50,350 nt of DNA. Origin: Mangrovicoccus sp. HB161399 (GTDB taxonomy: Bacteria; Pseudomonadota; Alphaproteobacteria; Rhodobacterales; Rhodobacteraceae). Below, one piece after another: positions 1 through 50,350 of this stretch. The notes beneath the pieces are model-generated. The model did no database searches and was not told the origin of the DNA. It was given only the letters and a program-made list of their open reading frames with translations. Position numbers and translations under genes: made by a program. The stretch lies in the NCBI RefSeq assembly GCF_013184745.1, contig NZ_JAATVU010000041.1:1-50350 (forward strand), given 5' to 3'. Numbering within the stretch: position 1 is the first letter of the stretch; each line of letters opens with the position of its first letter.

Positions 1-25
1 CGGGCTTCTCTCGTTTGCCTGCCAT
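1..25 (-). CDS. IS3-family transposase OrfA, first 8 residues only
   Basis: The minus strand encodes MAGKREKP before the window ends. This matches the usual opening of one IS3-type OrfA group (MAGKREKPEEIV and similar), a small helix-turn-helix protein that binds the element ends and is joined to the OrfB integrase by frameshifting. A GGAGG sits 10 bases upstream of the ATG. Only the N-terminus is visible, so whether the transposase is intact is unknown. Confidence 0.5.
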
Positions 26-79
26 CGTCGTAGTCCTCCGTGATACGGGATAAACTATCCCAAGGGGTGGACCACTTCA
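1..79 (-). mobile_element. End of an IS3-like insertion sequence, cut by the window edge
   Basis: Read on the minus strand, this stretch has a ribosome binding site (GGAGG, 36-40) and an ATG at 25-23 that opens a reading frame typical of IS3-family OrfA transposases. The likely element end is the CA at 78-79 (TG on the minus strand), within the sequence GTGGACCACTTCA. The element continues left of the window, so its second end and target duplication cannot be checked. The family call rests on eight residues and the general layout; the exact terminus is an inference. Confidence 0.5.
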
Positions 80-979
80 GTGGGGCAAGACCACGGACAG
101 GCACGGCCGCCGGGCACGCGGGAGCAGCGAAAGTGCCCGTGGCCGGCACCTTTGGCGCGGAGGCAGCGCCGAGATCAGCCGGACCCGGATCGGCGCCTGG
201 CAAGCAGACGGGCGCCGGCGGCCCGCAATGTTGCCCTGCGGACTGCCAAGCCGGGCTCTGCACCTGCGAGATCCGGGTCTCCATGGGCGGGCGCGGAAAC
301 TGCCATGACAGGTCCGGGGCCGAGACATTCTCCAAGACCGTCGGGGCGGAGCCGATCCGGACGGCGCCACGGCAGGCACGCGGCCGAGCGGAAAGCGCCA
401 TCGCCAAATGCATCGGCCGTTTCCGCAGCCCCGCCGGACGGCAGCCGCCGCTCGGCGACCTGACCCCGCCGCCTCCGGCCGGAATTCCCGGGACGCCAGC
501 GGAAAGCCATCCGACAATCAAGGGAAAAGTCCAGCAGCTGCTGACCGGCTGGTCGAAGGGGCAGGTGTCGCGCGCTTCCCCGCCGTCCTTGCAGCTCTTC
601 GCGATGGCGGTGGCCATCCTGGCCGCCGTTCCGCAAATCGCCCTCTGGCACACGGACATGCTCTGCGGCCGTTGGGAGGACGGCCAACCCCATAGGCAAC
701 AGAATTTCATCGGCCTGTGCAGGTTCGAGGGACCCGGCCGAGTCGTCGCTCCGAGGCACGCGGCGGACAACCAGCCCTCGGGAAGGACGCGCTTCCGCGG
801 CTTGTCTCTGCCATCCGCAACTGGCCAACCTCCTGCCTTTGGACGGCCTTTTCAGGGGGGCTGCACCGGTCGGCTCTTGCAAGCTTCACGACCAGAGGGG
901 ACGCGTTCTTCAGCAGCAAGGCTGAGCTCGGCACGCGCATGCTCCGCAAATCGTGCGCGCCAGGCTCAAGAAGCCGGAG
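80..979. other. About 900 bases with no recognisable gene
   Basis: Several overlapping open frames exist on both strands, but none gives a protein with recognisable motifs, a convincing ribosome binding site or family-like composition; they are arginine- and proline-rich, as expected of chance frames in GC-rich DNA. The stretch lies between an insertion sequence and the 3' end of a sulfotransferase gene. It could be decayed coding DNA or flanking DNA disturbed by the element. I see no tRNA, hairpin terminator or repeat array in it. Confidence 0.5.
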
Positions 980-1789
980 TCAGGCAGCCCGAAGGTTGTC
1001 GAAGCTGAATTCCTCGCGGATATTGTCGTTCTGCGTCTTGAACAGCGCTTCGAGCCACTTGGTCCGTTCGCCCGTGCGGCCGTGATCGGGCAGGCCGGTC
1101 GTGGCATAGGCCAGCTTGAACATGTCGCGGATCTTTCCGCGCGGCACGCCGCTCGCTATGGCTTGCGCGATGTCCTCGCAATCGGAGACCCTGAGCGACG
1201 GATTCGCGCTGGCCCGCTCAATTTCCCATCTCATGGGGAAGCTGCCGATAAGCCCTTCGAGCGTGGCCCGGATCTGCCGGTGATGCGCGATGGCAAGCGG
1301 CCTGTCCGTTGTTCTCTGCCAGGCCTTCAGCCAGCCGAGCGGGGTGATCTGGCTGCGCCGCGCAACCGCGAATTCCTCGAAGCTCTGCCCGTCATAGGCC
1401 TGTCCTGTTTCCAGCCAGCCATCGAAATTCTGCTTCATGAACTGCGAGTAGTCGCCGTAGATGAACTCGGAGAAGGGCCGGAGGAAGATGACGACCTTCA
1501 GTGCCGCATTCGCCGCGGCGCAGGCCTCCGGCAGATGCGCCATCCGCGGCCCCATGGAGATCAGGTCCTCGTGCGACAGGATCACGGTATGGGCGTTGCC
1601 GAACATCCGGTCCATCGCCTCGGGCGACATGCCGAGGACCCGCAGCCCGTTGCCCGGATGGCGCGTGTCTGGGTCGGGATAGACGATGCCCTCGGCACAG
1701 AGTGCGGCGCGGTTGGCGATCATCACCCGCTGGAGATAGGTAGAGCCGCATTTCGGCGAACCGACATGGAGGATGAGCTGCCGCGTCAT
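980..1789 (-). CDS. Sulfotransferase family protein
   Basis: A 269-residue protein with an N-terminal PAPS-binding loop (HVGSPKCGSTYLQ, residues 8-20), the signature of P-loop sulfotransferases that move a sulfuryl group from PAPS to a hydroxyl or amine. A second typical segment is the VVIFLRPFSEFIYGDYSQF stretch near residue 100, matching the 3'-phosphate-binding strand (LRNPxxRxxSxY-like). It overlaps the preceding glycosyltransferase gene by four bases (ATGA, 1786-1789), so the two are co-translated, which suggests sulfation of a sugar or surface polysaccharide made by that enzyme. The acceptor cannot be read from sequence. It has no signal peptide, so it is cytoplasmic. Confidence 0.8.
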   Translation of the reverse strand: MTRQLILHVGSPKCGSTYLQRVMIANRAALCAEGIVYPDPDTRHPGNGLRVLGMSPEAMDRMFGNAHTVILSHEDLISMGPRMAHLPEACAAANAALKVVIFLRPFSEFIYGDYSQFMKQNFDGWLETGQAYDGQSFEEFAVARRSQITPLGWLKAWQRTTDRPLAIAHHRQIRATLEGLIGSFPMRWEIERASANPSLRVSDCEDIAQAIASGVPRGKIRDMFKLAYATTGLPDHGRTGERTKWLEALFKTQNDNIREEFSFDNLRAA

Positions 1790-4089
1790 GCCACGCGCCT
1801 CGTGCCGGAGCCCGCTGCCGGATCGCGCAGCAATGCCGCCGTCACGTCGTCGAGGCTTTCACCGAGCGGCGACAGGTCGATGGCGCGCATGGCCGACGGC
1901 ACGGGGGTTCCGGCGTCGTCCCAGGCTGCCGCGAGGGCGCGGGCGATCGCGGCGGGTTCGGGATCCGCCGAACGAATTAGAGGCGTCAGGCGCGACAGGT
2001 CCTTGGGGCCGAAGCTGTTGGTCACGACCCGAACCCCGGCGGCCGCCATTTCCAGGGGCAGGTGGCTGGGATGCGGCGAATGCATCAGCGCCAGTCCCAG
2101 GTCGACCGTCGTCAGGAAGGCGGGATACTCGTCCATCGGCAGCTTGCCCAGGCTCTGCAGGACCAGGCCGCCGGGCAGGAGGATCGGCTCATGCGCCAGC
2201 CCGACGGAGACGATCTCCGCTTCGTCCGGGGTCAGCCCTTCCGCGGCTGCGAATTCCGCCAGCGCCTCGATGCAGACGGGGAACATGTTGCGCGGAACTT
2301 CGGGTCGGCCATAGACTGCGATCCGGCGCTTGCGGCGTCCGTCCAGCCGGTCCAGCGCGGCATAGCGGCCGATGTCGATCGACGGCCGGAAGGCAAGATG
2401 CGGCCCGCCGCCGAAATCGTGGCCCTGTCCGGCGAAATAGTCGCGCAGCAGCGTGGTGTTGAAGATCGGGATGCAGGGCATGGCGTAGGTCTCGGTGGCC
2501 GCCGCGAAATCGGTGCCCCAGGCGTAGAAATTCGGTTCGTAATCCTGGATCAGGTAGTGGAACTTGTCCGTCTGCATGCCGGGCTGTGCCAGCAGGCGCC
2601 GCGCGACATGGGCGGTCCACCAGGCGGTCGCGACGATCATCTCGCGCGGGGAAAAGGCGATCTCCCCGGAGGTCACGCCGCAGACGGTCTCGATCCGCCG
2701 CAGCGTGGCATCGCGCAGTCCCGGAGCGATGCGTTCGCCGATGAAGGCGCGGCTGGCATGCGGGCTCAGCATCGGCAGATCGGTGGCGAGGAACCGGACG
2801 CGGCAGCCGCGTTCCGCCAAGCCGATCCCGAGCTGGAGCGCGGTGGCCACCCCGGCGAAGATCTCGGTCGGGTTGAGCGTCGGGAGCAGGACCGTGCAGC
2901 CGGGGGCGGCAGACGGGACGACCTTCGCGGTCCAGCGCTGCGACTTGCGCTGGTCGACATAGGCCTGCCAGGCCCTCCCGCCCGAGCCGCCGCCCTGGGG
3001 GCGCAGCAGTGCGCCGTTGCGCGGCGCCGCGCCGGGGGCCATGCTGTAGCCGAGATCGTCGAATTCCTTCAGGCGGTTGCTGAGGTCCAAGCGGAGCATG
3101 CGGCGCAGCGCCCAGACCATCCGCCCGGTCTTGACGATGCCCTGGCTGAGCGCGTGATCGGCCAGTTCCCCGTAGCCGCGCATGGCGAAGCCCGCCGCAT
3201 CGCCGAAGAAGGCGAAGCCGGGTCCGAAATGGCGCAGATAGGGGCGCAGGACCTGCATCCTGCGGCGGTCGAAGGCTCCGGGTTCGGTGATCGCGATCTG
3301 GTCGGCCCGCAGCACCAGCGACTTCGCAAGGTAGCAGGACAGCGAGAAGCTGGCGAAACGGTGCCGCAGCCAGGCGCGCCCGAGGAACCGCTGGCGCGAC
3401 CGGCCGTCCGTGCAGCCCACCGCATTTCCGCCATGCTGGCGGTAGTCCACGGTCGCCTCGCGCAGGCAGCGGACCGGACCCTTGGCGGCGGCGACGAGGG
3501 CAAGCCAGAGATCGTGGTAGTAGAACACGCCGGCCTGCTGCGGAAAGGGCAGGGCATGCGCGGCCACGTCGCTGGTGAAGACGGCGGTCATGCCGGTTAC
3601 GGAATTGCGGTAGAGCAGCCGCCTCAGGCCGGTGGCGGGCGCGCGCTTCTCTCGCGCGAAGAGCGAGGGCGCGATGAGCGCGCCGCTGTCGTCGACCAGG
3701 CGCGCGTCGGTATGGACCAGCTGGCAGCCCGGCGTTGCGCAGAGCGCCGCGACCGAGCGCGCCAGCTTGTCGGCATCCCACACGTCGTCCTGGTCGCAGA
3801 GCGCGAAGAAATCGCCCTTGCCGGCAGTGCGCAGCGCTTCGGACAGGCCGAATTCGAAGGCGGCGACGGCATTGAGCTTCTTCGGCGGCAGGTGCAGCTC
3901 GGCCTCCAGCCCGGCCTCCCGGGCCGCCCGCCGCACAATCGCTCCGGAGGCAAGGTCGGCGATGACCGCATGCAGGCGCAGCGCGACCCCGGTCTGGGCG
4001 GCGAGGGAGGCCAGCTGTTCCTCCAGGTGGCGCGGCTGGGGGTCGTACACGGCCATGACGACCTGCACGGCAGGCAGGCGCGCCGTCAT
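1786..4089 (-). CDS. Two-domain glycosyltransferase (GT2 plus WsaF-like GT4)
   Basis: This 767-residue protein joins two glycosyltransferase modules. The N-terminal part opens with VQVVMAVYDPQPRHLEEQLASL and has the acidic FFALCDQDDVWD motif, typical of GT2 rhamnosyltransferase-like enzymes. From about residue 400 it switches to a module starting CTVLLPTLNPTEIFAGVATA with HYLIQDYEPNFYAWG further on, resembling WsaF-type GT4 rhamnosyltransferases of S-layer and O-antigen glycan synthesis. The fusion suggests two successive sugar transfers. The gene is followed by a sulfotransferase with a four-base overlap and is divergent from another GT2 gene. The sugar specificity is an inference from family resemblance. 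Confidence 0.8.
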   Translation of the reverse strand: MTARLPAVQVVMAVYDPQPRHLEEQLASLAAQTGVALRLHAVIADLASGAIVRRAAREAGLEAELHLPPKKLNAVAAFEFGLSEALRTAGKGDFFALCDQDDVWDADKLARSVAALCATPGCQLVHTDARLVDDSGALIAPSLFAREKRAPATGLRRLLYRNSVTGMTAVFTSDVAAHALPFPQQAGVFYYHDLWLALVAAAKGPVRCLREATVDYRQHGGNAVGCTDGRSRQRFLGRAWLRHRFASFSLSCYLAKSLVLRADQIAITEPGAFDRRRMQVLRPYLRHFGPGFAFFGDAAGFAMRGYGELADHALSQGIVKTGRMVWALRRMLRLDLSNRLKEFDDLGYSMAPGAAPRNGALLRPQGGGSGGRAWQAYVDQRKSQRWTAKVVPSAAPGCTVLLPTLNPTEIFAGVATALQLGIGLAERGCRVRFLATDLPMLSPHASRAFIGERIAPGLRDATLRRIETVCGVTSGEIAFSPREMIVATAWWTAHVARRLLAQPGMQTDKFHYLIQDYEPNFYAWGTDFAAATETYAMPCIPIFNTTLLRDYFAGQGHDFGGGPHLAFRPSIDIGRYAALDRLDGRRKRRIAVYGRPEVPRNMFPVCIEALAEFAAAEGLTPDEAEIVSVGLAHEPILLPGGLVLQSLGKLPMDEYPAFLTTVDLGLALMHSPHPSHLPLEMAAAGVRVVTNSFGPKDLSRLTPLIRSADPEPAAIARALAAAWDDAGTPVPSAMRAIDLSPLGESLDDVTAALLRDPAAGSGTRRVA

Positions 4090-4279
4090 GCAGCACCCCC
4101 GATGGCCGCGCGCGCGGCAATGGCAATGGCTGCGGCAGCAGCGGGGCGGCGGTGGACTGGCTGCACTTCTATACCCTTCCGGTTCCTGGTTCTGGCACGG
4201 GCCGCACGAACGTCGGCAGGCCGATGAAAAATGGAAAAGGCTTAATTTTCCCTTAGATATCTGCCGCTACTGCAGATTC
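4090..4279. promoter_or_regulatory. Divergent intergenic region between two glycosyltransferase genes
   Basis: These 190 bases separate oppositely oriented glycosyltransferase genes, so they should contain promoters for both. The right end (about 4223-4275) is clearly AT-richer than its surroundings and holds an inverted repeat, GGAAAA (4233-4238) and TTTTCC (4246-4251), seven bases apart. No clear -35/-10 pair could be assigned. Confidence 0.35.
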
Positions 4280-5386
4280 ATGAGCAAACCGCCCGATTCC
4301 GCGCCGCCGCTGCCCGCCATGTTCGGCGCCCGGCTGCGCCCCCCTGCCGACGCCACCATCGCGGTCGTGCTGGTCAACTACAATTCCGGGCCGCAGCTGG
4401 CCCGGGCCCTGGCCTCCCTTGCCGAGCAGAGCCGCGCGCCGGACGAGATCGTGGTGGTGGACAACGGATCCACCGACGGGTCGCTGGGGCTGGTCGACTG
4501 GGGGCAGCATCCCGCGCTCCGGCTGCTCTGCCTGCGCGAGAACCGCGGCTTCGCGGCGGCGACCAATGCCGCGGTGCGGGCGGCCCGCTCGCAGTGGCTG
4601 GCAATGCTGAACTGCGATGCGATGGCGGCGCCCGACTGGCTTGAGGCGCTGGTGCAGGCGGCCGGGCGCCACCCCGGCTGCGCGGTCTTCGCTTCGGCGC
4701 AGGCCTCGATGGACCGGCCCTCGGTGCTCGACGGTGCAGGCGACGTCTATTCGGTGACCGGGCTCGCCTGGCGCGGCAGCTACGGCCGCCCGCTGGCCAG
4801 CATGCCGGGGGAGGGGCGCTGCTTCGGTGCCTGCGCGGCGGGGGCCTTCGTCTCGCGCCACCTGTTCCTGGAACTGGGCGGCTTCGAGGAGAGCTTCTTC
4901 TGCTATCTCGAGGACGTGGATTTCGCCTACCGGGCGCGGCTGGCCGGGCATGACTGCGTCTTCGTTCCCTCGGCGCGCATCCTGCACCGAAGCGGCGGCT
5001 GTTCGGGCGCAAAGAGCGACTGGACCCTGCGGATCAGCAGCCGCAACCGGCTGCGGCTCTACCTGCGCAACACGCCGCTGCTGCTGCTGCTGGCGACCTG
5101 GCCGTTCTTCCTGCTGGGGGTCTGGCTGTCGCTGGCGCAGGCGATGCGGCACCGCCGGGGCCGCGCCGTGCTTGGCGGGCTGGCCGACGGCCTGCGGCAG
5201 CTGCCGGCGACGCTGGACCAGCGCAGGAGCCTCGCGCCGCCGCTGCTGCCGCCGCCGGACGTCTGCGCTCTGCTCAGCTGGAACCCACTTGCCGTCATCG
5301 GCCGCCGCCACGGCGTGCGCCGCCTGCCCGTGCCGGTGCCGGTCCCGGCGGAAACCGGCCTCCCGCCGCCGCTTCCGGCGGGGTGA
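4280..5386 (+). CDS. GT2-family glycosyltransferase with C-terminal membrane segment
   Basis: A 368-residue enzyme with a GT-A fold: IAVVLVNYNSGPQLARALASL near residue 30, EIVVVDNGSTDGS, the metal-binding-type LNCDAMAAPDWLEAL, and FFCYLEDVDFAYRARLAG, the usual ED acceptor motif of rhamnosyltransferase-like GT2 enzymes. A hydrophobic stretch near residues 275-300 (LLLLLATWPFFLLGVWLSLA) probably anchors it to the inner membrane. The ATG at 4280 was chosen because homology begins soon after it and longer versions would run through the divergent promoter region. It is probably part of the same polysaccharide locus as the divergent GT2/GT4 and sulfotransferase genes. The substrate is unknown. Confidence 0.85.
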   Translation: MSKPPDSAPPLPAMFGARLRPPADATIAVVLVNYNSGPQLARALASLAEQSRAPDEIVVVDNGSTDGSLGLVDWGQHPALRLLCLRENRGFAAATNAAVRAARSQWLAMLNCDAMAAPDWLEALVQAAGRHPGCAVFASAQASMDRPSVLDGAGDVYSVTGLAWRGSYGRPLASMPGEGRCFGACAAGAFVSRHLFLELGGFEESFFCYLEDVDFAYRARLAGHDCVFVPSARILHRSGGCSGAKSDWTLRISSRNRLRLYLRNTPLLLLLATWPFFLLGVWLSLAQAMRHRRGRAVLGGLADGLRQLPATLDQRRSLAPPLLPPPDVCALLSWNPLAVIGRRHGVRRLPVPVPVPAETGLPPPLPAG

Positions 5387-5478
5387 GACGAAAATGTCGC
5401 GCGGGGGGCGTCGCAAAACCGTCACGCTGAGGCTACATTAGGGCGCGAAACCGGCAAGCGACTATCGGGAGAAGACTC

Positions 5479-6699
5479 ATGCGCATTGCAGTTCTGGGCG
5501 GAGACGGGTTTGTCGGGTGGCCGACGGTGCTGCATCTCTCCGAAGCGGGCCATGACGTCCACATCATCGACAACCTGTCGCGCCGCTGGATCGACACCGA
5601 GCTGGGGGTGCAGTCGCTGACGCCGATGGACAGCGTGCAGGAACGCTGCCGCATCTGGCACGAGGTGACCGGGCGGCGCATCCGCTTCCACCTGATCGAC
5701 GTCGCCAAGGATTACGAGATCTTCAAGGCCTGGCTGACCGAACACAAGCCGGAGGCGATCATCCATTTCGCCGAGCAGCGCGCCGCGCCCTATTCGATGA
5801 AGACCGACCGCCACAAGGTCTACACCGTCAACAACAACGTAAACGCGACGCATAACGTGCTGGCGGCGATGGTGGAAACCGGGGTCGATGCGCATCTGGT
5901 GCATCTCGGCACCATGGGCGTCTACGGCTATTCGACGATCGGTGCCGCGATTCCCGAGGGCTACCTGCCGGTCGACATCGCCAAGCTCGACGGCGAGAAG
6001 GTGGAGCAGGAGATCCTGTATCCCACGCGCCCGGGCTCGGTCTATCACATGACCAAGTCGCTCGATCAGATCCTGTTCCAGTTCTACGCTCAGAATGATG
6101 GGCTGCGGATCACCGACCTGCACCAGGGTATCGTCTGGGGCACCCATACCGACCAGACGCGGCGCCATGCGCAGCTGATCAACCGCTTCGACTATGACGG
6201 AGATTACGGCACGGTGCTGAACCGCTTCCTGATCCAGGCAGCGATCGGCTATCCGCTGACCGTGCACGGCACCGGCGGCCAGACCCGCGCCTTCATCCAT
6301 GTACAGGATTCGGTGCGCTGCATCGAGCTGGCTCTGGGCGACGCGCCGAAATCGGGCGACCGCGTGAAGATTTTCAACCAGATGACCGAGACCCACCGGG
6401 TCCGCGACCTGGCCGAGATGATCGCCAAGATGACCGGCGCCAAGGTGGCCTACCTGCCGAACCCGCGCAAGGAAGCCGCCGAGAACGACCTGATCGTGAG
6501 GAACGACCAGTTCCTGGAGCTCGGGCTCAACCCGACCACCCTGGCCGAAGGCCTGCTGGAGGAGGTCGTCGACGTCGCGAAGAAATTCGCGCACCGCGTC
6601 GACCGCTCGCGCGTTCCGGCGGTGTCGGGCTGGACCAAGGATCTCGGGGCGCGGGTCGAGCGCGATCCCGAGGGCAAGGCGCTGCGCGAGGTGAGCTGA
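5479..6699 (+). CDS. sqdB: UDP-sulfoquinovose synthase SqdB
   Basis: A 406-residue short-chain dehydrogenase/epimerase that converts UDP-glucose and sulfite to UDP-sulfoquinovose, the head-group donor for the sulfolipid SQDG. The NAD-binding loop GGDGFVGWP (residues 8-16), the HFAEQRAAPYSM segment and the catalytic Tyr-Lys in VYHMTKS are characteristic of SqdB/SQD1. The length is normal. A GGGAGAAG ribosome binding site precedes the ATG. It heads a three-gene operon with no gap to sqdD. A weak promoter-like TACATT at 5434-5439 lies upstream. Identification is firm because SqdB is distinctive among epimerases. Confidence 0.95.
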   Translation: MRIAVLGGDGFVGWPTVLHLSEAGHDVHIIDNLSRRWIDTELGVQSLTPMDSVQERCRIWHEVTGRRIRFHLIDVAKDYEIFKAWLTEHKPEAIIHFAEQRAAPYSMKTDRHKVYTVNNNVNATHNVLAAMVETGVDAHLVHLGTMGVYGYSTIGAAIPEGYLPVDIAKLDGEKVEQEILYPTRPGSVYHMTKSLDQILFQFYAQNDGLRITDLHQGIVWGTHTDQTRRHAQLINRFDYDGDYGTVLNRFLIQAAIGYPLTVHGTGGQTRAFIHVQDSVRCIELALGDAPKSGDRVKIFNQMTETHRVRDLAEMIAKMTGAKVAYLPNPRKEAAENDLIVRNDQFLELGLNPTTLAEGLLEEVVDVAKKFAHRVDRSRVPAVSGWTKDLGARVERDPEGKALREVS

Positions 6700-7533
6700 G
6701 TGTCGGGCCTGCTGGCAGGCACGCCCCCGCTTTCCGAACATGCCTATGTGACCCTTGTGACCAATGCCGATTACGCCCGCGGGGCGGCGGCGCTGGTCCG
6801 GTCGCTGCGGCTGACCGGCACGCAGGCGGATTGCGTCGTGCTCTTTACCGGCGGCGTCGCCGATGCCGATCTGGCGGAGCTGCGCGCGCTCGGCGCACGG
6901 CTGGTGCGCACGGACCTGCTGGACACCTCGGAGGCGTTCAACGCCGCCCATGCGCGCAAGGCGCTGCATGGCGCGGCGCCCTTCACCAAGGGAGGGAAGC
7001 CGTCCTTCCACACGCCGCTCGACAATTTCGCCAAGCTGCGGCTGTGGCAGCTGACGGAATACGATTCGGTGGTCTTCATCGATGCCGACGCGATCGCCGT
7101 GCAGAATTGCGACAAGCTGTTTGGCTATCCGGAATTCTGTGCTGCGCCGAATGTCTATGAAAGCCTCGCGGATTTCGGCCGGATGAACAGCGGCGTCTTC
7201 ACCGCCCGGCCCTCGGAGGCGACCTTCGAGGAGATGATGGAGGCGCTCGACTCGCCGGGCGCCTTCTGGCGGCGCACCGACCAGACCTTCCTGCAGAGCT
7301 TCTTCCCGGACTGGCACGGGCTGCCGGTCTACTTCAACATGCTGCAATACGTCTGGTTCGCGATGCCCGAGCTCTGGGACTGGAGCCAGATCCGCATCCT
7401 GCATTTCCAGTACGAGAAGCCCTGGCAGGAGCCGCATCCGAAAGCGGCCGAGCTTTCGCCGCTGATCGGTCTCTGGCAGCGGATTGCCGCCGGAGGCGGC
7501 ATGCCGCCGCTGGCCGATCTGCCCCGGCCATGA
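6700..7533 (+). CDS. sqdD: Glycogenin-like glycosyltransferase SqdD (GT8)
   Basis: A 277-residue family 8 glycosyltransferase. It shows the GT8 opening AYVTLVTNADYARGAAALVRSL, the metal-binding DADAIAV motif (VVFIDADAIAV) and FGRMNSGVF, all standard for glycogenin-like enzymes. In Rhodobacter sphaeroides, SqdD is required for SQDG and is proposed to handle the sulfoquinovosyl transfer step. The gene starts with GTG directly after the sqdB stop codon (TGA at 6697-6699) and ends by overlapping sqdC, so it is translated from the same message. The function follows from family and operon position. Confidence 0.88.
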   Translation: MSGLLAGTPPLSEHAYVTLVTNADYARGAAALVRSLRLTGTQADCVVLFTGGVADADLAELRALGARLVRTDLLDTSEAFNAAHARKALHGAAPFTKGGKPSFHTPLDNFAKLRLWQLTEYDSVVFIDADAIAVQNCDKLFGYPEFCAAPNVYESLADFGRMNSGVFTARPSEATFEEMMEALDSPGAFWRRTDQTFLQSFFPDWHGLPVYFNMLQYVWFAMPELWDWSQIRILHFQYEKPWQEPHPKAAELSPLIGLWQRIAAGGGMPPLADLPRP

Positions 7534-8393
7534 CCGTCTGGGCCGTCACCGGCGGCACCGGCCTGGTGGGCCGGTTCATCGTCGAGGACCTGCTGGCAGC
7601 GGGAGAGGAGGTCGTGGTCCTGAGCCGGACCCGGCTGCCCGATCCGCCCTTTTCCCGGCCGGTCGAGGTCCGGCCAGTTGTGCTCGACCGGGCGGCGGAG
7701 GCGGATGTCACCGGGGTGGACCGGCTGGTCCATTGCGCTTTCGACCATGTTGCGGGCCGCTACCGGGGCGGTGAGGGTGCCGATCCGGACGGGTTCCGGC
7801 GGCGCAATGTCGGCGGCTCTCTGGCGCTGTTCGAAGCGGCCCGCGCTGCGGGTGCGGCGGCGGCTGTCTTCCTGTCCTCGCGCGCCGTCTACGGCGGCTA
7901 CCCGCCCGGCACGCTGCTGGCCGAAGACATGGCGCCGCGGCCCGACACGCTCTATGGCGAGGCCAAGCTGGCGGTGGAGGAGGGGCTGGCTGCGCTCGCC
8001 GGGCCCGGTTTCGCCGCGGCATCGATCCGGGCCACTGGCGTCTTCGGGGCCGGGCCGGGGCAGAAATGGCAGGCGCTGCTGGCTGATCACCTGGCCCGGC
8101 GGCCGGTGGCGCCGCGGGTGGCGACCGAGCTGCACGGCGCCGACCTGGCGGCGGCGGTGCGGCTGGTTGCGGGACGCACGGGCGTCTGGAACGCCTCGGA
8201 TCTGGTGCTCGACCGGCGCGACCTGCTGGCGGAGGCGAATGCCGTGCTCGGCCGCGACCTGCCGCTGCCGGAGCGGGCGGATTCAGTCCAGGTCTCGGCG
8301 ATGGATTGCACCCGGCTCAGGGCGCTCGGCTGGCAGCCGCGCGGCGGCGACCGGCTGCGGCGCGACCTGCCGGAGATGCTGGCGGCGCTCTGA
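7530..8393 (+). CDS. sqdC: NAD-dependent epimerase/reductase-like protein SqdC
   Basis: A 287-residue Rossmann protein of the extended SDR type, with VTGGTGLVGRFIVEDLLAAG at residues 6-25 and a FLSSRAVYGG segment followed by TLYGEAKLAVEEGL, the Tyr-x3-Lys catalytic pair. It overlaps sqdD by ATGA (7530-7533). This is the third gene of the sqdBDC operon; the R. sphaeroides SqdC is a small reductase-like protein involved in sulfolipid synthesis whose precise step is not settled. The assignment relies mostly on gene order. An unrelated sugar epimerase is the alternative. Confidence 0.75.
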   Translation: MTVWAVTGGTGLVGRFIVEDLLAAGEEVVVLSRTRLPDPPFSRPVEVRPVVLDRAAEADVTGVDRLVHCAFDHVAGRYRGGEGADPDGFRRRNVGGSLALFEAARAAGAAAAVFLSSRAVYGGYPPGTLLAEDMAPRPDTLYGEAKLAVEEGLAALAGPGFAAASIRATGVFGAGPGQKWQALLADHLARRPVAPRVATELHGADLAAAVRLVAGRTGVWNASDLVLDRRDLLAEANAVLGRDLPLPERADSVQVSAMDCTRLRALGWQPRGGDRLRRDLPEMLAAL

Positions 8394-8485
8394 TCGGGTC
8401 ACAATTGCCGGCAATCGGGCGGCGCGGCTTGACGCCGGGATGGCAAAGTTCTTTATCGCAGCATCCCTGGCCGCCGGATTCCCTT

Positions 8486-9955
8486 ATGGACGACACCGTG
8501 ATCACAGCGCCTGCCACGACCGGATTGCCCGTGACTGCACGGCGCGGCGGCTCTGCCGTGCTGCCCGGTCCTGCCGGCTGGGCGGATCCGGAGCGGCCGC
8601 GGCTGGTGCTGGTCGATCCCGCGACAGAGGCGCCGCGGGCGCTCCTGCCGCTGTCGCGCGGGGCCGAGGTGGCCGAGGCCGTTGCCCGGGCGCGCCGCGC
8701 GGTTGGCACCGGCGACCGGCTGGCGATCCTGGAGCGGCTGATCGGCGAGATCGAGGCCCGGCGCGAGGACATGGCCCAGGCGATTTCGCAGGACATGGGC
8801 TCGCCCATCGATTTCGCGCGGAGCAAGCAGGTGGAGGCCGCCTGCGACCACCTGCGCGCCACGCTGAACGCCGCCCGGACCATGGAGACGGTCAGCGAGA
8901 TCGCCCCGGGGGGGCACGAGGTCGCTTACGAGCCTGCCGGGGTGGCCGCGCTGGTCACGCCCTGGAACTGGCCGCTGAACCAGGTGGCGCTGAAAGTCGG
9001 GGGCGCGCTGGCGGCGGGCTGCTCGATGATCCTGAAACCTTCGGAGCTGTCGACCGGCGCCGCGCTGATCTTCGCCGAATGCATGCAGGCCGCAGGCGCG
9101 CCCGAGGGGCTGTTCACAGTGCTCGCGGGCGACGGCGAGACGGGGCGGCTGCTGGCATCGCATCCCGATATCGGCATTGCCAGCTTCACCGGCTCGACCT
9201 CCGTCGGGCGCCAGATCGCGGCGGCGGCCGGGGCGAACCTGGTGCCGGTGCTGCTGGAACTCGGCGGCAAGTCGGCGAACCTGCTGTTTTCCGATTGCGA
9301 CCTGGCCGTGGCGGTCAAGCAGGGCGTCGCTCATTGCTTCCGCAATTCGGGGCAGTCCTGCAACGCCGCTTCGCGGATGCTGGTGGCGCGCGAGGTCTAT
9401 GGCGAGGCGGTCGCGCTGGCTGCTGCCGAGGCGGCGGAGTGGCGCATGGGCGCGCCGGCGGCGGCGGGCGGCCATCTCGGGCCGCTGGTGTCGCAGGCGC
9501 AGCACGATCGCGTGCAGACCCATATCGAAGCGGCGCTGGAAGACGGCGCGCGGCTGGTTGCCGGCGGTCCGGGCCGGGCGGAGGGATTCGCGCGCGGCTG
9601 GTATCCGCGCCCGACTGTCTTTGCCGACGTGACGCCGGAGATGCGGCTGTTCCGCGAGGAAGTCTTCGGCCCGGTGCTGTCGATCACGCCCTTCGACAGC
9701 GAAGAAGAGGCGGTCCGGCTGGCCAACGAGGGCGATTACGGGCTTGCAGGCTATGTCCAGACCGCCGATCCTGCGCGGCAGCGCCGCGTGGCCGCCGGCC
9801 TCAAGGTCGGGATGGTCCAGATCAACGGCCGAAGCCGGGCCGAGGGCGCGCCTTTCGGCGGCGTGCGCCAGTCGGGCCATGGCCGCGAAGCCGGCATCTG
9901 GGGCATCCGCGCCTTCCAGACGGTCAAGTCGGTGAGCGGCCTCGACCCGCTCTGA
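8486..9955 (+). CDS. NAD(P)-dependent aldehyde dehydrogenase
   Basis: A 489-residue enzyme of the ALDH superfamily, oxidising an aldehyde to the acid. It shows the TPWNWPLNQ cofactor segment, the FTGSTSVGR loop, the general-base [12 protein letters not shown] (Glu) and the nucleophile in [15 protein letters not shown] (Cys). The C-terminal EVFGPVLSI and [15 protein letters not shown] motifs are also intact. The ATG at 8486 gives the standard family length. It stands 92 bases after sqdC and may be transcribed separately. Substrate cannot be inferred; a link to sulfoacetaldehyde would be speculation. Confidence 0.9.
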
Positions 9956-9978
9956 ACGGGGCGATCACGAAAAAGAGA

Positions 9979-10009
9979 ACGACCTTCCAGCAGCTGGAGC
10001 CCGGAATTG
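9979..10009 (+). promoter_or_regulatory. CueR-like operator and promoter for the copper ATPase
   Basis: The dyad CCTTCCAGCAGCTGGAGCC (9983-10001) matches the binding pattern of copper-sensing MerR-family regulators (CueR/HmrR, typically CCTTCC...GGAAGG around CAG). A possible -35 (ACGACC, 9979-9984) and -10 (GAATTG, 10004-10009) flank it with the long 19-base spacer expected for MerR-type promoters, although both hexamers are poor. It lies 80 bases upstream of the copper ATPase start. No MerR-family gene is in the window, so the regulator would act from elsewhere. Confidence 0.5.
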
Positions 10010-10082
10010 GCACGGGAACGGCTTGGCTTGCGGTGCTATGTATGGCGCCGCCGGTCGCCCCGGTGCTGCAAGGAGTTGTCCC

Positions 10083-12500
<2,418 letters not shown>

Positions 12501-12505
12501 GCGAA

Positions 12506-12559
12506 GGCCCGACCCGGCTGCCCTTCGGGGAAGAGTCCCGGCCGCAGCCGGATCGGGCC
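12506..12559. terminator. Long inverted repeat after copA, probable terminator
   Basis: Arms of 16 bases (12506-12521 and 12544-12559, GGCCCGACCCGGCTGC against its complement) match with one mismatch, separated by a 22-base loop that can itself fold (GGGGAAGAGTCCC). It starts six bases after the copA stop codon. There is no clean T-run, so it may act with Rho or protect the 3' end of the message. Confidence 0.5.
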
Positions 12560-12615
12560 CGCGCGCCTGCCCCGGCATGGCGCGCCGGGGGCGAGCGGGT
12601 CGCAGGCGGGGGTGC

Positions 12616-12644
12616 TTGACGGCGGCGGGCAGGCGCGCGAGCCT
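12616..12644 (+). promoter_or_regulatory. Possible sigma-70-type promoter for the deaminase-oxygenase operon
   Basis: CTTGACG gives a near-consensus -35 (TTGACG, 12616-12621), followed after 17 bases by GAGCCT (12639-12644), which keeps only the A2 and T6 of a -10 box, as often seen in Rhodobacterales. A small hairpin, GCAGGC/GCCTGC (12629-12646), overlaps the -10. The next start codon is at 12669. Confidence 0.35.
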
Positions 12645-12668
12645 GCGGCCGAGCCGGAGGAGTGTCCC

Positions 12669-13151
12669 ATGTCCCGCGATGCCGACCTTGCCCATCTGGG
12701 CCGAACCATGGAACTCGCCGATGAGTCGGCGGCGGAAGGCAACCATCCCTTCGGCGCGATCCTCGTGGGCGCCGACGGCACGGTGCTGGGCGAGGCGAAG
12801 AACACCCATTCCACCGATGGCGGTCCGGGCCATGCCGAAGCGAATCTCGCCCGCGATGCCGCCCGCCGCCACGGCATTGCCACGCTGCGCGGTGCCACGC
12901 TCTATACCTCGGTCGAGCCCTGCACGATGTGTGCCGGCACGATCTACTGGGCCGGGATCGGCGCGGTGGTCTACGGCATGACCGAGAAGCGGCTGGCCGA
13001 ACTGACCGGAGACGATCCGGAGAACCCGACCCAGGATTTGCCCTGCACTGCGGTCTTCGCCGCCGGGCGCCGGGCCATCGAGGTCCGCGGGCCGTTTCCC
13101 GAGCTGGAAGAGCGCATCGCGGCCCAGCATGCCGCCTTCTGGAAGGCGTGA
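12669..13151 (+). CDS. Nucleoside/nucleobase deaminase (CDA superfamily)
   Basis: A 160-residue zinc-dependent deaminase with the HAE motif (GGPGHAEANLARDAA) and the PCTMC metal site (SVEPCTMCAGTIYWAG). The C-terminal part (ENPTQDLPCTAVF, then AAFWKA) resembles GuaD-type guanine deaminases more than tRNA-specific TadA. Its likely reaction is hydrolytic removal of an amino group from a purine or similar ring. GGAGG at 12656-12660 supports the ATG at 12669. It is the first gene of a tight operon leading into a split Rieske oxygenase and a GST, suggesting a nitrogen-containing aromatic substrate; that link is inference. Confidence 0.82.
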   Translation: MSRDADLAHLGRTMELADESAAEGNHPFGAILVGADGTVLGEAKNTHSTDGGPGHAEANLARDAARRHGIATLRGATLYTSVEPCTMCAGTIYWAGIGAVVYGMTEKRLAELTGDDPENPTQDLPCTAVFAAGRRAIEVRGPFPELEERIAAQHAAFWKA

Positions 13152-13152
13152 G

Positions 13153-13395
13153 ATGGGACCGGTGCCGCTGCTGATAACCGGGGAGGTCGCCGATGACGGA
13201 TACCTCGACTGGATCCGCCACCGCGCGCGCATCCTCGATCTGCCTGCGGTCATCGCGCGGCTGTCGCCGCGGGAGATCCGCGTGACCGTCGAGGGGCCCG
13301 AGCCGCTGGTCGAGGCCATGGAAGCCGCCTGCAGCCTCGGCCCATCCAGCGTCCTCGTCGACCGGATCGAGCGGGAGGAGGCCGGCCGATGCTGA
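13153..13395 (+). CDS. Acylphosphatase-like protein without catalytic residues
   Basis: An 80-residue protein whose spacing follows the acylphosphatase fold: LLITGEVADDGYLDWIRHRA at the start, then a VTVEGPEPLVEAMEAAC helix, then VDRIEREE as the last strand. In active enzymes the first segment reads GxVQGVGFR; here the arginine position is leucine (GYL) and the conserved asparagine of the GWVxN turn is missing. Phosphate binding is therefore unlikely. The gene begins one base after the deaminase stop and ends 16 bases before the Rieske gene. It may be a small structural or binding partner; the fold call itself is moderate. Confidence 0.6.
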   Translation: MGPVPLLITGEVADDGYLDWIRHRARILDLPAVIARLSPREIRVTVEGPEPLVEAMEAACSLGPSSVLVDRIEREEAGRC

Positions 13396-13411
13396 TCCTC
13401 GGAGAGCTGTC

Positions 13412-14020
13412 ATGACCACCCGGCCCGTCGCCCTGTCGCGCGACCTGCCGCCCGGACGGGTGCAGCGGGCCCATGCCGGGGGACAGGATCTGGCGCTGTG
13501 GCGCTCCGCCTCGGGGCGGCCCGCGGCCTGGGCCAACCGCTGCCCGCATCGCGGCATGCGGCTGAGCCATGGCTTCGTCCGCGGCGAGACGCTCGCCTGC
13601 CTCTATCACGGCTGGCAGTACGGGGCCGAGGGCGGCTGCACGCACATGCCGGCCCATCCCGGGCTGGAGCCTCCGGCGACGATCCGCGCCACGGCCTTCG
13701 ACGTCGCCGAAGAGGGCGGCGTGATCTGGGTGGCGACGGAGGGCTACGCCCGCCCGCCGGAAATGCCCGAAGCGCTGCAGCCGCTGCGCAGCCTGACCTT
13801 CCGCTGCGACCTGGCCACGCTGGCCTGGGCCTGCGGGATGGCGCCCGACCGGCTGCTGTTCCTGCCCGACCATCCCAGCCTGGTGATCGCGCCGAACCCG
13901 GTCGGCGACGGCCTGACCGAGGCGCATGTGCTGACCGCGCCGCTTCCCGTGGAGGACCGGATCGCCGCCATGCACCGCACCGAGAGCCTGCGCCGCGCGG
14001 CAGAGGAGGCCTTCGCATGA
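13412..14020 (+). CDS. Rieske [2Fe-2S] protein, electron-transfer half of a split oxygenase
   Basis: A 202-residue protein whose first 110 residues are a Rieske domain with all four ligands: Cys44 and His46 in CPHRG, Cys63 and His66 in CLYHGW. The following 85 residues (from about LTFRCDLATLAWACG) are not recognised and lack the N-x2-D-x2-H-x4-H iron motif of oxygenase catalytic domains. It overlaps the next gene by ATGA (14017-14020). The pairing suggests it supplies electrons to that catalytic subunit, so the usual single alpha chain is divided over two genes. The alternative is a stand-alone ferredoxin with an unusual tail. Confidence 0.8.
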   Translation: MTTRPVALSRDLPPGRVQRAHAGGQDLALWRSASGRPAAWANRCPHRGMRLSHGFVRGETLACLYHGWQYGAEGGCTHMPAHPGLEPPATIRATAFDVAEEGGVIWVATEGYARPPEMPEALQPLRSLTFRCDLATLAWACGMAPDRLLFLPDHPSLVIAPNPVGDGLTEAHVLTAPLPVEDRIAAMHRTESLRRAAEEAFA

Positions 14021-14853
14021 GCCGCGACCACGCGCTCGACGACTGGTATCCGGTCGGCGACACGGTGCTGCCGCAGATCCGCGCCACGCGGCTGCTCGGC
14101 TCCGATCTGAGCGTCTCCTGGGACGGCGAGACCGCCGCGGTGACCGGGACGGACGGCACCGCCTGGCCGGTGCAGGTCCGCTATGACCACATCTGGACCT
14201 GCCTTGGCCCGTCGCCGCGGCCGCTCTTCGACATTCCGGAGGCGGAGCAGCCCGGACGCCGCCGCGTGCCCTGCGGGTCGGTGCGGGTGAAATGCTCGCC
14301 ATTGCGCGCGGTGGAGAACTTCCTCGACATCGCGCATTTTCCCTATGTCCATACCGGCATCCTCGGTGCCGAGCCGCATACCGAGGTCTTCCCCTACGAG
14401 GTCAAGATCCGCGAGGAGGTGGACGAGGTCTGGGCCACCAAGGTCAGCTTCCACCAGCCCAAGGCGGCGAAATCGGCCGGAACGGGCGCCGACATCCGCT
14501 ATGAATACCGGGTGCCGCATCCGATGGCGGCGGTGCTCTACAAGACCTGCCCGCCGCGCCCGGCGGAATGGGACGTGATCGCGATCTTCGTGCAGCCGGT
14601 GTCCGAGACCGAGTGCATCGCCTGGCCCTGGATGGCGCTCTACGACGACACGTCGAGCCAGGCCGAGCTGGTGCAGTTCCAGCAGGAGATCTTCCTGCAG
14701 GACCGATCCATCCTCGAGAACCAGATCCCGGTGCGGCTGCCGCTGGACCCGCGGATGGAGATTCCGACCCGCGCCGACCTGACCTCGGTCGCCTACCGGC
14801 GCTGGCTGAAACGCAGGGGCGCGGTCTACGGCGCGCTGTCGGAGGCGGAATGA
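14017..14853 (+). CDS. Rieske-type oxygenase catalytic subunit with eroded Rieske domain
   Basis: A 278-residue protein with the mononuclear iron motif ENFLDIAHFPYVH (Asn101, Asp104, His107, His112), as in VanA-like ring-hydroxylating or O-demethylating oxygenases. The later QDRSILENQ stretch matches the region of the third iron ligand in that family. Residues 10-64 (DWYPVGDT to YDHIWTCLG) look like the outer strands of a Rieske domain, but the segment that should hold the two CxH/CxxH ligand loops is missing. Electrons must come from another protein, most simply the overlapping upstream Rieske product. Substrate is unknown. Confidence 0.8.
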   Translation: MSRDHALDDWYPVGDTVLPQIRATRLLGSDLSVSWDGETAAVTGTDGTAWPVQVRYDHIWTCLGPSPRPLFDIPEAEQPGRRRVPCGSVRVKCSPLRAVENFLDIAHFPYVHTGILGAEPHTEVFPYEVKIREEVDEVWATKVSFHQPKAAKSAGTGADIRYEYRVPHPMAAVLYKTCPPRPAEWDVIAIFVQPVSETECIAWPWMALYDDTSSQAELVQFQQEIFLQDRSILENQIPVRLPLDPRMEIPTRADLTSVAYRRWLKRRGAVYGALSEAE

Positions 14854-15506
14854 GCTTCACTCTCTACAACCATGTGCTGGACGCGGATTGCTACAAGGTC
14901 CGGCTGATGGCGGCGCTGCTGGGCGTGAAGCCGGATCTGGCGGCGGTCGACATCCACCCGCGGCAGGAGAACCTGTCCGACGCCTTCCTCGCGCTCAACC
15001 CTGCCGGGACGCTGCCGGTCGCGGTGGCGGGCGACCTGGTGCTGCGCGACGCGCCGTCGATCCTCGTGTGGCTGGCGCTGACCGCCGACGTGACCGAGCG
15101 CTGGCATCCGCGCGATCCCGGGCCGATGGCCGGGCTCCAGCAATGGCTGGGCTTTTCCCACAGGCTGGCCGCAACCGCCGGGGCGGCCCGGCTGGAGGCG
15201 ATGCTGGGCTGGCCCGCGCCCGAGGCCGCCGCCGCCGAGGCGGAGGATTGCCTGCGGCAGCTGGAGCTGCACCTGGCGCTCGGCCATCTGGAGGGACGCG
15301 ACTGGCTGGTCGGGCGCCACCCGACGGTGGCCGACATCGCCTGTTTCGCCGATGTCGCGCTGTCGCCCGATGCAGGGCTGCTGCATGACGGCCTTCCCTT
15401 CGTCCGGGGCTGGCTCTGGCGCATCCGCGCGCTGCCCGATTTCCTGCCGATGCCGGGGATCGGGCCGCTGCACGAGCTTGCCGATCCGGCGACCGGACGG
15501 CGCTGA
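14850..15506 (+). CDS. Glutathione S-transferase family protein
   Basis: A 218-residue GST-like protein. The N-terminal thioredoxin-like domain begins FTLYNHVLDADCYKVRLMAALLG, has the cis-proline segment NPAGTLPVAVAGDLVLRDAPSILVWL, and is followed by a helical domain with GRHPTVADIACFADVALSPD, the typical GST helix-6 motif. A cysteine sits at the catalytic position (DADCYKVR), as in Cys-type bacterial GSTs that reduce or isomerise ring products rather than detoxify electrophiles. It overlaps the oxygenase gene by ATGA (14850-14853), so it is likely to act on the oxygenase product. Confidence 0.85.
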   Translation: MSFTLYNHVLDADCYKVRLMAALLGVKPDLAAVDIHPRQENLSDAFLALNPAGTLPVAVAGDLVLRDAPSILVWLALTADVTERWHPRDPGPMAGLQQWLGFSHRLAATAGAARLEAMLGWPAPEAAAAEAEDCLRQLELHLALGHLEGRDWLVGRHPTVADIACFADVALSPDAGLLHDGLPFVRGWLWRIRALPDFLPMPGIGPLHELADPATGRR

Positions 15507-15536
15507 CCCCGGCCCATTGGCCGCAGGGGGAGCCGC

Positions 15537-15564
15537 TTGAGCCGCCGCATCGCCGCGCTATTGT
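15537..15564 (+). promoter_or_regulatory. Probable pgm promoter
   Basis: TTGAGC (15537-15542) and TATTGT (15559-15564) are 16 bases apart and resemble the housekeeping -35/-10 consensus. They lie 68 bases before the pgm start codon, after the end of the GST gene. Confidence 0.45.
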
Positions 15565-15613
15565 TTCGCCGAACCGGCCGGCAGGGCCGCGCGTTCGTGA
15601 GTGCGACGAGTAG

Positions 15614-17263
<1,650 letters not shown>

Positions 17264-17285
17264 TCTGACCGCCGGAACCGGAAGC

Positions 17286-17315
17286 AAGCGGGCCCTGGGG
17301 GCCCGCTTCTGTTTT
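17286..17315 (+). terminator. Rho-independent terminator after pgm
   Basis: A perfect 10-base stem, AAGCGGGCCC (17286-17295) with GGGCCCGCTT (17299-17308), has a three-base loop and is followed by TCTGTTTT. It sits 23 bases after the pgm stop codon. Confidence 0.85.
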
Positions 17316-17400
17316 GCGCGGCGGCGCGACGGAACCGGCGGGGACGGACGTTTGTTGTCAAACGGGTTGGGGGACCCAGAAAGACGACAAGGAAGACCCG

Positions 17401-18276
17401 ATGTCCGATACACACGCCCATGACCACGGGCTTGCCCATGACCTGCCGAAGATGCTCGGCCGCCGCCGCCTGCTGGCGCTGATCGGCGGCCTCGGGCTGG
17501 GAACCGTTCCGGCGCTGCGCGCCTCCGCCGCCTGCGTTGCGCTGCCCTGGGAGACCGCCGGTCCCTATCCGGCGGACGGCAGCAACTCGAAATCCGGCCA
17601 GGTGGTCAATGCGCTGGCGCAGGAAGGTATCCTGCGCGAAGACCTGCGTCCGTCCTTCGGCGGTTTCGGCGGCGAGGCCGAGGGCGTCCCGCTGGAGCTG
17701 GAGCTGACGCTGCTGGCCGCAGACGGCTGCACCCCGCTGGCGGGCCATGCCGTCTATGTCTGGCATTGCAACGCGACCGGGCTCTATTCGCTCTATGACG
17801 AGACCGGGGCCAACTGGCTGCGCGGGCTAGGCGTCGCCGACGAAGCCGGCAAGGTGCGGTTCACGACCATCGTGCCCGGCTGCTATGACGGGCGCTGGCC
17901 GCATATCCATTTCGAGGTCTTCGAGACGGCAGGGGCCGCGGTCTCGGGCGAGGCCTCGCTGCTGACCGCCCAGATCGCGGTCCCGGAAACGGAGGCGGCG
18001 GCGGTCTACGGCGATGACGCGCGCTATTCCAACGGCACGCGCAACCTGGGCCGGATCACGATTCCCTCGGACAATGTCTTCGGAGACAATTCGGAGGCCG
18101 AGATCGCCCAGCAGACCCTGGCGATGGCCGGCAGCCCGGCGGAGGGCTACTCGGGCACGGTGGCGATCCCGGTGGATTTCGATGCGGACCGCAGCAGCGC
18201 CATGCCCGCGCCGCCGCCCGGCGGCTTCGGCGGGGACATGCCGCCGCCTCAGGGGGCGCGGCCGCAGGCGGACTGA
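17401..18276 (+). CDS. Tat-exported intradiol ring-cleavage dioxygenase-like protein
   Basis: A 291-residue protein of the protocatechuate 3,4-dioxygenase fold. Iron ligands of the family are visible: a Tyr in ATGLYSLYDE, then Tyr and two His in PGCYDGRWPHIHFEVF. The N-terminus is histidine-rich and then reads LGRRRLLALIGGLGLGTVPALRASA, a twin-arginine-type signal, so the enzyme is probably periplasmic. The C-terminus is proline- and glycine-rich (PAPPPGGFGGDMPPP). Exported members of this family are common but mostly lack known substrates. It stands alone between two terminators, convergent with the ArsR/SRPBCC pair. Confidence 0.82.
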   Translation: MSDTHAHDHGLAHDLPKMLGRRRLLALIGGLGLGTVPALRASAACVALPWETAGPYPADGSNSKSGQVVNALAQEGILREDLRPSFGGFGGEAEGVPLELELTLLAADGCTPLAGHAVYVWHCNATGLYSLYDETGANWLRGLGVADEAGKVRFTTIVPGCYDGRWPHIHFEVFETAGAAVSGEASLLTAQIAVPETEAAAVYGDDARYSNGTRNLGRITIPSDNVFGDNSEAEIAQQTLAMAGSPAEGYSGTVAIPVDFDADRSSAMPAPPPGGFGGDMPPPQGARPQAD

Positions 18277-18284
18277 CGGGCAGC

Positions 18285-18301
18285 CCCCGGCCGGGCCGGG
18301 G
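18285..18301. terminator. Hairpin between convergent genes
   Basis: CCCCGGC (18285-18291) and GCCGGGG (18295-18301) form a seven-base stem with a three-base loop in the 34-base gap between convergent genes. There is no T-run on either strand, so its role as a two-way terminator is likely but not certain. Confidence 0.5.
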
Positions 18302-18310
18302 ACCCCTGCC

Positions 18311-18844
18311 TCACTCCGGCAGGCGCGCGTCGTAAGCGGCGCGCAAGCTGGCCCAGCTGTCCCAGAAGGGCGCCGGCGCCTCTCCGGCAAGCCGCGCGGC
18401 GAGGATGTCCAGATGCGCGTGCCAGCCGGCGCTGACCCCCAGCCGCGACCCGCGGTCCATCAGCCGCTTGTGCACCAGCACCAGCAGCACCTCGTCGCTT
18501 TTCGGTTCCAGCGTGATCCGCACCTCGCTGCCCGTGCCCCAAGTGAAGGCCAGCACTCGGTTTTGCACCGCTTCCAGCACCGTGCAGGCCATCGAATGTT
18601 CGGCGCCGAAGCCCTCGGGCTTCTCGCCCGGCGGATCGGTCAGCTCGTCATTGCGCCAGGTCAGGGTGAATTCCCGGCCGGCCTCGGGGACCAGATCGCC
18701 CATGGCCAGCCATTTGCGGCGCAGCTCGCTGTCGGTGAGGTAGCGCCAGATCCGCTCGGCGGGGCCGGGCAGGCGGCGGCGGATGGTCAGCTCCGTGGGG
18801 CCGGTGAGGGCGCCATAGGCGCTGTCCTGGATCATGTCCTTCAT
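18311..18844 (-). CDS. SRPBCC (AHSA1-type) domain protein
   Basis: A 177-residue START-like protein: ELTIRRRLPGPAERIWRYLTDSELRRKWLAMGDLVPEAGREFTLTW followed by CTVLEAVQNRVLAFTWGTGSEVRITLEP and a C-terminal GWHAHLDILAARLAGE. This is the AHSA1 activator-like family, small hydrophobic-pocket proteins often encoded directly after an ArsR repressor. The gene overlaps the upstream arsR-type gene by four bases (18841-18844), so the two are co-expressed. The ligand is unknown. The call is by fold and by the very common gene pair. Confidence 0.85.
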   Translation of the reverse strand: MKDMIQDSAYGALTGPTELTIRRRLPGPAERIWRYLTDSELRRKWLAMGDLVPEAGREFTLTWRNDELTDPPGEKPEGFGAEHSMACTVLEAVQNRVLAFTWGTGSEVRITLEPKSDEVLLVLVHKRLMDRGSRLGVSAGWHAHLDILAARLAGEAPAPFWDSWASLRAAYDARLPE

Positions 18845-19206
18845 TCCTCTTCTCCTTCCTGTTGCTGCTGATCGTCGTCGTCTTCCGCGCGCAGGAGCGC
18901 CTCCAGCGCGTCGAGCCGTCCGGTCCAGAACCGGGAGTACCGGTCGAGCCAGCGATGCGCCTCGCCCAGAGGGTCCGGCGCAAGGCTGCAGACATGGGTC
19001 CGCCACTGGATCTCGCGCCGGACCAGCCCGGCGCGTTCGAGAACCTTGACGTGCTTCGACACCGCGGCGAGCGAGATGTCGAAAGGTTCGGCCAGCTCGC
19101 CGACCGTGTGCGCGCCATCGGCCAGCATGGCGATCATCTGCCGCCGCGTGGCATCGCCGAGCGCATGGAAGACAGCGTCGAGATCGGGTGATTCTGATTC
19201 TACCAT
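18841..19206 (-). CDS. ArsR-family winged-helix repressor
   Basis: A 121-residue DNA-binding protein: DLDAVFHALGDATRRQMIAML, then VGELAEPFDISLAAVSKHVKVLERAGLVRRE, the usual ArsR recognition helix and wing. The C-terminus is highly acidic and glutamine-rich (EDDDDQQQQEGEEE). No metal-binding ELCVCDL motif is present, so it belongs to the group paired with SRPBCC proteins rather than to metal sensors. The ATG at 19206 was preferred over an upstream ATG at 19251 because the longer version would read through the palindromic operator at 19209-19244. Confidence 0.85.
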   Translation of the reverse strand: MVESESPDLDAVFHALGDATRRQMIAMLADGAHTVGELAEPFDISLAAVSKHVKVLERAGLVRREIQWRTHVCSLAPDPLGEAHRWLDRYSRFWTGRLDALEALLRAEDDDDQQQQEGEEE

Positions 19207-19208
19207 GA

Positions 19209-19244
19209 GGTTGAATGTAACCCGGACCGGGCAATCATTCAACC
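19209..19244. promoter_or_regulatory. Palindromic operator in front of the ArsR gene
   Basis: GGTTGAATG (19209-19217) and CATTCAACC (19236-19244) form a perfect 9-base inverted repeat separated by 18 bases that include a smaller CCCGG/CCGGG dyad. It sits immediately upstream of the repressor's ATG, the expected place for autoregulation by an ArsR protein. Confidence 0.6.
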
Positions 19245-19261
19245 ATATCATGAAATGAAAG

Positions 19262-19283
19262 GGGCCGCCCCGGAGGGCGGCCC
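19262..19283 (-). terminator. Terminator of the tauABC operon
   Basis: A perfect 9-base stem, GGGCCGCCC (19262-19270) and GGGCGGCCC (19275-19283), with a four-base loop lies 24 bases beyond the tauC stop on the minus strand. On that strand it is followed by CCTTTCATTTCAT, a T-rich tail. Confidence 0.7.
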
Positions 19284-19306
19284 GCTCGCTGGAAGGGCGG
19301 GGCGCG

Positions 19307-20563
19307 TCAGGCGCGGCCCTTCCACGGCACCAGCCATTTCTCCGCCTTGCGCATCAGGATGTCGATGCCGTAGCCGATCACGCCGATCAGGATGATCCCC
19401 ATGATGACGATGTCGGTCAGCTGGAATTTCGACGCGGCGATGATCATCATGCCGGCCCCCTTCTGCGCCGCGACCAGTTCCGCGGCGACGACCGTGCCCC
19501 AGCAGACCCCCATTGCCACCCGCGCGCCGGTGAAGATTTCCGGCAGCGAGTTCGGGATGATGACATGGCGCAGGATCTGCCAGCGCGAGGCGCCCAGGCT
19601 GTAGGCCGCGTGGATCTTGGTGATGTTCACCCCCGAGACGCCGGCCCGCGCCGCGATGGTCATGATCCAGAGCGCGGCAAGGAACAGCAGCACGATCTTG
19701 CCGGTCTCCCATATGCCGAACCAGATGATGACGAGCGGGATCAGCGCCAGCGGCGGCACCGGGCGCATGAATTCGACGATCGGGTCGAACCAGCCGCGGA
19801 ACCATCCCGAAAGCCCCATCGCGTAGCCCAGCGGAATGCCCACCAGCGAGCCCAGCACGAAGCCCGCAATCACCCGCCAGAGCGACCAGCCCAGATGCTG
19901 CCACAGCGTGAAGTTCTGGTAGCCGTTGGTGGCGATCTCGACGAAGCGCTCGGCAACGGCCTCGGGGGAGGGCAGCCAGATCGGCTCCATCTGCCAGCCT
20001 TTCGAGGGCTCGAAGGACAGCGAGCCCTTGGGCGTCATGCTGACCGTGCCGTCGGCGACCTTCACCGGCGTGTCCGGGCTGATCGGCTTGCCGTCGACGG
20101 CGGTGACGGTCACGTCCTCGCCCTCGTCATTGCCGGTCACCTTGATCAGCGTGCTGCGCCAGGCGCCGACCGTGTCTGCGTCGTCCTTGGCGAAGCCGTC
20201 GCCCGGCATCGCCGCGGGCGCGTCCGGGCTGTCCTCCGGCGGGTGGACCAGCACGGTGACCGTGGCGGTATCCGTCGCGCCGCTGGCATCGGTGGCGGTG
20301 TAGGTGAATTGCGTGGTGCCGGTGAACGGCCCCGGGACATGCAGCGGCGAGATCACCGAGCCGGTGAAGGCGCCCCAGATCAGGAAGATGGTCGCGACCG
20401 AAATGATCGAGGCGACACGGTCGGGGCGCACGGCGCTTTCGTCGCCGAAGGTCACGGTCTTCAGCGAGGTGAAATCGTGCCGCGCCGCCATGTGCCGGCG
20501 GATGAAATGCACGATGGCCATCGCCGCGACGAAGAGCAGGACGTAGAAGAGAAGGACGATCAC
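19307..20563 (-). CDS. tauC: Taurine ABC transporter permease TauC with an inserted repeat-like domain
   Basis: A 418-residue inner-membrane permease. From about residue 196 it is a normal SsuC/TauC permease: WLPSPEAVAERFVEIA, WQHLGWSLWRVIAGF, and the ABC-coupling loop AAYSLGASRWQILRHVIIP. The N-terminus has two hydrophobic segments (1-20 and about 51-72). Between them and the permease core lie about 120 extra residues, with FTYTATDASGATDTATVTVLV and then VTAVDGKPISPDTPVKVADG and SLSFEPSKGW, which look like two halves of tandem cadherin/VCBS-type repeats of adhesins. Family members are usually near 260-290 residues. It starts with GTG overlapping the tauB stop (GTGA). Confidence 0.88.
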   Translation of the reverse strand: MIVLLFYVLLFVAAMAIVHFIRRHMAARHDFTSLKTVTFGDESAVRPDRVASIISVATIFLIWGAFTGSVISPLHVPGPFTGTTQFTYTATDASGATDTATVTVLVHPPEDSPDAPAAMPGDGFAKDDADTVGAWRSTLIKVTGNDEGEDVTVTAVDGKPISPDTPVKVADGTVSMTPKGSLSFEPSKGWQMEPIWLPSPEAVAERFVEIATNGYQNFTLWQHLGWSLWRVIAGFVLGSLVGIPLGYAMGLSGWFRGWFDPIVEFMRPVPPLALIPLVIIWFGIWETGKIVLLFLAALWIMTIAARAGVSGVNITKIHAAYSLGASRWQILRHVIIPNSLPEIFTGARVAMGVCWGTVVAAELVAAQKGAGMMIIAASKFQLTDIVIMGIILIGVIGYGIDILMRKAEKWLVPWKGRA

Positions 20564-21366
20564 GACGCCTCCTCCGTCCGGCCCATGATCTCTTCCTCCA
20601 TCTCCCAGATCATCGACAGGATCTCCTCGCGGGTCTCGGCGAAGCCCTCGGACTTCTTCACCTCGCGCAGGTCCATGGCGGTGCCGCGCTCGGCGAAGGG
20701 CAGGCGGTATTCCTTGAAGATCCGTCCCGGCCGCGGCGCCATGACCAAGAGCCGCTCGCCCAGCAGCAGCGCTTCCTCGACCGAATGGGTGATCAGGATG
20801 ATGGTCTTGTGCGTCTCCTTCCAGAGCTGCAGGACGAGGCCCTGCATCTTCTCCCGCGTCAGCGCGTCGAGCGCGCCCAGCGGTTCGTCCATCAGGATGA
20901 CTTCGGGATCATTGGCGAGGCAGCGCGCCAGCGCCACCCGCTGCTGCATGCCGCCCGACAGTTCGTAGACTGCCTTGTCCTTGAAATCCTTGAGCCCGAC
21001 GGTTTCGAGCAGCCTGTTCGAGGCCCATTGACGTTCGCGCTGGCTGACGCCCTTCATGCGCGGGCCGAATTCGACGTTCTCGCGGACATTCATCCATTCG
21101 AAGAGCGCGCCCTTCTGGAAAACCATGCCGCGCTCCGGTCCCGGTCCGGCGACGCGCTTGCCCCCGAGCGAGATCGTTCCCGAGGTTGGGGCGAGGAAGC
21201 CCGCGACGATGTTGAGGAGGGTGGTCTTGCCGCAGCCGGAGGGGCCGAGAACGGACAGGAGCTCGCCCTGCTTGAGGTCGAGCGATACGTCCTTCAGCGC
21301 CTGGACCGAGCCGCCATCCGGCAGGTCGAAGCGCATCGAGACATCGGAAATGACGAGATCGGACAA
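20560..21366 (-). CDS. tauB: Taurine ABC transporter ATP-binding protein TauB
   Basis: A 268-residue ATPase with Walker A GPSGCGKTT, signature LSGGMQQRVALARCLA, Walker B VILMDEPLGALD and the switch histidine in ILITHSVEEALLLG. It closely follows the SsuB/TauB type that powers uptake of sulfonates. I chose the TTG at 21366 because AAAGG lies seven bases before it; a GTG at 21381 is also in frame, but it falls on the base of a strong hairpin and has no ribosome binding site. It overlaps tauC by four bases and follows tauA in the operon. Confidence 0.9.
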   Translation of the reverse strand: MSDLVISDVSMRFDLPDGGSVQALKDVSLDLKQGELLSVLGPSGCGKTTLLNIVAGFLAPTSGTISLGGKRVAGPGPERGMVFQKGALFEWMNVRENVEFGPRMKGVSQRERQWASNRLLETVGLKDFKDKAVYELSGGMQQRVALARCLANDPEVILMDEPLGALDALTREKMQGLVLQLWKETHKTIILITHSVEEALLLGERLLVMAPRPGRIFKEYRLPFAERGTAMDLREVKKSEGFAETREEILSMIWEMEEEIMGRTEEAS

Positions 21367-21380
21367 GGGACTGCCTTTCA

Positions 21381-21416
21381 CGTCCCGGCGCGATGATTTG
21401 TGATCGCGCCGGGACG
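21381..21416 (-). terminator. Strong intercistronic hairpin between tauA and tauB
   Basis: A perfect 14-base stem, CGTCCCGGCGCGAT (21381-21394) and its complement (21403-21416), with an eight-base loop sits 10 bases after the tauA stop. Such hairpins behind binding-protein genes usually stabilise the upstream message or partly terminate transcription, giving more binding protein than membrane parts. No T-run follows, which favours mRNA protection. Confidence 0.65.
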
Positions 21417-21426
21417 GCTGATGTGA

Positions 21427-22419
21427 TCACATGGAGGGAACGGAGCCGAGCGGGCCGGTGTTGACCGCGTTCTCGTAGCTGTCGAGCGCCGCGTCGATAT
21501 TGCCGGACTCCAGGAAGACCTGCGCCACGCCCTTCATGAATTCCTGTGCGCCGCCGCCCAGCCATTTCGGCGAAAGCTGCTCTTCCACCGAGGGGAAGAC
21601 GAAGGTTGCCAGCGTCTCCGCCGTGGCCTGCTCCTCCATGCCGGCATCCTGGGCGATGACGGGCAGCATCTCGTCCGTGTGCTCGCCGGATTTCCACATC
21701 TCGTTCATCTCGGCGGTGACCTTCAGGAAGCCCGCGACCAGTTCCGGATTCCCGGCGATGAAATCGGCCGGGCCGGAGGTCACGTCGAAGACGAGAATGC
21801 CCAGCTCTTCCTTCTCGGGGCCGGTCAGCAGCACGTTGCCGTGCTCTTTCATCCGGCGCAGCGCGCCGCCCCAGCCGCAGACCATGTCGAGGGATCCCTG
21901 GGCGAAGGCCGCCGCGCCGTCGGCGGGGGCCATGTCGACGATTTCCATGGTGGAGATGTCCACGCCGAAATGGTCCATCTGCTTGAGGAAGCCGTAATGC
22001 GCAGCGGTGCCGATCGGCACGCCGACGCGCTTGCCTTCCAGTTCGCCCGCCGAGTCCTTGTCGATTTCCAGCGCCTCGGCCACGACGCAGTTGTCGTTCT
22101 CGGCATAGCTGACCGCGACATCGACCGCCTGCAGGTCCTGGCCCGCGGAGGTGGCGACGACGAAGGGCGGCACGCCCTGACTGACCGAAAGCTGGACATC
22201 GCCCGCCGCCATCGCCGCCGACATGGCGGTGCCGGCATCGAAGCTGACCCAGTTGATCTTGACGCCCATCTCTTCCTCGTAGAGCCCCTTCGCCTTGGCG
22301 TATTGGAAGGGCATCGGCCATTCCAGGAAGTAGCCGACGGTGATTTCGTCCATGGCGCGGGCCGCGCCTGCAGAGACGAGCGCCGCGAGCGCGGCGCCGA
22401 CCATGAGGGTTTTCGTCAT
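21427..22419 (-). CDS. tauA: Taurine ABC transporter substrate-binding protein TauA
   Basis: A 330-residue periplasmic binding protein with a cleavable signal (MTKTLMVGAALAALVSAGAARA) and mature start MDEITVGYFLEWPMPFQYAKAKGLYEEEMG. The SFDAGTAMSAAMAAGDVQLSVSQG segment is typical of the SsuA/TauA/NrtA group. The ATG at 22419 has an AGGAGAGAG ribosome binding site and gives a proper signal peptide, whereas the longer frame would not. It is the first gene of tauABC and is divergent from tpa, so both are likely controlled by TauR from the shared 283-base region. Confidence 0.92.
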   Translation of the reverse strand: MTKTLMVGAALAALVSAGAARAMDEITVGYFLEWPMPFQYAKAKGLYEEEMGVKINWVSFDAGTAMSAAMAAGDVQLSVSQGVPPFVVATSAGQDLQAVDVAVSYAENDNCVVAEALEIDKDSAGELEGKRVGVPIGTAAHYGFLKQMDHFGVDISTMEIVDMAPADGAAAFAQGSLDMVCGWGGALRRMKEHGNVLLTGPEKEELGILVFDVTSGPADFIAGNPELVAGFLKVTAEMNEMWKSGEHTDEMLPVIAQDAGMEEQATAETLATFVFPSVEEQLSPKWLGGGAQEFMKGVAQVFLESGNIDAALDSYENAVNTGPLGSVPSM

Positions 22420-22584
22420 CTCTCTCTCCTGTTGCTCCCCTCGGCATCCTCTTGCCGGGACGCCTAATTGCGCGTCGAGCTTGCTGAACCGTGCGCAGGA
22501 AAGTGAAGGTGAAGTTTTAGGCATTCAGCAAACAGGGGGTGCTCAATAGATTGAAGTTTAACATGTTTTCATGGTGGAGCCGCA

Positions 22585-22617
22585 CTGGACCTAAAGCGCG
22601 GGGTCCTCTGGCCCTAT
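22585..22617 (+). promoter_or_regulatory. TauR boxes (direct repeats) upstream of tpa
   Basis: CTGGACCTAA (22585-22594) matches the CTGGACYTAA element to which TauR is reported to bind in Rhodobacter capsulatus. A second, weaker copy CTGGCCCTAT (22608-22617; 8 of 10) lies 23 bases downstream in the same orientation, about two helical turns, as usual for MocR-family activators. The pair ends 85 bases before the tpa start. The region between this site and tauA is AT-rich (about 22538-22575). Confidence 0.7.
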
Positions 22618-22702
22618 TCGCGCGCACAGGAAATAGGCAGGAAAATCGGCAATCCCGCCGCGGCGCCAGATGTCCCGCGCGATTCCCGCTTTGGAGCATG
22701 CC

Positions 22703-24082
22703 ATGAACAAGTCGGTACAGCCGAACGATCTTTCCGCCGTCATCGAGGCCGACCGCGCCCATCTGTGGCACCACCTGCTGCAGCACAAGACGCTGGAGAC
22801 GAAGGATCCGAAGATCATCGTCGAGGGCAAGGGCATGCGCGTCTGGGACCAGACCGGCAAGGAGCATCTCGATGCGGTCTCGGGCGGCGTCTGGACCGTG
22901 AACGTCGGCTATGGCCGCGAGCGGATCGCCAATGCCGTGCGCGACCAGCTGATCAAGATGAACTACTTCGCCCAGTCGGCAGGCTCGATCCCGGGCAGCC
23001 AGTTCGCGGAGATGCTGCTGGCGAAGATGCCGGGCATGAGCCGCGTCTACTACGTGAACTCCGGCTCCGAGGCCAACGAGAAGGCCTTCAAGATGGTCCG
23101 CCAGATCGCGCACAAGCGCTACGGCGGCAAAAAGCACAAGATCCTCTACCGCGAGCGCGACTATCACGGATCGACCATCGCCTGCATCTCGGCCGGCGGC
23201 CAGCCCGAGCGCAACATGCAGTACGGTCCCTACACGCCGGGCTTCGTCGAGGTGCCGCATTGCATGGAATACCGCGCCCAGTGGGAGTGCGAGAACTACG
23301 GCGAGCGCGCGGCTGACGCCATCGAGGAAGTCATCCTGCGCGAGGGCCCCGACACCGTCGGCGCGATCTGCCTGGAGCCGGTGACCGCAGGCGGCGGCGT
23401 GATCACGCCCCCCGAGGGCTACTGGCAGCGCGTGCAGGAGATCTGCGCCAAGTACGACATCCTGCTGCATATCGACGAGGTGGTCTGCGGCATGGGCCGG
23501 ACCGGCACCTGGTTCGGCTACCAGCAATACGGCATCAAGCCGGATTTCGTGACCATGGCGAAGGGCGTGGCCTCGGGCTATGCCGCCATCGCCTGCCTGG
23601 TGACGACCGAGAAGGTCTTCGACCTGTTCAAGACCGACATGGAAGATCCGATGGACTACTTCCGCGACATCTCCACCTTCGGCGGCTGCACGGCCGGCCC
23701 GGCGGCAGCGATCGAGAACATGAAGATCCTCGAGGAAGAGAACCTGCTGGAGAACACCAACGCCATGGGCGCGCGCTTCATGGCGAATCTCGGCGCGCTG
23801 ATGGAGAAGCACAAGGTCATCGGCGACGTGCGCGGCAAGGGCCTGTTCTGCGGTGCCGAGCTGGTCGCCGACCGCGCCACCAAGGAACCGGCGCACGAGA
23901 AGATGGTGCAGGCCGTGGTCGCCGACTGCATGGCGCAGGGCGTCATCATCGGCGCGACCAACCGCAGCTTCACCGGCTTCAACAACACGCTGTGCTTCAG
24001 CCCGGCGCTGATCGCGACGGCCGATGACATCGACCAGATCACCGATGCGGTCGACGGCGCCCTGACCCGCGTCTTCGGCTGA
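22703..24082 (+). CDS. tpa: Taurine-pyruvate aminotransferase Tpa
   Basis: A 459-residue PLP enzyme of the class III aminotransferases, converting taurine and pyruvate to sulfoacetaldehyde and alanine. It shows VNSGSEANEKAFKMVR, the HGSTIACISAGGQP loop, LLHIDEVVCGMGRTGTWFGYQQYGIKPD and the PLP lysine in VTMAKGVASGYAA. The overall sequence is the Tpa type rather than an omega-amino acid transaminase. GGAG at 22693-22696 supports the ATG at 22703. No xsc gene for the next step is in the window. TauR boxes lie upstream and a strong terminator follows. Confidence 0.93.
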   Translation: MNKSVQPNDLSAVIEADRAHLWHHLLQHKTLETKDPKIIVEGKGMRVWDQTGKEHLDAVSGGVWTVNVGYGRERIANAVRDQLIKMNYFAQSAGSIPGSQFAEMLLAKMPGMSRVYYVNSGSEANEKAFKMVRQIAHKRYGGKKHKILYRERDYHGSTIACISAGGQPERNMQYGPYTPGFVEVPHCMEYRAQWECENYGERAADAIEEVILREGPDTVGAICLEPVTAGGGVITPPEGYWQRVQEICAKYDILLHIDEVVCGMGRTGTWFGYQQYGIKPDFVTMAKGVASGYAAIACLVTTEKVFDLFKTDMEDPMDYFRDISTFGGCTAGPAAAIENMKILEEENLLENTNAMGARFMANLGALMEKHKVIGDVRGKGLFCGAELVADRATKEPAHEKMVQAVVADCMAQGVIIGATNRSFTGFNNTLCFSPALIATADDIDQITDAVDGALTRVFG

Positions 24083-24088
24083 CCCCTT

Positions 24089-24120
24089 TCCGGACGGCGG
24101 GGGTCCCCGCGCCGTCCGGA
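24089..24120 (+). terminator. Hairpin after tpa
   Basis: A perfect 11-base stem, TCCGGACGGCG (24089-24099) and CGCCGTCCGGA (24110-24120), with a ten-base loop follows the tpa stop by six bases. Only a short CTT follows, so termination may be imperfect. Confidence 0.65.
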
Positions 24121-24137
24121 CTTGCCGCTCCCGGAAA

Positions 24138-24171
24138 TTGGACCTAACAAGGTCGCGCTTTCTAGGTCCAG
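24138..24171. promoter_or_regulatory. Inverted TauR boxes upstream of tauR
   Basis: TTGGACCTAA (24138-24147) and CTAGGTCCAG (24162-24171, the complement of CTGGACCTAG) are two near copies of the TauR element in opposite orientation, 24 bases between centres, ending 13 bases before the tauR start. This position would fit negative autoregulation. That TauR binds here is an inference from the motif. Confidence 0.6.
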
Positions 24172-24184
24172 TGCGGGGGCGGCC

Positions 24185-25645
24185 ATGTCGATTTCCGAGG
24201 AGCTGTTCTTCCTCGATCCGTCCTTCGACGGCACGCTGCAGAAACAGCTGCAGCATATCGTGGCCGAGGGCGTGCTCTCGGGCCGCTTCCCGGTCGGCGC
24301 CAAGCTGCCCTCCAGCCGCAGGCTCGCGCAGCATCTGGGCGTCAGCCGCATCACCGTCACGCTGGCCTATACCGAGCTCGTCGCCTCCGACTACCTGACC
24401 TCGCGCGGGCGGTCCGGCTATTTCGTCTCGGAAACCGCGCCGCGCCTGCCGGATTTCGGCGATGCGCCCGCGCGCGAGGACCGGGTCGACTGGGGCGCGC
24501 ATATCGCGCACAGCCATTCCCGCGCGGCGCGGGTGGCGCGGCCCGAGGACTGGCGCGCCTATCCCTATCCGTTCATCTACGGCCAGACCGACAAGCGGCT
24601 GTTCGACCATGCCAACTGGCGGCAATGCGCGCTGATGGCTCTGGGACAGCGGGATTTCGCCTCGCTGACCGAGGATTACTACGACCGCGACGACGACAAG
24701 CTGGTCGAGTTCATCGCCCGCCACTCGCTGCCGCGCCGCGGGATCCGGGCGCGCAGGGAAGAGATACTGGTGACGCTGGGCGCGCAGAACGCCCTGTGGA
24801 TCGCGAGCCAGGTGCTGTTGGGCGAGGGCCGCCGCGCGGTGCGGGAAAATCCCGGCTATCCGCAGCTGCGGGACATCCTCTCGCAGTCCCGCGCCGAGGT
24901 GCTGACCGTGCCGGTTGACGGCAGGGGGCTGATCCCGGACGCGGTGCCGAAGGGCGCCGACGTGGTCTTCGCCACGCCCTCGCATCAATGCCCGACCGCC
25001 GCGACCATGCCGATGGACCGCCGCCGCCGCCTGCTGGAACGCGCCTCTGCCGAGGATTTCCTGGTGGTCGAGGACGACTACGAATTCGAGATGTCCTTCC
25101 TCACGCCGCCGACGCCCGCGCTAAAGTCGCTGGACCAGGAGGGCCGCGTGATCTATGTCGGCTCCTTTTCCAAGTCGCTCTTTCCGGGGCTGCGCCTGGG
25201 CTATCTGGTGGGCAGCGAGGCGTTCATCCGCGAGGCCCGGGCGATGCGCGCGCTGATGCTGCGCCACCCGCCCGGCCACATCCAGCGCACCGTCGCCTAT
25301 TTCCTGTCGCTCGGCCATTACGACGCCCTGATCCGGCGCATGTCCTCGGCCTTCCAGCAGCGCCGCGCGGTGATGGAGGAGGCCATCGCCCAGCACGGCC
25401 TGTCCGTGGCGGGGCGCGACGCGCTCGGCGGATCCAGCCTGTGGTTGCAGGCGCCGCCGCATGTCGATACCGAGGCGCTGGCGCTCGGCCTGCGCCCCGA
25501 GGGGGTGCTGATCGAACCGGGCGCGGCCTTCTTCGACGACCGGGACCGGCCGCGCAACTTCTACCGGCTTGCCTATTCCTCGATCCCGCGCACCGCCATT
25601 CCCGAGGGCATTGCCCGGATCGCCCGCGCGATTGCGCGGGCCTGA
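24185..25645 (+). CDS. tauR: MocR-family regulator TauR of taurine use
   Basis: A 486-residue chimera of a GntR winged helix and an aminotransferase-like domain. The N-terminal part holds GTLQKQLQHIVAEGVLSGRFPVGAKLPSSRRLAQHLGVSRITVTLAYTEL. The C-terminal part keeps PLP-fold motifs such as FLVVEDDYEFEM and the lysine in YVGSFSKSLFPGLRLGYLVG, which should bind PLP and sense taurine or a product. The adjacent tpa and tauABC and the TauR boxes at 22585 and 24138 identify it. The ATG at 24185 places the protein just after its own inverted boxes; a longer frame would cross them. Confidence 0.92.
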   Translation: MSISEELFFLDPSFDGTLQKQLQHIVAEGVLSGRFPVGAKLPSSRRLAQHLGVSRITVTLAYTELVASDYLTSRGRSGYFVSETAPRLPDFGDAPAREDRVDWGAHIAHSHSRAARVARPEDWRAYPYPFIYGQTDKRLFDHANWRQCALMALGQRDFASLTEDYYDRDDDKLVEFIARHSLPRRGIRARREEILVTLGAQNALWIASQVLLGEGRRAVRENPGYPQLRDILSQSRAEVLTVPVDGRGLIPDAVPKGADVVFATPSHQCPTAATMPMDRRRRLLERASAEDFLVVEDDYEFEMSFLTPPTPALKSLDQEGRVIYVGSFSKSLFPGLRLGYLVGSEAFIREARAMRALMLRHPPGHIQRTVAYFLSLGHYDALIRRMSSAFQQRRAVMEEAIAQHGLSVAGRDALGGSSLWLQAPPHVDTEALALGLRPEGVLIEPGAAFFDDRDRPRNFYRLAYSSIPRTAIPEGIARIARAIARA

Positions 25646-25703
25646 GCGCGGCGGGCTTTCCATGCTCCCGATGCCTGCCTATGCTGTGCCGCGGAGGTGG
25701 CGC

Positions 25704-27029
25704 ATGGACCGGGACACGACATTGCCGGGGGAGACGGGCGAGCTGGGCGAGCATGTCTGGGCCGACGTGCTCAGCGCCGTCGACCGCACCTATGCCGAAC
25801 TGATCGAGTACCAGGAGAAGCTGGAGGCGCGGAACATCGAGCTGCAGGCGCTGCAGGATTTCCTGGCCTCGGTTCTGGCTTCGATCAGCGATGTCCTCGT
25901 CGTGGTCTCGCGCGACGGGCTGATCGAGAATGCCAGCCGCTCCTTCTGCGAGGCGGTCGGCCAGCAGATCGGCGCGCTGACCGGCAAGACGATGGAGGGC
26001 TTCTTCGCCGAGCCGGCCCGCACCCAGGTCAAGGCCGCCATCGCCGCCGCGATCCGCGAACGCCGCGAGACCGTGCTGGAGGTGGAACTGTGCGGCGCCG
26101 AGGAACCGGTGCCGCTGGAATTTTCGGTGGCGCCGCGCATCGACCGCCGCCGCCGCGCCACCGGCGCCGTGCTGGCGGGTCGTCCTCTGGGCGAGCTGCG
26201 CCGTGCCTATGGCGAGCTTGAGGCCAGCCACGAGGCGCTGAAACAGGCGCAGAGCCAGCTGGTGCGCAACGAGAAGATGGCCTCGCTCGGCCGGCTGCTG
26301 GCCGGTGTCGCCCACGAGCTGAACAACCCGATCAGCTTCGTCTACGCCAATTCCCACGCGCTGGAGAAATATGCCGGGCGGTTCGAGCAGTATTTCGACC
26401 GCGTGCAGGAGGGCGCCAGCCGCGAGGAGCTGATCGAACTGCGCCAGAAGCTCCGGCTCGACCGCGACATCCGCAACATGCGCCACGCGATCGAGGGCGC
26501 ACGCGACGGCGCCGAGCGGGTGCGCGACATCGTAGAGGATCTGCGCCGCCTCTCGGCCGAGGGGGCGGGCGAGATGGGCGTTTTCGACCTCGCCGATTGC
26601 GCCCGCACGGCGCTGCGATGGGTGGAGCGCGGCGCGGAGCGCGACGTGGACGTGATCTGGACGGGTCCGGAACAGCTTCCCGCGGTCGGCCGCATGGGGC
26701 ATATCCAGCAGGTGATCATGAATCTCGTGCAGAATGCCATGGATGCCGTTGCCGGCACGCCCGAGCCGCGGCTGGAGATGGACCTGGCCAATGATGGCGG
26801 CCGCGCCGTGCTGACCGTGCGCGACAACGGCCCCGGCATCGCGCCCGAACACCGCTCCACCATCTTCGACCCGTTCTTCACCACGAAACCGGTCGGGCAG
26901 GGGACCGGGCTCGGCCTGTCGATCTCGGCCAAGATCGCCGAGGAGCACGGCGGTGCGCTGACTCTCTGCGAGGAGGGCGGGGGCGCCTGTTTCCGGCTGA
27001 TCCTGAAGGCGGCGGAGGGCGCGGCATGA
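25704..27029 (+). CDS. hupT: Hydrogenase-regulating sensor histidine kinase HupT
   Basis: A 441-residue soluble kinase that relays H2 availability from HupUV to HupR. An N-terminal coiled segment (about residues 25-55) leads into a PAS domain (about 52-160: VLASISDVLVVVSRDGLIENASRSFCEAVG), then the phosphoacceptor H-box GVAHELNNPISF with His204, and an HATPase with NLVQNAMDAV, DNGPGIAPEH and GQGTGLGLSIS. GGAGG at 25693-25697 supports the ATG at 25704. There is no membrane segment. It overlaps hupU by ATGA, forming hupTUV as in R. capsulatus. In that organism HupT is known to repress hydrogenase genes when H2 is absent. Confidence 0.92.
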   Translation: MDRDTTLPGETGELGEHVWADVLSAVDRTYAELIEYQEKLEARNIELQALQDFLASVLASISDVLVVVSRDGLIENASRSFCEAVGQQIGALTGKTMEGFFAEPARTQVKAAIAAAIRERRETVLEVELCGAEEPVPLEFSVAPRIDRRRRATGAVLAGRPLGELRRAYGELEASHEALKQAQSQLVRNEKMASLGRLLAGVAHELNNPISFVYANSHALEKYAGRFEQYFDRVQEGASREELIELRQKLRLDRDIRNMRHAIEGARDGAERVRDIVEDLRRLSAEGAGEMGVFDLADCARTALRWVERGAERDVDVIWTGPEQLPAVGRMGHIQQVIMNLVQNAMDAVAGTPEPRLEMDLANDGGRAVLTVRDNGPGIAPEHRSTIFDPFFTTKPVGQGTGLGLSISAKIAEEHGGALTLCEEGGGACFRLILKAAEGAA

Positions 27030-28018
27030 ACATCCTCTGGCTGCAGGCGGCCGGCTGCGGCGGCTGCACCATGTCGCTGCTCTGCGCCGAAAGCCCCGGC
27101 GTTTTTGACCTTTTCGAAGGCGCCGGGCTGGAATTCCTGTGGCATCCGACGCTGAGCGAGGCGACCGGGGCCGAGGTCCGCGCCCTGCTGGAGCGCGTAG
27201 AATCCGGCGCGCAGCCGCTCGACATCCTCTGCGTCGAGGGCGCCGTGCTGACCGGGCCGAAGGGCACCGGGCGCTACCAGATGCTGGCGGGCACCGGGCG
27301 GTCCCTGCTGGACTGGGTCCGCCGCCTCGCGCCGTGCGCGGCCCATGTGGTGGCGGTCGGGACCTGCGCGACCTATGGCGGGGTCTCCTCGGCCGGCGAG
27401 AACATGACCGAGGCGACGGGCCTGCAATTCGAGGGCCATCACCGCGGCGGCATCCTGGGCGAGGATTTCCGCGATCCCGCGGGCCTGCCGGTGGTCAACG
27501 TCGCGGGCTGCCCGACCCATCCCGACTGGGTGACCGAAACCCTGATGATGCTGTCGGCCGGCGAATTGCGCGCGGAGGCGCTCGATGCGCTCGGCCGTCC
27601 GCGCTTCTATGCCGACACTCTGATCCACCATGGCTGCCCGAAGAACGAGTTCTACGAATACAAGGCCAGCGCCGAGCATCTGTCCGAGATCGGCTGCATG
27701 ATGGAGCATCTGGGCTGCATCGGCACGCAGGCGGTGGGCGACTGCAACATCCGCGGCTGGAACGGCGGCGAAAGCTGCACGCGCGCGGGCTATCCCTGCA
27801 TCGCCTGCACCGCGCCCGAATTCGAGGAGCCCGGCCACGGCTTTGCCGAGACGCCGAAATTCGCGGGCATCCCGGTGGGGCTGCCGACCGACATGCCCAA
27901 GGCCTGGTTCATGGCGCTGGCCTCCCTGTCCAAGGCCGCGACCCCCGCCCGCGTGGCGCGGAACGCCGTCGCCGACCGGGTCGAAGTTCCCCCCACGCTG
28001 AGGAAGCCGCGCGGATGA
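27026..28018 (+). CDS. hupU: Regulatory [NiFe]-hydrogenase small subunit HupU
   Basis: A 330-residue Fe-S subunit of the H2-sensing hydrogenase. The proximal-cluster cysteines are seen in AAGCGGCTMSLLC, VGTCATYGG and AGCPTHPDW, and the medial and distal cluster region in HHGCPKNEFYEYK, GCMMEHLGC and GGESCTRAGYPCIACTAP. It has no twin-arginine signal and no C-terminal anchor, which sets HupU/HoxB sensors apart from exported HupS. It overlaps hupT and hupV by four bases each. It should work in the cytoplasm as a complex with HupV and signal to HupT. Confidence 0.93.
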   Translation: MNILWLQAAGCGGCTMSLLCAESPGVFDLFEGAGLEFLWHPTLSEATGAEVRALLERVESGAQPLDILCVEGAVLTGPKGTGRYQMLAGTGRSLLDWVRRLAPCAAHVVAVGTCATYGGVSSAGENMTEATGLQFEGHHRGGILGEDFRDPAGLPVVNVAGCPTHPDWVTETLMMLSAGELRAEALDALGRPRFYADTLIHHGCPKNEFYEYKASAEHLSEIGCMMEHLGCIGTQAVGDCNIRGWNGGESCTRAGYPCIACTAPEFEEPGHGFAETPKFAGIPVGLPTDMPKAWFMALASLSKAATPARVARNAVADRVEVPPTLRKPRG

Positions 28019-29442
28019 ACGGAAAATCCCTGCTGGTCGGGCCGTTCAACCGGGTCGAGGGCGATCTGGAGATCCGTCTCGACATCGCAGGGGGACGCGT
28101 GACGCGGGCCGAGGCCAACTCGCCGCTGTTCCGCGGCTTCGAGCGGATCATGCTGGGCAAGCGGCCCGAGGATGCGCTGACCATCACGCCGCGGATCTGC
28201 GGCATCTGCTCGATCAGCCAGTCGATGGCGGCTGTTCTGGCGCTGGCCGACCTGGCGGGCGCCGAGATGCCGCCCGAGGCGATGCGCGCCGCCGCGATCC
28301 TGCACGGGGTGGAAAATCTCTGCGACCACCTCACCCATTTCTACCTGTTCTTCATGCCGGATTTCGCCCGCCCCGCCTATGCCGGGCGCGGCTGGCACGG
28401 ACAGATGGCCGAGCGCTTCACCGCCGCCGAGGGCTCTGGCCTGCGCGCGGCACTGGAGGCGCGGGCGCGGCTTTTCCACATCGTCGGGCTCTTGGGCGGG
28501 AAATGGCCGCACACGCTGGCGATCCAGCCGGGCGGCGTGACGCGGGCGCCGAGCGCGCGCGACCGGATCCGCATGCAGGCCGACCTGCGCCAGTCTCGCG
28601 CCTTCCTCGAACGCCAGCTCTTCGGCGCGCCGCTGGAAAGCTTCGCGGCGCTGGAAACGGCGGAGGCCATGGCGGCATGGGAGACCGGCGATGCCGGGCT
28701 GTTCCTGCGGGCCGCCGATGATCTGGGGCTGGCCGCGATGGGGCGCGGGCCCGGACGCTTCCTCAGCTGGGGCGCCTATCCGCTGCCGGGTGGTCCGGGA
28801 TGGTCCGGCGGGCTTTGGGACGGCGCGCTGCATCCCGCCGATCCGGCCATGGTGGCCGAGGATCTCAGCCATTCCTGGATGCTGGGCGGCGCGGCGCATC
28901 CGATGCAGGGCGAGACCCTGCCGGACGAGGACATGCGCGAGACCGCCTATAGCTGGTGCAAGGCGCCGCGCTATGGCGGCCTTGCGATCGAGACCGGCGC
29001 ACTGGCCCGGCAGGCGGTGGCTGGCCATCCCCTCGCGCGCGAGCTTGCCGAACAGGCAGGTGTGACCGCGCGTGTCGGCGGCCGCTTGCTGGAGATCGCG
29101 CGGCTGCAACTGCTCTTGGAGGACACGCTTGCCGCGCTCAGGCCGGAGTCACGCTTCATGGAACGCGCCGAGCTTCCGCGCGAGGGCGAGGGCGTCGGGC
29201 TCTCCGAGGCGGCGCGCGGCTCGCTCGGCCACTGGATCCGTGTCGAGGGCGGGCGCATCGCGGGCTACCAGATCATCGCGCCGACCACATGGAATTTCAG
29301 CCCGCGCGATGCCTCCGGCACGCCCGGGCCGGTCGAGGCCGCCCTTGTCGGCGCGCCGGTGGCCGAGGGCGAGGAAACGCCGCTTTCGGTCCAGCACATC
29401 GTGCGAAGCTTCGATCCCTGCATGAACTGCACCGTCCATTGA
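28015..29442 (+). CDS. hupV: Regulatory [NiFe]-hydrogenase large subunit HupV
   Basis: A 475-residue catalytic subunit of the H2 sensor. The two NiFe-binding motifs are RICGICSISQSMA near residue 60 and DPCMNCTVH at the very end. The protein stops at the histidine, so there is no C-terminal peptide to be cleaved by a protease, as known for HupV/HoxC. The first motif has Ser-Gln in place of the Thr-His of energy-yielding enzymes, also typical of sensors. It starts within the end of hupU and its stop overlaps the hypF start. Confidence 0.94.
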   Translation: MNGKSLLVGPFNRVEGDLEIRLDIAGGRVTRAEANSPLFRGFERIMLGKRPEDALTITPRICGICSISQSMAAVLALADLAGAEMPPEAMRAAAILHGVENLCDHLTHFYLFFMPDFARPAYAGRGWHGQMAERFTAAEGSGLRAALEARARLFHIVGLLGGKWPHTLAIQPGGVTRAPSARDRIRMQADLRQSRAFLERQLFGAPLESFAALETAEAMAAWETGDAGLFLRAADDLGLAAMGRGPGRFLSWGAYPLPGGPGWSGGLWDGALHPADPAMVAEDLSHSWMLGGAAHPMQGETLPDEDMRETAYSWCKAPRYGGLAIETGALARQAVAGHPLARELAEQAGVTARVGGRLLEIARLQLLLEDTLAALRPESRFMERAELPREGEGVGLSEAARGSLGHWIRVEGGRIAGYQIIAPTTWNFSPRDASGTPGPVEAALVGAPVAEGEETPLSVQHIVRSFDPCMNCTVH

Positions 29443-31670
29443 TCGACGGCCTGCAGATCCGCGTCCGCGGACAGGTCCAGGGGGTGGGGTTCCGCCCCTA
29501 CGTCTGGCAGCTGGCGCGGCGCTTCGGTCTCCGCGGCGAAGTGCTGAACGATGCCGAGGGCGTGCTGATCCGGGCGGCCGGCGGCGACATGGCCGGGTTC
29601 CTCGCGGCCCTGGAGGCCGAGGCGCCCCCCTTGGCCCGGATCGACGCGGTGGAGACGGCGACTTGCGTGTTCGCCGCGCCGGAAGGCTTCGCCATCGCCG
29701 CCTCCGGCGGGGCGGGGGCGGAGACGCGGGTGACGCCGGATGCCGCCACCTGTCCGGCCTGCCTGGCCGAGATCATGGACCCGTCGGACCGCCGCCACGG
29801 CTATCCCTTCGCCAACTGCACCCATTGCGGGCCGCGCTTCGCCATCCTGACCGGGCTGCCCTATGACCGGGCGCAGACCACGATGGCGGCCTTTCCGATG
29901 TGCGGGGCCTGCGCCGCCGAATATGCCGATCCCGCCGACCGCCGCTTCCACGCCCAGCCGGTCGCCTGTCCGGATTGCGGGCCGCGGCTCTGGATCGAGC
30001 CTGCCGCGCCAGACCCGGTCCGCGCGGCTGCGGCGCGGCTGAAGGCCGGCGAGACGGTCGCCATCAAGGGGCTGGGCGGGTTCCATTTGGCGGTGGACGC
30101 GACGCAGGGCGCGGCGGTGCAGCGTCTGCGCACCCGCAAGCGCCGCCCGTCGAAGCCCTTCGCGCTGATGGGCACGATGGAGATGATCCGCGCGCTCTGC
30201 CATGTCTCAGCAGAAGAGGAGGCGCTGCTTGCCGATCCGGCCGCGCCGGTCGTGCTGCTGGCACGCCAGGGCTGCGCGCTGCCCGAGCCTGTCGCGCCGG
30301 GCCAGCCGCGGCTTGGCTTCATGCTGCCATCGACGCCGCTGCACCACCTGCTGCTCGCCGCTGTCGGCCGTCCGCTGGTGATGACCTCGGGCAATCTTTC
30401 GGGCGAGCCGCAGGTCATCGGCAATTGCGAGGCGCGGGAGAAGCTTGCCGGCTTCGCCGATGCTTTGCTCATGCATGACCGCGGCATTGCCCGGCGGCTC
30501 GATGACGGCGTCGAGCGGATCACGCCGCAGGGGCCGATGGTGCTGCGTCGCGCCCGGGGCCGGGTGCCGGGAACGCTGCCCCTGCCGCCGGGTTTCGGCG
30601 CCGCGCCGCAGGTTGCGGCGTTCGGCGGGCAGATGAAGGGGGCGATCTGCCTCCTGAAGAACGATCAGGCGCTGCTCGGCCATCATCTGGGCGATCTCGA
30701 CGACGCGCTGGCGGCGGAAGCGTTCGAGGCGGCTTGCCGCGACTATGCGGAGCTTTTCGATCACCGCCCCGAGCTTGCTGCCTGCGACCTGCATCCCGAG
30801 TATCGTGCCAGCCGACATGCGGAGGCCACGGGCCTGCCCGTGAGCAGGGTCCAGCACCATCACGCCCATCTGGCCGCGTGCATGGGCGAAAATCTCTGGC
30901 CCATTGATGGCGGCCCTGTCGCCGGGATCGTGCTCGACGGGCTGGGGCTGGGCGCGGACGGCACGGTCTGGGGCGGCGAGCTGCTGCTGGGCGGTTACCG
31001 CGGCTTCGAACGCACGGCGCATCTGCGGCCCGCGGCGCTGCCCGGCGGCGACATGGCGGGACGGGAGCCCTGGCGCAACCTGCTGGCACGGCTCGACCAG
31101 GCCGGGCTGGCCGGTCTGGCCGACGAGATGCTGCCGGGAAAGCCGCTGCCGCCGCTGCGGATGGCGGTGGAGAAGGGGCTGAATGCGCCCCTGTGCTCCT
31201 CTGCGGGCCGACTTTTCGACGCATTCGCCGCCGCCTGCGGGCTGGCGCCGGAGCGGCAGAGCTACGAGGGCGAGGCGGCGATGGCGCTGGAGGCGGCTGC
31301 GCTCGCCGCGCCCGCGGCAGTCGCCGATCCCTATCCGCTCCCGGCGCTCGACCCGGCACCGCTGTTCCTGGCCTGGGCCGGGGACCGCCGCAACGGCGTT
31401 CCGGCCGCGGTCATGGCCGCGCGGTTCCATGCCGGGCTGGCGCAGGCCTTTGCCGCCGCGGCGCGCGCGCTGGTGGACGGGGGCAGGGCCGGGGCGGTGG
31501 CGCTGTCGGGCGGCTGCTTCCAGAACGCGCTGCTGCTCGAGCTGACCGTGAAGGCGCTCGGCGACGTGCCGGTTCTGCTCCATCGCCGGACCCCGGCCAA
31601 TGACGGATCGCTGGCGCTGGGACAGGCACTGGTGGCGGCGGCCCGAGTCATCGCCCCGGAAGGTTCCTGA
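29439..31670 (+). CDS. hypF: Carbamoyltransferase HypF for the hydrogenase cyanide ligands
   Basis: A 743-residue maturation protein that turns carbamoyl phosphate into a carbamoyl group on HypE. Domains in order: acylphosphatase ([19 protein letters not shown], residues 7-25), two zinc-finger-like units (CPACLAEI with CTHCGPRF, then CGACAAEY with CPDCGPRL), a YrdC-like domain ([18 protein letters not shown]), and a Kae1-like carbamoyltransferase with [15 protein letters not shown] chose TTG at 29439, overlapping the hupV stop as TTGA, because no ATG or GTG occurs before the acylphosphatase motif. The length then fits the family. Confidence 0.92.
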
Positions 31671-31721
31671 CCACAGCTCTGGTCGGTTGGTCGCCGCCTG
31701 ACCGGGCGCGGCTGCGGAAAA

Positions 31722-31731
31722 TTGGCCGCAA
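31722..31731. promoter_or_regulatory. Candidate HupR site in the hupS upstream region
   Basis: TTGGCCGCAA is a 10-base dyad of the form TTG-N4-CAA, close to the TTG-N5-CAA element bound by HupR in R. capsulatus, about 140 bases before the hupS start. A GGAAA-N7-TTTCC inverted repeat follows at 31738-31754. The spacer is one base short of the published pattern, so this is tentative. The 203-base hypF-hupS gap (31671-31873) must hold the hupSL promoter, but I could not assign -35/-10 boxes. Confidence 0.3.
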
Positions 31732-31873
31732 CGCATTGGAAAGGCGTCATTTCCGGGGCTGTTGCACTTCCTGCGGCTTTCCTTTGTTCCGCGCCCCTGC
31801 CTGCGCTTTGCTGCGGCGGACGCTCTGCATGCCATGGCATCCGGAGCCCGCGACCACCAGAGGGAGGGCCAGC

Positions 31874-32962
31874 GTGAGCCAGATCGAGACCTTCTACGAT
31901 GTCATGCGGCGGCAGGGGATCACCCGGCGCAGCTTCATGAAATACTGCTCGCTGACGGCGGCGGCTTTGGGGCTCGCGCCCTCCTTCGTGCCGAAGATCG
32001 CCCATGCGATGGAGACCAAGCCGCGCACCCCGGTGATCTGGGTCCATGGCCTCGAATGCACCTGCTGCTCGGAGTCGTTCATCCGCTCGGCGCATCCGCT
32101 GGCCAAGGACGTCGTCCTGTCGATGATCTCGCTCGACTATGACGACACGCTGATGGCGGCGGCGGGCCACCAGGCCGAGGCCGCGCTGCAGGAGACGATC
32201 GAGAAGTACAAGGGCAACTACATCCTCGCGGTCGAGGGCAACCCGCCCCTGAACGAGGACGGCATGTTCTGCATCGTCGGCGGCAAGCCCTTCGTCGAGC
32301 AGCTGCGCCATGCCGCCAAGGACGCCAAGGCGATCATCAGCTGGGGCGCCTGCGCCTCCTACGGCTGCGTGCAGGCGGCGAAGCCGAACCCGACCCGCGC
32401 CACGCCGGTCCACAAGGTCATCACCGACAAGCCGATCATCAAGGTGCCGGGCTGCCCGCCAATCGCCGAGGTGATGACCGGCGTGATCACCTACATGCTG
32501 ACCTTCGACCGCCTGCCCGAGCTCGACCGCCAGGGCCGCCCGGCGATGTTCTACGGCCAGCGCATCCACGACAAGTGCTACCGCCGCCCGCATTTCGACG
32601 CCGGCCAGTTCGTCGAGCAGTGGGACGACGAGAACGCGCGCAAGGGCTACTGTCTCTACAAGATGGGCTGCAAGGGCCCGACCACCTACAATGCCTGCTC
32701 CACCGTGCGCTGGAACGAGGGCGTCAGCTTCCCGATCCAGTCGGGCCATGGCTGCATCGGCTGTTCCGAGGACGGATTCTGGGACCAGGGCACCTTCTAT
32801 GACCGGGTGACCGACCTGACCCAGTTCGGGGTCGAGTCGAATGCCGACCGCATCGGCGCCACCGCCGCCGGCGTCGTCGGCGCGGGCGTCGCCGCCCATG
32901 CCGCGATCTCCGCGCTGAAATCCGCGCAGCGCAAGTCCCAGACCAAGAACGAGGACGCATAA
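31874..32962 (+). CDS. hupS: Uptake [NiFe]-hydrogenase small subunit HupS
   Basis: A 362-residue Fe-S subunit exported by the Tat pathway, carrying electrons from the NiFe site to cytochrome b. The twin-arginine signal is [23 protein letters not shown] (residues 16-38). Cluster ligands lie in [29 protein letters not shown], and the later [20 protein letters not shown] and [10 protein letters not shown]. The C-terminal [21 protein letters not shown] is the short membrane anchor. The GTG at 31874 was chosen because [20 protein letters not shown] matches the usual HupS start; a GAGGGAGG lies just before it. Confidence 0.94.
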
Positions 32963-32965
32963 GCC

Positions 32966-34759
<1,794 letters not shown>

Positions 34760-34773
34760 GGGAGGAGACCAAG

Positions 34774-34965
34774 ATGAAGACCGTTCTGACTATCCTGCTT
34801 GCCCTGGTTCCGGCGGCCGTCCTGGCCCATCCGGGCCACGGGGCGGAACCGGGCAGCCACTGGCTGTCCCAGCCGGACCACCTGGCCGCGACCGTCCTCG
34901 CCGCCTTCGCGGCGGGGGAGGTCCTGCGCCGGATCGTCCGCCGGAGGGAGCGGCGCGATGCGTGA
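34774..34965 (+). CDS. Small secreted or membrane protein between hupL and hupC
   Basis: A 63-residue protein starting MKTVLTILLALVPAAVLAHPGHG, a clear signal peptide, then SHWLSQPDHLAATVLAAFAAGEVL (a second hydrophobic segment) and a basic end, RRIVRRRERRDA. GGAGGAG at 34761-34767 gives it a strong ribosome binding site. It overlaps the hupC start (34958) by eight bases. HPGHG followed by a QPDHL-like segment recalls the start of HupE/UreJ nickel permeases (AHPGHG...GLDHLLAM), but the remaining helices are absent. The R. capsulatus cluster has hupC directly after hupL, as far as I know. Its function is unknown. Confidence 0.75.
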   Translation: MKTVLTILLALVPAAVLAHPGHGAEPGSHWLSQPDHLAATVLAAFAAGEVLRRIVRRRERRDA

Positions 34966-35713
34966 CGATGCCGATCACGGCCCCGCCGGGGCAAGGATCG
35001 CCGGGGATGCGACCGCGGCCGATCTGGAGTCGCTGCGCAAGCACAGCTCGGTCTATGTCTACGAGGCGCCGGTGCGGATCTGGCACTGGGTCAACGCCGC
35101 CTGCATCATGGTGCTGATCTTCACCGGCTGGTTCATCGGCTCGCCGCCGCCCTCGATGCAGATCGCCGAGGCGACGCACCAGTTCGTCTTCGGCTACATC
35201 CGCTTCGCCCATTTCGCGGCGGGGCAGATCCTGGCCATAGGCTTCCTCGGGCGGATCTACTGGGCCTTCGTCGGCAACCACCATGCGCGGCAGCTCTTCG
35301 TCCTGCCGGTCTGGAGCGCGCATTGGTGGAAGGAAATCCTGTTCGAGCTGCGCTGGTACCTGTTCCTGGAAAGGGAGCCGAAGAAATACGTCGGCCACAA
35401 CCCGCTGGCTCAGACGGCGATGTTCTTCTTCATGACGCTGGGGCTGAGCTTCATGATCGTCACCGGCTTCGCGCTCTATTCCGAGGGGCTGGGGCAGGGC
35501 AGCTGGATGTCGTTCTTCTTCGGCTGGGTGCTGACCTGGGGCGGCAACAGCCAGATCATCCACTCGCTGCACCACCTCGGCATGTGGGCGATCGTGGTCT
35601 TCATGATCATCCACATCTACGCGGCGATCCGCGAGGACATCATGTCCCGCCAGTCCATGGTCTCGACCATGATCTCGGGGACGCGGACCTTCAAGGACGA
35701 CCGCCGCGGGTGA
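34958..35713 (+). CDS. hupC: Hydrogenase b-type cytochrome HupC
   Basis: A 251-residue four-helix membrane cytochrome that passes electrons from HupS to quinone. Haem-binding histidines are in VRIWHWVNAACIMVLIFTGWFIG, FAHFAAGQIL and SLHHLGMWAIVVFMIIHIYAAIRED, as in the HyaC/HupC family. The N-terminal 30 residues are soluble and acidic. The ATG at 34958 lies inside the end of the preceding small gene, so translation may be coupled. A strong hairpin follows, which separates hupSLC from hupD in this genome. Confidence 0.93.
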   Translation: MRDDADHGPAGARIAGDATAADLESLRKHSSVYVYEAPVRIWHWVNAACIMVLIFTGWFIGSPPPSMQIAEATHQFVFGYIRFAHFAAGQILAIGFLGRIYWAFVGNHHARQLFVLPVWSAHWWKEILFELRWYLFLEREPKKYVGHNPLAQTAMFFFMTLGLSFMIVTGFALYSEGLGQGSWMSFFFGWVLTWGGNSQIIHSLHHLGMWAIVVFMIIHIYAAIREDIMSRQSMVSTMISGTRTFKDDRRG

Positions 35714-35742
35714 CAACCGCATTGGCATCCGGGCAGTGAATC

Positions 35743-35773
35743 GAAAGGGGAGCGTGCAAGCCGCTCCCCTTTC
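35743..35773 (+). terminator. Strong terminator-like hairpin between hupC and hupD
   Basis: A perfect 12-base stem, GAAAGGGGAGCG (35743-35754) and CGCTCCCCTTTC (35762-35773), with a seven-base loop lies 29 bases after the hupC stop and ends in a T-rich strand (CCCCTTTCTGCTTTCC). It should end or attenuate the hupSLC message, lowering expression of the accessory genes relative to the structural ones. Confidence 0.75.
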
Positions 35774-36001
35774 TGCTTTCCACGTGACCGGTATTGAGAA
35801 ATAGTGGAAAGAAAGTTTCCATTCGGCTGGCCGCGCGAGAACCTGCTTCCTGGAGAAACCATTTATATTTCAGAACATTAAGTTTTCCGGGGCCGGGGGA
35901 AGTGGAAACTTATATTGCGCAGCCCCCGGCGATAGCTTTCCGGAACGTGCCAGATGGCAAGCGGCTTGCCGCCTTGCCGCAAGCTTGGGAGGGCTCCGCA
36001 C
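35774..36001. promoter_or_regulatory. AT-rich region upstream of hupD
   Basis: This gap is clearly AT-richer than its surroundings (about 35800-35920) and holds dyads built from GGAAA and TTTCC: TGGAAA-N5-TTTCCA (35805-35821) and AAGTTTTCC with GGAAACTT (about 35880-35911). TATATT at 35911-35916 could be a -10 box, but its -35 partner is poor. Given the terminator before it, a promoter for hupDFGHJK and the hyp genes is likely. A GGGAGGG ribosome binding site precedes hupD. Confidence 0.45.
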
Positions 36002-36607
36002 ATGACGAGGGTACTGGTCCTTGGGATCGGCAACGTGCTCTGGGCCGACGAGGGCTTCGGGGTGCGCTGCGTCGAGCGGCTCTGCGAGCGCTGGCGCTTC
36101 GGCCCGGAGGTGACGGTGCTCGACGGCGGCACGCAGGGGCTCTACCTGCTGCCCTTCCTCGAGGAGGCAGATATCCTCGTGGTCTTCGATGCGGTGGATT
36201 ACGGGCTGGAGCCCGGCATGCTGAAGATCGTCGAGGATGCAGAGGTGCCGCAATTCATGGGCGCCAAGAAGATGAGTCTGCACCAGACCGGTTTCCAGGA
36301 GGTGATCTCCACCGCGACGCTGATGGGCTACTGCCCGGGACGCCTGATCCTGATCGGCTGCCAGCCCGAGGAGCTGGAGGATTACGGCGGCGGGCTGCGC
36401 GCCCCGGTGGCCGCGCAGATCGATCCGGCCATCTGCATCGCGCTGGAGATGCTGGCGCGCGAGGGCGTCTGCGCCGAGCCGGGGCCAGGCGACACTTCGA
36501 TGCTTGCCGACCGCGCCATCCTGCGCAGCGCCTACGAGGAGGGCCGGCCCTCCGAGGACGAGGCCTGCCGCACCGGCGACGACCGCTTCTTTCCGGCGGA
36601 GGGCTGA
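36002..36607 (+). CDS. hupD: Hydrogenase maturation protease HupD
   Basis: A 201-residue endopeptidase of the HyaD/HybD family that removes the C-terminal peptide of HupL once nickel is in place. It opens VLVLGIGNVLWADEGFGVRCVERL; the Glu of WADEGFG and an Asp in FDAVDYG are nickel-contact positions of the family, and MSLHQTGFQEV supplies the conserved His. The ATG at 36002 was chosen as the first with a ribosome binding site (GGGAGGG), giving the usual length. It is followed three bases later by hupF. Confidence 0.93.
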   Translation: MTRVLVLGIGNVLWADEGFGVRCVERLCERWRFGPEVTVLDGGTQGLYLLPFLEEADILVVFDAVDYGLEPGMLKIVEDAEVPQFMGAKKMSLHQTGFQEVISTATLMGYCPGRLILIGCQPEELEDYGGGLRAPVAAQIDPAICIALEMLAREGVCAEPGPGDTSMLADRAILRSAYEEGRPSEDEACRTGDDRFFPAEG

Positions 36608-36610
36608 TCC

Positions 36611-36931
36611 ATGTGCCTTGGCGTCCCGATGCAGATCCTCGAATGCGACGGCATTGCCGCCCGCGCCACCGACGGCCGCGACGAAGAGCTGATCGACCTG
36701 TCGCTCACCGGCTGGGTCGCGCCGGGCACCTGGGTGCTGACCTTCCTCGGCGCCGCGCGCGAGGTGATTTCCGAGGCGGAAGCCCTGAAGATCTCCGACG
36801 CGCTCGACGGGTTGCGCAGCCTGATGTCGGGCGGCGGCCTGGGCTCTGCCTTCGCCGATCTCGAAGCGCGCGAGCCGCAGCTCCCCCCCCATCTGCAGGC
36901 CGCGCATGCCGCTGGCCGGAAAACCGCCTGA
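36611..36931 (+). CDS. hupF: HypC-like hydrogenase chaperone HupF
   Basis: A 106-residue relative of HypC, beginning MCLGVPMQILECDG; the N-terminal Met-Cys is the functional site that holds the Fe(CN)2CO group or contacts the large subunit. It has a longer C-terminus than HypC, as HupF proteins do. In other bacteria HupF protects HupL during maturation when oxygen is present. It lies between hupD and hupG and is distinct from the separate hypC at 42374. Confidence 0.92.
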   Translation: MCLGVPMQILECDGIAARATDGRDEELIDLSLTGWVAPGTWVLTFLGAAREVISEAEALKISDALDGLRSLMSGGGLGSAFADLEAREPQLPPHLQAAHAAGRKTA

Positions 36932-36938
36932 GGACGCC

Positions 36939-37319
36939 ATGATCCATCCGCTGATCGACCGCCTGACCACCGAGTTCCGCTGGCCGCGCCTCGAAACCCC
37001 CGAAGATGTCGCTGCCTACACCTCCGGCCCCGGCTGGCACGTTGTCTTCGTGCCGGGCGATCCCAAGCGCAACCTGGAGAGTGCCGACGTGGCGGTGATC
37101 CTCCCCGAGCTGCACATGGTCTTCCAGCGCGCCTTCGACTGCGCCGTGGCCTCGGATGCGGTGGAAAGCGCGCTGCGCCAGGACACCGGGGTGCTGAAGG
37201 CCCCCAGCCTGCTGTTCTGGCGCGACGGCTCCTTCGTCTCGGGCATCGCCAAGGTGCGCGACTGGGACGACTACATCCGCCGCATCCAGTCCATCCTGTC
37301 CCAGCCAGCCGCCGCGTGA
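36939..37319 (+). CDS. hupG: HyaE-like hydrogenase accessory protein HupG
   Basis: A 126-residue protein of the HupG/HyaE family with a thioredoxin-like fold: GPGWHVVFVPGDPKRNLESADVAVILPELHMVFQRAFDCAVASDAVE and later TGVLKAPSLLFWRDGSFVSGIAKVRDWDDYI. The CxxC of true thioredoxins is absent. Homologues are reported to bind the Tat signal of the small subunit, so it is probably a chaperone for HupS. The ATG at 36939 is seven bases after the hupF stop, with GAGGAC as ribosome binding site. Confidence 0.88.
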   Translation: MIHPLIDRLTTEFRWPRLETPEDVAAYTSGPGWHVVFVPGDPKRNLESADVAVILPELHMVFQRAFDCAVASDAVESALRQDTGVLKAPSLLFWRDGSFVSGIAKVRDWDDYIRRIQSILSQPAAA

Positions 37320-37327
37320 GGTAAGCC

Positions 37328-38164
37328 ATGGTCTCGAATTTCCACATGCCGCCGATCGGCTTCGGCCCGGGATCGCAGCCCGCCGCCGAGGACGGGCAGG
37401 AACTGGCCTACATGGAACTGCCGCAGAACATGCGGTCCTATTCCATGCATGTTCCGGATGCGCCCGAGGAAGACGTTTCCGCCGCGCTGGAGCTTCTGGG
37501 CAGGATCGCCGATGCCGCCGGCCTGGTGGCGATCGACGGCGGCAAGGCACGCTTCGACCTGTCGCGGCTCGACCCGGCCGGCCGCCGCCTGATGGCCGAG
37601 ACGCTGGGCCATGGCGAAGTCGCGATGCGGCTCCATGGCGTGCCGGCCATGGCGGTGCAGGAAAGCGTCTTCGCCGGCGTCTGGGCGCTGAAGGGCGAGG
37701 GCCTGGATTGCGTCGAGGTCGGCGCCGTGCCCGCCGCCGCGCAGGACCGCGCCTTCGCGCCGCGCCGCGCTGCCACGGGGCCGAAGACGCCGCTGGCGCC
37801 GGGCGTGGTCAATGCGCCGCCGCTTGCCGTGGAGCTCTTCGACCGCTCGGCATGCTGGACGCCGGGGACCGGGCTGCATGTCGTCAACCTGACGCTGCTG
37901 CCGCATACCGAGGAGGACCTCGCCTGGCTCGATGCCGCGCTGGGGCTGGGCTCGTCCGAGATCCTGTCGCGCGGCTACGGCAACTGCCGGATCACCGCGA
38001 CCGGCCTGCCGCAGGTCTGGCGCGTGCAGTTCTACAACTCGATGGACACGCTGATCCTCGACACGTTCGAAGTCACCGCCATGCCCGAGACCGCCATCGC
38101 CGCGCCCGAGGATCTGGCCGACAGCGCGCGCCGCATCCGCGACGTGATCGAGGCGATCCGATGA
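37328..38164 (+). CDS. hupH: HyaF-like hydrogenase accessory protein HupH
   Basis: A 278-residue protein of the HupH/HyaF family, recognised from its N-terminal PPIGFGPGSQPAAEDGQELAYMELPQNM and the C-terminal region ending with RGYGNCRITATGLPQVWRVQFYNSMDTLILDTFEV. Members are needed for assembly of the small subunit or its iron-sulfur clusters, but the reaction is unknown. It overlaps hupJ by ATGA (38161-38164). Cytoplasmic, with no transmembrane segment. Confidence 0.9.
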   Translation: MVSNFHMPPIGFGPGSQPAAEDGQELAYMELPQNMRSYSMHVPDAPEEDVSAALELLGRIADAAGLVAIDGGKARFDLSRLDPAGRRLMAETLGHGEVAMRLHGVPAMAVQESVFAGVWALKGEGLDCVEVGAVPAAAQDRAFAPRRAATGPKTPLAPGVVNAPPLAVELFDRSACWTPGTGLHVVNLTLLPHTEEDLAWLDAALGLGSSEILSRGYGNCRITATGLPQVWRVQFYNSMDTLILDTFEVTAMPETAIAAPEDLADSARRIRDVIEAIR

Positions 38165-38928
38165 GCGGCTTCGAGGGCTCCTACCTGGGAGCGAACGACA
38201 AGATCAGCCCGCTGGCGATCATGGAATGCAAGATCTGCTGGACCCCCTACGATCCGGCCGAGGGCGACGACACGCGGCAGGTGCTGGAGGGCACGCCCTT
38301 CATGGCGCTGCCCGAGGACTGGTCCTGCCCGAATTGCGGCGCGCCGAAGGAGCAGTTCATCGTCCAGGAAGACCCCGGCGCCGAGGCCGTGCTGGAGGCG
38401 CAGCGCCTGGCGCCGCTGATGCAGCGGCTTGAGGACGAGTTCAGCGAGATCTGGCATGGCAAGATGCGCGACGTGCCGATGGTCAACAAGCTCCTGCGGG
38501 TCGAGGCCGTGGGCTTCCGATATTGCGACGGCCGTCCTCTCGGCGTGCTGATCTCGCCCTGGTTCATGAACCTGGTGCTGCTGCCAGCCGAGGGCGAGGA
38601 CTGGTCCGGTCTGGCGGCGGGCGAGAAGGAGGTCATCTCTTTCCCTTCGGGCGAGTACGAATTCATCCACAACACCCGCGGGATCCTCGGCGGCTACAAA
38701 GCCTGCTCGCTGTTTTCGCCGATGGGGGACTTCCCCAGCCATGCCCATGCCGTCGAGGTCGCCCGCGCGGTGATGGTCGCGCTCTTCCAGGAGGAGCACC
38801 GCGCCGAAACCGACCGCAGCGCCGAGATCCGTGCCGCCCGCGAGGCCGAGCTGGCCGCGACCGAGGCGCCGGACCTGCCCGGGGAGCCGACGCGCCGCCG
38901 GGTGATCACCGCCGGACTGGGAGAGTGA
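38161..38928 (+). CDS. hupJ: Rubredoxin-HupJ fusion protein
   Basis: A 255-residue protein with two parts. Residues about 20-67 are a rubredoxin: MECKICWTPYDPAEGD with CxxC, then WSCPNCGAPKEQF with the second CxxC. The rest is a HupJ domain (LEDEFSEIWHGKMRDVPMVNKLLRVEAVGF and FMNLVLLPAEGEDW). Rhizobium has these as separate hupI and hupJ genes; R. capsulatus has the fused form. The rubredoxin is thought to protect or donate electrons during cluster assembly in the presence of oxygen. It overlaps hupH and is followed by hupK after two bases. Confidence 0.9.
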   Translation: MSGFEGSYLGANDKISPLAIMECKICWTPYDPAEGDDTRQVLEGTPFMALPEDWSCPNCGAPKEQFIVQEDPGAEAVLEAQRLAPLMQRLEDEFSEIWHGKMRDVPMVNKLLRVEAVGFRYCDGRPLGVLISPWFMNLVLLPAEGEDWSGLAAGEKEVISFPSGEYEFIHNTRGILGGYKACSLFSPMGDFPSHAHAVEVARAVMVALFQEEHRAETDRSAEIRAAREAELAATEAPDLPGEPTRRRVITAGLGE

Positions 38929-38930
38929 CC

Positions 38931-39761
38931 ATGTCCGCGGCAGCCCTCGGCTTCGAGACCCCGGCGCCCCTGCCGGTGGACCGGCTCCTGACCGGGAAAC
39001 CGGTGGAGGAGGCGGCCGAGCTGCTGCCGCGGATCTTCTCGCTCTGCCGCGCCTCTCAGCGGATCGCCATCCGCCTGGCGCTGGACCTGCCCGTGAGCGC
39101 AGGCGACCTAGAGGCGCTGTCCCGTGACATCGCCCGCGACCACGCGCTGCATCTGGGGGTGATCCTGCCGCGGGCGCTCGGCCTGCCGGTGCATCCCGAC
39201 CCGATGGGGCTGGCCGGCGCGCTTCAACTATTCGTCAGGAACTGTCCGGAATTCGGGGATTTCCTGGCCGGTTCCTGCCCGGTTTCCGTCATCCTGAGGG
39301 AAATTTCCCTCAGGTTTCCGGAAGGCGCCGCAGCAGCAGGGGAACTGCCCTTGCCCTCGGCGGCCGGAATGACCACCTCTGGCCGACTTGAGAATACCGT
39401 GGCTGCGCAGCACCTCTCCTCCCCGCTGATGCGCCACGTTTCCGCCCGCTACGGGCGGGGTCCGCTCTGGCGCGTGCTGGCGCGTGTGCTCGCTCTCTCC
39501 TCCCCTTTGCCTGCACATGTCCGGCCGCGTCAGGGCGTGGCCATCGTGCCCGCGTCGCGCGGGCTCTATGCCGTCGAGGCCGCCCATGAGGCCGGCCGCG
39601 TGACCCGGTTCCGGCGCTGGACGCCGACCGACCACCTGCTGGCGCCCGGCGGCATCCTGGAGCGGTCGCTTGCCACCTGTCCGCCGGGGCAGGAGCAGGT
39701 CTTGCTCGCCGTGCTCGACCCGTGCCAGCCTGTGACCCTCAAGGAGGAAATCCATGCATGA
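38931..39761 (+). CDS. hupK: Hydrogenase scaffold-like protein HupK
   Basis: A 276-residue protein of the HupK family, resembling a degenerate hydrogenase large subunit. The N-terminal part has [19 protein letters not shown], and the end reads [19 protein letters not shown], keeping the DPC of the large-subunit DPCxxC motif but only one cysteine. In other bacteria HupK is proposed to carry the iron centre before its transfer to HupL. It overlaps hypA by eight bases (39754-39761). Confidence 0.88.
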
Positions 39762-40094
39762 GATGTCGCTCTGCGAAGGCATCTGCAACGTGATCGAGGA
39801 ACAGGCCCGAATCCATGCGATCGGCCATGTGCGCCGCGTCCGGGTGGAACTGGGCAAGTTCGCCGGCGTCGAGAAGCCCGCGCTGGAATTCGCCTTCGAG
39901 GTGGTGATGCGCGGCACCGTCGCCGAGGGCGCGGTGCTGGAGATGATCGACCTGCCTGGCAAGGCGATGTGCTTCGACTGCATGATCGAAGTGGAGATCG
40001 CGGACCGCCTGGATCCCTGCCCGCGCTGCGGCGGGGGCAAGCTGATGCCGGTCGGCGGGGACGAAATGCGGATCAAGGATCTGGAGGTAGCCTG

Positions 40095-40095
<1 letters not shown>
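39754..40095 (+). CDS. hypA: Nickel-insertion protein HypA
   Basis: A 113-residue metallochaperone. It begins [18 protein letters not shown], where His2 and the N-terminus bind nickel, and has two zinc CxxC motifs (CFDC and CPRC) followed by [11 protein letters not shown], all standard for HypA. With HypB it delivers nickel to HupL and HupV. The start overlaps hupK and its stop overlaps the start of hypB (TGATG). Confidence 0.95.
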
Positions 40096-40903
<808 letters not shown>

Positions 40904-40907
<4 letters not shown>

Positions 40908-42370
40908 CCAGCCTGCCCACCATCCTGCTTGTCGATGACGAGGACCACGCGCTGCATTCGATGCGGATGGCGCTGGAGGACGAGTTCGACTGCTTCACCG
41001 CGCCCAACGCCGCCGAGGCGATGAAGGTGATGGAGGAGCAGTTCGTCCAGGTCATCCTCTGTGACCAGCGGATGCCGGGCCAGACCGGGGTCGAGTTCCT
41101 CTCGGAGGTGCGCGACCGCTGGCCGGACGTGATCCGCATCATCATCACCGGCTATACCGAGACCGCCGACATGATCGCCGCGATCAACGAGGCCGGGATC
41201 TACCAGATCGTCACCAAGCCCTGGCATCCCGACCAGCTGATCATGGTGGCAAAGAACGCCGCGCAGCTGTTCCGGCTGAACCGCGAGCACGAGCAGCTTT
41301 CGCTGGAAATGCGCTATCTCAGCCGCTCGGTGGAAACCAAGCTCGAGGAACAGCGCAAGGCGCTGCGCGAAGGGCTGGGCTTCGAGAAGGTGCTGCGCGG
41401 CCCGGACAGTCCGATGAACGCGGTGGTGGAGCAGGCGAGGCAATTCGCCAGCTTCGACGTTCCGGTGCTGATCGCGGGCGAGCCGGGGACCGGCAAGGCG
41501 GCACTGGCCCGTGCCATGCATTACGCCTCGCTGAGATCGGACCGGCCCTGCCACGAGATCACGCTGGTCGGCGTCGAGGACGACCTTCTGGAGCTGGAGC
41601 TGTTCGGCGCGCGCCGCGGGGCGCTGCCGGGGCTGCAGGTCAACAAGATCGGCCTGATCCAGAAGGCCGAGCGCGGGACGCTGATCCTCAACGGCGTCGA
41701 GAGCCTGAGCCCCTTGATGCAGCTGAAGCTACTGCCGGTCGCGCTCAACCAGCAGTTCCGCCCGATCGGTGCGGCGGAGATGCAGCGCTGCGACGTGCGG
41801 CTGATCGCGTGCAGCCACCGCGACCTGCGGGCCGCCGTCGGCGAGGGGGAGTTCCGCGAGGATCTGTATTACGCGCTGGCAGCGGCCTCGCTGTCGGTGC
41901 CGCCGCTCCGTTCGCGGCTGAAGGATCTGGGCATGCTGGCTCATGAGGCGCTGTTCGACGCGGCCTCGCGGCACGGCAAGATCGTGCACGGGCTGTCGGA
42001 TGACGCGCTGGCCTTCCTCGGAAACCATGACTGGCCCGGCAACCTGCGCGAGCTGGAAAACGAGATGCTGCGGATGCTGATCTTCAGCCAGGACACGGTG
42101 CTGGGTCCCGAGCTGATCTCGCGCCATATCCTGCAGGCGACGCCGTCGCGGGAGGGCTCGGATCCGTCGTTCGACCGGGTGCTGGCCGGGACCGGCACGC
42201 TGAAGGACCGGGTCGAGGAAATCGAGATGCGCATCCTGCGCGAGACGCTGACCCGGCTGAAATGGAACAAGAGCCGTGCGGCGGCCGAGCTGGGCCTGTC
42301 GCGCGTGGGCCTCAGGGCGAAGATCGAGCGCTATGGCATCCCGGAACCGAACCGGGTCGAGGAGGACTGA
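40904..42370 (+). CDS. hupR: NtrC-type response regulator HupR
   Basis: A 488-residue regulator that activates hupSL. Receiver domain at residues 1-120 with phosphoacceptor Asp54 (ILCDQRMPG) and the conserved Lys in VTKPWHPDQ; then an AAA+ domain with Walker [11 protein letters not shown]; then a Fis-type helix-turn-helix near the end ([28 protein letters not shown]). The sigma-54 contact motif GAFTGA is absent (here GALPG), and Walker B is weak (LILNGVE for LFLDEI). This agrees with R. capsulatus HupR, which works with sigma-70 polymerase and is active when unphosphorylated. It sits between hypB and hypC as in that species. Confidence 0.94.
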
Positions 42371-42373
42371 GAG

Positions 42374-42664
42374 ATGTGCCTTGGAATTCCCGGCCGGATC
42401 GTCGCGGTGACCGACGAAGCGCGACAGATGGCGATGGCCGAAGTCTCGGGCGTGCGCCGCGAGGTCAATGTCGCCTGCGTGGCGAGCGGTCCGCTGGAGA
42501 CGCTGGTGGGCCGCTGGGCGCTGATCCATGTCGGTTTTGCCATGGCGCTGATCGACGAGGACGAGGCCGCCGCGACGCTGGAGGCGCTGCGCGAGCTCGG
42601 CGAGGCGCAGGAAGCGCTGGAGGCGATGGCGGCCGGCGACGCGGCGCTGGGGGAACGCGCATGA
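42374..42664 (+). CDS. hypC: Hydrogenase chaperone HypC
   Basis: A 96-residue protein beginning MCLGIPGRIVAVTDEARQMAMAEVSGVRREVNV, with the essential Cys2 that holds iron together with HypD and passes it to the large subunit. The C-terminus is acidic and helical (EALRELGEAQEALEAMAAG). It starts four bases after the hupR stop and overlaps hypD by ATGA (42661-42664). Confidence 0.95.
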   Translation: MCLGIPGRIVAVTDEARQMAMAEVSGVRREVNVACVASGPLETLVGRWALIHVGFAMALIDEDEAAATLEALRELGEAQEALEAMAAGDAALGERA

Positions 42665-43797
42665 GATACATGGACGAATTCCGCGACCCGAAGGCGGCCA
42701 AGGCAGTTCTGGCGAAGATCGCGGAGGTCGTGGTCCAGATCGGCGCGACGGCGGAAAAGCCCCTGCACATCATGGAAATCTGCGGCGGGCACACGCATGC
42801 GATCTTCCGCTACGGGCTCGACAAGCTGACCCATCCCGGAATCGAGTTCATCCACGGCCCCGGCTGCCCGGTCTGCGTGCTGCCGCGCGCCCGGGTCGAC
42901 GACTGCATCGCCATTGCGGAACGGCCCGAGGTGATCTTCACTACCTTCGGCGACGCGATGCGGGTGCCGGGGACGGAGAAATCGCTGATCCAGGCGAAGG
43001 CGGAGGGCGCGGATATCCGCATGGTCTATTCGCCGCTCGACGCGCTGGAACTGGCGCGGAGGAACCCGGATCGCGAAGTGGTGTTCTTCGGGCTGGGCTT
43101 CGAGACCACGGCGCCTTCGACCGCGCTGTCGATACAGCAGGCGGCGCGCGAAGGGCTGGGGAATTTCTCGGTCTTCTGCAACCACATCACCGTTCCGCCG
43201 CCCCTGCGCGCCTTGCTGTCGGACCCCGACATGCTGCTCGACGGCTTCGTCGGGCCCGGCCATGTCAGCATGGTGATCGGCATCCATCCCTACGACTTCA
43301 TCGCCCATGACTTCGGCAAGCCGATCGTCGTCGCCGGGTTCGAACCCCTGGACCTGCTTCAGTCCGTGCTGATGGTGGTCGAGCAGATCCGCGACGGCCG
43401 CACCGAAGTGGAAAACCAGTATGCCCGCGTCGTGCCCGAGCATGGCAACCCGGTCAGCCTTGCGGCGATCGACGATGTCTACGAGATGCGGCCGAGCTTC
43501 GAATGGCGGGGCCTCGGCGAGATCGACGAAAGCGGGCTGCGCATCCGGGCGGCCTATCGCGGCTACGACGCCGAAGCGAAATTCGGCATCGGCTACGGTG
43601 CGGCGTCCCGCGTGGTCGAGGAGCCCGGGGGCTGTGCCTGCGGCCAGGTGATGACGGGGCGGCTGAAGCCCACGGCCTGTCCGCATTTCGGCAAGGGCTG
43701 CACGCCGGAGATGCCCTTGGGCGCGCTGATGGTGTCGAGCGAGGGCGCCTGCGCGGCCTATTACCAGTACGGAGGCGCGCGGGCGGCGGCAGAATAG
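42661..43797 (+). CDS. hypD: Hydrogenase Fe(CN)2CO assembly protein HypD
   Basis: A 378-residue Fe-S protein on which the CN and CO ligands are put onto iron. Motifs: MEICGGHTHAIFRYG, HGPGCPVCVLPRARVDD, FGLGFETTAPSTA, and the C-terminal [4Fe-4S] region CACGQVMTGRLKPTACPHFGKGCTPE with EGACAAYYQY at the end. It overlaps hypC. Its stop codon is the first base of a 24-base palindrome, and hypE begins 61 bases later, the only real gap among these hyp genes. Confidence 0.95.
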   Translation: MRYMDEFRDPKAAKAVLAKIAEVVVQIGATAEKPLHIMEICGGHTHAIFRYGLDKLTHPGIEFIHGPGCPVCVLPRARVDDCIAIAERPEVIFTTFGDAMRVPGTEKSLIQAKAEGADIRMVYSPLDALELARRNPDREVVFFGLGFETTAPSTALSIQQAAREGLGNFSVFCNHITVPPPLRALLSDPDMLLDGFVGPGHVSMVIGIHPYDFIAHDFGKPIVVAGFEPLDLLQSVLMVVEQIRDGRTEVENQYARVVPEHGNPVSLAAIDDVYEMRPSFEWRGLGEIDESGLRIRAAYRGYDAEAKFGIGYGAASRVVEEPGGCACGQVMTGRLKPTACPHFGKGCTPEMPLGALMVSSEGACAAYYQYGGARAAAE

Positions 43798-43820
43798 GGG
43801 AGGGGGCATGCCCCCTCCCC
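43797..43820. repeat. 24-base perfect palindrome between hypD and hypE
   Basis: The 12-base half GGGGAGGGGGCA is followed directly by its exact complement, so as RNA it can form a hairpin with a small GCATGC-type loop. It begins at the last base of the hypD stop codon. No T-run follows. It could attenuate or stabilise the message between hypD and hypE. Confidence 0.8.
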
Positions 43821-43858
43821 GGATCCCTCCCCCGGCCCAGCGGCAGAGGAAGAAAGCA

Positions 43859-44890
43859 ATGCCCAAGGATACAGCCTTTCTCGGCGAGCGCGTCACGCTG
43901 GCCCATGGCGGCGGCGGCAAGGCGATGCGCGACCTGATCGAGAGCGTCTTCACGTCCGTCTTCGAGCCGATGGGCATGGAGGACCAGGCGCGCCTGACCT
44001 GCGCGGCGCTGCAGGCCCCCGGCGCGCGGCTGGCCTTCACCACCGACAGTTTCGTGGTCGATCCGGTGGAATTTCCGGGCGGCGACATCGGCAGGATCGC
44101 GGTCTGCGGCACGGTGAACGACCTGGCCGTCGGCGGGGCGCAGCCCCTGTGGCTGTCCGCGGCCTTCATCATCGAGGAGGGCACGGAGATCGCGTTGCTG
44201 CGCCGGATCGTGGCTTCGATGGCGGCAGAGGCGGAGAAGGCAGGGGTGCGGATCGTCACCGGCGACACCAAGGTGGTCGGGCGCGGCTCTGCGGACAAGG
44301 TGTTCGTCACCACGTCGGGCGTCGGCGTCATCCCGCCGGGGCGCGAGCTGGCGGCGGAGCGGATCCGTCCGGGCGATGTCGCCATCGTCAACGGCGTGCT
44401 CGGCGATCACGGCGCGGCGATTCTGGCGGCGCGGGGCGAGATGATGCTGTCCGCGGATATCGTCTCGGATTGCCGGGGGCTTGGCCATCTGATGGAGGCA
44501 GTGCTGCAGGTTGCCGACGTGCGCGCGGCGCGCGACGCGACCCGGGGCGGGCTGGCCTCGGCGCTGAACGAACTGGCAGCGGCTGCCGGCGTCGGCATCG
44601 AGATCGGCGAGACCGGCCTGCCGCTGCGCCCGGAGGTGAAGGGCATGTGCGAGATCCTCGGGCTCGATCCCCTGTATCTCGCCAATGAAGGGACGCTGGT
44701 GCTGTTCGTGCCGGAGGCGCAGGCCGGGGCGGCGCTGGCCGCGATGCGCGCGACGGAAGCGGGACAGGGCGCGGCGGTCATCGGCAGTGCGGTCGAGGGC
44801 GGCCCCGGCCGGGTGACGATGCGCACCCTCTTCGGCGGCGCGCGCATCGTCGACATGCTGGTCGGCGAACAGCTGCCCCGGATCTGCTGA
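43859..44890 (+). CDS. hypE: Hydrogenase cyanide-ligand protein HypE
   Basis: A 343-residue PurM-like ATPase that dehydrates the carbamoyl group received from HypF to a thiocyanate, the source of the CN ligands. It starts with VTLAHGGGGKAMRDLIESVF, has TTDSFVVDPVEFPGGDIGRIAVCGTVNDLAVGGA and TGDTKVVGRGSADKVF, and ends LPRIC with the essential C-terminal cysteine. The ATG at 43859 has GAGGAAG upstream; an earlier ATG at 43808 lies in the palindromic region and would add unrelated residues. Confidence 0.95.
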   Translation: MPKDTAFLGERVTLAHGGGGKAMRDLIESVFTSVFEPMGMEDQARLTCAALQAPGARLAFTTDSFVVDPVEFPGGDIGRIAVCGTVNDLAVGGAQPLWLSAAFIIEEGTEIALLRRIVASMAAEAEKAGVRIVTGDTKVVGRGSADKVFVTTSGVGVIPPGRELAAERIRPGDVAIVNGVLGDHGAAILAARGEMMLSADIVSDCRGLGHLMEAVLQVADVRAARDATRGGLASALNELAAAAGVGIEIGETGLPLRPEVKGMCEILGLDPLYLANEGTLVLFVPEAQAGAALAAMRATEAGQGAAVIGSAVEGGPGRVTMRTLFGGARIVDMLVGEQLPRIC

Positions 44891-44996
44891 GGCGCCTGCC
44901 CGATCCAAAGGCATTTGCCGAAAATCCGGGCCGGAATCCGCGCCCGCGCGGTTTGGACCGCTTGTCCCGGCGGCGGAACGGGGCCATCAAAATGGA

Positions 44997-45019
44997 ACGG
45001 TCCGCGCAGACGGTCCGCG
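44997..45019. repeat. Direct repeat upstream of the glycoside hydrolase gene
   Basis: ACGGTCCGCG occurs twice (44997-45006 and 45010-45019), 13 bases apart, and a related GGACCGC is present just upstream (about 44955). The second copy ends 13 bases before the gene start, so it may be an operator or a part of the leader. No transcription factor is known for it. Confidence 0.35.
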
Positions 45020-45032
45020 GCCGGAGCAGGTG

Positions 45033-46289
45033 ATGCAGGCAATCAAGGACGAACTCGACAGGCGCGCGATCCAGATCATGCGCGACAACGACCGGGGCGG
45101 CTACACGATACCGACCCATGGTCTCTATCCCTATCAATGGAACTGGGACAGCGCCTTCGCCGCGCTCGGCTTTGCCGCCTTCGATCCGGCGCGGGCCTGG
45201 CGGGAGCTGGAGATCCTCTATTCCGGCCAGTGGATGGACGGGATGGTGCCGCATATCCTGTTCCACCGCCCCGATCCCGGCTATTTCCCCGGTCCCGATG
45301 TCTGGCAGTGCCGCGGGCCGCTGCCGTCGTCGGGGATCACCCAGCCGCCGGTGTCGCTGAGCTTCGCGCGGCGGCTCTACGAGGCGAACCCGGCGATGGG
45401 AGCGGTGCCGGTGCGGATGCTCTTCGATCCGATGCGCCGCTGGGTGCAGTGGTTCATGGCCTGGCGCCAGCACGAGGGCGCGATCTGCATCGCCCATCCC
45501 TGGGAATCCGGACGCGACAATGCCGCCGACTGGGACAAGGCGATGGCGGCGATCGACCCGCATGACGTCGGCCATTACGTGCGTCGCGACCTCGACCATG
45601 TCCATGCCGCGATGCGCCCGACCAAGGACGATTACGACCGCTATATCTGGCTGGTGCAGCGCGGCCGGCGGCTGGGCTGGCACGCGCCCAGCATGGCGGT
45701 GGACCAGCCCTTCTTCGTCGCCGATCCGACCATGACCTTCACGCTGATGCGCGGCGTGCGCGACCTGATCTGGCTGGGCGAGCAGCAGGGGCTGCCGACG
45801 GCGAGCCTGTGGAACGACCTGCAGATGCTGGAGCAGGGCGCGGAGACGCTGTGGAACCCGGAGATCGGCGCCTACGACTCGAAGAACGCGCTGGACGGCG
45901 CATTCTCCGGGACGCTGTCGAATGCGTCCTTTCTCGCCTGGTATGGCGGGATCGACCGGCCGGACCTGGCCGAGACGCTGATGCAGGTGCTGCGGCCCTT
46001 GCCCTATGGCGTGCCGAGCCTCGCGCTGCAGGACGAGCGCTTCGATCCCAAGCGGTACTGGCGCGGGCCGGTCTGGGGCGTGCTCAACATGCTGGTCGGC
46101 ATGGGGCTGGAGGATTTCGGCTATCCGCAGGGTCCGGCGCTCCGGCAGATGACCGGGCGGCTGATCGCCAGCCATGGGTTCGCCGAGTATTTCGATCCGC
46201 GCGACGGCGCGCCAGCGGGCGGCGGCTCCTTCACCTGGACTGCCGCGGTCTGGCTGGCCTGGGCCGGGGTGGACGTGCAGCTGGCCTGA
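45033..46289 (+). CDS. MGH1-type glycoside hydrolase (GH63-like)
   Basis: A 418-residue (alpha/alpha)6-barrel enzyme. The segments YPYQWNWDSAFAALGFAAFDPARAWRELEIL, MDGMVPHILFH, HPWESGRDN, PKRYWRGPVWGVLNML and GSFTWTAAVWLAWAG are typical of the mannosylglycerate/glucosylglycerate hydrolase group. Its probable role is to release sugar and glycerate from compatible solutes, or to trim similar oligosaccharides. The ATG at 45033 was preferred to the GTG at 45030 because GGAG (45023-45026) is better spaced. It has no signal peptide. It is convergent with the next gene, four bases apart. Confidence 0.82.
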   Translation: MQAIKDELDRRAIQIMRDNDRGGYTIPTHGLYPYQWNWDSAFAALGFAAFDPARAWRELEILYSGQWMDGMVPHILFHRPDPGYFPGPDVWQCRGPLPSSGITQPPVSLSFARRLYEANPAMGAVPVRMLFDPMRRWVQWFMAWRQHEGAICIAHPWESGRDNAADWDKAMAAIDPHDVGHYVRRDLDHVHAAMRPTKDDYDRYIWLVQRGRRLGWHAPSMAVDQPFFVADPTMTFTLMRGVRDLIWLGEQQGLPTASLWNDLQMLEQGAETLWNPEIGAYDSKNALDGAFSGTLSNASFLAWYGGIDRPDLAETLMQVLRPLPYGVPSLALQDERFDPKRYWRGPVWGVLNMLVGMGLEDFGYPQGPALRQMTGRLIASHGFAEYFDPRDGAPAGGGSFTWTAAVWLAWAGVDVQLA

Positions 46290-46292
46290 ACG

Positions 46293-47549
46293 TCAGGGAT
46301 CCAGGAAGCCGGCGATCCGCGCCGCCAGCCCGGCATGGTCGTTTTCCATGTGATGCCCGCCCGGCAAGGTGGCCTTTTCCAAGGTCGGGCCAGAGGCATG
46401 CGGACAGGCGCTGGCCTTGTCGGCGTCGCCATGGAGGCAGAGCACGCGGATCTGCGGCGGCAGCGCATCGAGCGCGGCGACCACGTCGGAGCTGCCGGTC
46501 TGCCTGCCGAGCCAGCCGCCGATCACGATCTCGAACCCGGTGCGTTCCTCGGGCGACAGCAGGATGACGCCGTCCAGCCGCCGGGCCAGATCGGGCGGCA
46601 GGTGGGGCAGGGCGAAGGGCAGGACGCTCGCTCCCATCGAAAAGCCGATGAGCACCACCCGGTCGCGGCCCAGCCGTCCGGCGGCCGCGCGGTCGAGCCG
46701 GGCGAGATCGGCAGCGATTCCTTCGGGGGTCTTTGCCGTCCAGAGGTATTTCAGCGACGAGATGCCCAGCACCGGCATGCCGTCCCCGGCCAGCAGGTCG
46801 GAGATCCTGTCGTCGAATCGCGCCCAGCCGCCGTCGCCGGAAAGGAATATCGCGTACCGGCTGCCGCCCTTGCCCGGCGGGGCGGGATGCAGGGTGACGG
46901 GCAGGTCGGTGGCGATGCCGCCGTTGCCGCCTGCGTCATAGGCATGGTCCATGCCCGCGAGCGCCAGATATGCGGGGATCAGCGGATCGGGATCCTGCTC
47001 TGTCGGCTCGTAGCGGCGGGTGCCGGGAATGCCGTCGCCGTAGGAGGCCGCCCCTGCCGGTCCGGCCAGATGCCAGCGCACCGGTGCCTTTGCGCCGGCT
47101 GCGGTCGCGCCGCAGCCGACGGGCGGGGCCGCGGCCAGCGTGACCAGCCCCTTGACCCGGTCGGGATGGCGCCGCGCGAGCTCGTGCGCCGACCCGGCTG
47201 CCGCGCCGAAGCCGATTACGACCGGCGCGCGCGGCAGCGCCCCGGCCTCGGACTGCCGCGCGGCGGCGGCATCGAGAATCGCTGCGAATTCCGCGCCGCA
47301 ATCGGCGCTGGTCCCGGGCGGAGGCAATTCCGCCGCAAGCACCAGCGCATGCATCCGTGCCAGCGGCGCGAGGCGGGGCAGTGCAGCCTCCGACCCGCCG
47401 GGCGGCAGCAGCACCAGCGCGGTGGACCGGGCGGGAGCGTCCTCGGACGGAAGCACCGTGAAGTCCGGCTCGGCCATCGCGGCCAGGCTCCAGAAAACGG
47501 GACACAGGAGCAGCGCGGCGCGCCGCAGCGCCGCTTTCGGATCGCGCAT
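46293..47549 (-). CDS. AcvB/VirJ-like periplasmic alpha/beta hydrolase
   Basis: A 418-residue protein with an N-terminal hydrophobic signal (RRAALLLCPVFWSLAAMA) that should place it in the periplasm. It has two alpha/beta-hydrolase-like halves; the second has FLSGDGGWARFDDRISDLLAGDGMPVLGISSLKYLW, the nucleophile motif GFSMGASVLPFAL, and a C-terminal GGHHMEND supplying the His. This is the AcvB/VirJ family; Agrobacterium AcvB is reported to hydrolyse lysyl-phosphatidylglycerol. The start at 47549 was chosen for its signal peptide and the GGAGGAGG upstream; the longer frame on this strand would overlap the divergent hydratase gene. Confidence 0.82.
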   Translation of the reverse strand: MRDPKAALRRAALLLCPVFWSLAAMAEPDFTVLPSEDAPARSTALVLLPPGGSEAALPRLAPLARMHALVLAAELPPPGTSADCGAEFAAILDAAAARQSEAGALPRAPVVIGFGAAAGSAHELARRHPDRVKGLVTLAAAPPVGCGATAAGAKAPVRWHLAGPAGAASYGDGIPGTRRYEPTEQDPDPLIPAYLALAGMDHAYDAGGNGGIATDLPVTLHPAPPGKGGSRYAIFLSGDGGWARFDDRISDLLAGDGMPVLGISSLKYLWTAKTPEGIAADLARLDRAAAGRLGRDRVVLIGFSMGASVLPFALPHLPPDLARRLDGVILLSPEERTGFEIVIGGWLGRQTGSSDVVAALDALPPQIRVLCLHGDADKASACPHASGPTLEKATLPGGHHMENDHAGLAARIAGFLDP

Positions 47550-47656
47550 CGGGGCCGGCCTCCTCCGTCCGGCCATGTCCGGATAGCGCCCAGATCCTGC
47601 CATAAGGTGAAGCCGGACGGCTCCGCGGGGCTTTCTGCCCTGCGGCGTGGCTGCAT

Positions 47657-47685
47657 TTGAATCCCGTCCCGCTTTCGGCCAATGT
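47657..47685 (+). promoter_or_regulatory. Possible promoter for the hydratase-reductase genes
   Basis: TTGAAT (47657-47662) and CAATGT (47680-47685) are 17 bases apart, in the 220-base gap between divergent genes. The -35 is good and the -10 weak. It lies 84 bases before the ATG at 47770. Confidence 0.3.
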
Positions 47686-47769
47686 CCCGCCAGAAACTGG
47701 AGATGCGCATGTTCACGGACGCAAACCGGCCGGCTACCGGCGCAGCGGGCGAGGGCCCGGGACCGGCCC

Positions 47770-48810
47770 ATGGCTGACATCATCCTGCGGGTTGACGGCG
47801 CGGCGGGGCGGATCACGCTGAACCGACCGGACAAGCTGAATGCGCTGACCCATGCCATGTGCCTCGAGATCGAACGCGCGCTCGACGACTGGAGCCGCGA
47901 CGACGGCGTGGCGCTGGTGCTGATCGATGCCGAGGGCGACAAGGCCTTCTCTGCCGGGGGCGACCTGCGCTTCATGCACGACGCGGCCAGGGCGGGCGAC
48001 TTTGCCGCCCCGCGCAATTTCTGGCGCGACGAATACCGGCTGAACCTGAAGATTGCCGAATATCCCAAGCCGGTGGTCAGCCTGATGCAGGGCTTCACCA
48101 TGGGCGGCGGCGTCGGCATTGGCTGCCATGCCTCGCACCGGGTTGTCTGCGAAACCTCGCGGCTGGCCATGCCGGAATGCTCGATCGGGCTGATCCCGGA
48201 TGTCGGCGGCACATGGCTGCTGTCCCAGGCGCCGGGCCATCTGGGCGAATTCCTGGCGCTGGCCGCCGAGCGGATGGGACCGGGCGACGCGGTCCTTGCC
48301 GGCTTTGCCGATCACTACCTGCCGCGGGAGCGCTGGCCGGACCTGGTGAAGAAGCTGTCCAAGGGCACGGTCTCGGCGGTGGCCGACCTGGCGGAGCCCG
48401 CGCCGCAGAGCAGCCTCGCCGAGGACCGTGGCTGGATCGACAGCGCCTTCGCGCTCGGCGGCACCGGCCGCATCCTGGAGGCGCTGGACGAGATGGAGTT
48501 CGACGCCCCGCGCAAGGCGGCGGCCGCGATCCGTCGCAATGCGCCGCTGTCGATGGCGGCTTCGCTGGCGATGATCCGCAACCTGCGCAGCGGCGGCGGA
48601 CTGGCCCTGGCGCTGGCCCAGGAATTCCGATTCGGCTACCGCGCGCTGACCCTCGGCGATCTGGTGGAGGGCATCCGCGCCCGCATCATCGACCGCGACG
48701 AGTCGCCGGCCTGGCGGCACGGCGCGCCGGGCGAGGTGCCGCCGGCCGATGTCGCGGAAATGCTCGCGCCGCTCGGCGAGGAAGAGCTGAAGCTGGGCCG
48801 GGTCTACTGA
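47770..48810 (+). CDS. 3-hydroxyisobutyryl-CoA hydrolase-like crotonase family protein
   Basis: A 346-residue enzyme of the enoyl-CoA hydratase superfamily. LNRPDKLNALTHAMCLEIERAL, KAFSAGGDLRFMHDAA, MQGFTMGGGVGIGCHASHRVV and RLAMPECSIGLIPDVGGTWLL follow the hydroxyisobutyryl-CoA hydrolase pattern, where the Glu and Asp of PEC-x6-PDVGG are catalytic. The length (about 350 rather than 260) also favours this over a plain hydratase. The probable role is in valine breakdown. It is followed by a ferredoxin reductase gene 44 bases later. Other CoA hydrolases or isomerases of the family are possible. Confidence 0.8.
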   Translation: MADIILRVDGAAGRITLNRPDKLNALTHAMCLEIERALDDWSRDDGVALVLIDAEGDKAFSAGGDLRFMHDAARAGDFAAPRNFWRDEYRLNLKIAEYPKPVVSLMQGFTMGGGVGIGCHASHRVVCETSRLAMPECSIGLIPDVGGTWLLSQAPGHLGEFLALAAERMGPGDAVLAGFADHYLPRERWPDLVKKLSKGTVSAVADLAEPAPQSSLAEDRGWIDSAFALGGTGRILEALDEMEFDAPRKAAAAIRRNAPLSMAASLAMIRNLRSGGGLALALAQEFRFGYRALTLGDLVEGIRARIIDRDESPAWRHGAPGEVPPADVAEMLAPLGEEELKLGRVY

Positions 48811-48854
48811 AGGAAGAAAGCGGGCAGCGGCCCGCGGAAGGAACGGAAGACGCC

Positions 48855-50063
48855 ATGGAGCATGTGGTCGTGATCGGGGCGGGCCAGGCCGGGTTCAGCC
48901 TGACATCGAAGCTCAGGAACGAGGGGTTCGCAGGCAGGATCACGCTGATCGGCGACGAGCCCGAGCCGCCCTACCAGCGGCCGCCGCTGTCGAAGAAGTA
49001 CCTGCTGGGCGAGATGGAGAAGGAACGGCTCTATTTCCGCCCGCGCTCCTTCTACGAGGAGCAGGGCATCGCGCTGAAGCTCGGTGCGCCGGTGACCGCG
49101 ATCGACCCGGCCGCGCGCACGGTGGCGCTGGAGGGCGAGAATATCGGCTGGGACGTGCTGGCGATCTGCACCGGTGCCGACCCGGTCCGCGTGCCGGCGG
49201 AGCAGGGCGGCAATCTCGGCGGCGTCTATGCAATCCGCAAGCTGGCCGACATCGATGCCTGCGAAGGCGAATTCGTCCCGGGCCGGCGGCTGGTGGTGAT
49301 CGGCGGCGGCTATGTCGGGCTGGAAGCTGCTGCGGTGGCGCGCTCGAAGGGGCTGGAGGTCGTGCTGCTGCAGCGTTCGGACCGCATCCTGCGGCGGGTG
49401 GCGTCAGAAGAGACCGCGGCCTATATCCATGCGCTGCACGAAAGCCGCGGCGTGGAGATCCGCGTGAACGCGCCGATCGCCCGGCTGACCGGCACGGACC
49501 GGGTCGACGGCGTCGAGCTGGCCGACGGCACCCATCTTCCGGCGGATTTCGTGATCGCCGGAATCGGCGCGAATTGCGTCCCGCATCTGGCCGTCGCGGC
49601 GGGGCTGTCGGTTGCCGGCGGCATCCTGGTCGACGAATTCGGGCGGAGCTCGGCGCCGGGCATCTGGGCGGCCGGGGATTGCGCCGAATTTTCCTTCCGC
49701 GGGGCGCCGACCCTGCTGGAGAGCGTGCAGAACGCCGTCGACCAGGCGGAGACCGTGGCGCGCAACATTCTCGGGGCGCAGGCGCCCTATGTTCCGGCGC
49801 CGTGGTTCTGGTCGGACCAGTACGACCTGGCGCTGCAGATCGCGGGGCTCAGCCGCGGCCATGACCGCGTGGTGCTCCGTCCGGGCGTGCGCGAGGGCTC
49901 GCAGTCGCACTGGTACTACAAGGGCGGAACGCTTCTGGCGTGCGATGCGATGAACGATCCGCGCGCCTACATGACCGCAAAGCGGCTGCTCGAGGCAGGC
50001 AAGAGCCCCGATCCGGCGCTGGTGGCGGACGGGTCGCTGGAGCTGAAGAGCTTCCTGCGCTGA
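48855..50063 (+). CDS. FAD-dependent ferredoxin reductase
   Basis: A 402-residue NAD(P)H:ferredoxin reductase of the rhodocoxin/putidaredoxin reductase type. It has the FAD loop VVVIGAGQAGFSLTSKL, EPEPPYQRPPLSKKYLLGEM, the NAD loop VVIGGGYVGLEAAAVARSKG, and the C-terminal GIWAAGDCAEF and ESVQNAVDQAETVARNILG segments, ending with a reductase C-terminal domain (PWFWSDQYDLALQIAGLS). Such enzymes feed electrons to Rieske or ferredoxin partners of oxygenases or P450s. It could serve the split oxygenase at 13412-14853, but there is no physical link, so this is only a possibility. Confidence 0.88.
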   Translation: MEHVVVIGAGQAGFSLTSKLRNEGFAGRITLIGDEPEPPYQRPPLSKKYLLGEMEKERLYFRPRSFYEEQGIALKLGAPVTAIDPAARTVALEGENIGWDVLAICTGADPVRVPAEQGGNLGGVYAIRKLADIDACEGEFVPGRRLVVIGGGYVGLEAAAVARSKGLEVVLLQRSDRILRRVASEETAAYIHALHESRGVEIRVNAPIARLTGTDRVDGVELADGTHLPADFVIAGIGANCVPHLAVAAGLSVAGGILVDEFGRSSAPGIWAAGDCAEFSFRGAPTLLESVQNAVDQAETVARNILGAQAPYVPAPWFWSDQYDLALQIAGLSRGHDRVVLRPGVREGSQSHWYYKGGTLLACDAMNDPRAYMTAKRLLEAGKSPDPALVADGSLELKSFLR

Positions 50064-50350
50064 ACTCGCCTTCCCTCGTCTTCCTGCGCGACGGGCCCTG
50101 GGTCATCTAGCTCGGGGTCTTTTTCCACATTTGGTGTCTTCTTCATTTTTCTGTACATATTTTGTGTTTGTTCTGATCTTTCCGTTGGGTCACGGGATTT
50201 TTTTGGGGTTTTGTGCGAGAATCGAGTTGCGGGGGTCGGGGGGTTTCTCTAGAAGGCCCTTCACCGACGGGGCGGCGACGCACCGGGGCGCTTGAGGGTC
50301 TGCGGATGCAGTCCGGAGGGCGGACAGATCAGGAAGGTGTTGCGATCAGG
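50064..50350. other. T-rich intergenic region at the right edge
   Basis: The sequence after the reductase is strongly T-rich (about 50109-50215, with runs such as CTTCATTTTTCTGTACA and GATTTTTTT) and contrasts with the GC-rich DNA before it. The T-run could end transcription of the reductase, though I found no strong stem before it. From about 50260 the composition becomes GC-rich again. I see no recognisable gene start here. Confidence 0.5.
50261..50350 (-). CDS. Possible C-terminal end of a gene entering from the right
   Basis: The minus strand is open from the window edge to a TGA at 50263-50261, giving 29 residues (PDRNTFLICPPSGL, then HPQTLKRPGASPPRR). It begins outside the window. Neither the sequence nor the context points to a family, and the length is within what chance allows, so this is only a candidate. 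Confidence 0.15.
   Translation of the reverse strand, partial: PDRNTFLICPPSGLHPQTLKRPGASPPRR

Follow-up and report, generated by a model that had tools for sequence, protein, structure and literature searches.

A deaminase-linked split Rieske oxygenase operon in Mangrovicoccus sp. HB161399, a candidate module for N-methylguanine catabolism

The window analyzed here is a stretch of 50,350 nucleotides from the alphaproteobacterium Mangrovicoccus sp. HB161399 (contig NZ_JAATVU010000041.1). At 12669-15506 on its forward strand lies the tightly packed array of five open reading frames that had been predicted, with intergenic distances of 1, 16, -4, and -4 bases (Table 1). The end of the upstream neighbor lies 168 bases before the operon and the start of the downstream neighbor 125 bases after it; named by eye, without a search, these genes are copper-ATPase-like and phosphoglucomutase-like, respectively. 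No reductase or transporter gene was seen within the five-gene array. A promoter had been proposed ahead of the first gene, but a sigma-70 consensus scan of positions 12450-15700 returned no sites (0.1 expected by chance), and the same scan gave no terminator-like site. Riboswitch control of the operon was set aside, because the single Rfam match there was below threshold and the 15 related loci scanned yielded only tRNAs.

Table 1. Genes of the HB161399 array
Gene	Product	Coordinates	Strand	Remarks
DEAM	Zinc-dependent deaminase, cytidine/guanine-deaminase fold	12669..13151	+	HAE at 55-57, PCxxC at 84-88
ACYP	Protein of acylphosphatase fold lacking the catalytic Arg and Asn	13153..13395	+	Probable structural subunit (putative role)
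RSK	Free-standing Rieske [2Fe-2S] subunit	13412..14020	+	C-terminal tail read as a putative oxygenase catalytic-domain remnant
CAT	Rieske oxygenase catalytic subunit	14017..14853	+	Mononuclear iron site retained, Rieske cluster segment absent
GST	Glutathione-transferase-like partner, NdmE-like	14850..15506	+	Putative role

As predicted, the metal sites of the Rieske oxygenase are divided between two chains, the cluster on RSK and the iron on CAT. RSK, identified as a Rieske protein in the family profile search (PF00355, 2.9e-21), is 202 amino acids long with no reductase part, and its four Cys/His cluster ligands (C, H, C, H) are kept in all 36 free RSK rows. CAT matches VanA_C (9.3e-23 in the same search), and its iron site retains the Asp, His, and His of DIAHFPYVH in 51 of 51 rows and the later Asp in 50, the remaining row being gapped. 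Positions 9-275 of CAT align by hhalign with full oxygenases (E = 8.6e-38), with the cluster segment missing. On the basis of a structure model, the tail of RSK looks like a shrunken oxygenase catalytic domain; profile comparison gave a weak match to CAT (32.5%, over 27 columns) and no link to full oxygenases (probability 0.1%). The structure model of CAT is poor (pLDDT 53). The closest solved relatives of CAT are SxtDIOX and SxtT.

DEAM belongs to the zinc deaminases (PF00383, 2.3e-19 in the family profile search) and contains the HAE and PCxxC motifs of the cytidine-deaminase-fold guanine deaminases, which we take to be its zinc motifs. Its nearest solved chains are of the CMP/dCMP-deaminase type (1e-19), followed by guanine deaminase 1wkq (3e-15). 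The host genome encodes a separate, canonical guanine deaminase that scores above the curated cut-off, and the related loci L025, L073, and L105 have both kinds of enzyme; we therefore set aside the idea that DEAM is a plain guanine deaminase. The acylphosphatase-like protein of the original prediction holds at the level of the family (PF00708 at 9.3e-5, the 23.1 bits lying above the cut-off of 22.5) but not of the active site: Leu and Arg replace the Arg and Asn that are presumably catalytic, and the two occur together in none of 28 ACYP rows (Arg alone in L034, Asn alone in L073). A working acylphosphatase is thus rejected, and ACYP is probably non-catalytic. The GST gene, which follows CAT with a 4-base overlap, encodes GST N and C domains by family profile search, and its product aligns with the GSTs of NdmCDE-like clusters. 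At the active-site position, the Cys of the assigned type stands in 39 of 42 rows and Gly or Ser in three; L102 is omitted from both the ACYP and the GST alignments. The glutathione-dependent processing of the product that had been envisaged is not borne out, given these substitutions and this kinship. In the available text of PMC4408171 and PMC13237722 the GST partner of NdmCDE is proposed to be structural, and with this NdmE precedent and a Cys that is not invariant, a catalytic GST step was set aside.

Conservation was mapped over 46 loci, after removal of the duplicates L024 (of L107), L100 (of L026), and L023 (of L109); L030, L032, L035, and G493, one of eight class-level genomes, where the match is cut by a contig end, are not among them. 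A core of the ACYP, RSK, CAT, and GST genes is present in 26 of the 46 and tightly packed in 24, making chance co-occurrence unlikely. The expected co-conservation thus stands for these four genes and fails for the full set: all five occur in only 5 of the 46 loci. The type of deaminase varies, a DEAM-type gene being found in 6/46 loci and an amidohydrolase of the NdmH type, which replaces it, in 14/46; the two do not occur together within 3 kb in any locus. In five loci from at least three genera, DEAM stands ahead of the core. Guanine-deaminase-like genes lie near 7 of the 46 loci; the two scored against the curated model (L072 and L034) both passed. In L025 such a gene runs off the end of the locus and falls below the counting threshold. 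Altogether, 21 of the 26 core loci have at least one gene of the DEAM, NdmH, or guanine-deaminase-like kinds in range, and the five without one count against the pathway proposed below. A fused Rieske-reductase form occurs in seven of the 46 loci and not in the HB161399 operon. In the near relative L107 the core stands without a DEAM gene beside it; a 63% identical DEAM lies on another contig of that genome. In L108, from the same genus, tblastn found only partial RSK and GST, and neither DEAM nor ACYP.

The NdmH-type amidohydrolases bear on the likely substrate. The active-site residues of poNdmH, an N2,N2-dimethylguanine hydrolase and progenitor of AtzB, have been described, as has its direct product, xanthine (PMC13054789). 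All 13 named residues (CQNN plus nine more) are present, with identical numbering, in the amidohydrolase encoded within 3 kb in 14 of the 46 loci, the row from L075 ending before the last of them. By comparison, 20 rows of 8-oxoguanine-deaminase-like proteins deviate at 5 of the 13, keeping Cys213 and not Trp85, Asn165, Gln214, Asn217, or Pro300. Close NdmH homologues (67-80% identical) occur in 12 of 394 family genomes, all within the 30 that have CAT (P = 3.5e-15 if independent); the genes are adjacent in 11, and in G374 they lie at contig ends. A further 359 genomes contain four with a close NdmH, each with CAT and GST adjacent, so that the oxygenase accompanies NdmH in 16 of 16 genomes and adjoins it in 15. 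The HB161399 genome itself has no NdmH match at E <= 1e-80 and carries instead, in the same slot, a zinc deaminase of a different fold. The text of PMC13054789 does not contain "Rieske," "transporter," or "demethyl," and mentions genomic context only as planned follow-up.

Other neighbors also point to purines. AtzT-like transport proteins are encoded near 27 of the 46 loci, and the binding protein linked to them resembles AtzT, which binds purines and 2-hydroxyatrazine and was crystallized with guanine, as given in the available part of PMC6834077. Ser97, Phe98, Glu165, and Trp194 of AtzT are kept in all 13 NdmH-linked proteins, whereas Tyr45 is replaced by Trp in them and positions 218 and 220 differ. 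Position 218, which in AtzT adjoins the amine of guanine, is Ala in 13/13 NdmH-linked proteins and in none of 14 others, a pattern that may come from shared descent. Among the DEAM-linked binding proteins L105 is an exception, with Asp165 and Met218, a point against the pathway proposed below. No AtzT-like gene adjoins the HB161399 operon; the genome copy, on contig C57, is 41% identical to that of L025. A xanthine dehydrogenase above cut-off is encoded in the host genome and also near two loci, on the same strand and just upstream in the case of L079, and preceding the transporter gene in L094.

The original prediction knew of no characterized pathway with this gene set, thereby overlooking NdmCDE of the caffeine degrader Pseudomonas putida CBB5. 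This system N7-demethylates 7-methylxanthine (PMC4408171 and PMC13237722, each in part), and homologous clusters are reported from 18 further organisms in the available text of PMC4408171. Like the HB161399 array, it combines a cluster-less catalytic subunit, a Rieske domain on another chain, and a GST-like partner, CAT corresponding to NdmC, RSK to the Rieske part of NdmD, and GST to NdmE. Judging from sequence kinship, the array is a variant form of this NdmCDE-type kind of split oxygenase. Unlike NdmD, whose Rieske domain is fused to a reductase, RSK is unfused, and the array adds a pseudo-acylphosphatase and a deaminase. CAT is 44.7-47.4% identical to the catalytic subunits of the NdmCDE-like clusters examined from Pseudomonas and S. 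meliloti, its kinship to NdmC being judged through these clusters and not the characterized CBB5 sequence. A CAT gene is also present on pRL10 of Rhizobium johnstonii 3841 (344294-345139). In a quick tree, from which L108 and L090 were omitted, 49 split catalytic subunits separated from HpxD and two whole oxygenases; the subunits of NdmCDE-like clusters sit elsewhere in the split clade than CAT, which counts against a close tie.

We consider it reasonably likely that the operon serves the breakdown of an N-methylated guanine, combining deamination and oxidative N-demethylation to give xanthine. The original prediction of one shared pathway with a purine-like, nitrogen-ring substrate is thereby supported, and deaminase plus demethylating-oxygenase chemistry is its likeliest reading. 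RSK, with the [2Fe-2S] cluster, and CAT, with the mononuclear iron, would form one functional Rieske oxygenase, each possibly a full oxygenase chain minus the other's metal site; GST and the pseudo-acylphosphatase may hold the complex together, and electrons would come from a cellular reductase encoded outside the array. The oxygenase would release one N-methyl group of the ring as formaldehyde; if it acts like NdmC, this would be the N7-methyl of 7-methylxanthine or 7-methylguanine. Kinship does not fix the methyl position, because the relatives NdmA, HpxD, and SxtT differ in chemistry, and N7 is probable by this analogy. DEAM would take off the 2-amino group, converting, for example, 7-methylguanine to 7-methylxanthine, and the xanthine product would pass to the chromosomal xanthine dehydrogenase. 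In the sister operons, NdmH would stand in for DEAM and remove a dimethylamino group.

The distribution of DEAM bears on this methylguanine reading from both sides. Of 394 genomes, 27 have a relative, eight of these together with CAT, and CAT is adjacent only in HB161399 (G000) and G192, which counts against it. Among the 10 contexts examined, out of 25 genomes besides these two, three have a DEAM relative about 5 kb or less from a xanthine riboswitch, in its favor; the riboswitches stand before oxygenase genes, not DEAM, which weakens the point. The in-frame stops that seem to interrupt several relatives look like an end-of-gene effect, since the matches stay in one open frame to at least residue 158 of 160. 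DEAM might instead be a passenger beside an oxygenase module that is the real unit, as the five complete loci of 46, the L107 locus without DEAM, and the location of most relatives away from CAT would allow; its place ahead of the core in five loci of at least three genera, and the deaminating enzymes in range of 21 of 26 core loci, make such co-location without shared function unlikely.

If the oxygenase hydroxylated C8, which adjoins the N7-methyl on the purine ring, guanine would become 8-oxoguanine and, by deamination, urate, a molybdenum-free route like that of HpxD. The homologous Rieske oxygenase HpxD carries the annotation of a Mo-independent xanthine hydroxylase and is 31-34% identical over the catalytic part, hpxDE has been linked to purine oxidation (PMC7373994, in part), and 8-oxoguanine-deaminase-like genes accompany CAT in L034 (score 605.7 against a cut-off of 532) and L092. 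However, HpxD is a single continuous chain that falls outside the split clade; in the region shown, a reductase gene adjoins its gene, and neither a GST nor a pseudo-acylphosphatase gene is present. The direct product of NdmH is xanthine (PMC13054789), and the xanthine dehydrogenase genes on the same strand and in the same cluster in L079 and L094, over which 8-oxoguanine chemistry was set aside as first choice, would be redundant if the oxygenase made urate. We hold this route to be rather unlikely. Demethylation of the exocyclic N2-methyl of N2-methylguanines, with the deaminase then acting on guanine, would suit the NdmH signature next door in 14 loci, N2,N2-dimethylguanine being the NdmH substrate, but NdmH strips the dimethylamino group in one step and the oxygenase would duplicate its job there, while the host's guanine deaminase above the curated cut-off could already serve the second step; this appears very unlikely. 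Some 8-oxoguanine-deaminase-like amidohydrolases act on pterins, and SxtDIOX and SxtT work on saxitoxin-type compounds, so that a pterin or other fused aminoheterocycle could be imagined as substrate; the NdmH signature, the AtzT-like protein, and the links to xanthine dehydrogenase and xanthine riboswitches indicate purines, and we judge this substrate class highly improbable.

To our knowledge, the way in which bacteria break down methylated guanines that come from RNA is mostly unassigned, and oxygenases of this kind have been characterized only in caffeine-degrading bacteria. N2,N2,7-trimethylguanine and N2,N2-dimethylguanine are bases of tRNA and eukaryotic RNA caps. Among the matches listed in literature searches on methylguanine catabolism, NdmH, and Rieske oxygenases, as judged by titles and the starts of abstracts, none was relevant save PMC13054789 and caffeine reviews. 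Within the methylguanine reading, we tentatively propose, as a possibility still short of even chances, an as yet undescribed pathway for RNA-derived bases in which operons of the DEAM type would consume 7-methylguanine and those of the NdmH type N2,N2,7-trimethylguanine or N2,N2-dimethylguanine, both ending in xanthine; the oxygenase would have arisen by whole-chain duplication with loss of opposite metal sites, a GST and an acylphosphatase, both non-catalytic, would hold it together, and operons of this kind would be the source of the atrazine genes atzB and atzT. This proposal would join the newly named NdmH, an AtzT-like purine transporter, and an oxygenase family without a function in one testable pathway, would offer a possible natural source of two atrazine-degradation genes, and predicts how a Rieske oxygenase may split into complementary halves.

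The operon consists of five head-to-tail genes on one strand with gaps of 1, 16, -4 and -4 bases, bearing out the original prediction of tight packing; they encode a zinc deaminase (DEAM), an acylphosphatase-fold protein (ACYP), a Rieske protein (RSK), an oxygenase catalytic subunit (CAT) and a glutathione-transferase-like partner (GST). A possible promoter had also been placed before the first gene, but a pattern scan of 12450-15700 showed neither a sigma-70-like promoter nor a terminator. By eye, the flanking genes resemble those for a copper ATPase and phosphoglucomutase.

Coordinates and gene content of the operon and of loci in related genomes (L numbers); NdmH, N2,N2-dimethylguanine hydrolase
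Feature	Position	Strand	Content
Operon, the window	12669-15506	+	DEAM, ACYP (80 residues), RSK, CAT, GST
Downstream ORF, the window	17314-18276		By eye like a secreted intradiol-dioxygenase-like protein; outside this finding
L028	13504-16007		Adjoining NdmH-type and AtzT-like genes
L033	11932-13773		Two tandem split catalytic subunits, one Rieske-reductase fusion, one GST
L096	8612-10393		As L033
L034, Rhizobium sp. BG6 plasmid, no listed annotation	3805-15556		Divergent GST-RSK-ACYP plus transporter, 8-oxoguanine deaminase, guanine deaminase, CAT, further amidohydrolase
L079, collinear 12-gene array, most complete pathway form seen	1707-14998		Xanthine dehydrogenase small and large subunits, XdhC, ACYP, RSK, CAT, GST, NdmH, four-gene AtzT-like ABC transporter
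L174			NMT1-type binding protein, ABC ATPase, amidohydrolase, two 2-oxoglutarate oxygenases

Among solved structures, CAT is closest to the whole Rieske oxygenases SxtDIOX and SxtT, followed by NdmB and NdmA, and the top two for RSK are again SxtDIOX and SxtT. In a profile comparison, CAT residues 9-275 align to full oxygenases (E 8.6e-38) with the [2Fe-2S] segment missing. The metal site of CAT is kept (Asp, His and His in 51/51 rows; the later Asp in 50/51, the remaining row being gapped), as are all four Rieske ligands of RSK (36/36 rows). The Rieske domain accounts for only about 112 of the 202 residues of RSK (0.55), the remainder forming a tail. Since the AlphaFold2 model of RSK (pLDDT 89, pTM 0.86) aligns with entire SxtT/GxtA chains at query TM-scores of up to 0.79 among the matches listed, in output that carries no residue ranges, the modelled tail is best explained as a shrunken oxygenase catalytic domain, although its profile alone shows no such kinship (0.1% with full oxygenases and, over 27 columns, 32.5% with CAT). 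CAT and RSK each appear to derive from a whole oxygenase and to have shed the metal site that the other keeps.

The alignment of ACYP to solved acylphosphatases is weak (E 0.12), and the active-site Arg and Asn, which we take to be the catalytic residues, occur together in 0/28 rows: the Arg is present in L034 and the Asn in L073, while the window has Leu and Arg in their places. The Cys of GST is replaced by Gly or Ser in 3/42 rows. The operon is a variant of the kind represented by NdmCDE, the caffeine-pathway N7-demethylase of Pseudomonas putida CBB5; it shares the split oxygenase and GST but differs in its free RSK and pseudo-acylphosphatase. NdmE, the GST of that system, is described as required, with a proposed structural role (PMC4408171, PMC13237722). 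PMC4408171 also lists homologous ndmCDE clusters in 18 further organisms, so the split-oxygenase-plus-GST kind is already published.

CAT relatives (E <= 1e-30) were found in 30/394 family and 8/385 class genomes, the window's own genome being counted in both. The matches minus G493, plus two same-genus loci, three genome-contig loci and five plasmid regions of our choosing, gave 46 mapped loci. ACYP, free RSK, CAT and GST, here called the core, occur together in 26 of these, tightly packed in 24. In seven others the Rieske domain is fused to a reductase, and ACYP was detected in none of these. Among the remaining 13, eight have RSK near CAT with no reductase or ACYP detected, two (L034, L092) have the parts further apart and three are incomplete. 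The tandem catalytic subunits of L033 and L096 suggest two substrates or a mixed complex. A quick tree set 49 split catalytic subunits apart from HpxD, an undivided purine Rieske oxygenase, and two other oxygenases; the DEAM loci that have the core lay beside two NdmH loci, with NdmC-like subunits elsewhere in the clade.

The original prediction had named co-conservation of all five genes as a check. The four-gene core recurs, but DEAM varies: it lies within 3 kb in 6/46 loci, five of them with the core. NdmH, an amidohydrolase, takes its place within 3 kb in 14 loci, 13 with the core, and the two were found together within 3 kb in 0/46. Seven loci have a guanine-deaminase-like gene within 8 kb; 5/26 core loci have none of the three in range. 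Two observations count against our reading: of 27/394 genomes with DEAM relatives, only eight have CAT, adjacent in two (the window's genome and G192), and L107 has the core with DEAM absent from the locus.

All 13 residues named for poNdmH in PMC13054789 are found, with the same numbering, in the amidohydrolase encoded at the Rhizobium locus and at many related ones. In twenty 8-oxoguanine-deaminase-like relatives, eight of the 13 are kept, Cys213 among them, but Trp85, Asn165, Gln214, Asn217 and Pro300 are not. An NdmH search (E <= 1e-80) matched 44/394 family genomes, 12 at 67-80% identity and the remainder at <=42%. All 12 fall within the 30 CAT genomes (P 3.5e-15, presuming an independence that related genomes do not fully satisfy). 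NdmH adjoins CAT in 11; in G374 the two are on different contigs, the CAT match running up to a contig end and NdmH sitting close to a contig start. Among 359 phylum genomes (E <= 1e-120), four more NdmH genes all adjoin CAT and GST; neither was present in the roughly 1.5-kb flanks of four 8-oxoguanine-deaminase-like controls.

An AtzT-like transport protein is encoded within 8 kb in 27/46 loci; its closest solved structures are AtzT, a purine/2-hydroxyatrazine binding protein, and a protein from Brucella. Ser97, Phe98, Glu165 and Trp194 are common to 13/13 NdmH-linked and 2/3 DEAM-linked proteins, L105 having Asp165. At position 218, next to the guanine amine, Ala occurs in 13/13 NdmH-linked and 0/14 other proteins; the DEAM loci L025 and L073 have Tyr, as does L072, which has guanine deaminase only, and L105 has Met. 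This pattern is consistent with a dimethylated N2 for the NdmH-linked proteins; shared descent could contribute to it. AtzT itself was crystallised with guanine, which it binds at ~110 nM (PMC6834077). The genes adjoining in L028 belong to the same two families as the atrazine-pathway proteins AtzB and AtzT, so both atrazine genes may derive from such an operon.

The xanthine dehydrogenase genes of L079 lie on the same strand immediately upstream of ACYP, the large subunit and XdhC scoring over cut-off and the small subunit 2 bits under. In L094 they are upstream of the transporter, again on the same strand, with the large subunit over cut-off; related genes in L091 and L092 score under it. 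Both 8-oxoguanine and guanine deaminases of L034 are over cut-off. The window's genome has guanine deaminase and xanthine dehydrogenase over cut-off, the latter on one contig with an AtzT-like gene. A xanthine riboswitch is also present in L091, and lies within about 5 kb in 3/10 loci of DEAM relatives (L174, L175, L177), preceding 2-oxoglutarate-oxygenase-type genes. These three combine the DEAM relative with a shared set of genes and may represent a counterpart pathway that lacks Rieske proteins. According to PMC7373994, genes for guanine-deaminase-like amidohydrolases and, in rare cases, for tadA-type deaminases are among those near xanthine riboswitches.

Overall, we are confident that the operon belongs to a purine pathway, and oxidative N-demethylation of methylated guanine or xanthine is the somewhat favoured chemistry. 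By analogy with NdmC alone, the methyl group might be at N7, a tentative assignment with slightly less than an even chance. The operon most likely serves the breakdown of methylated guanine to xanthine.
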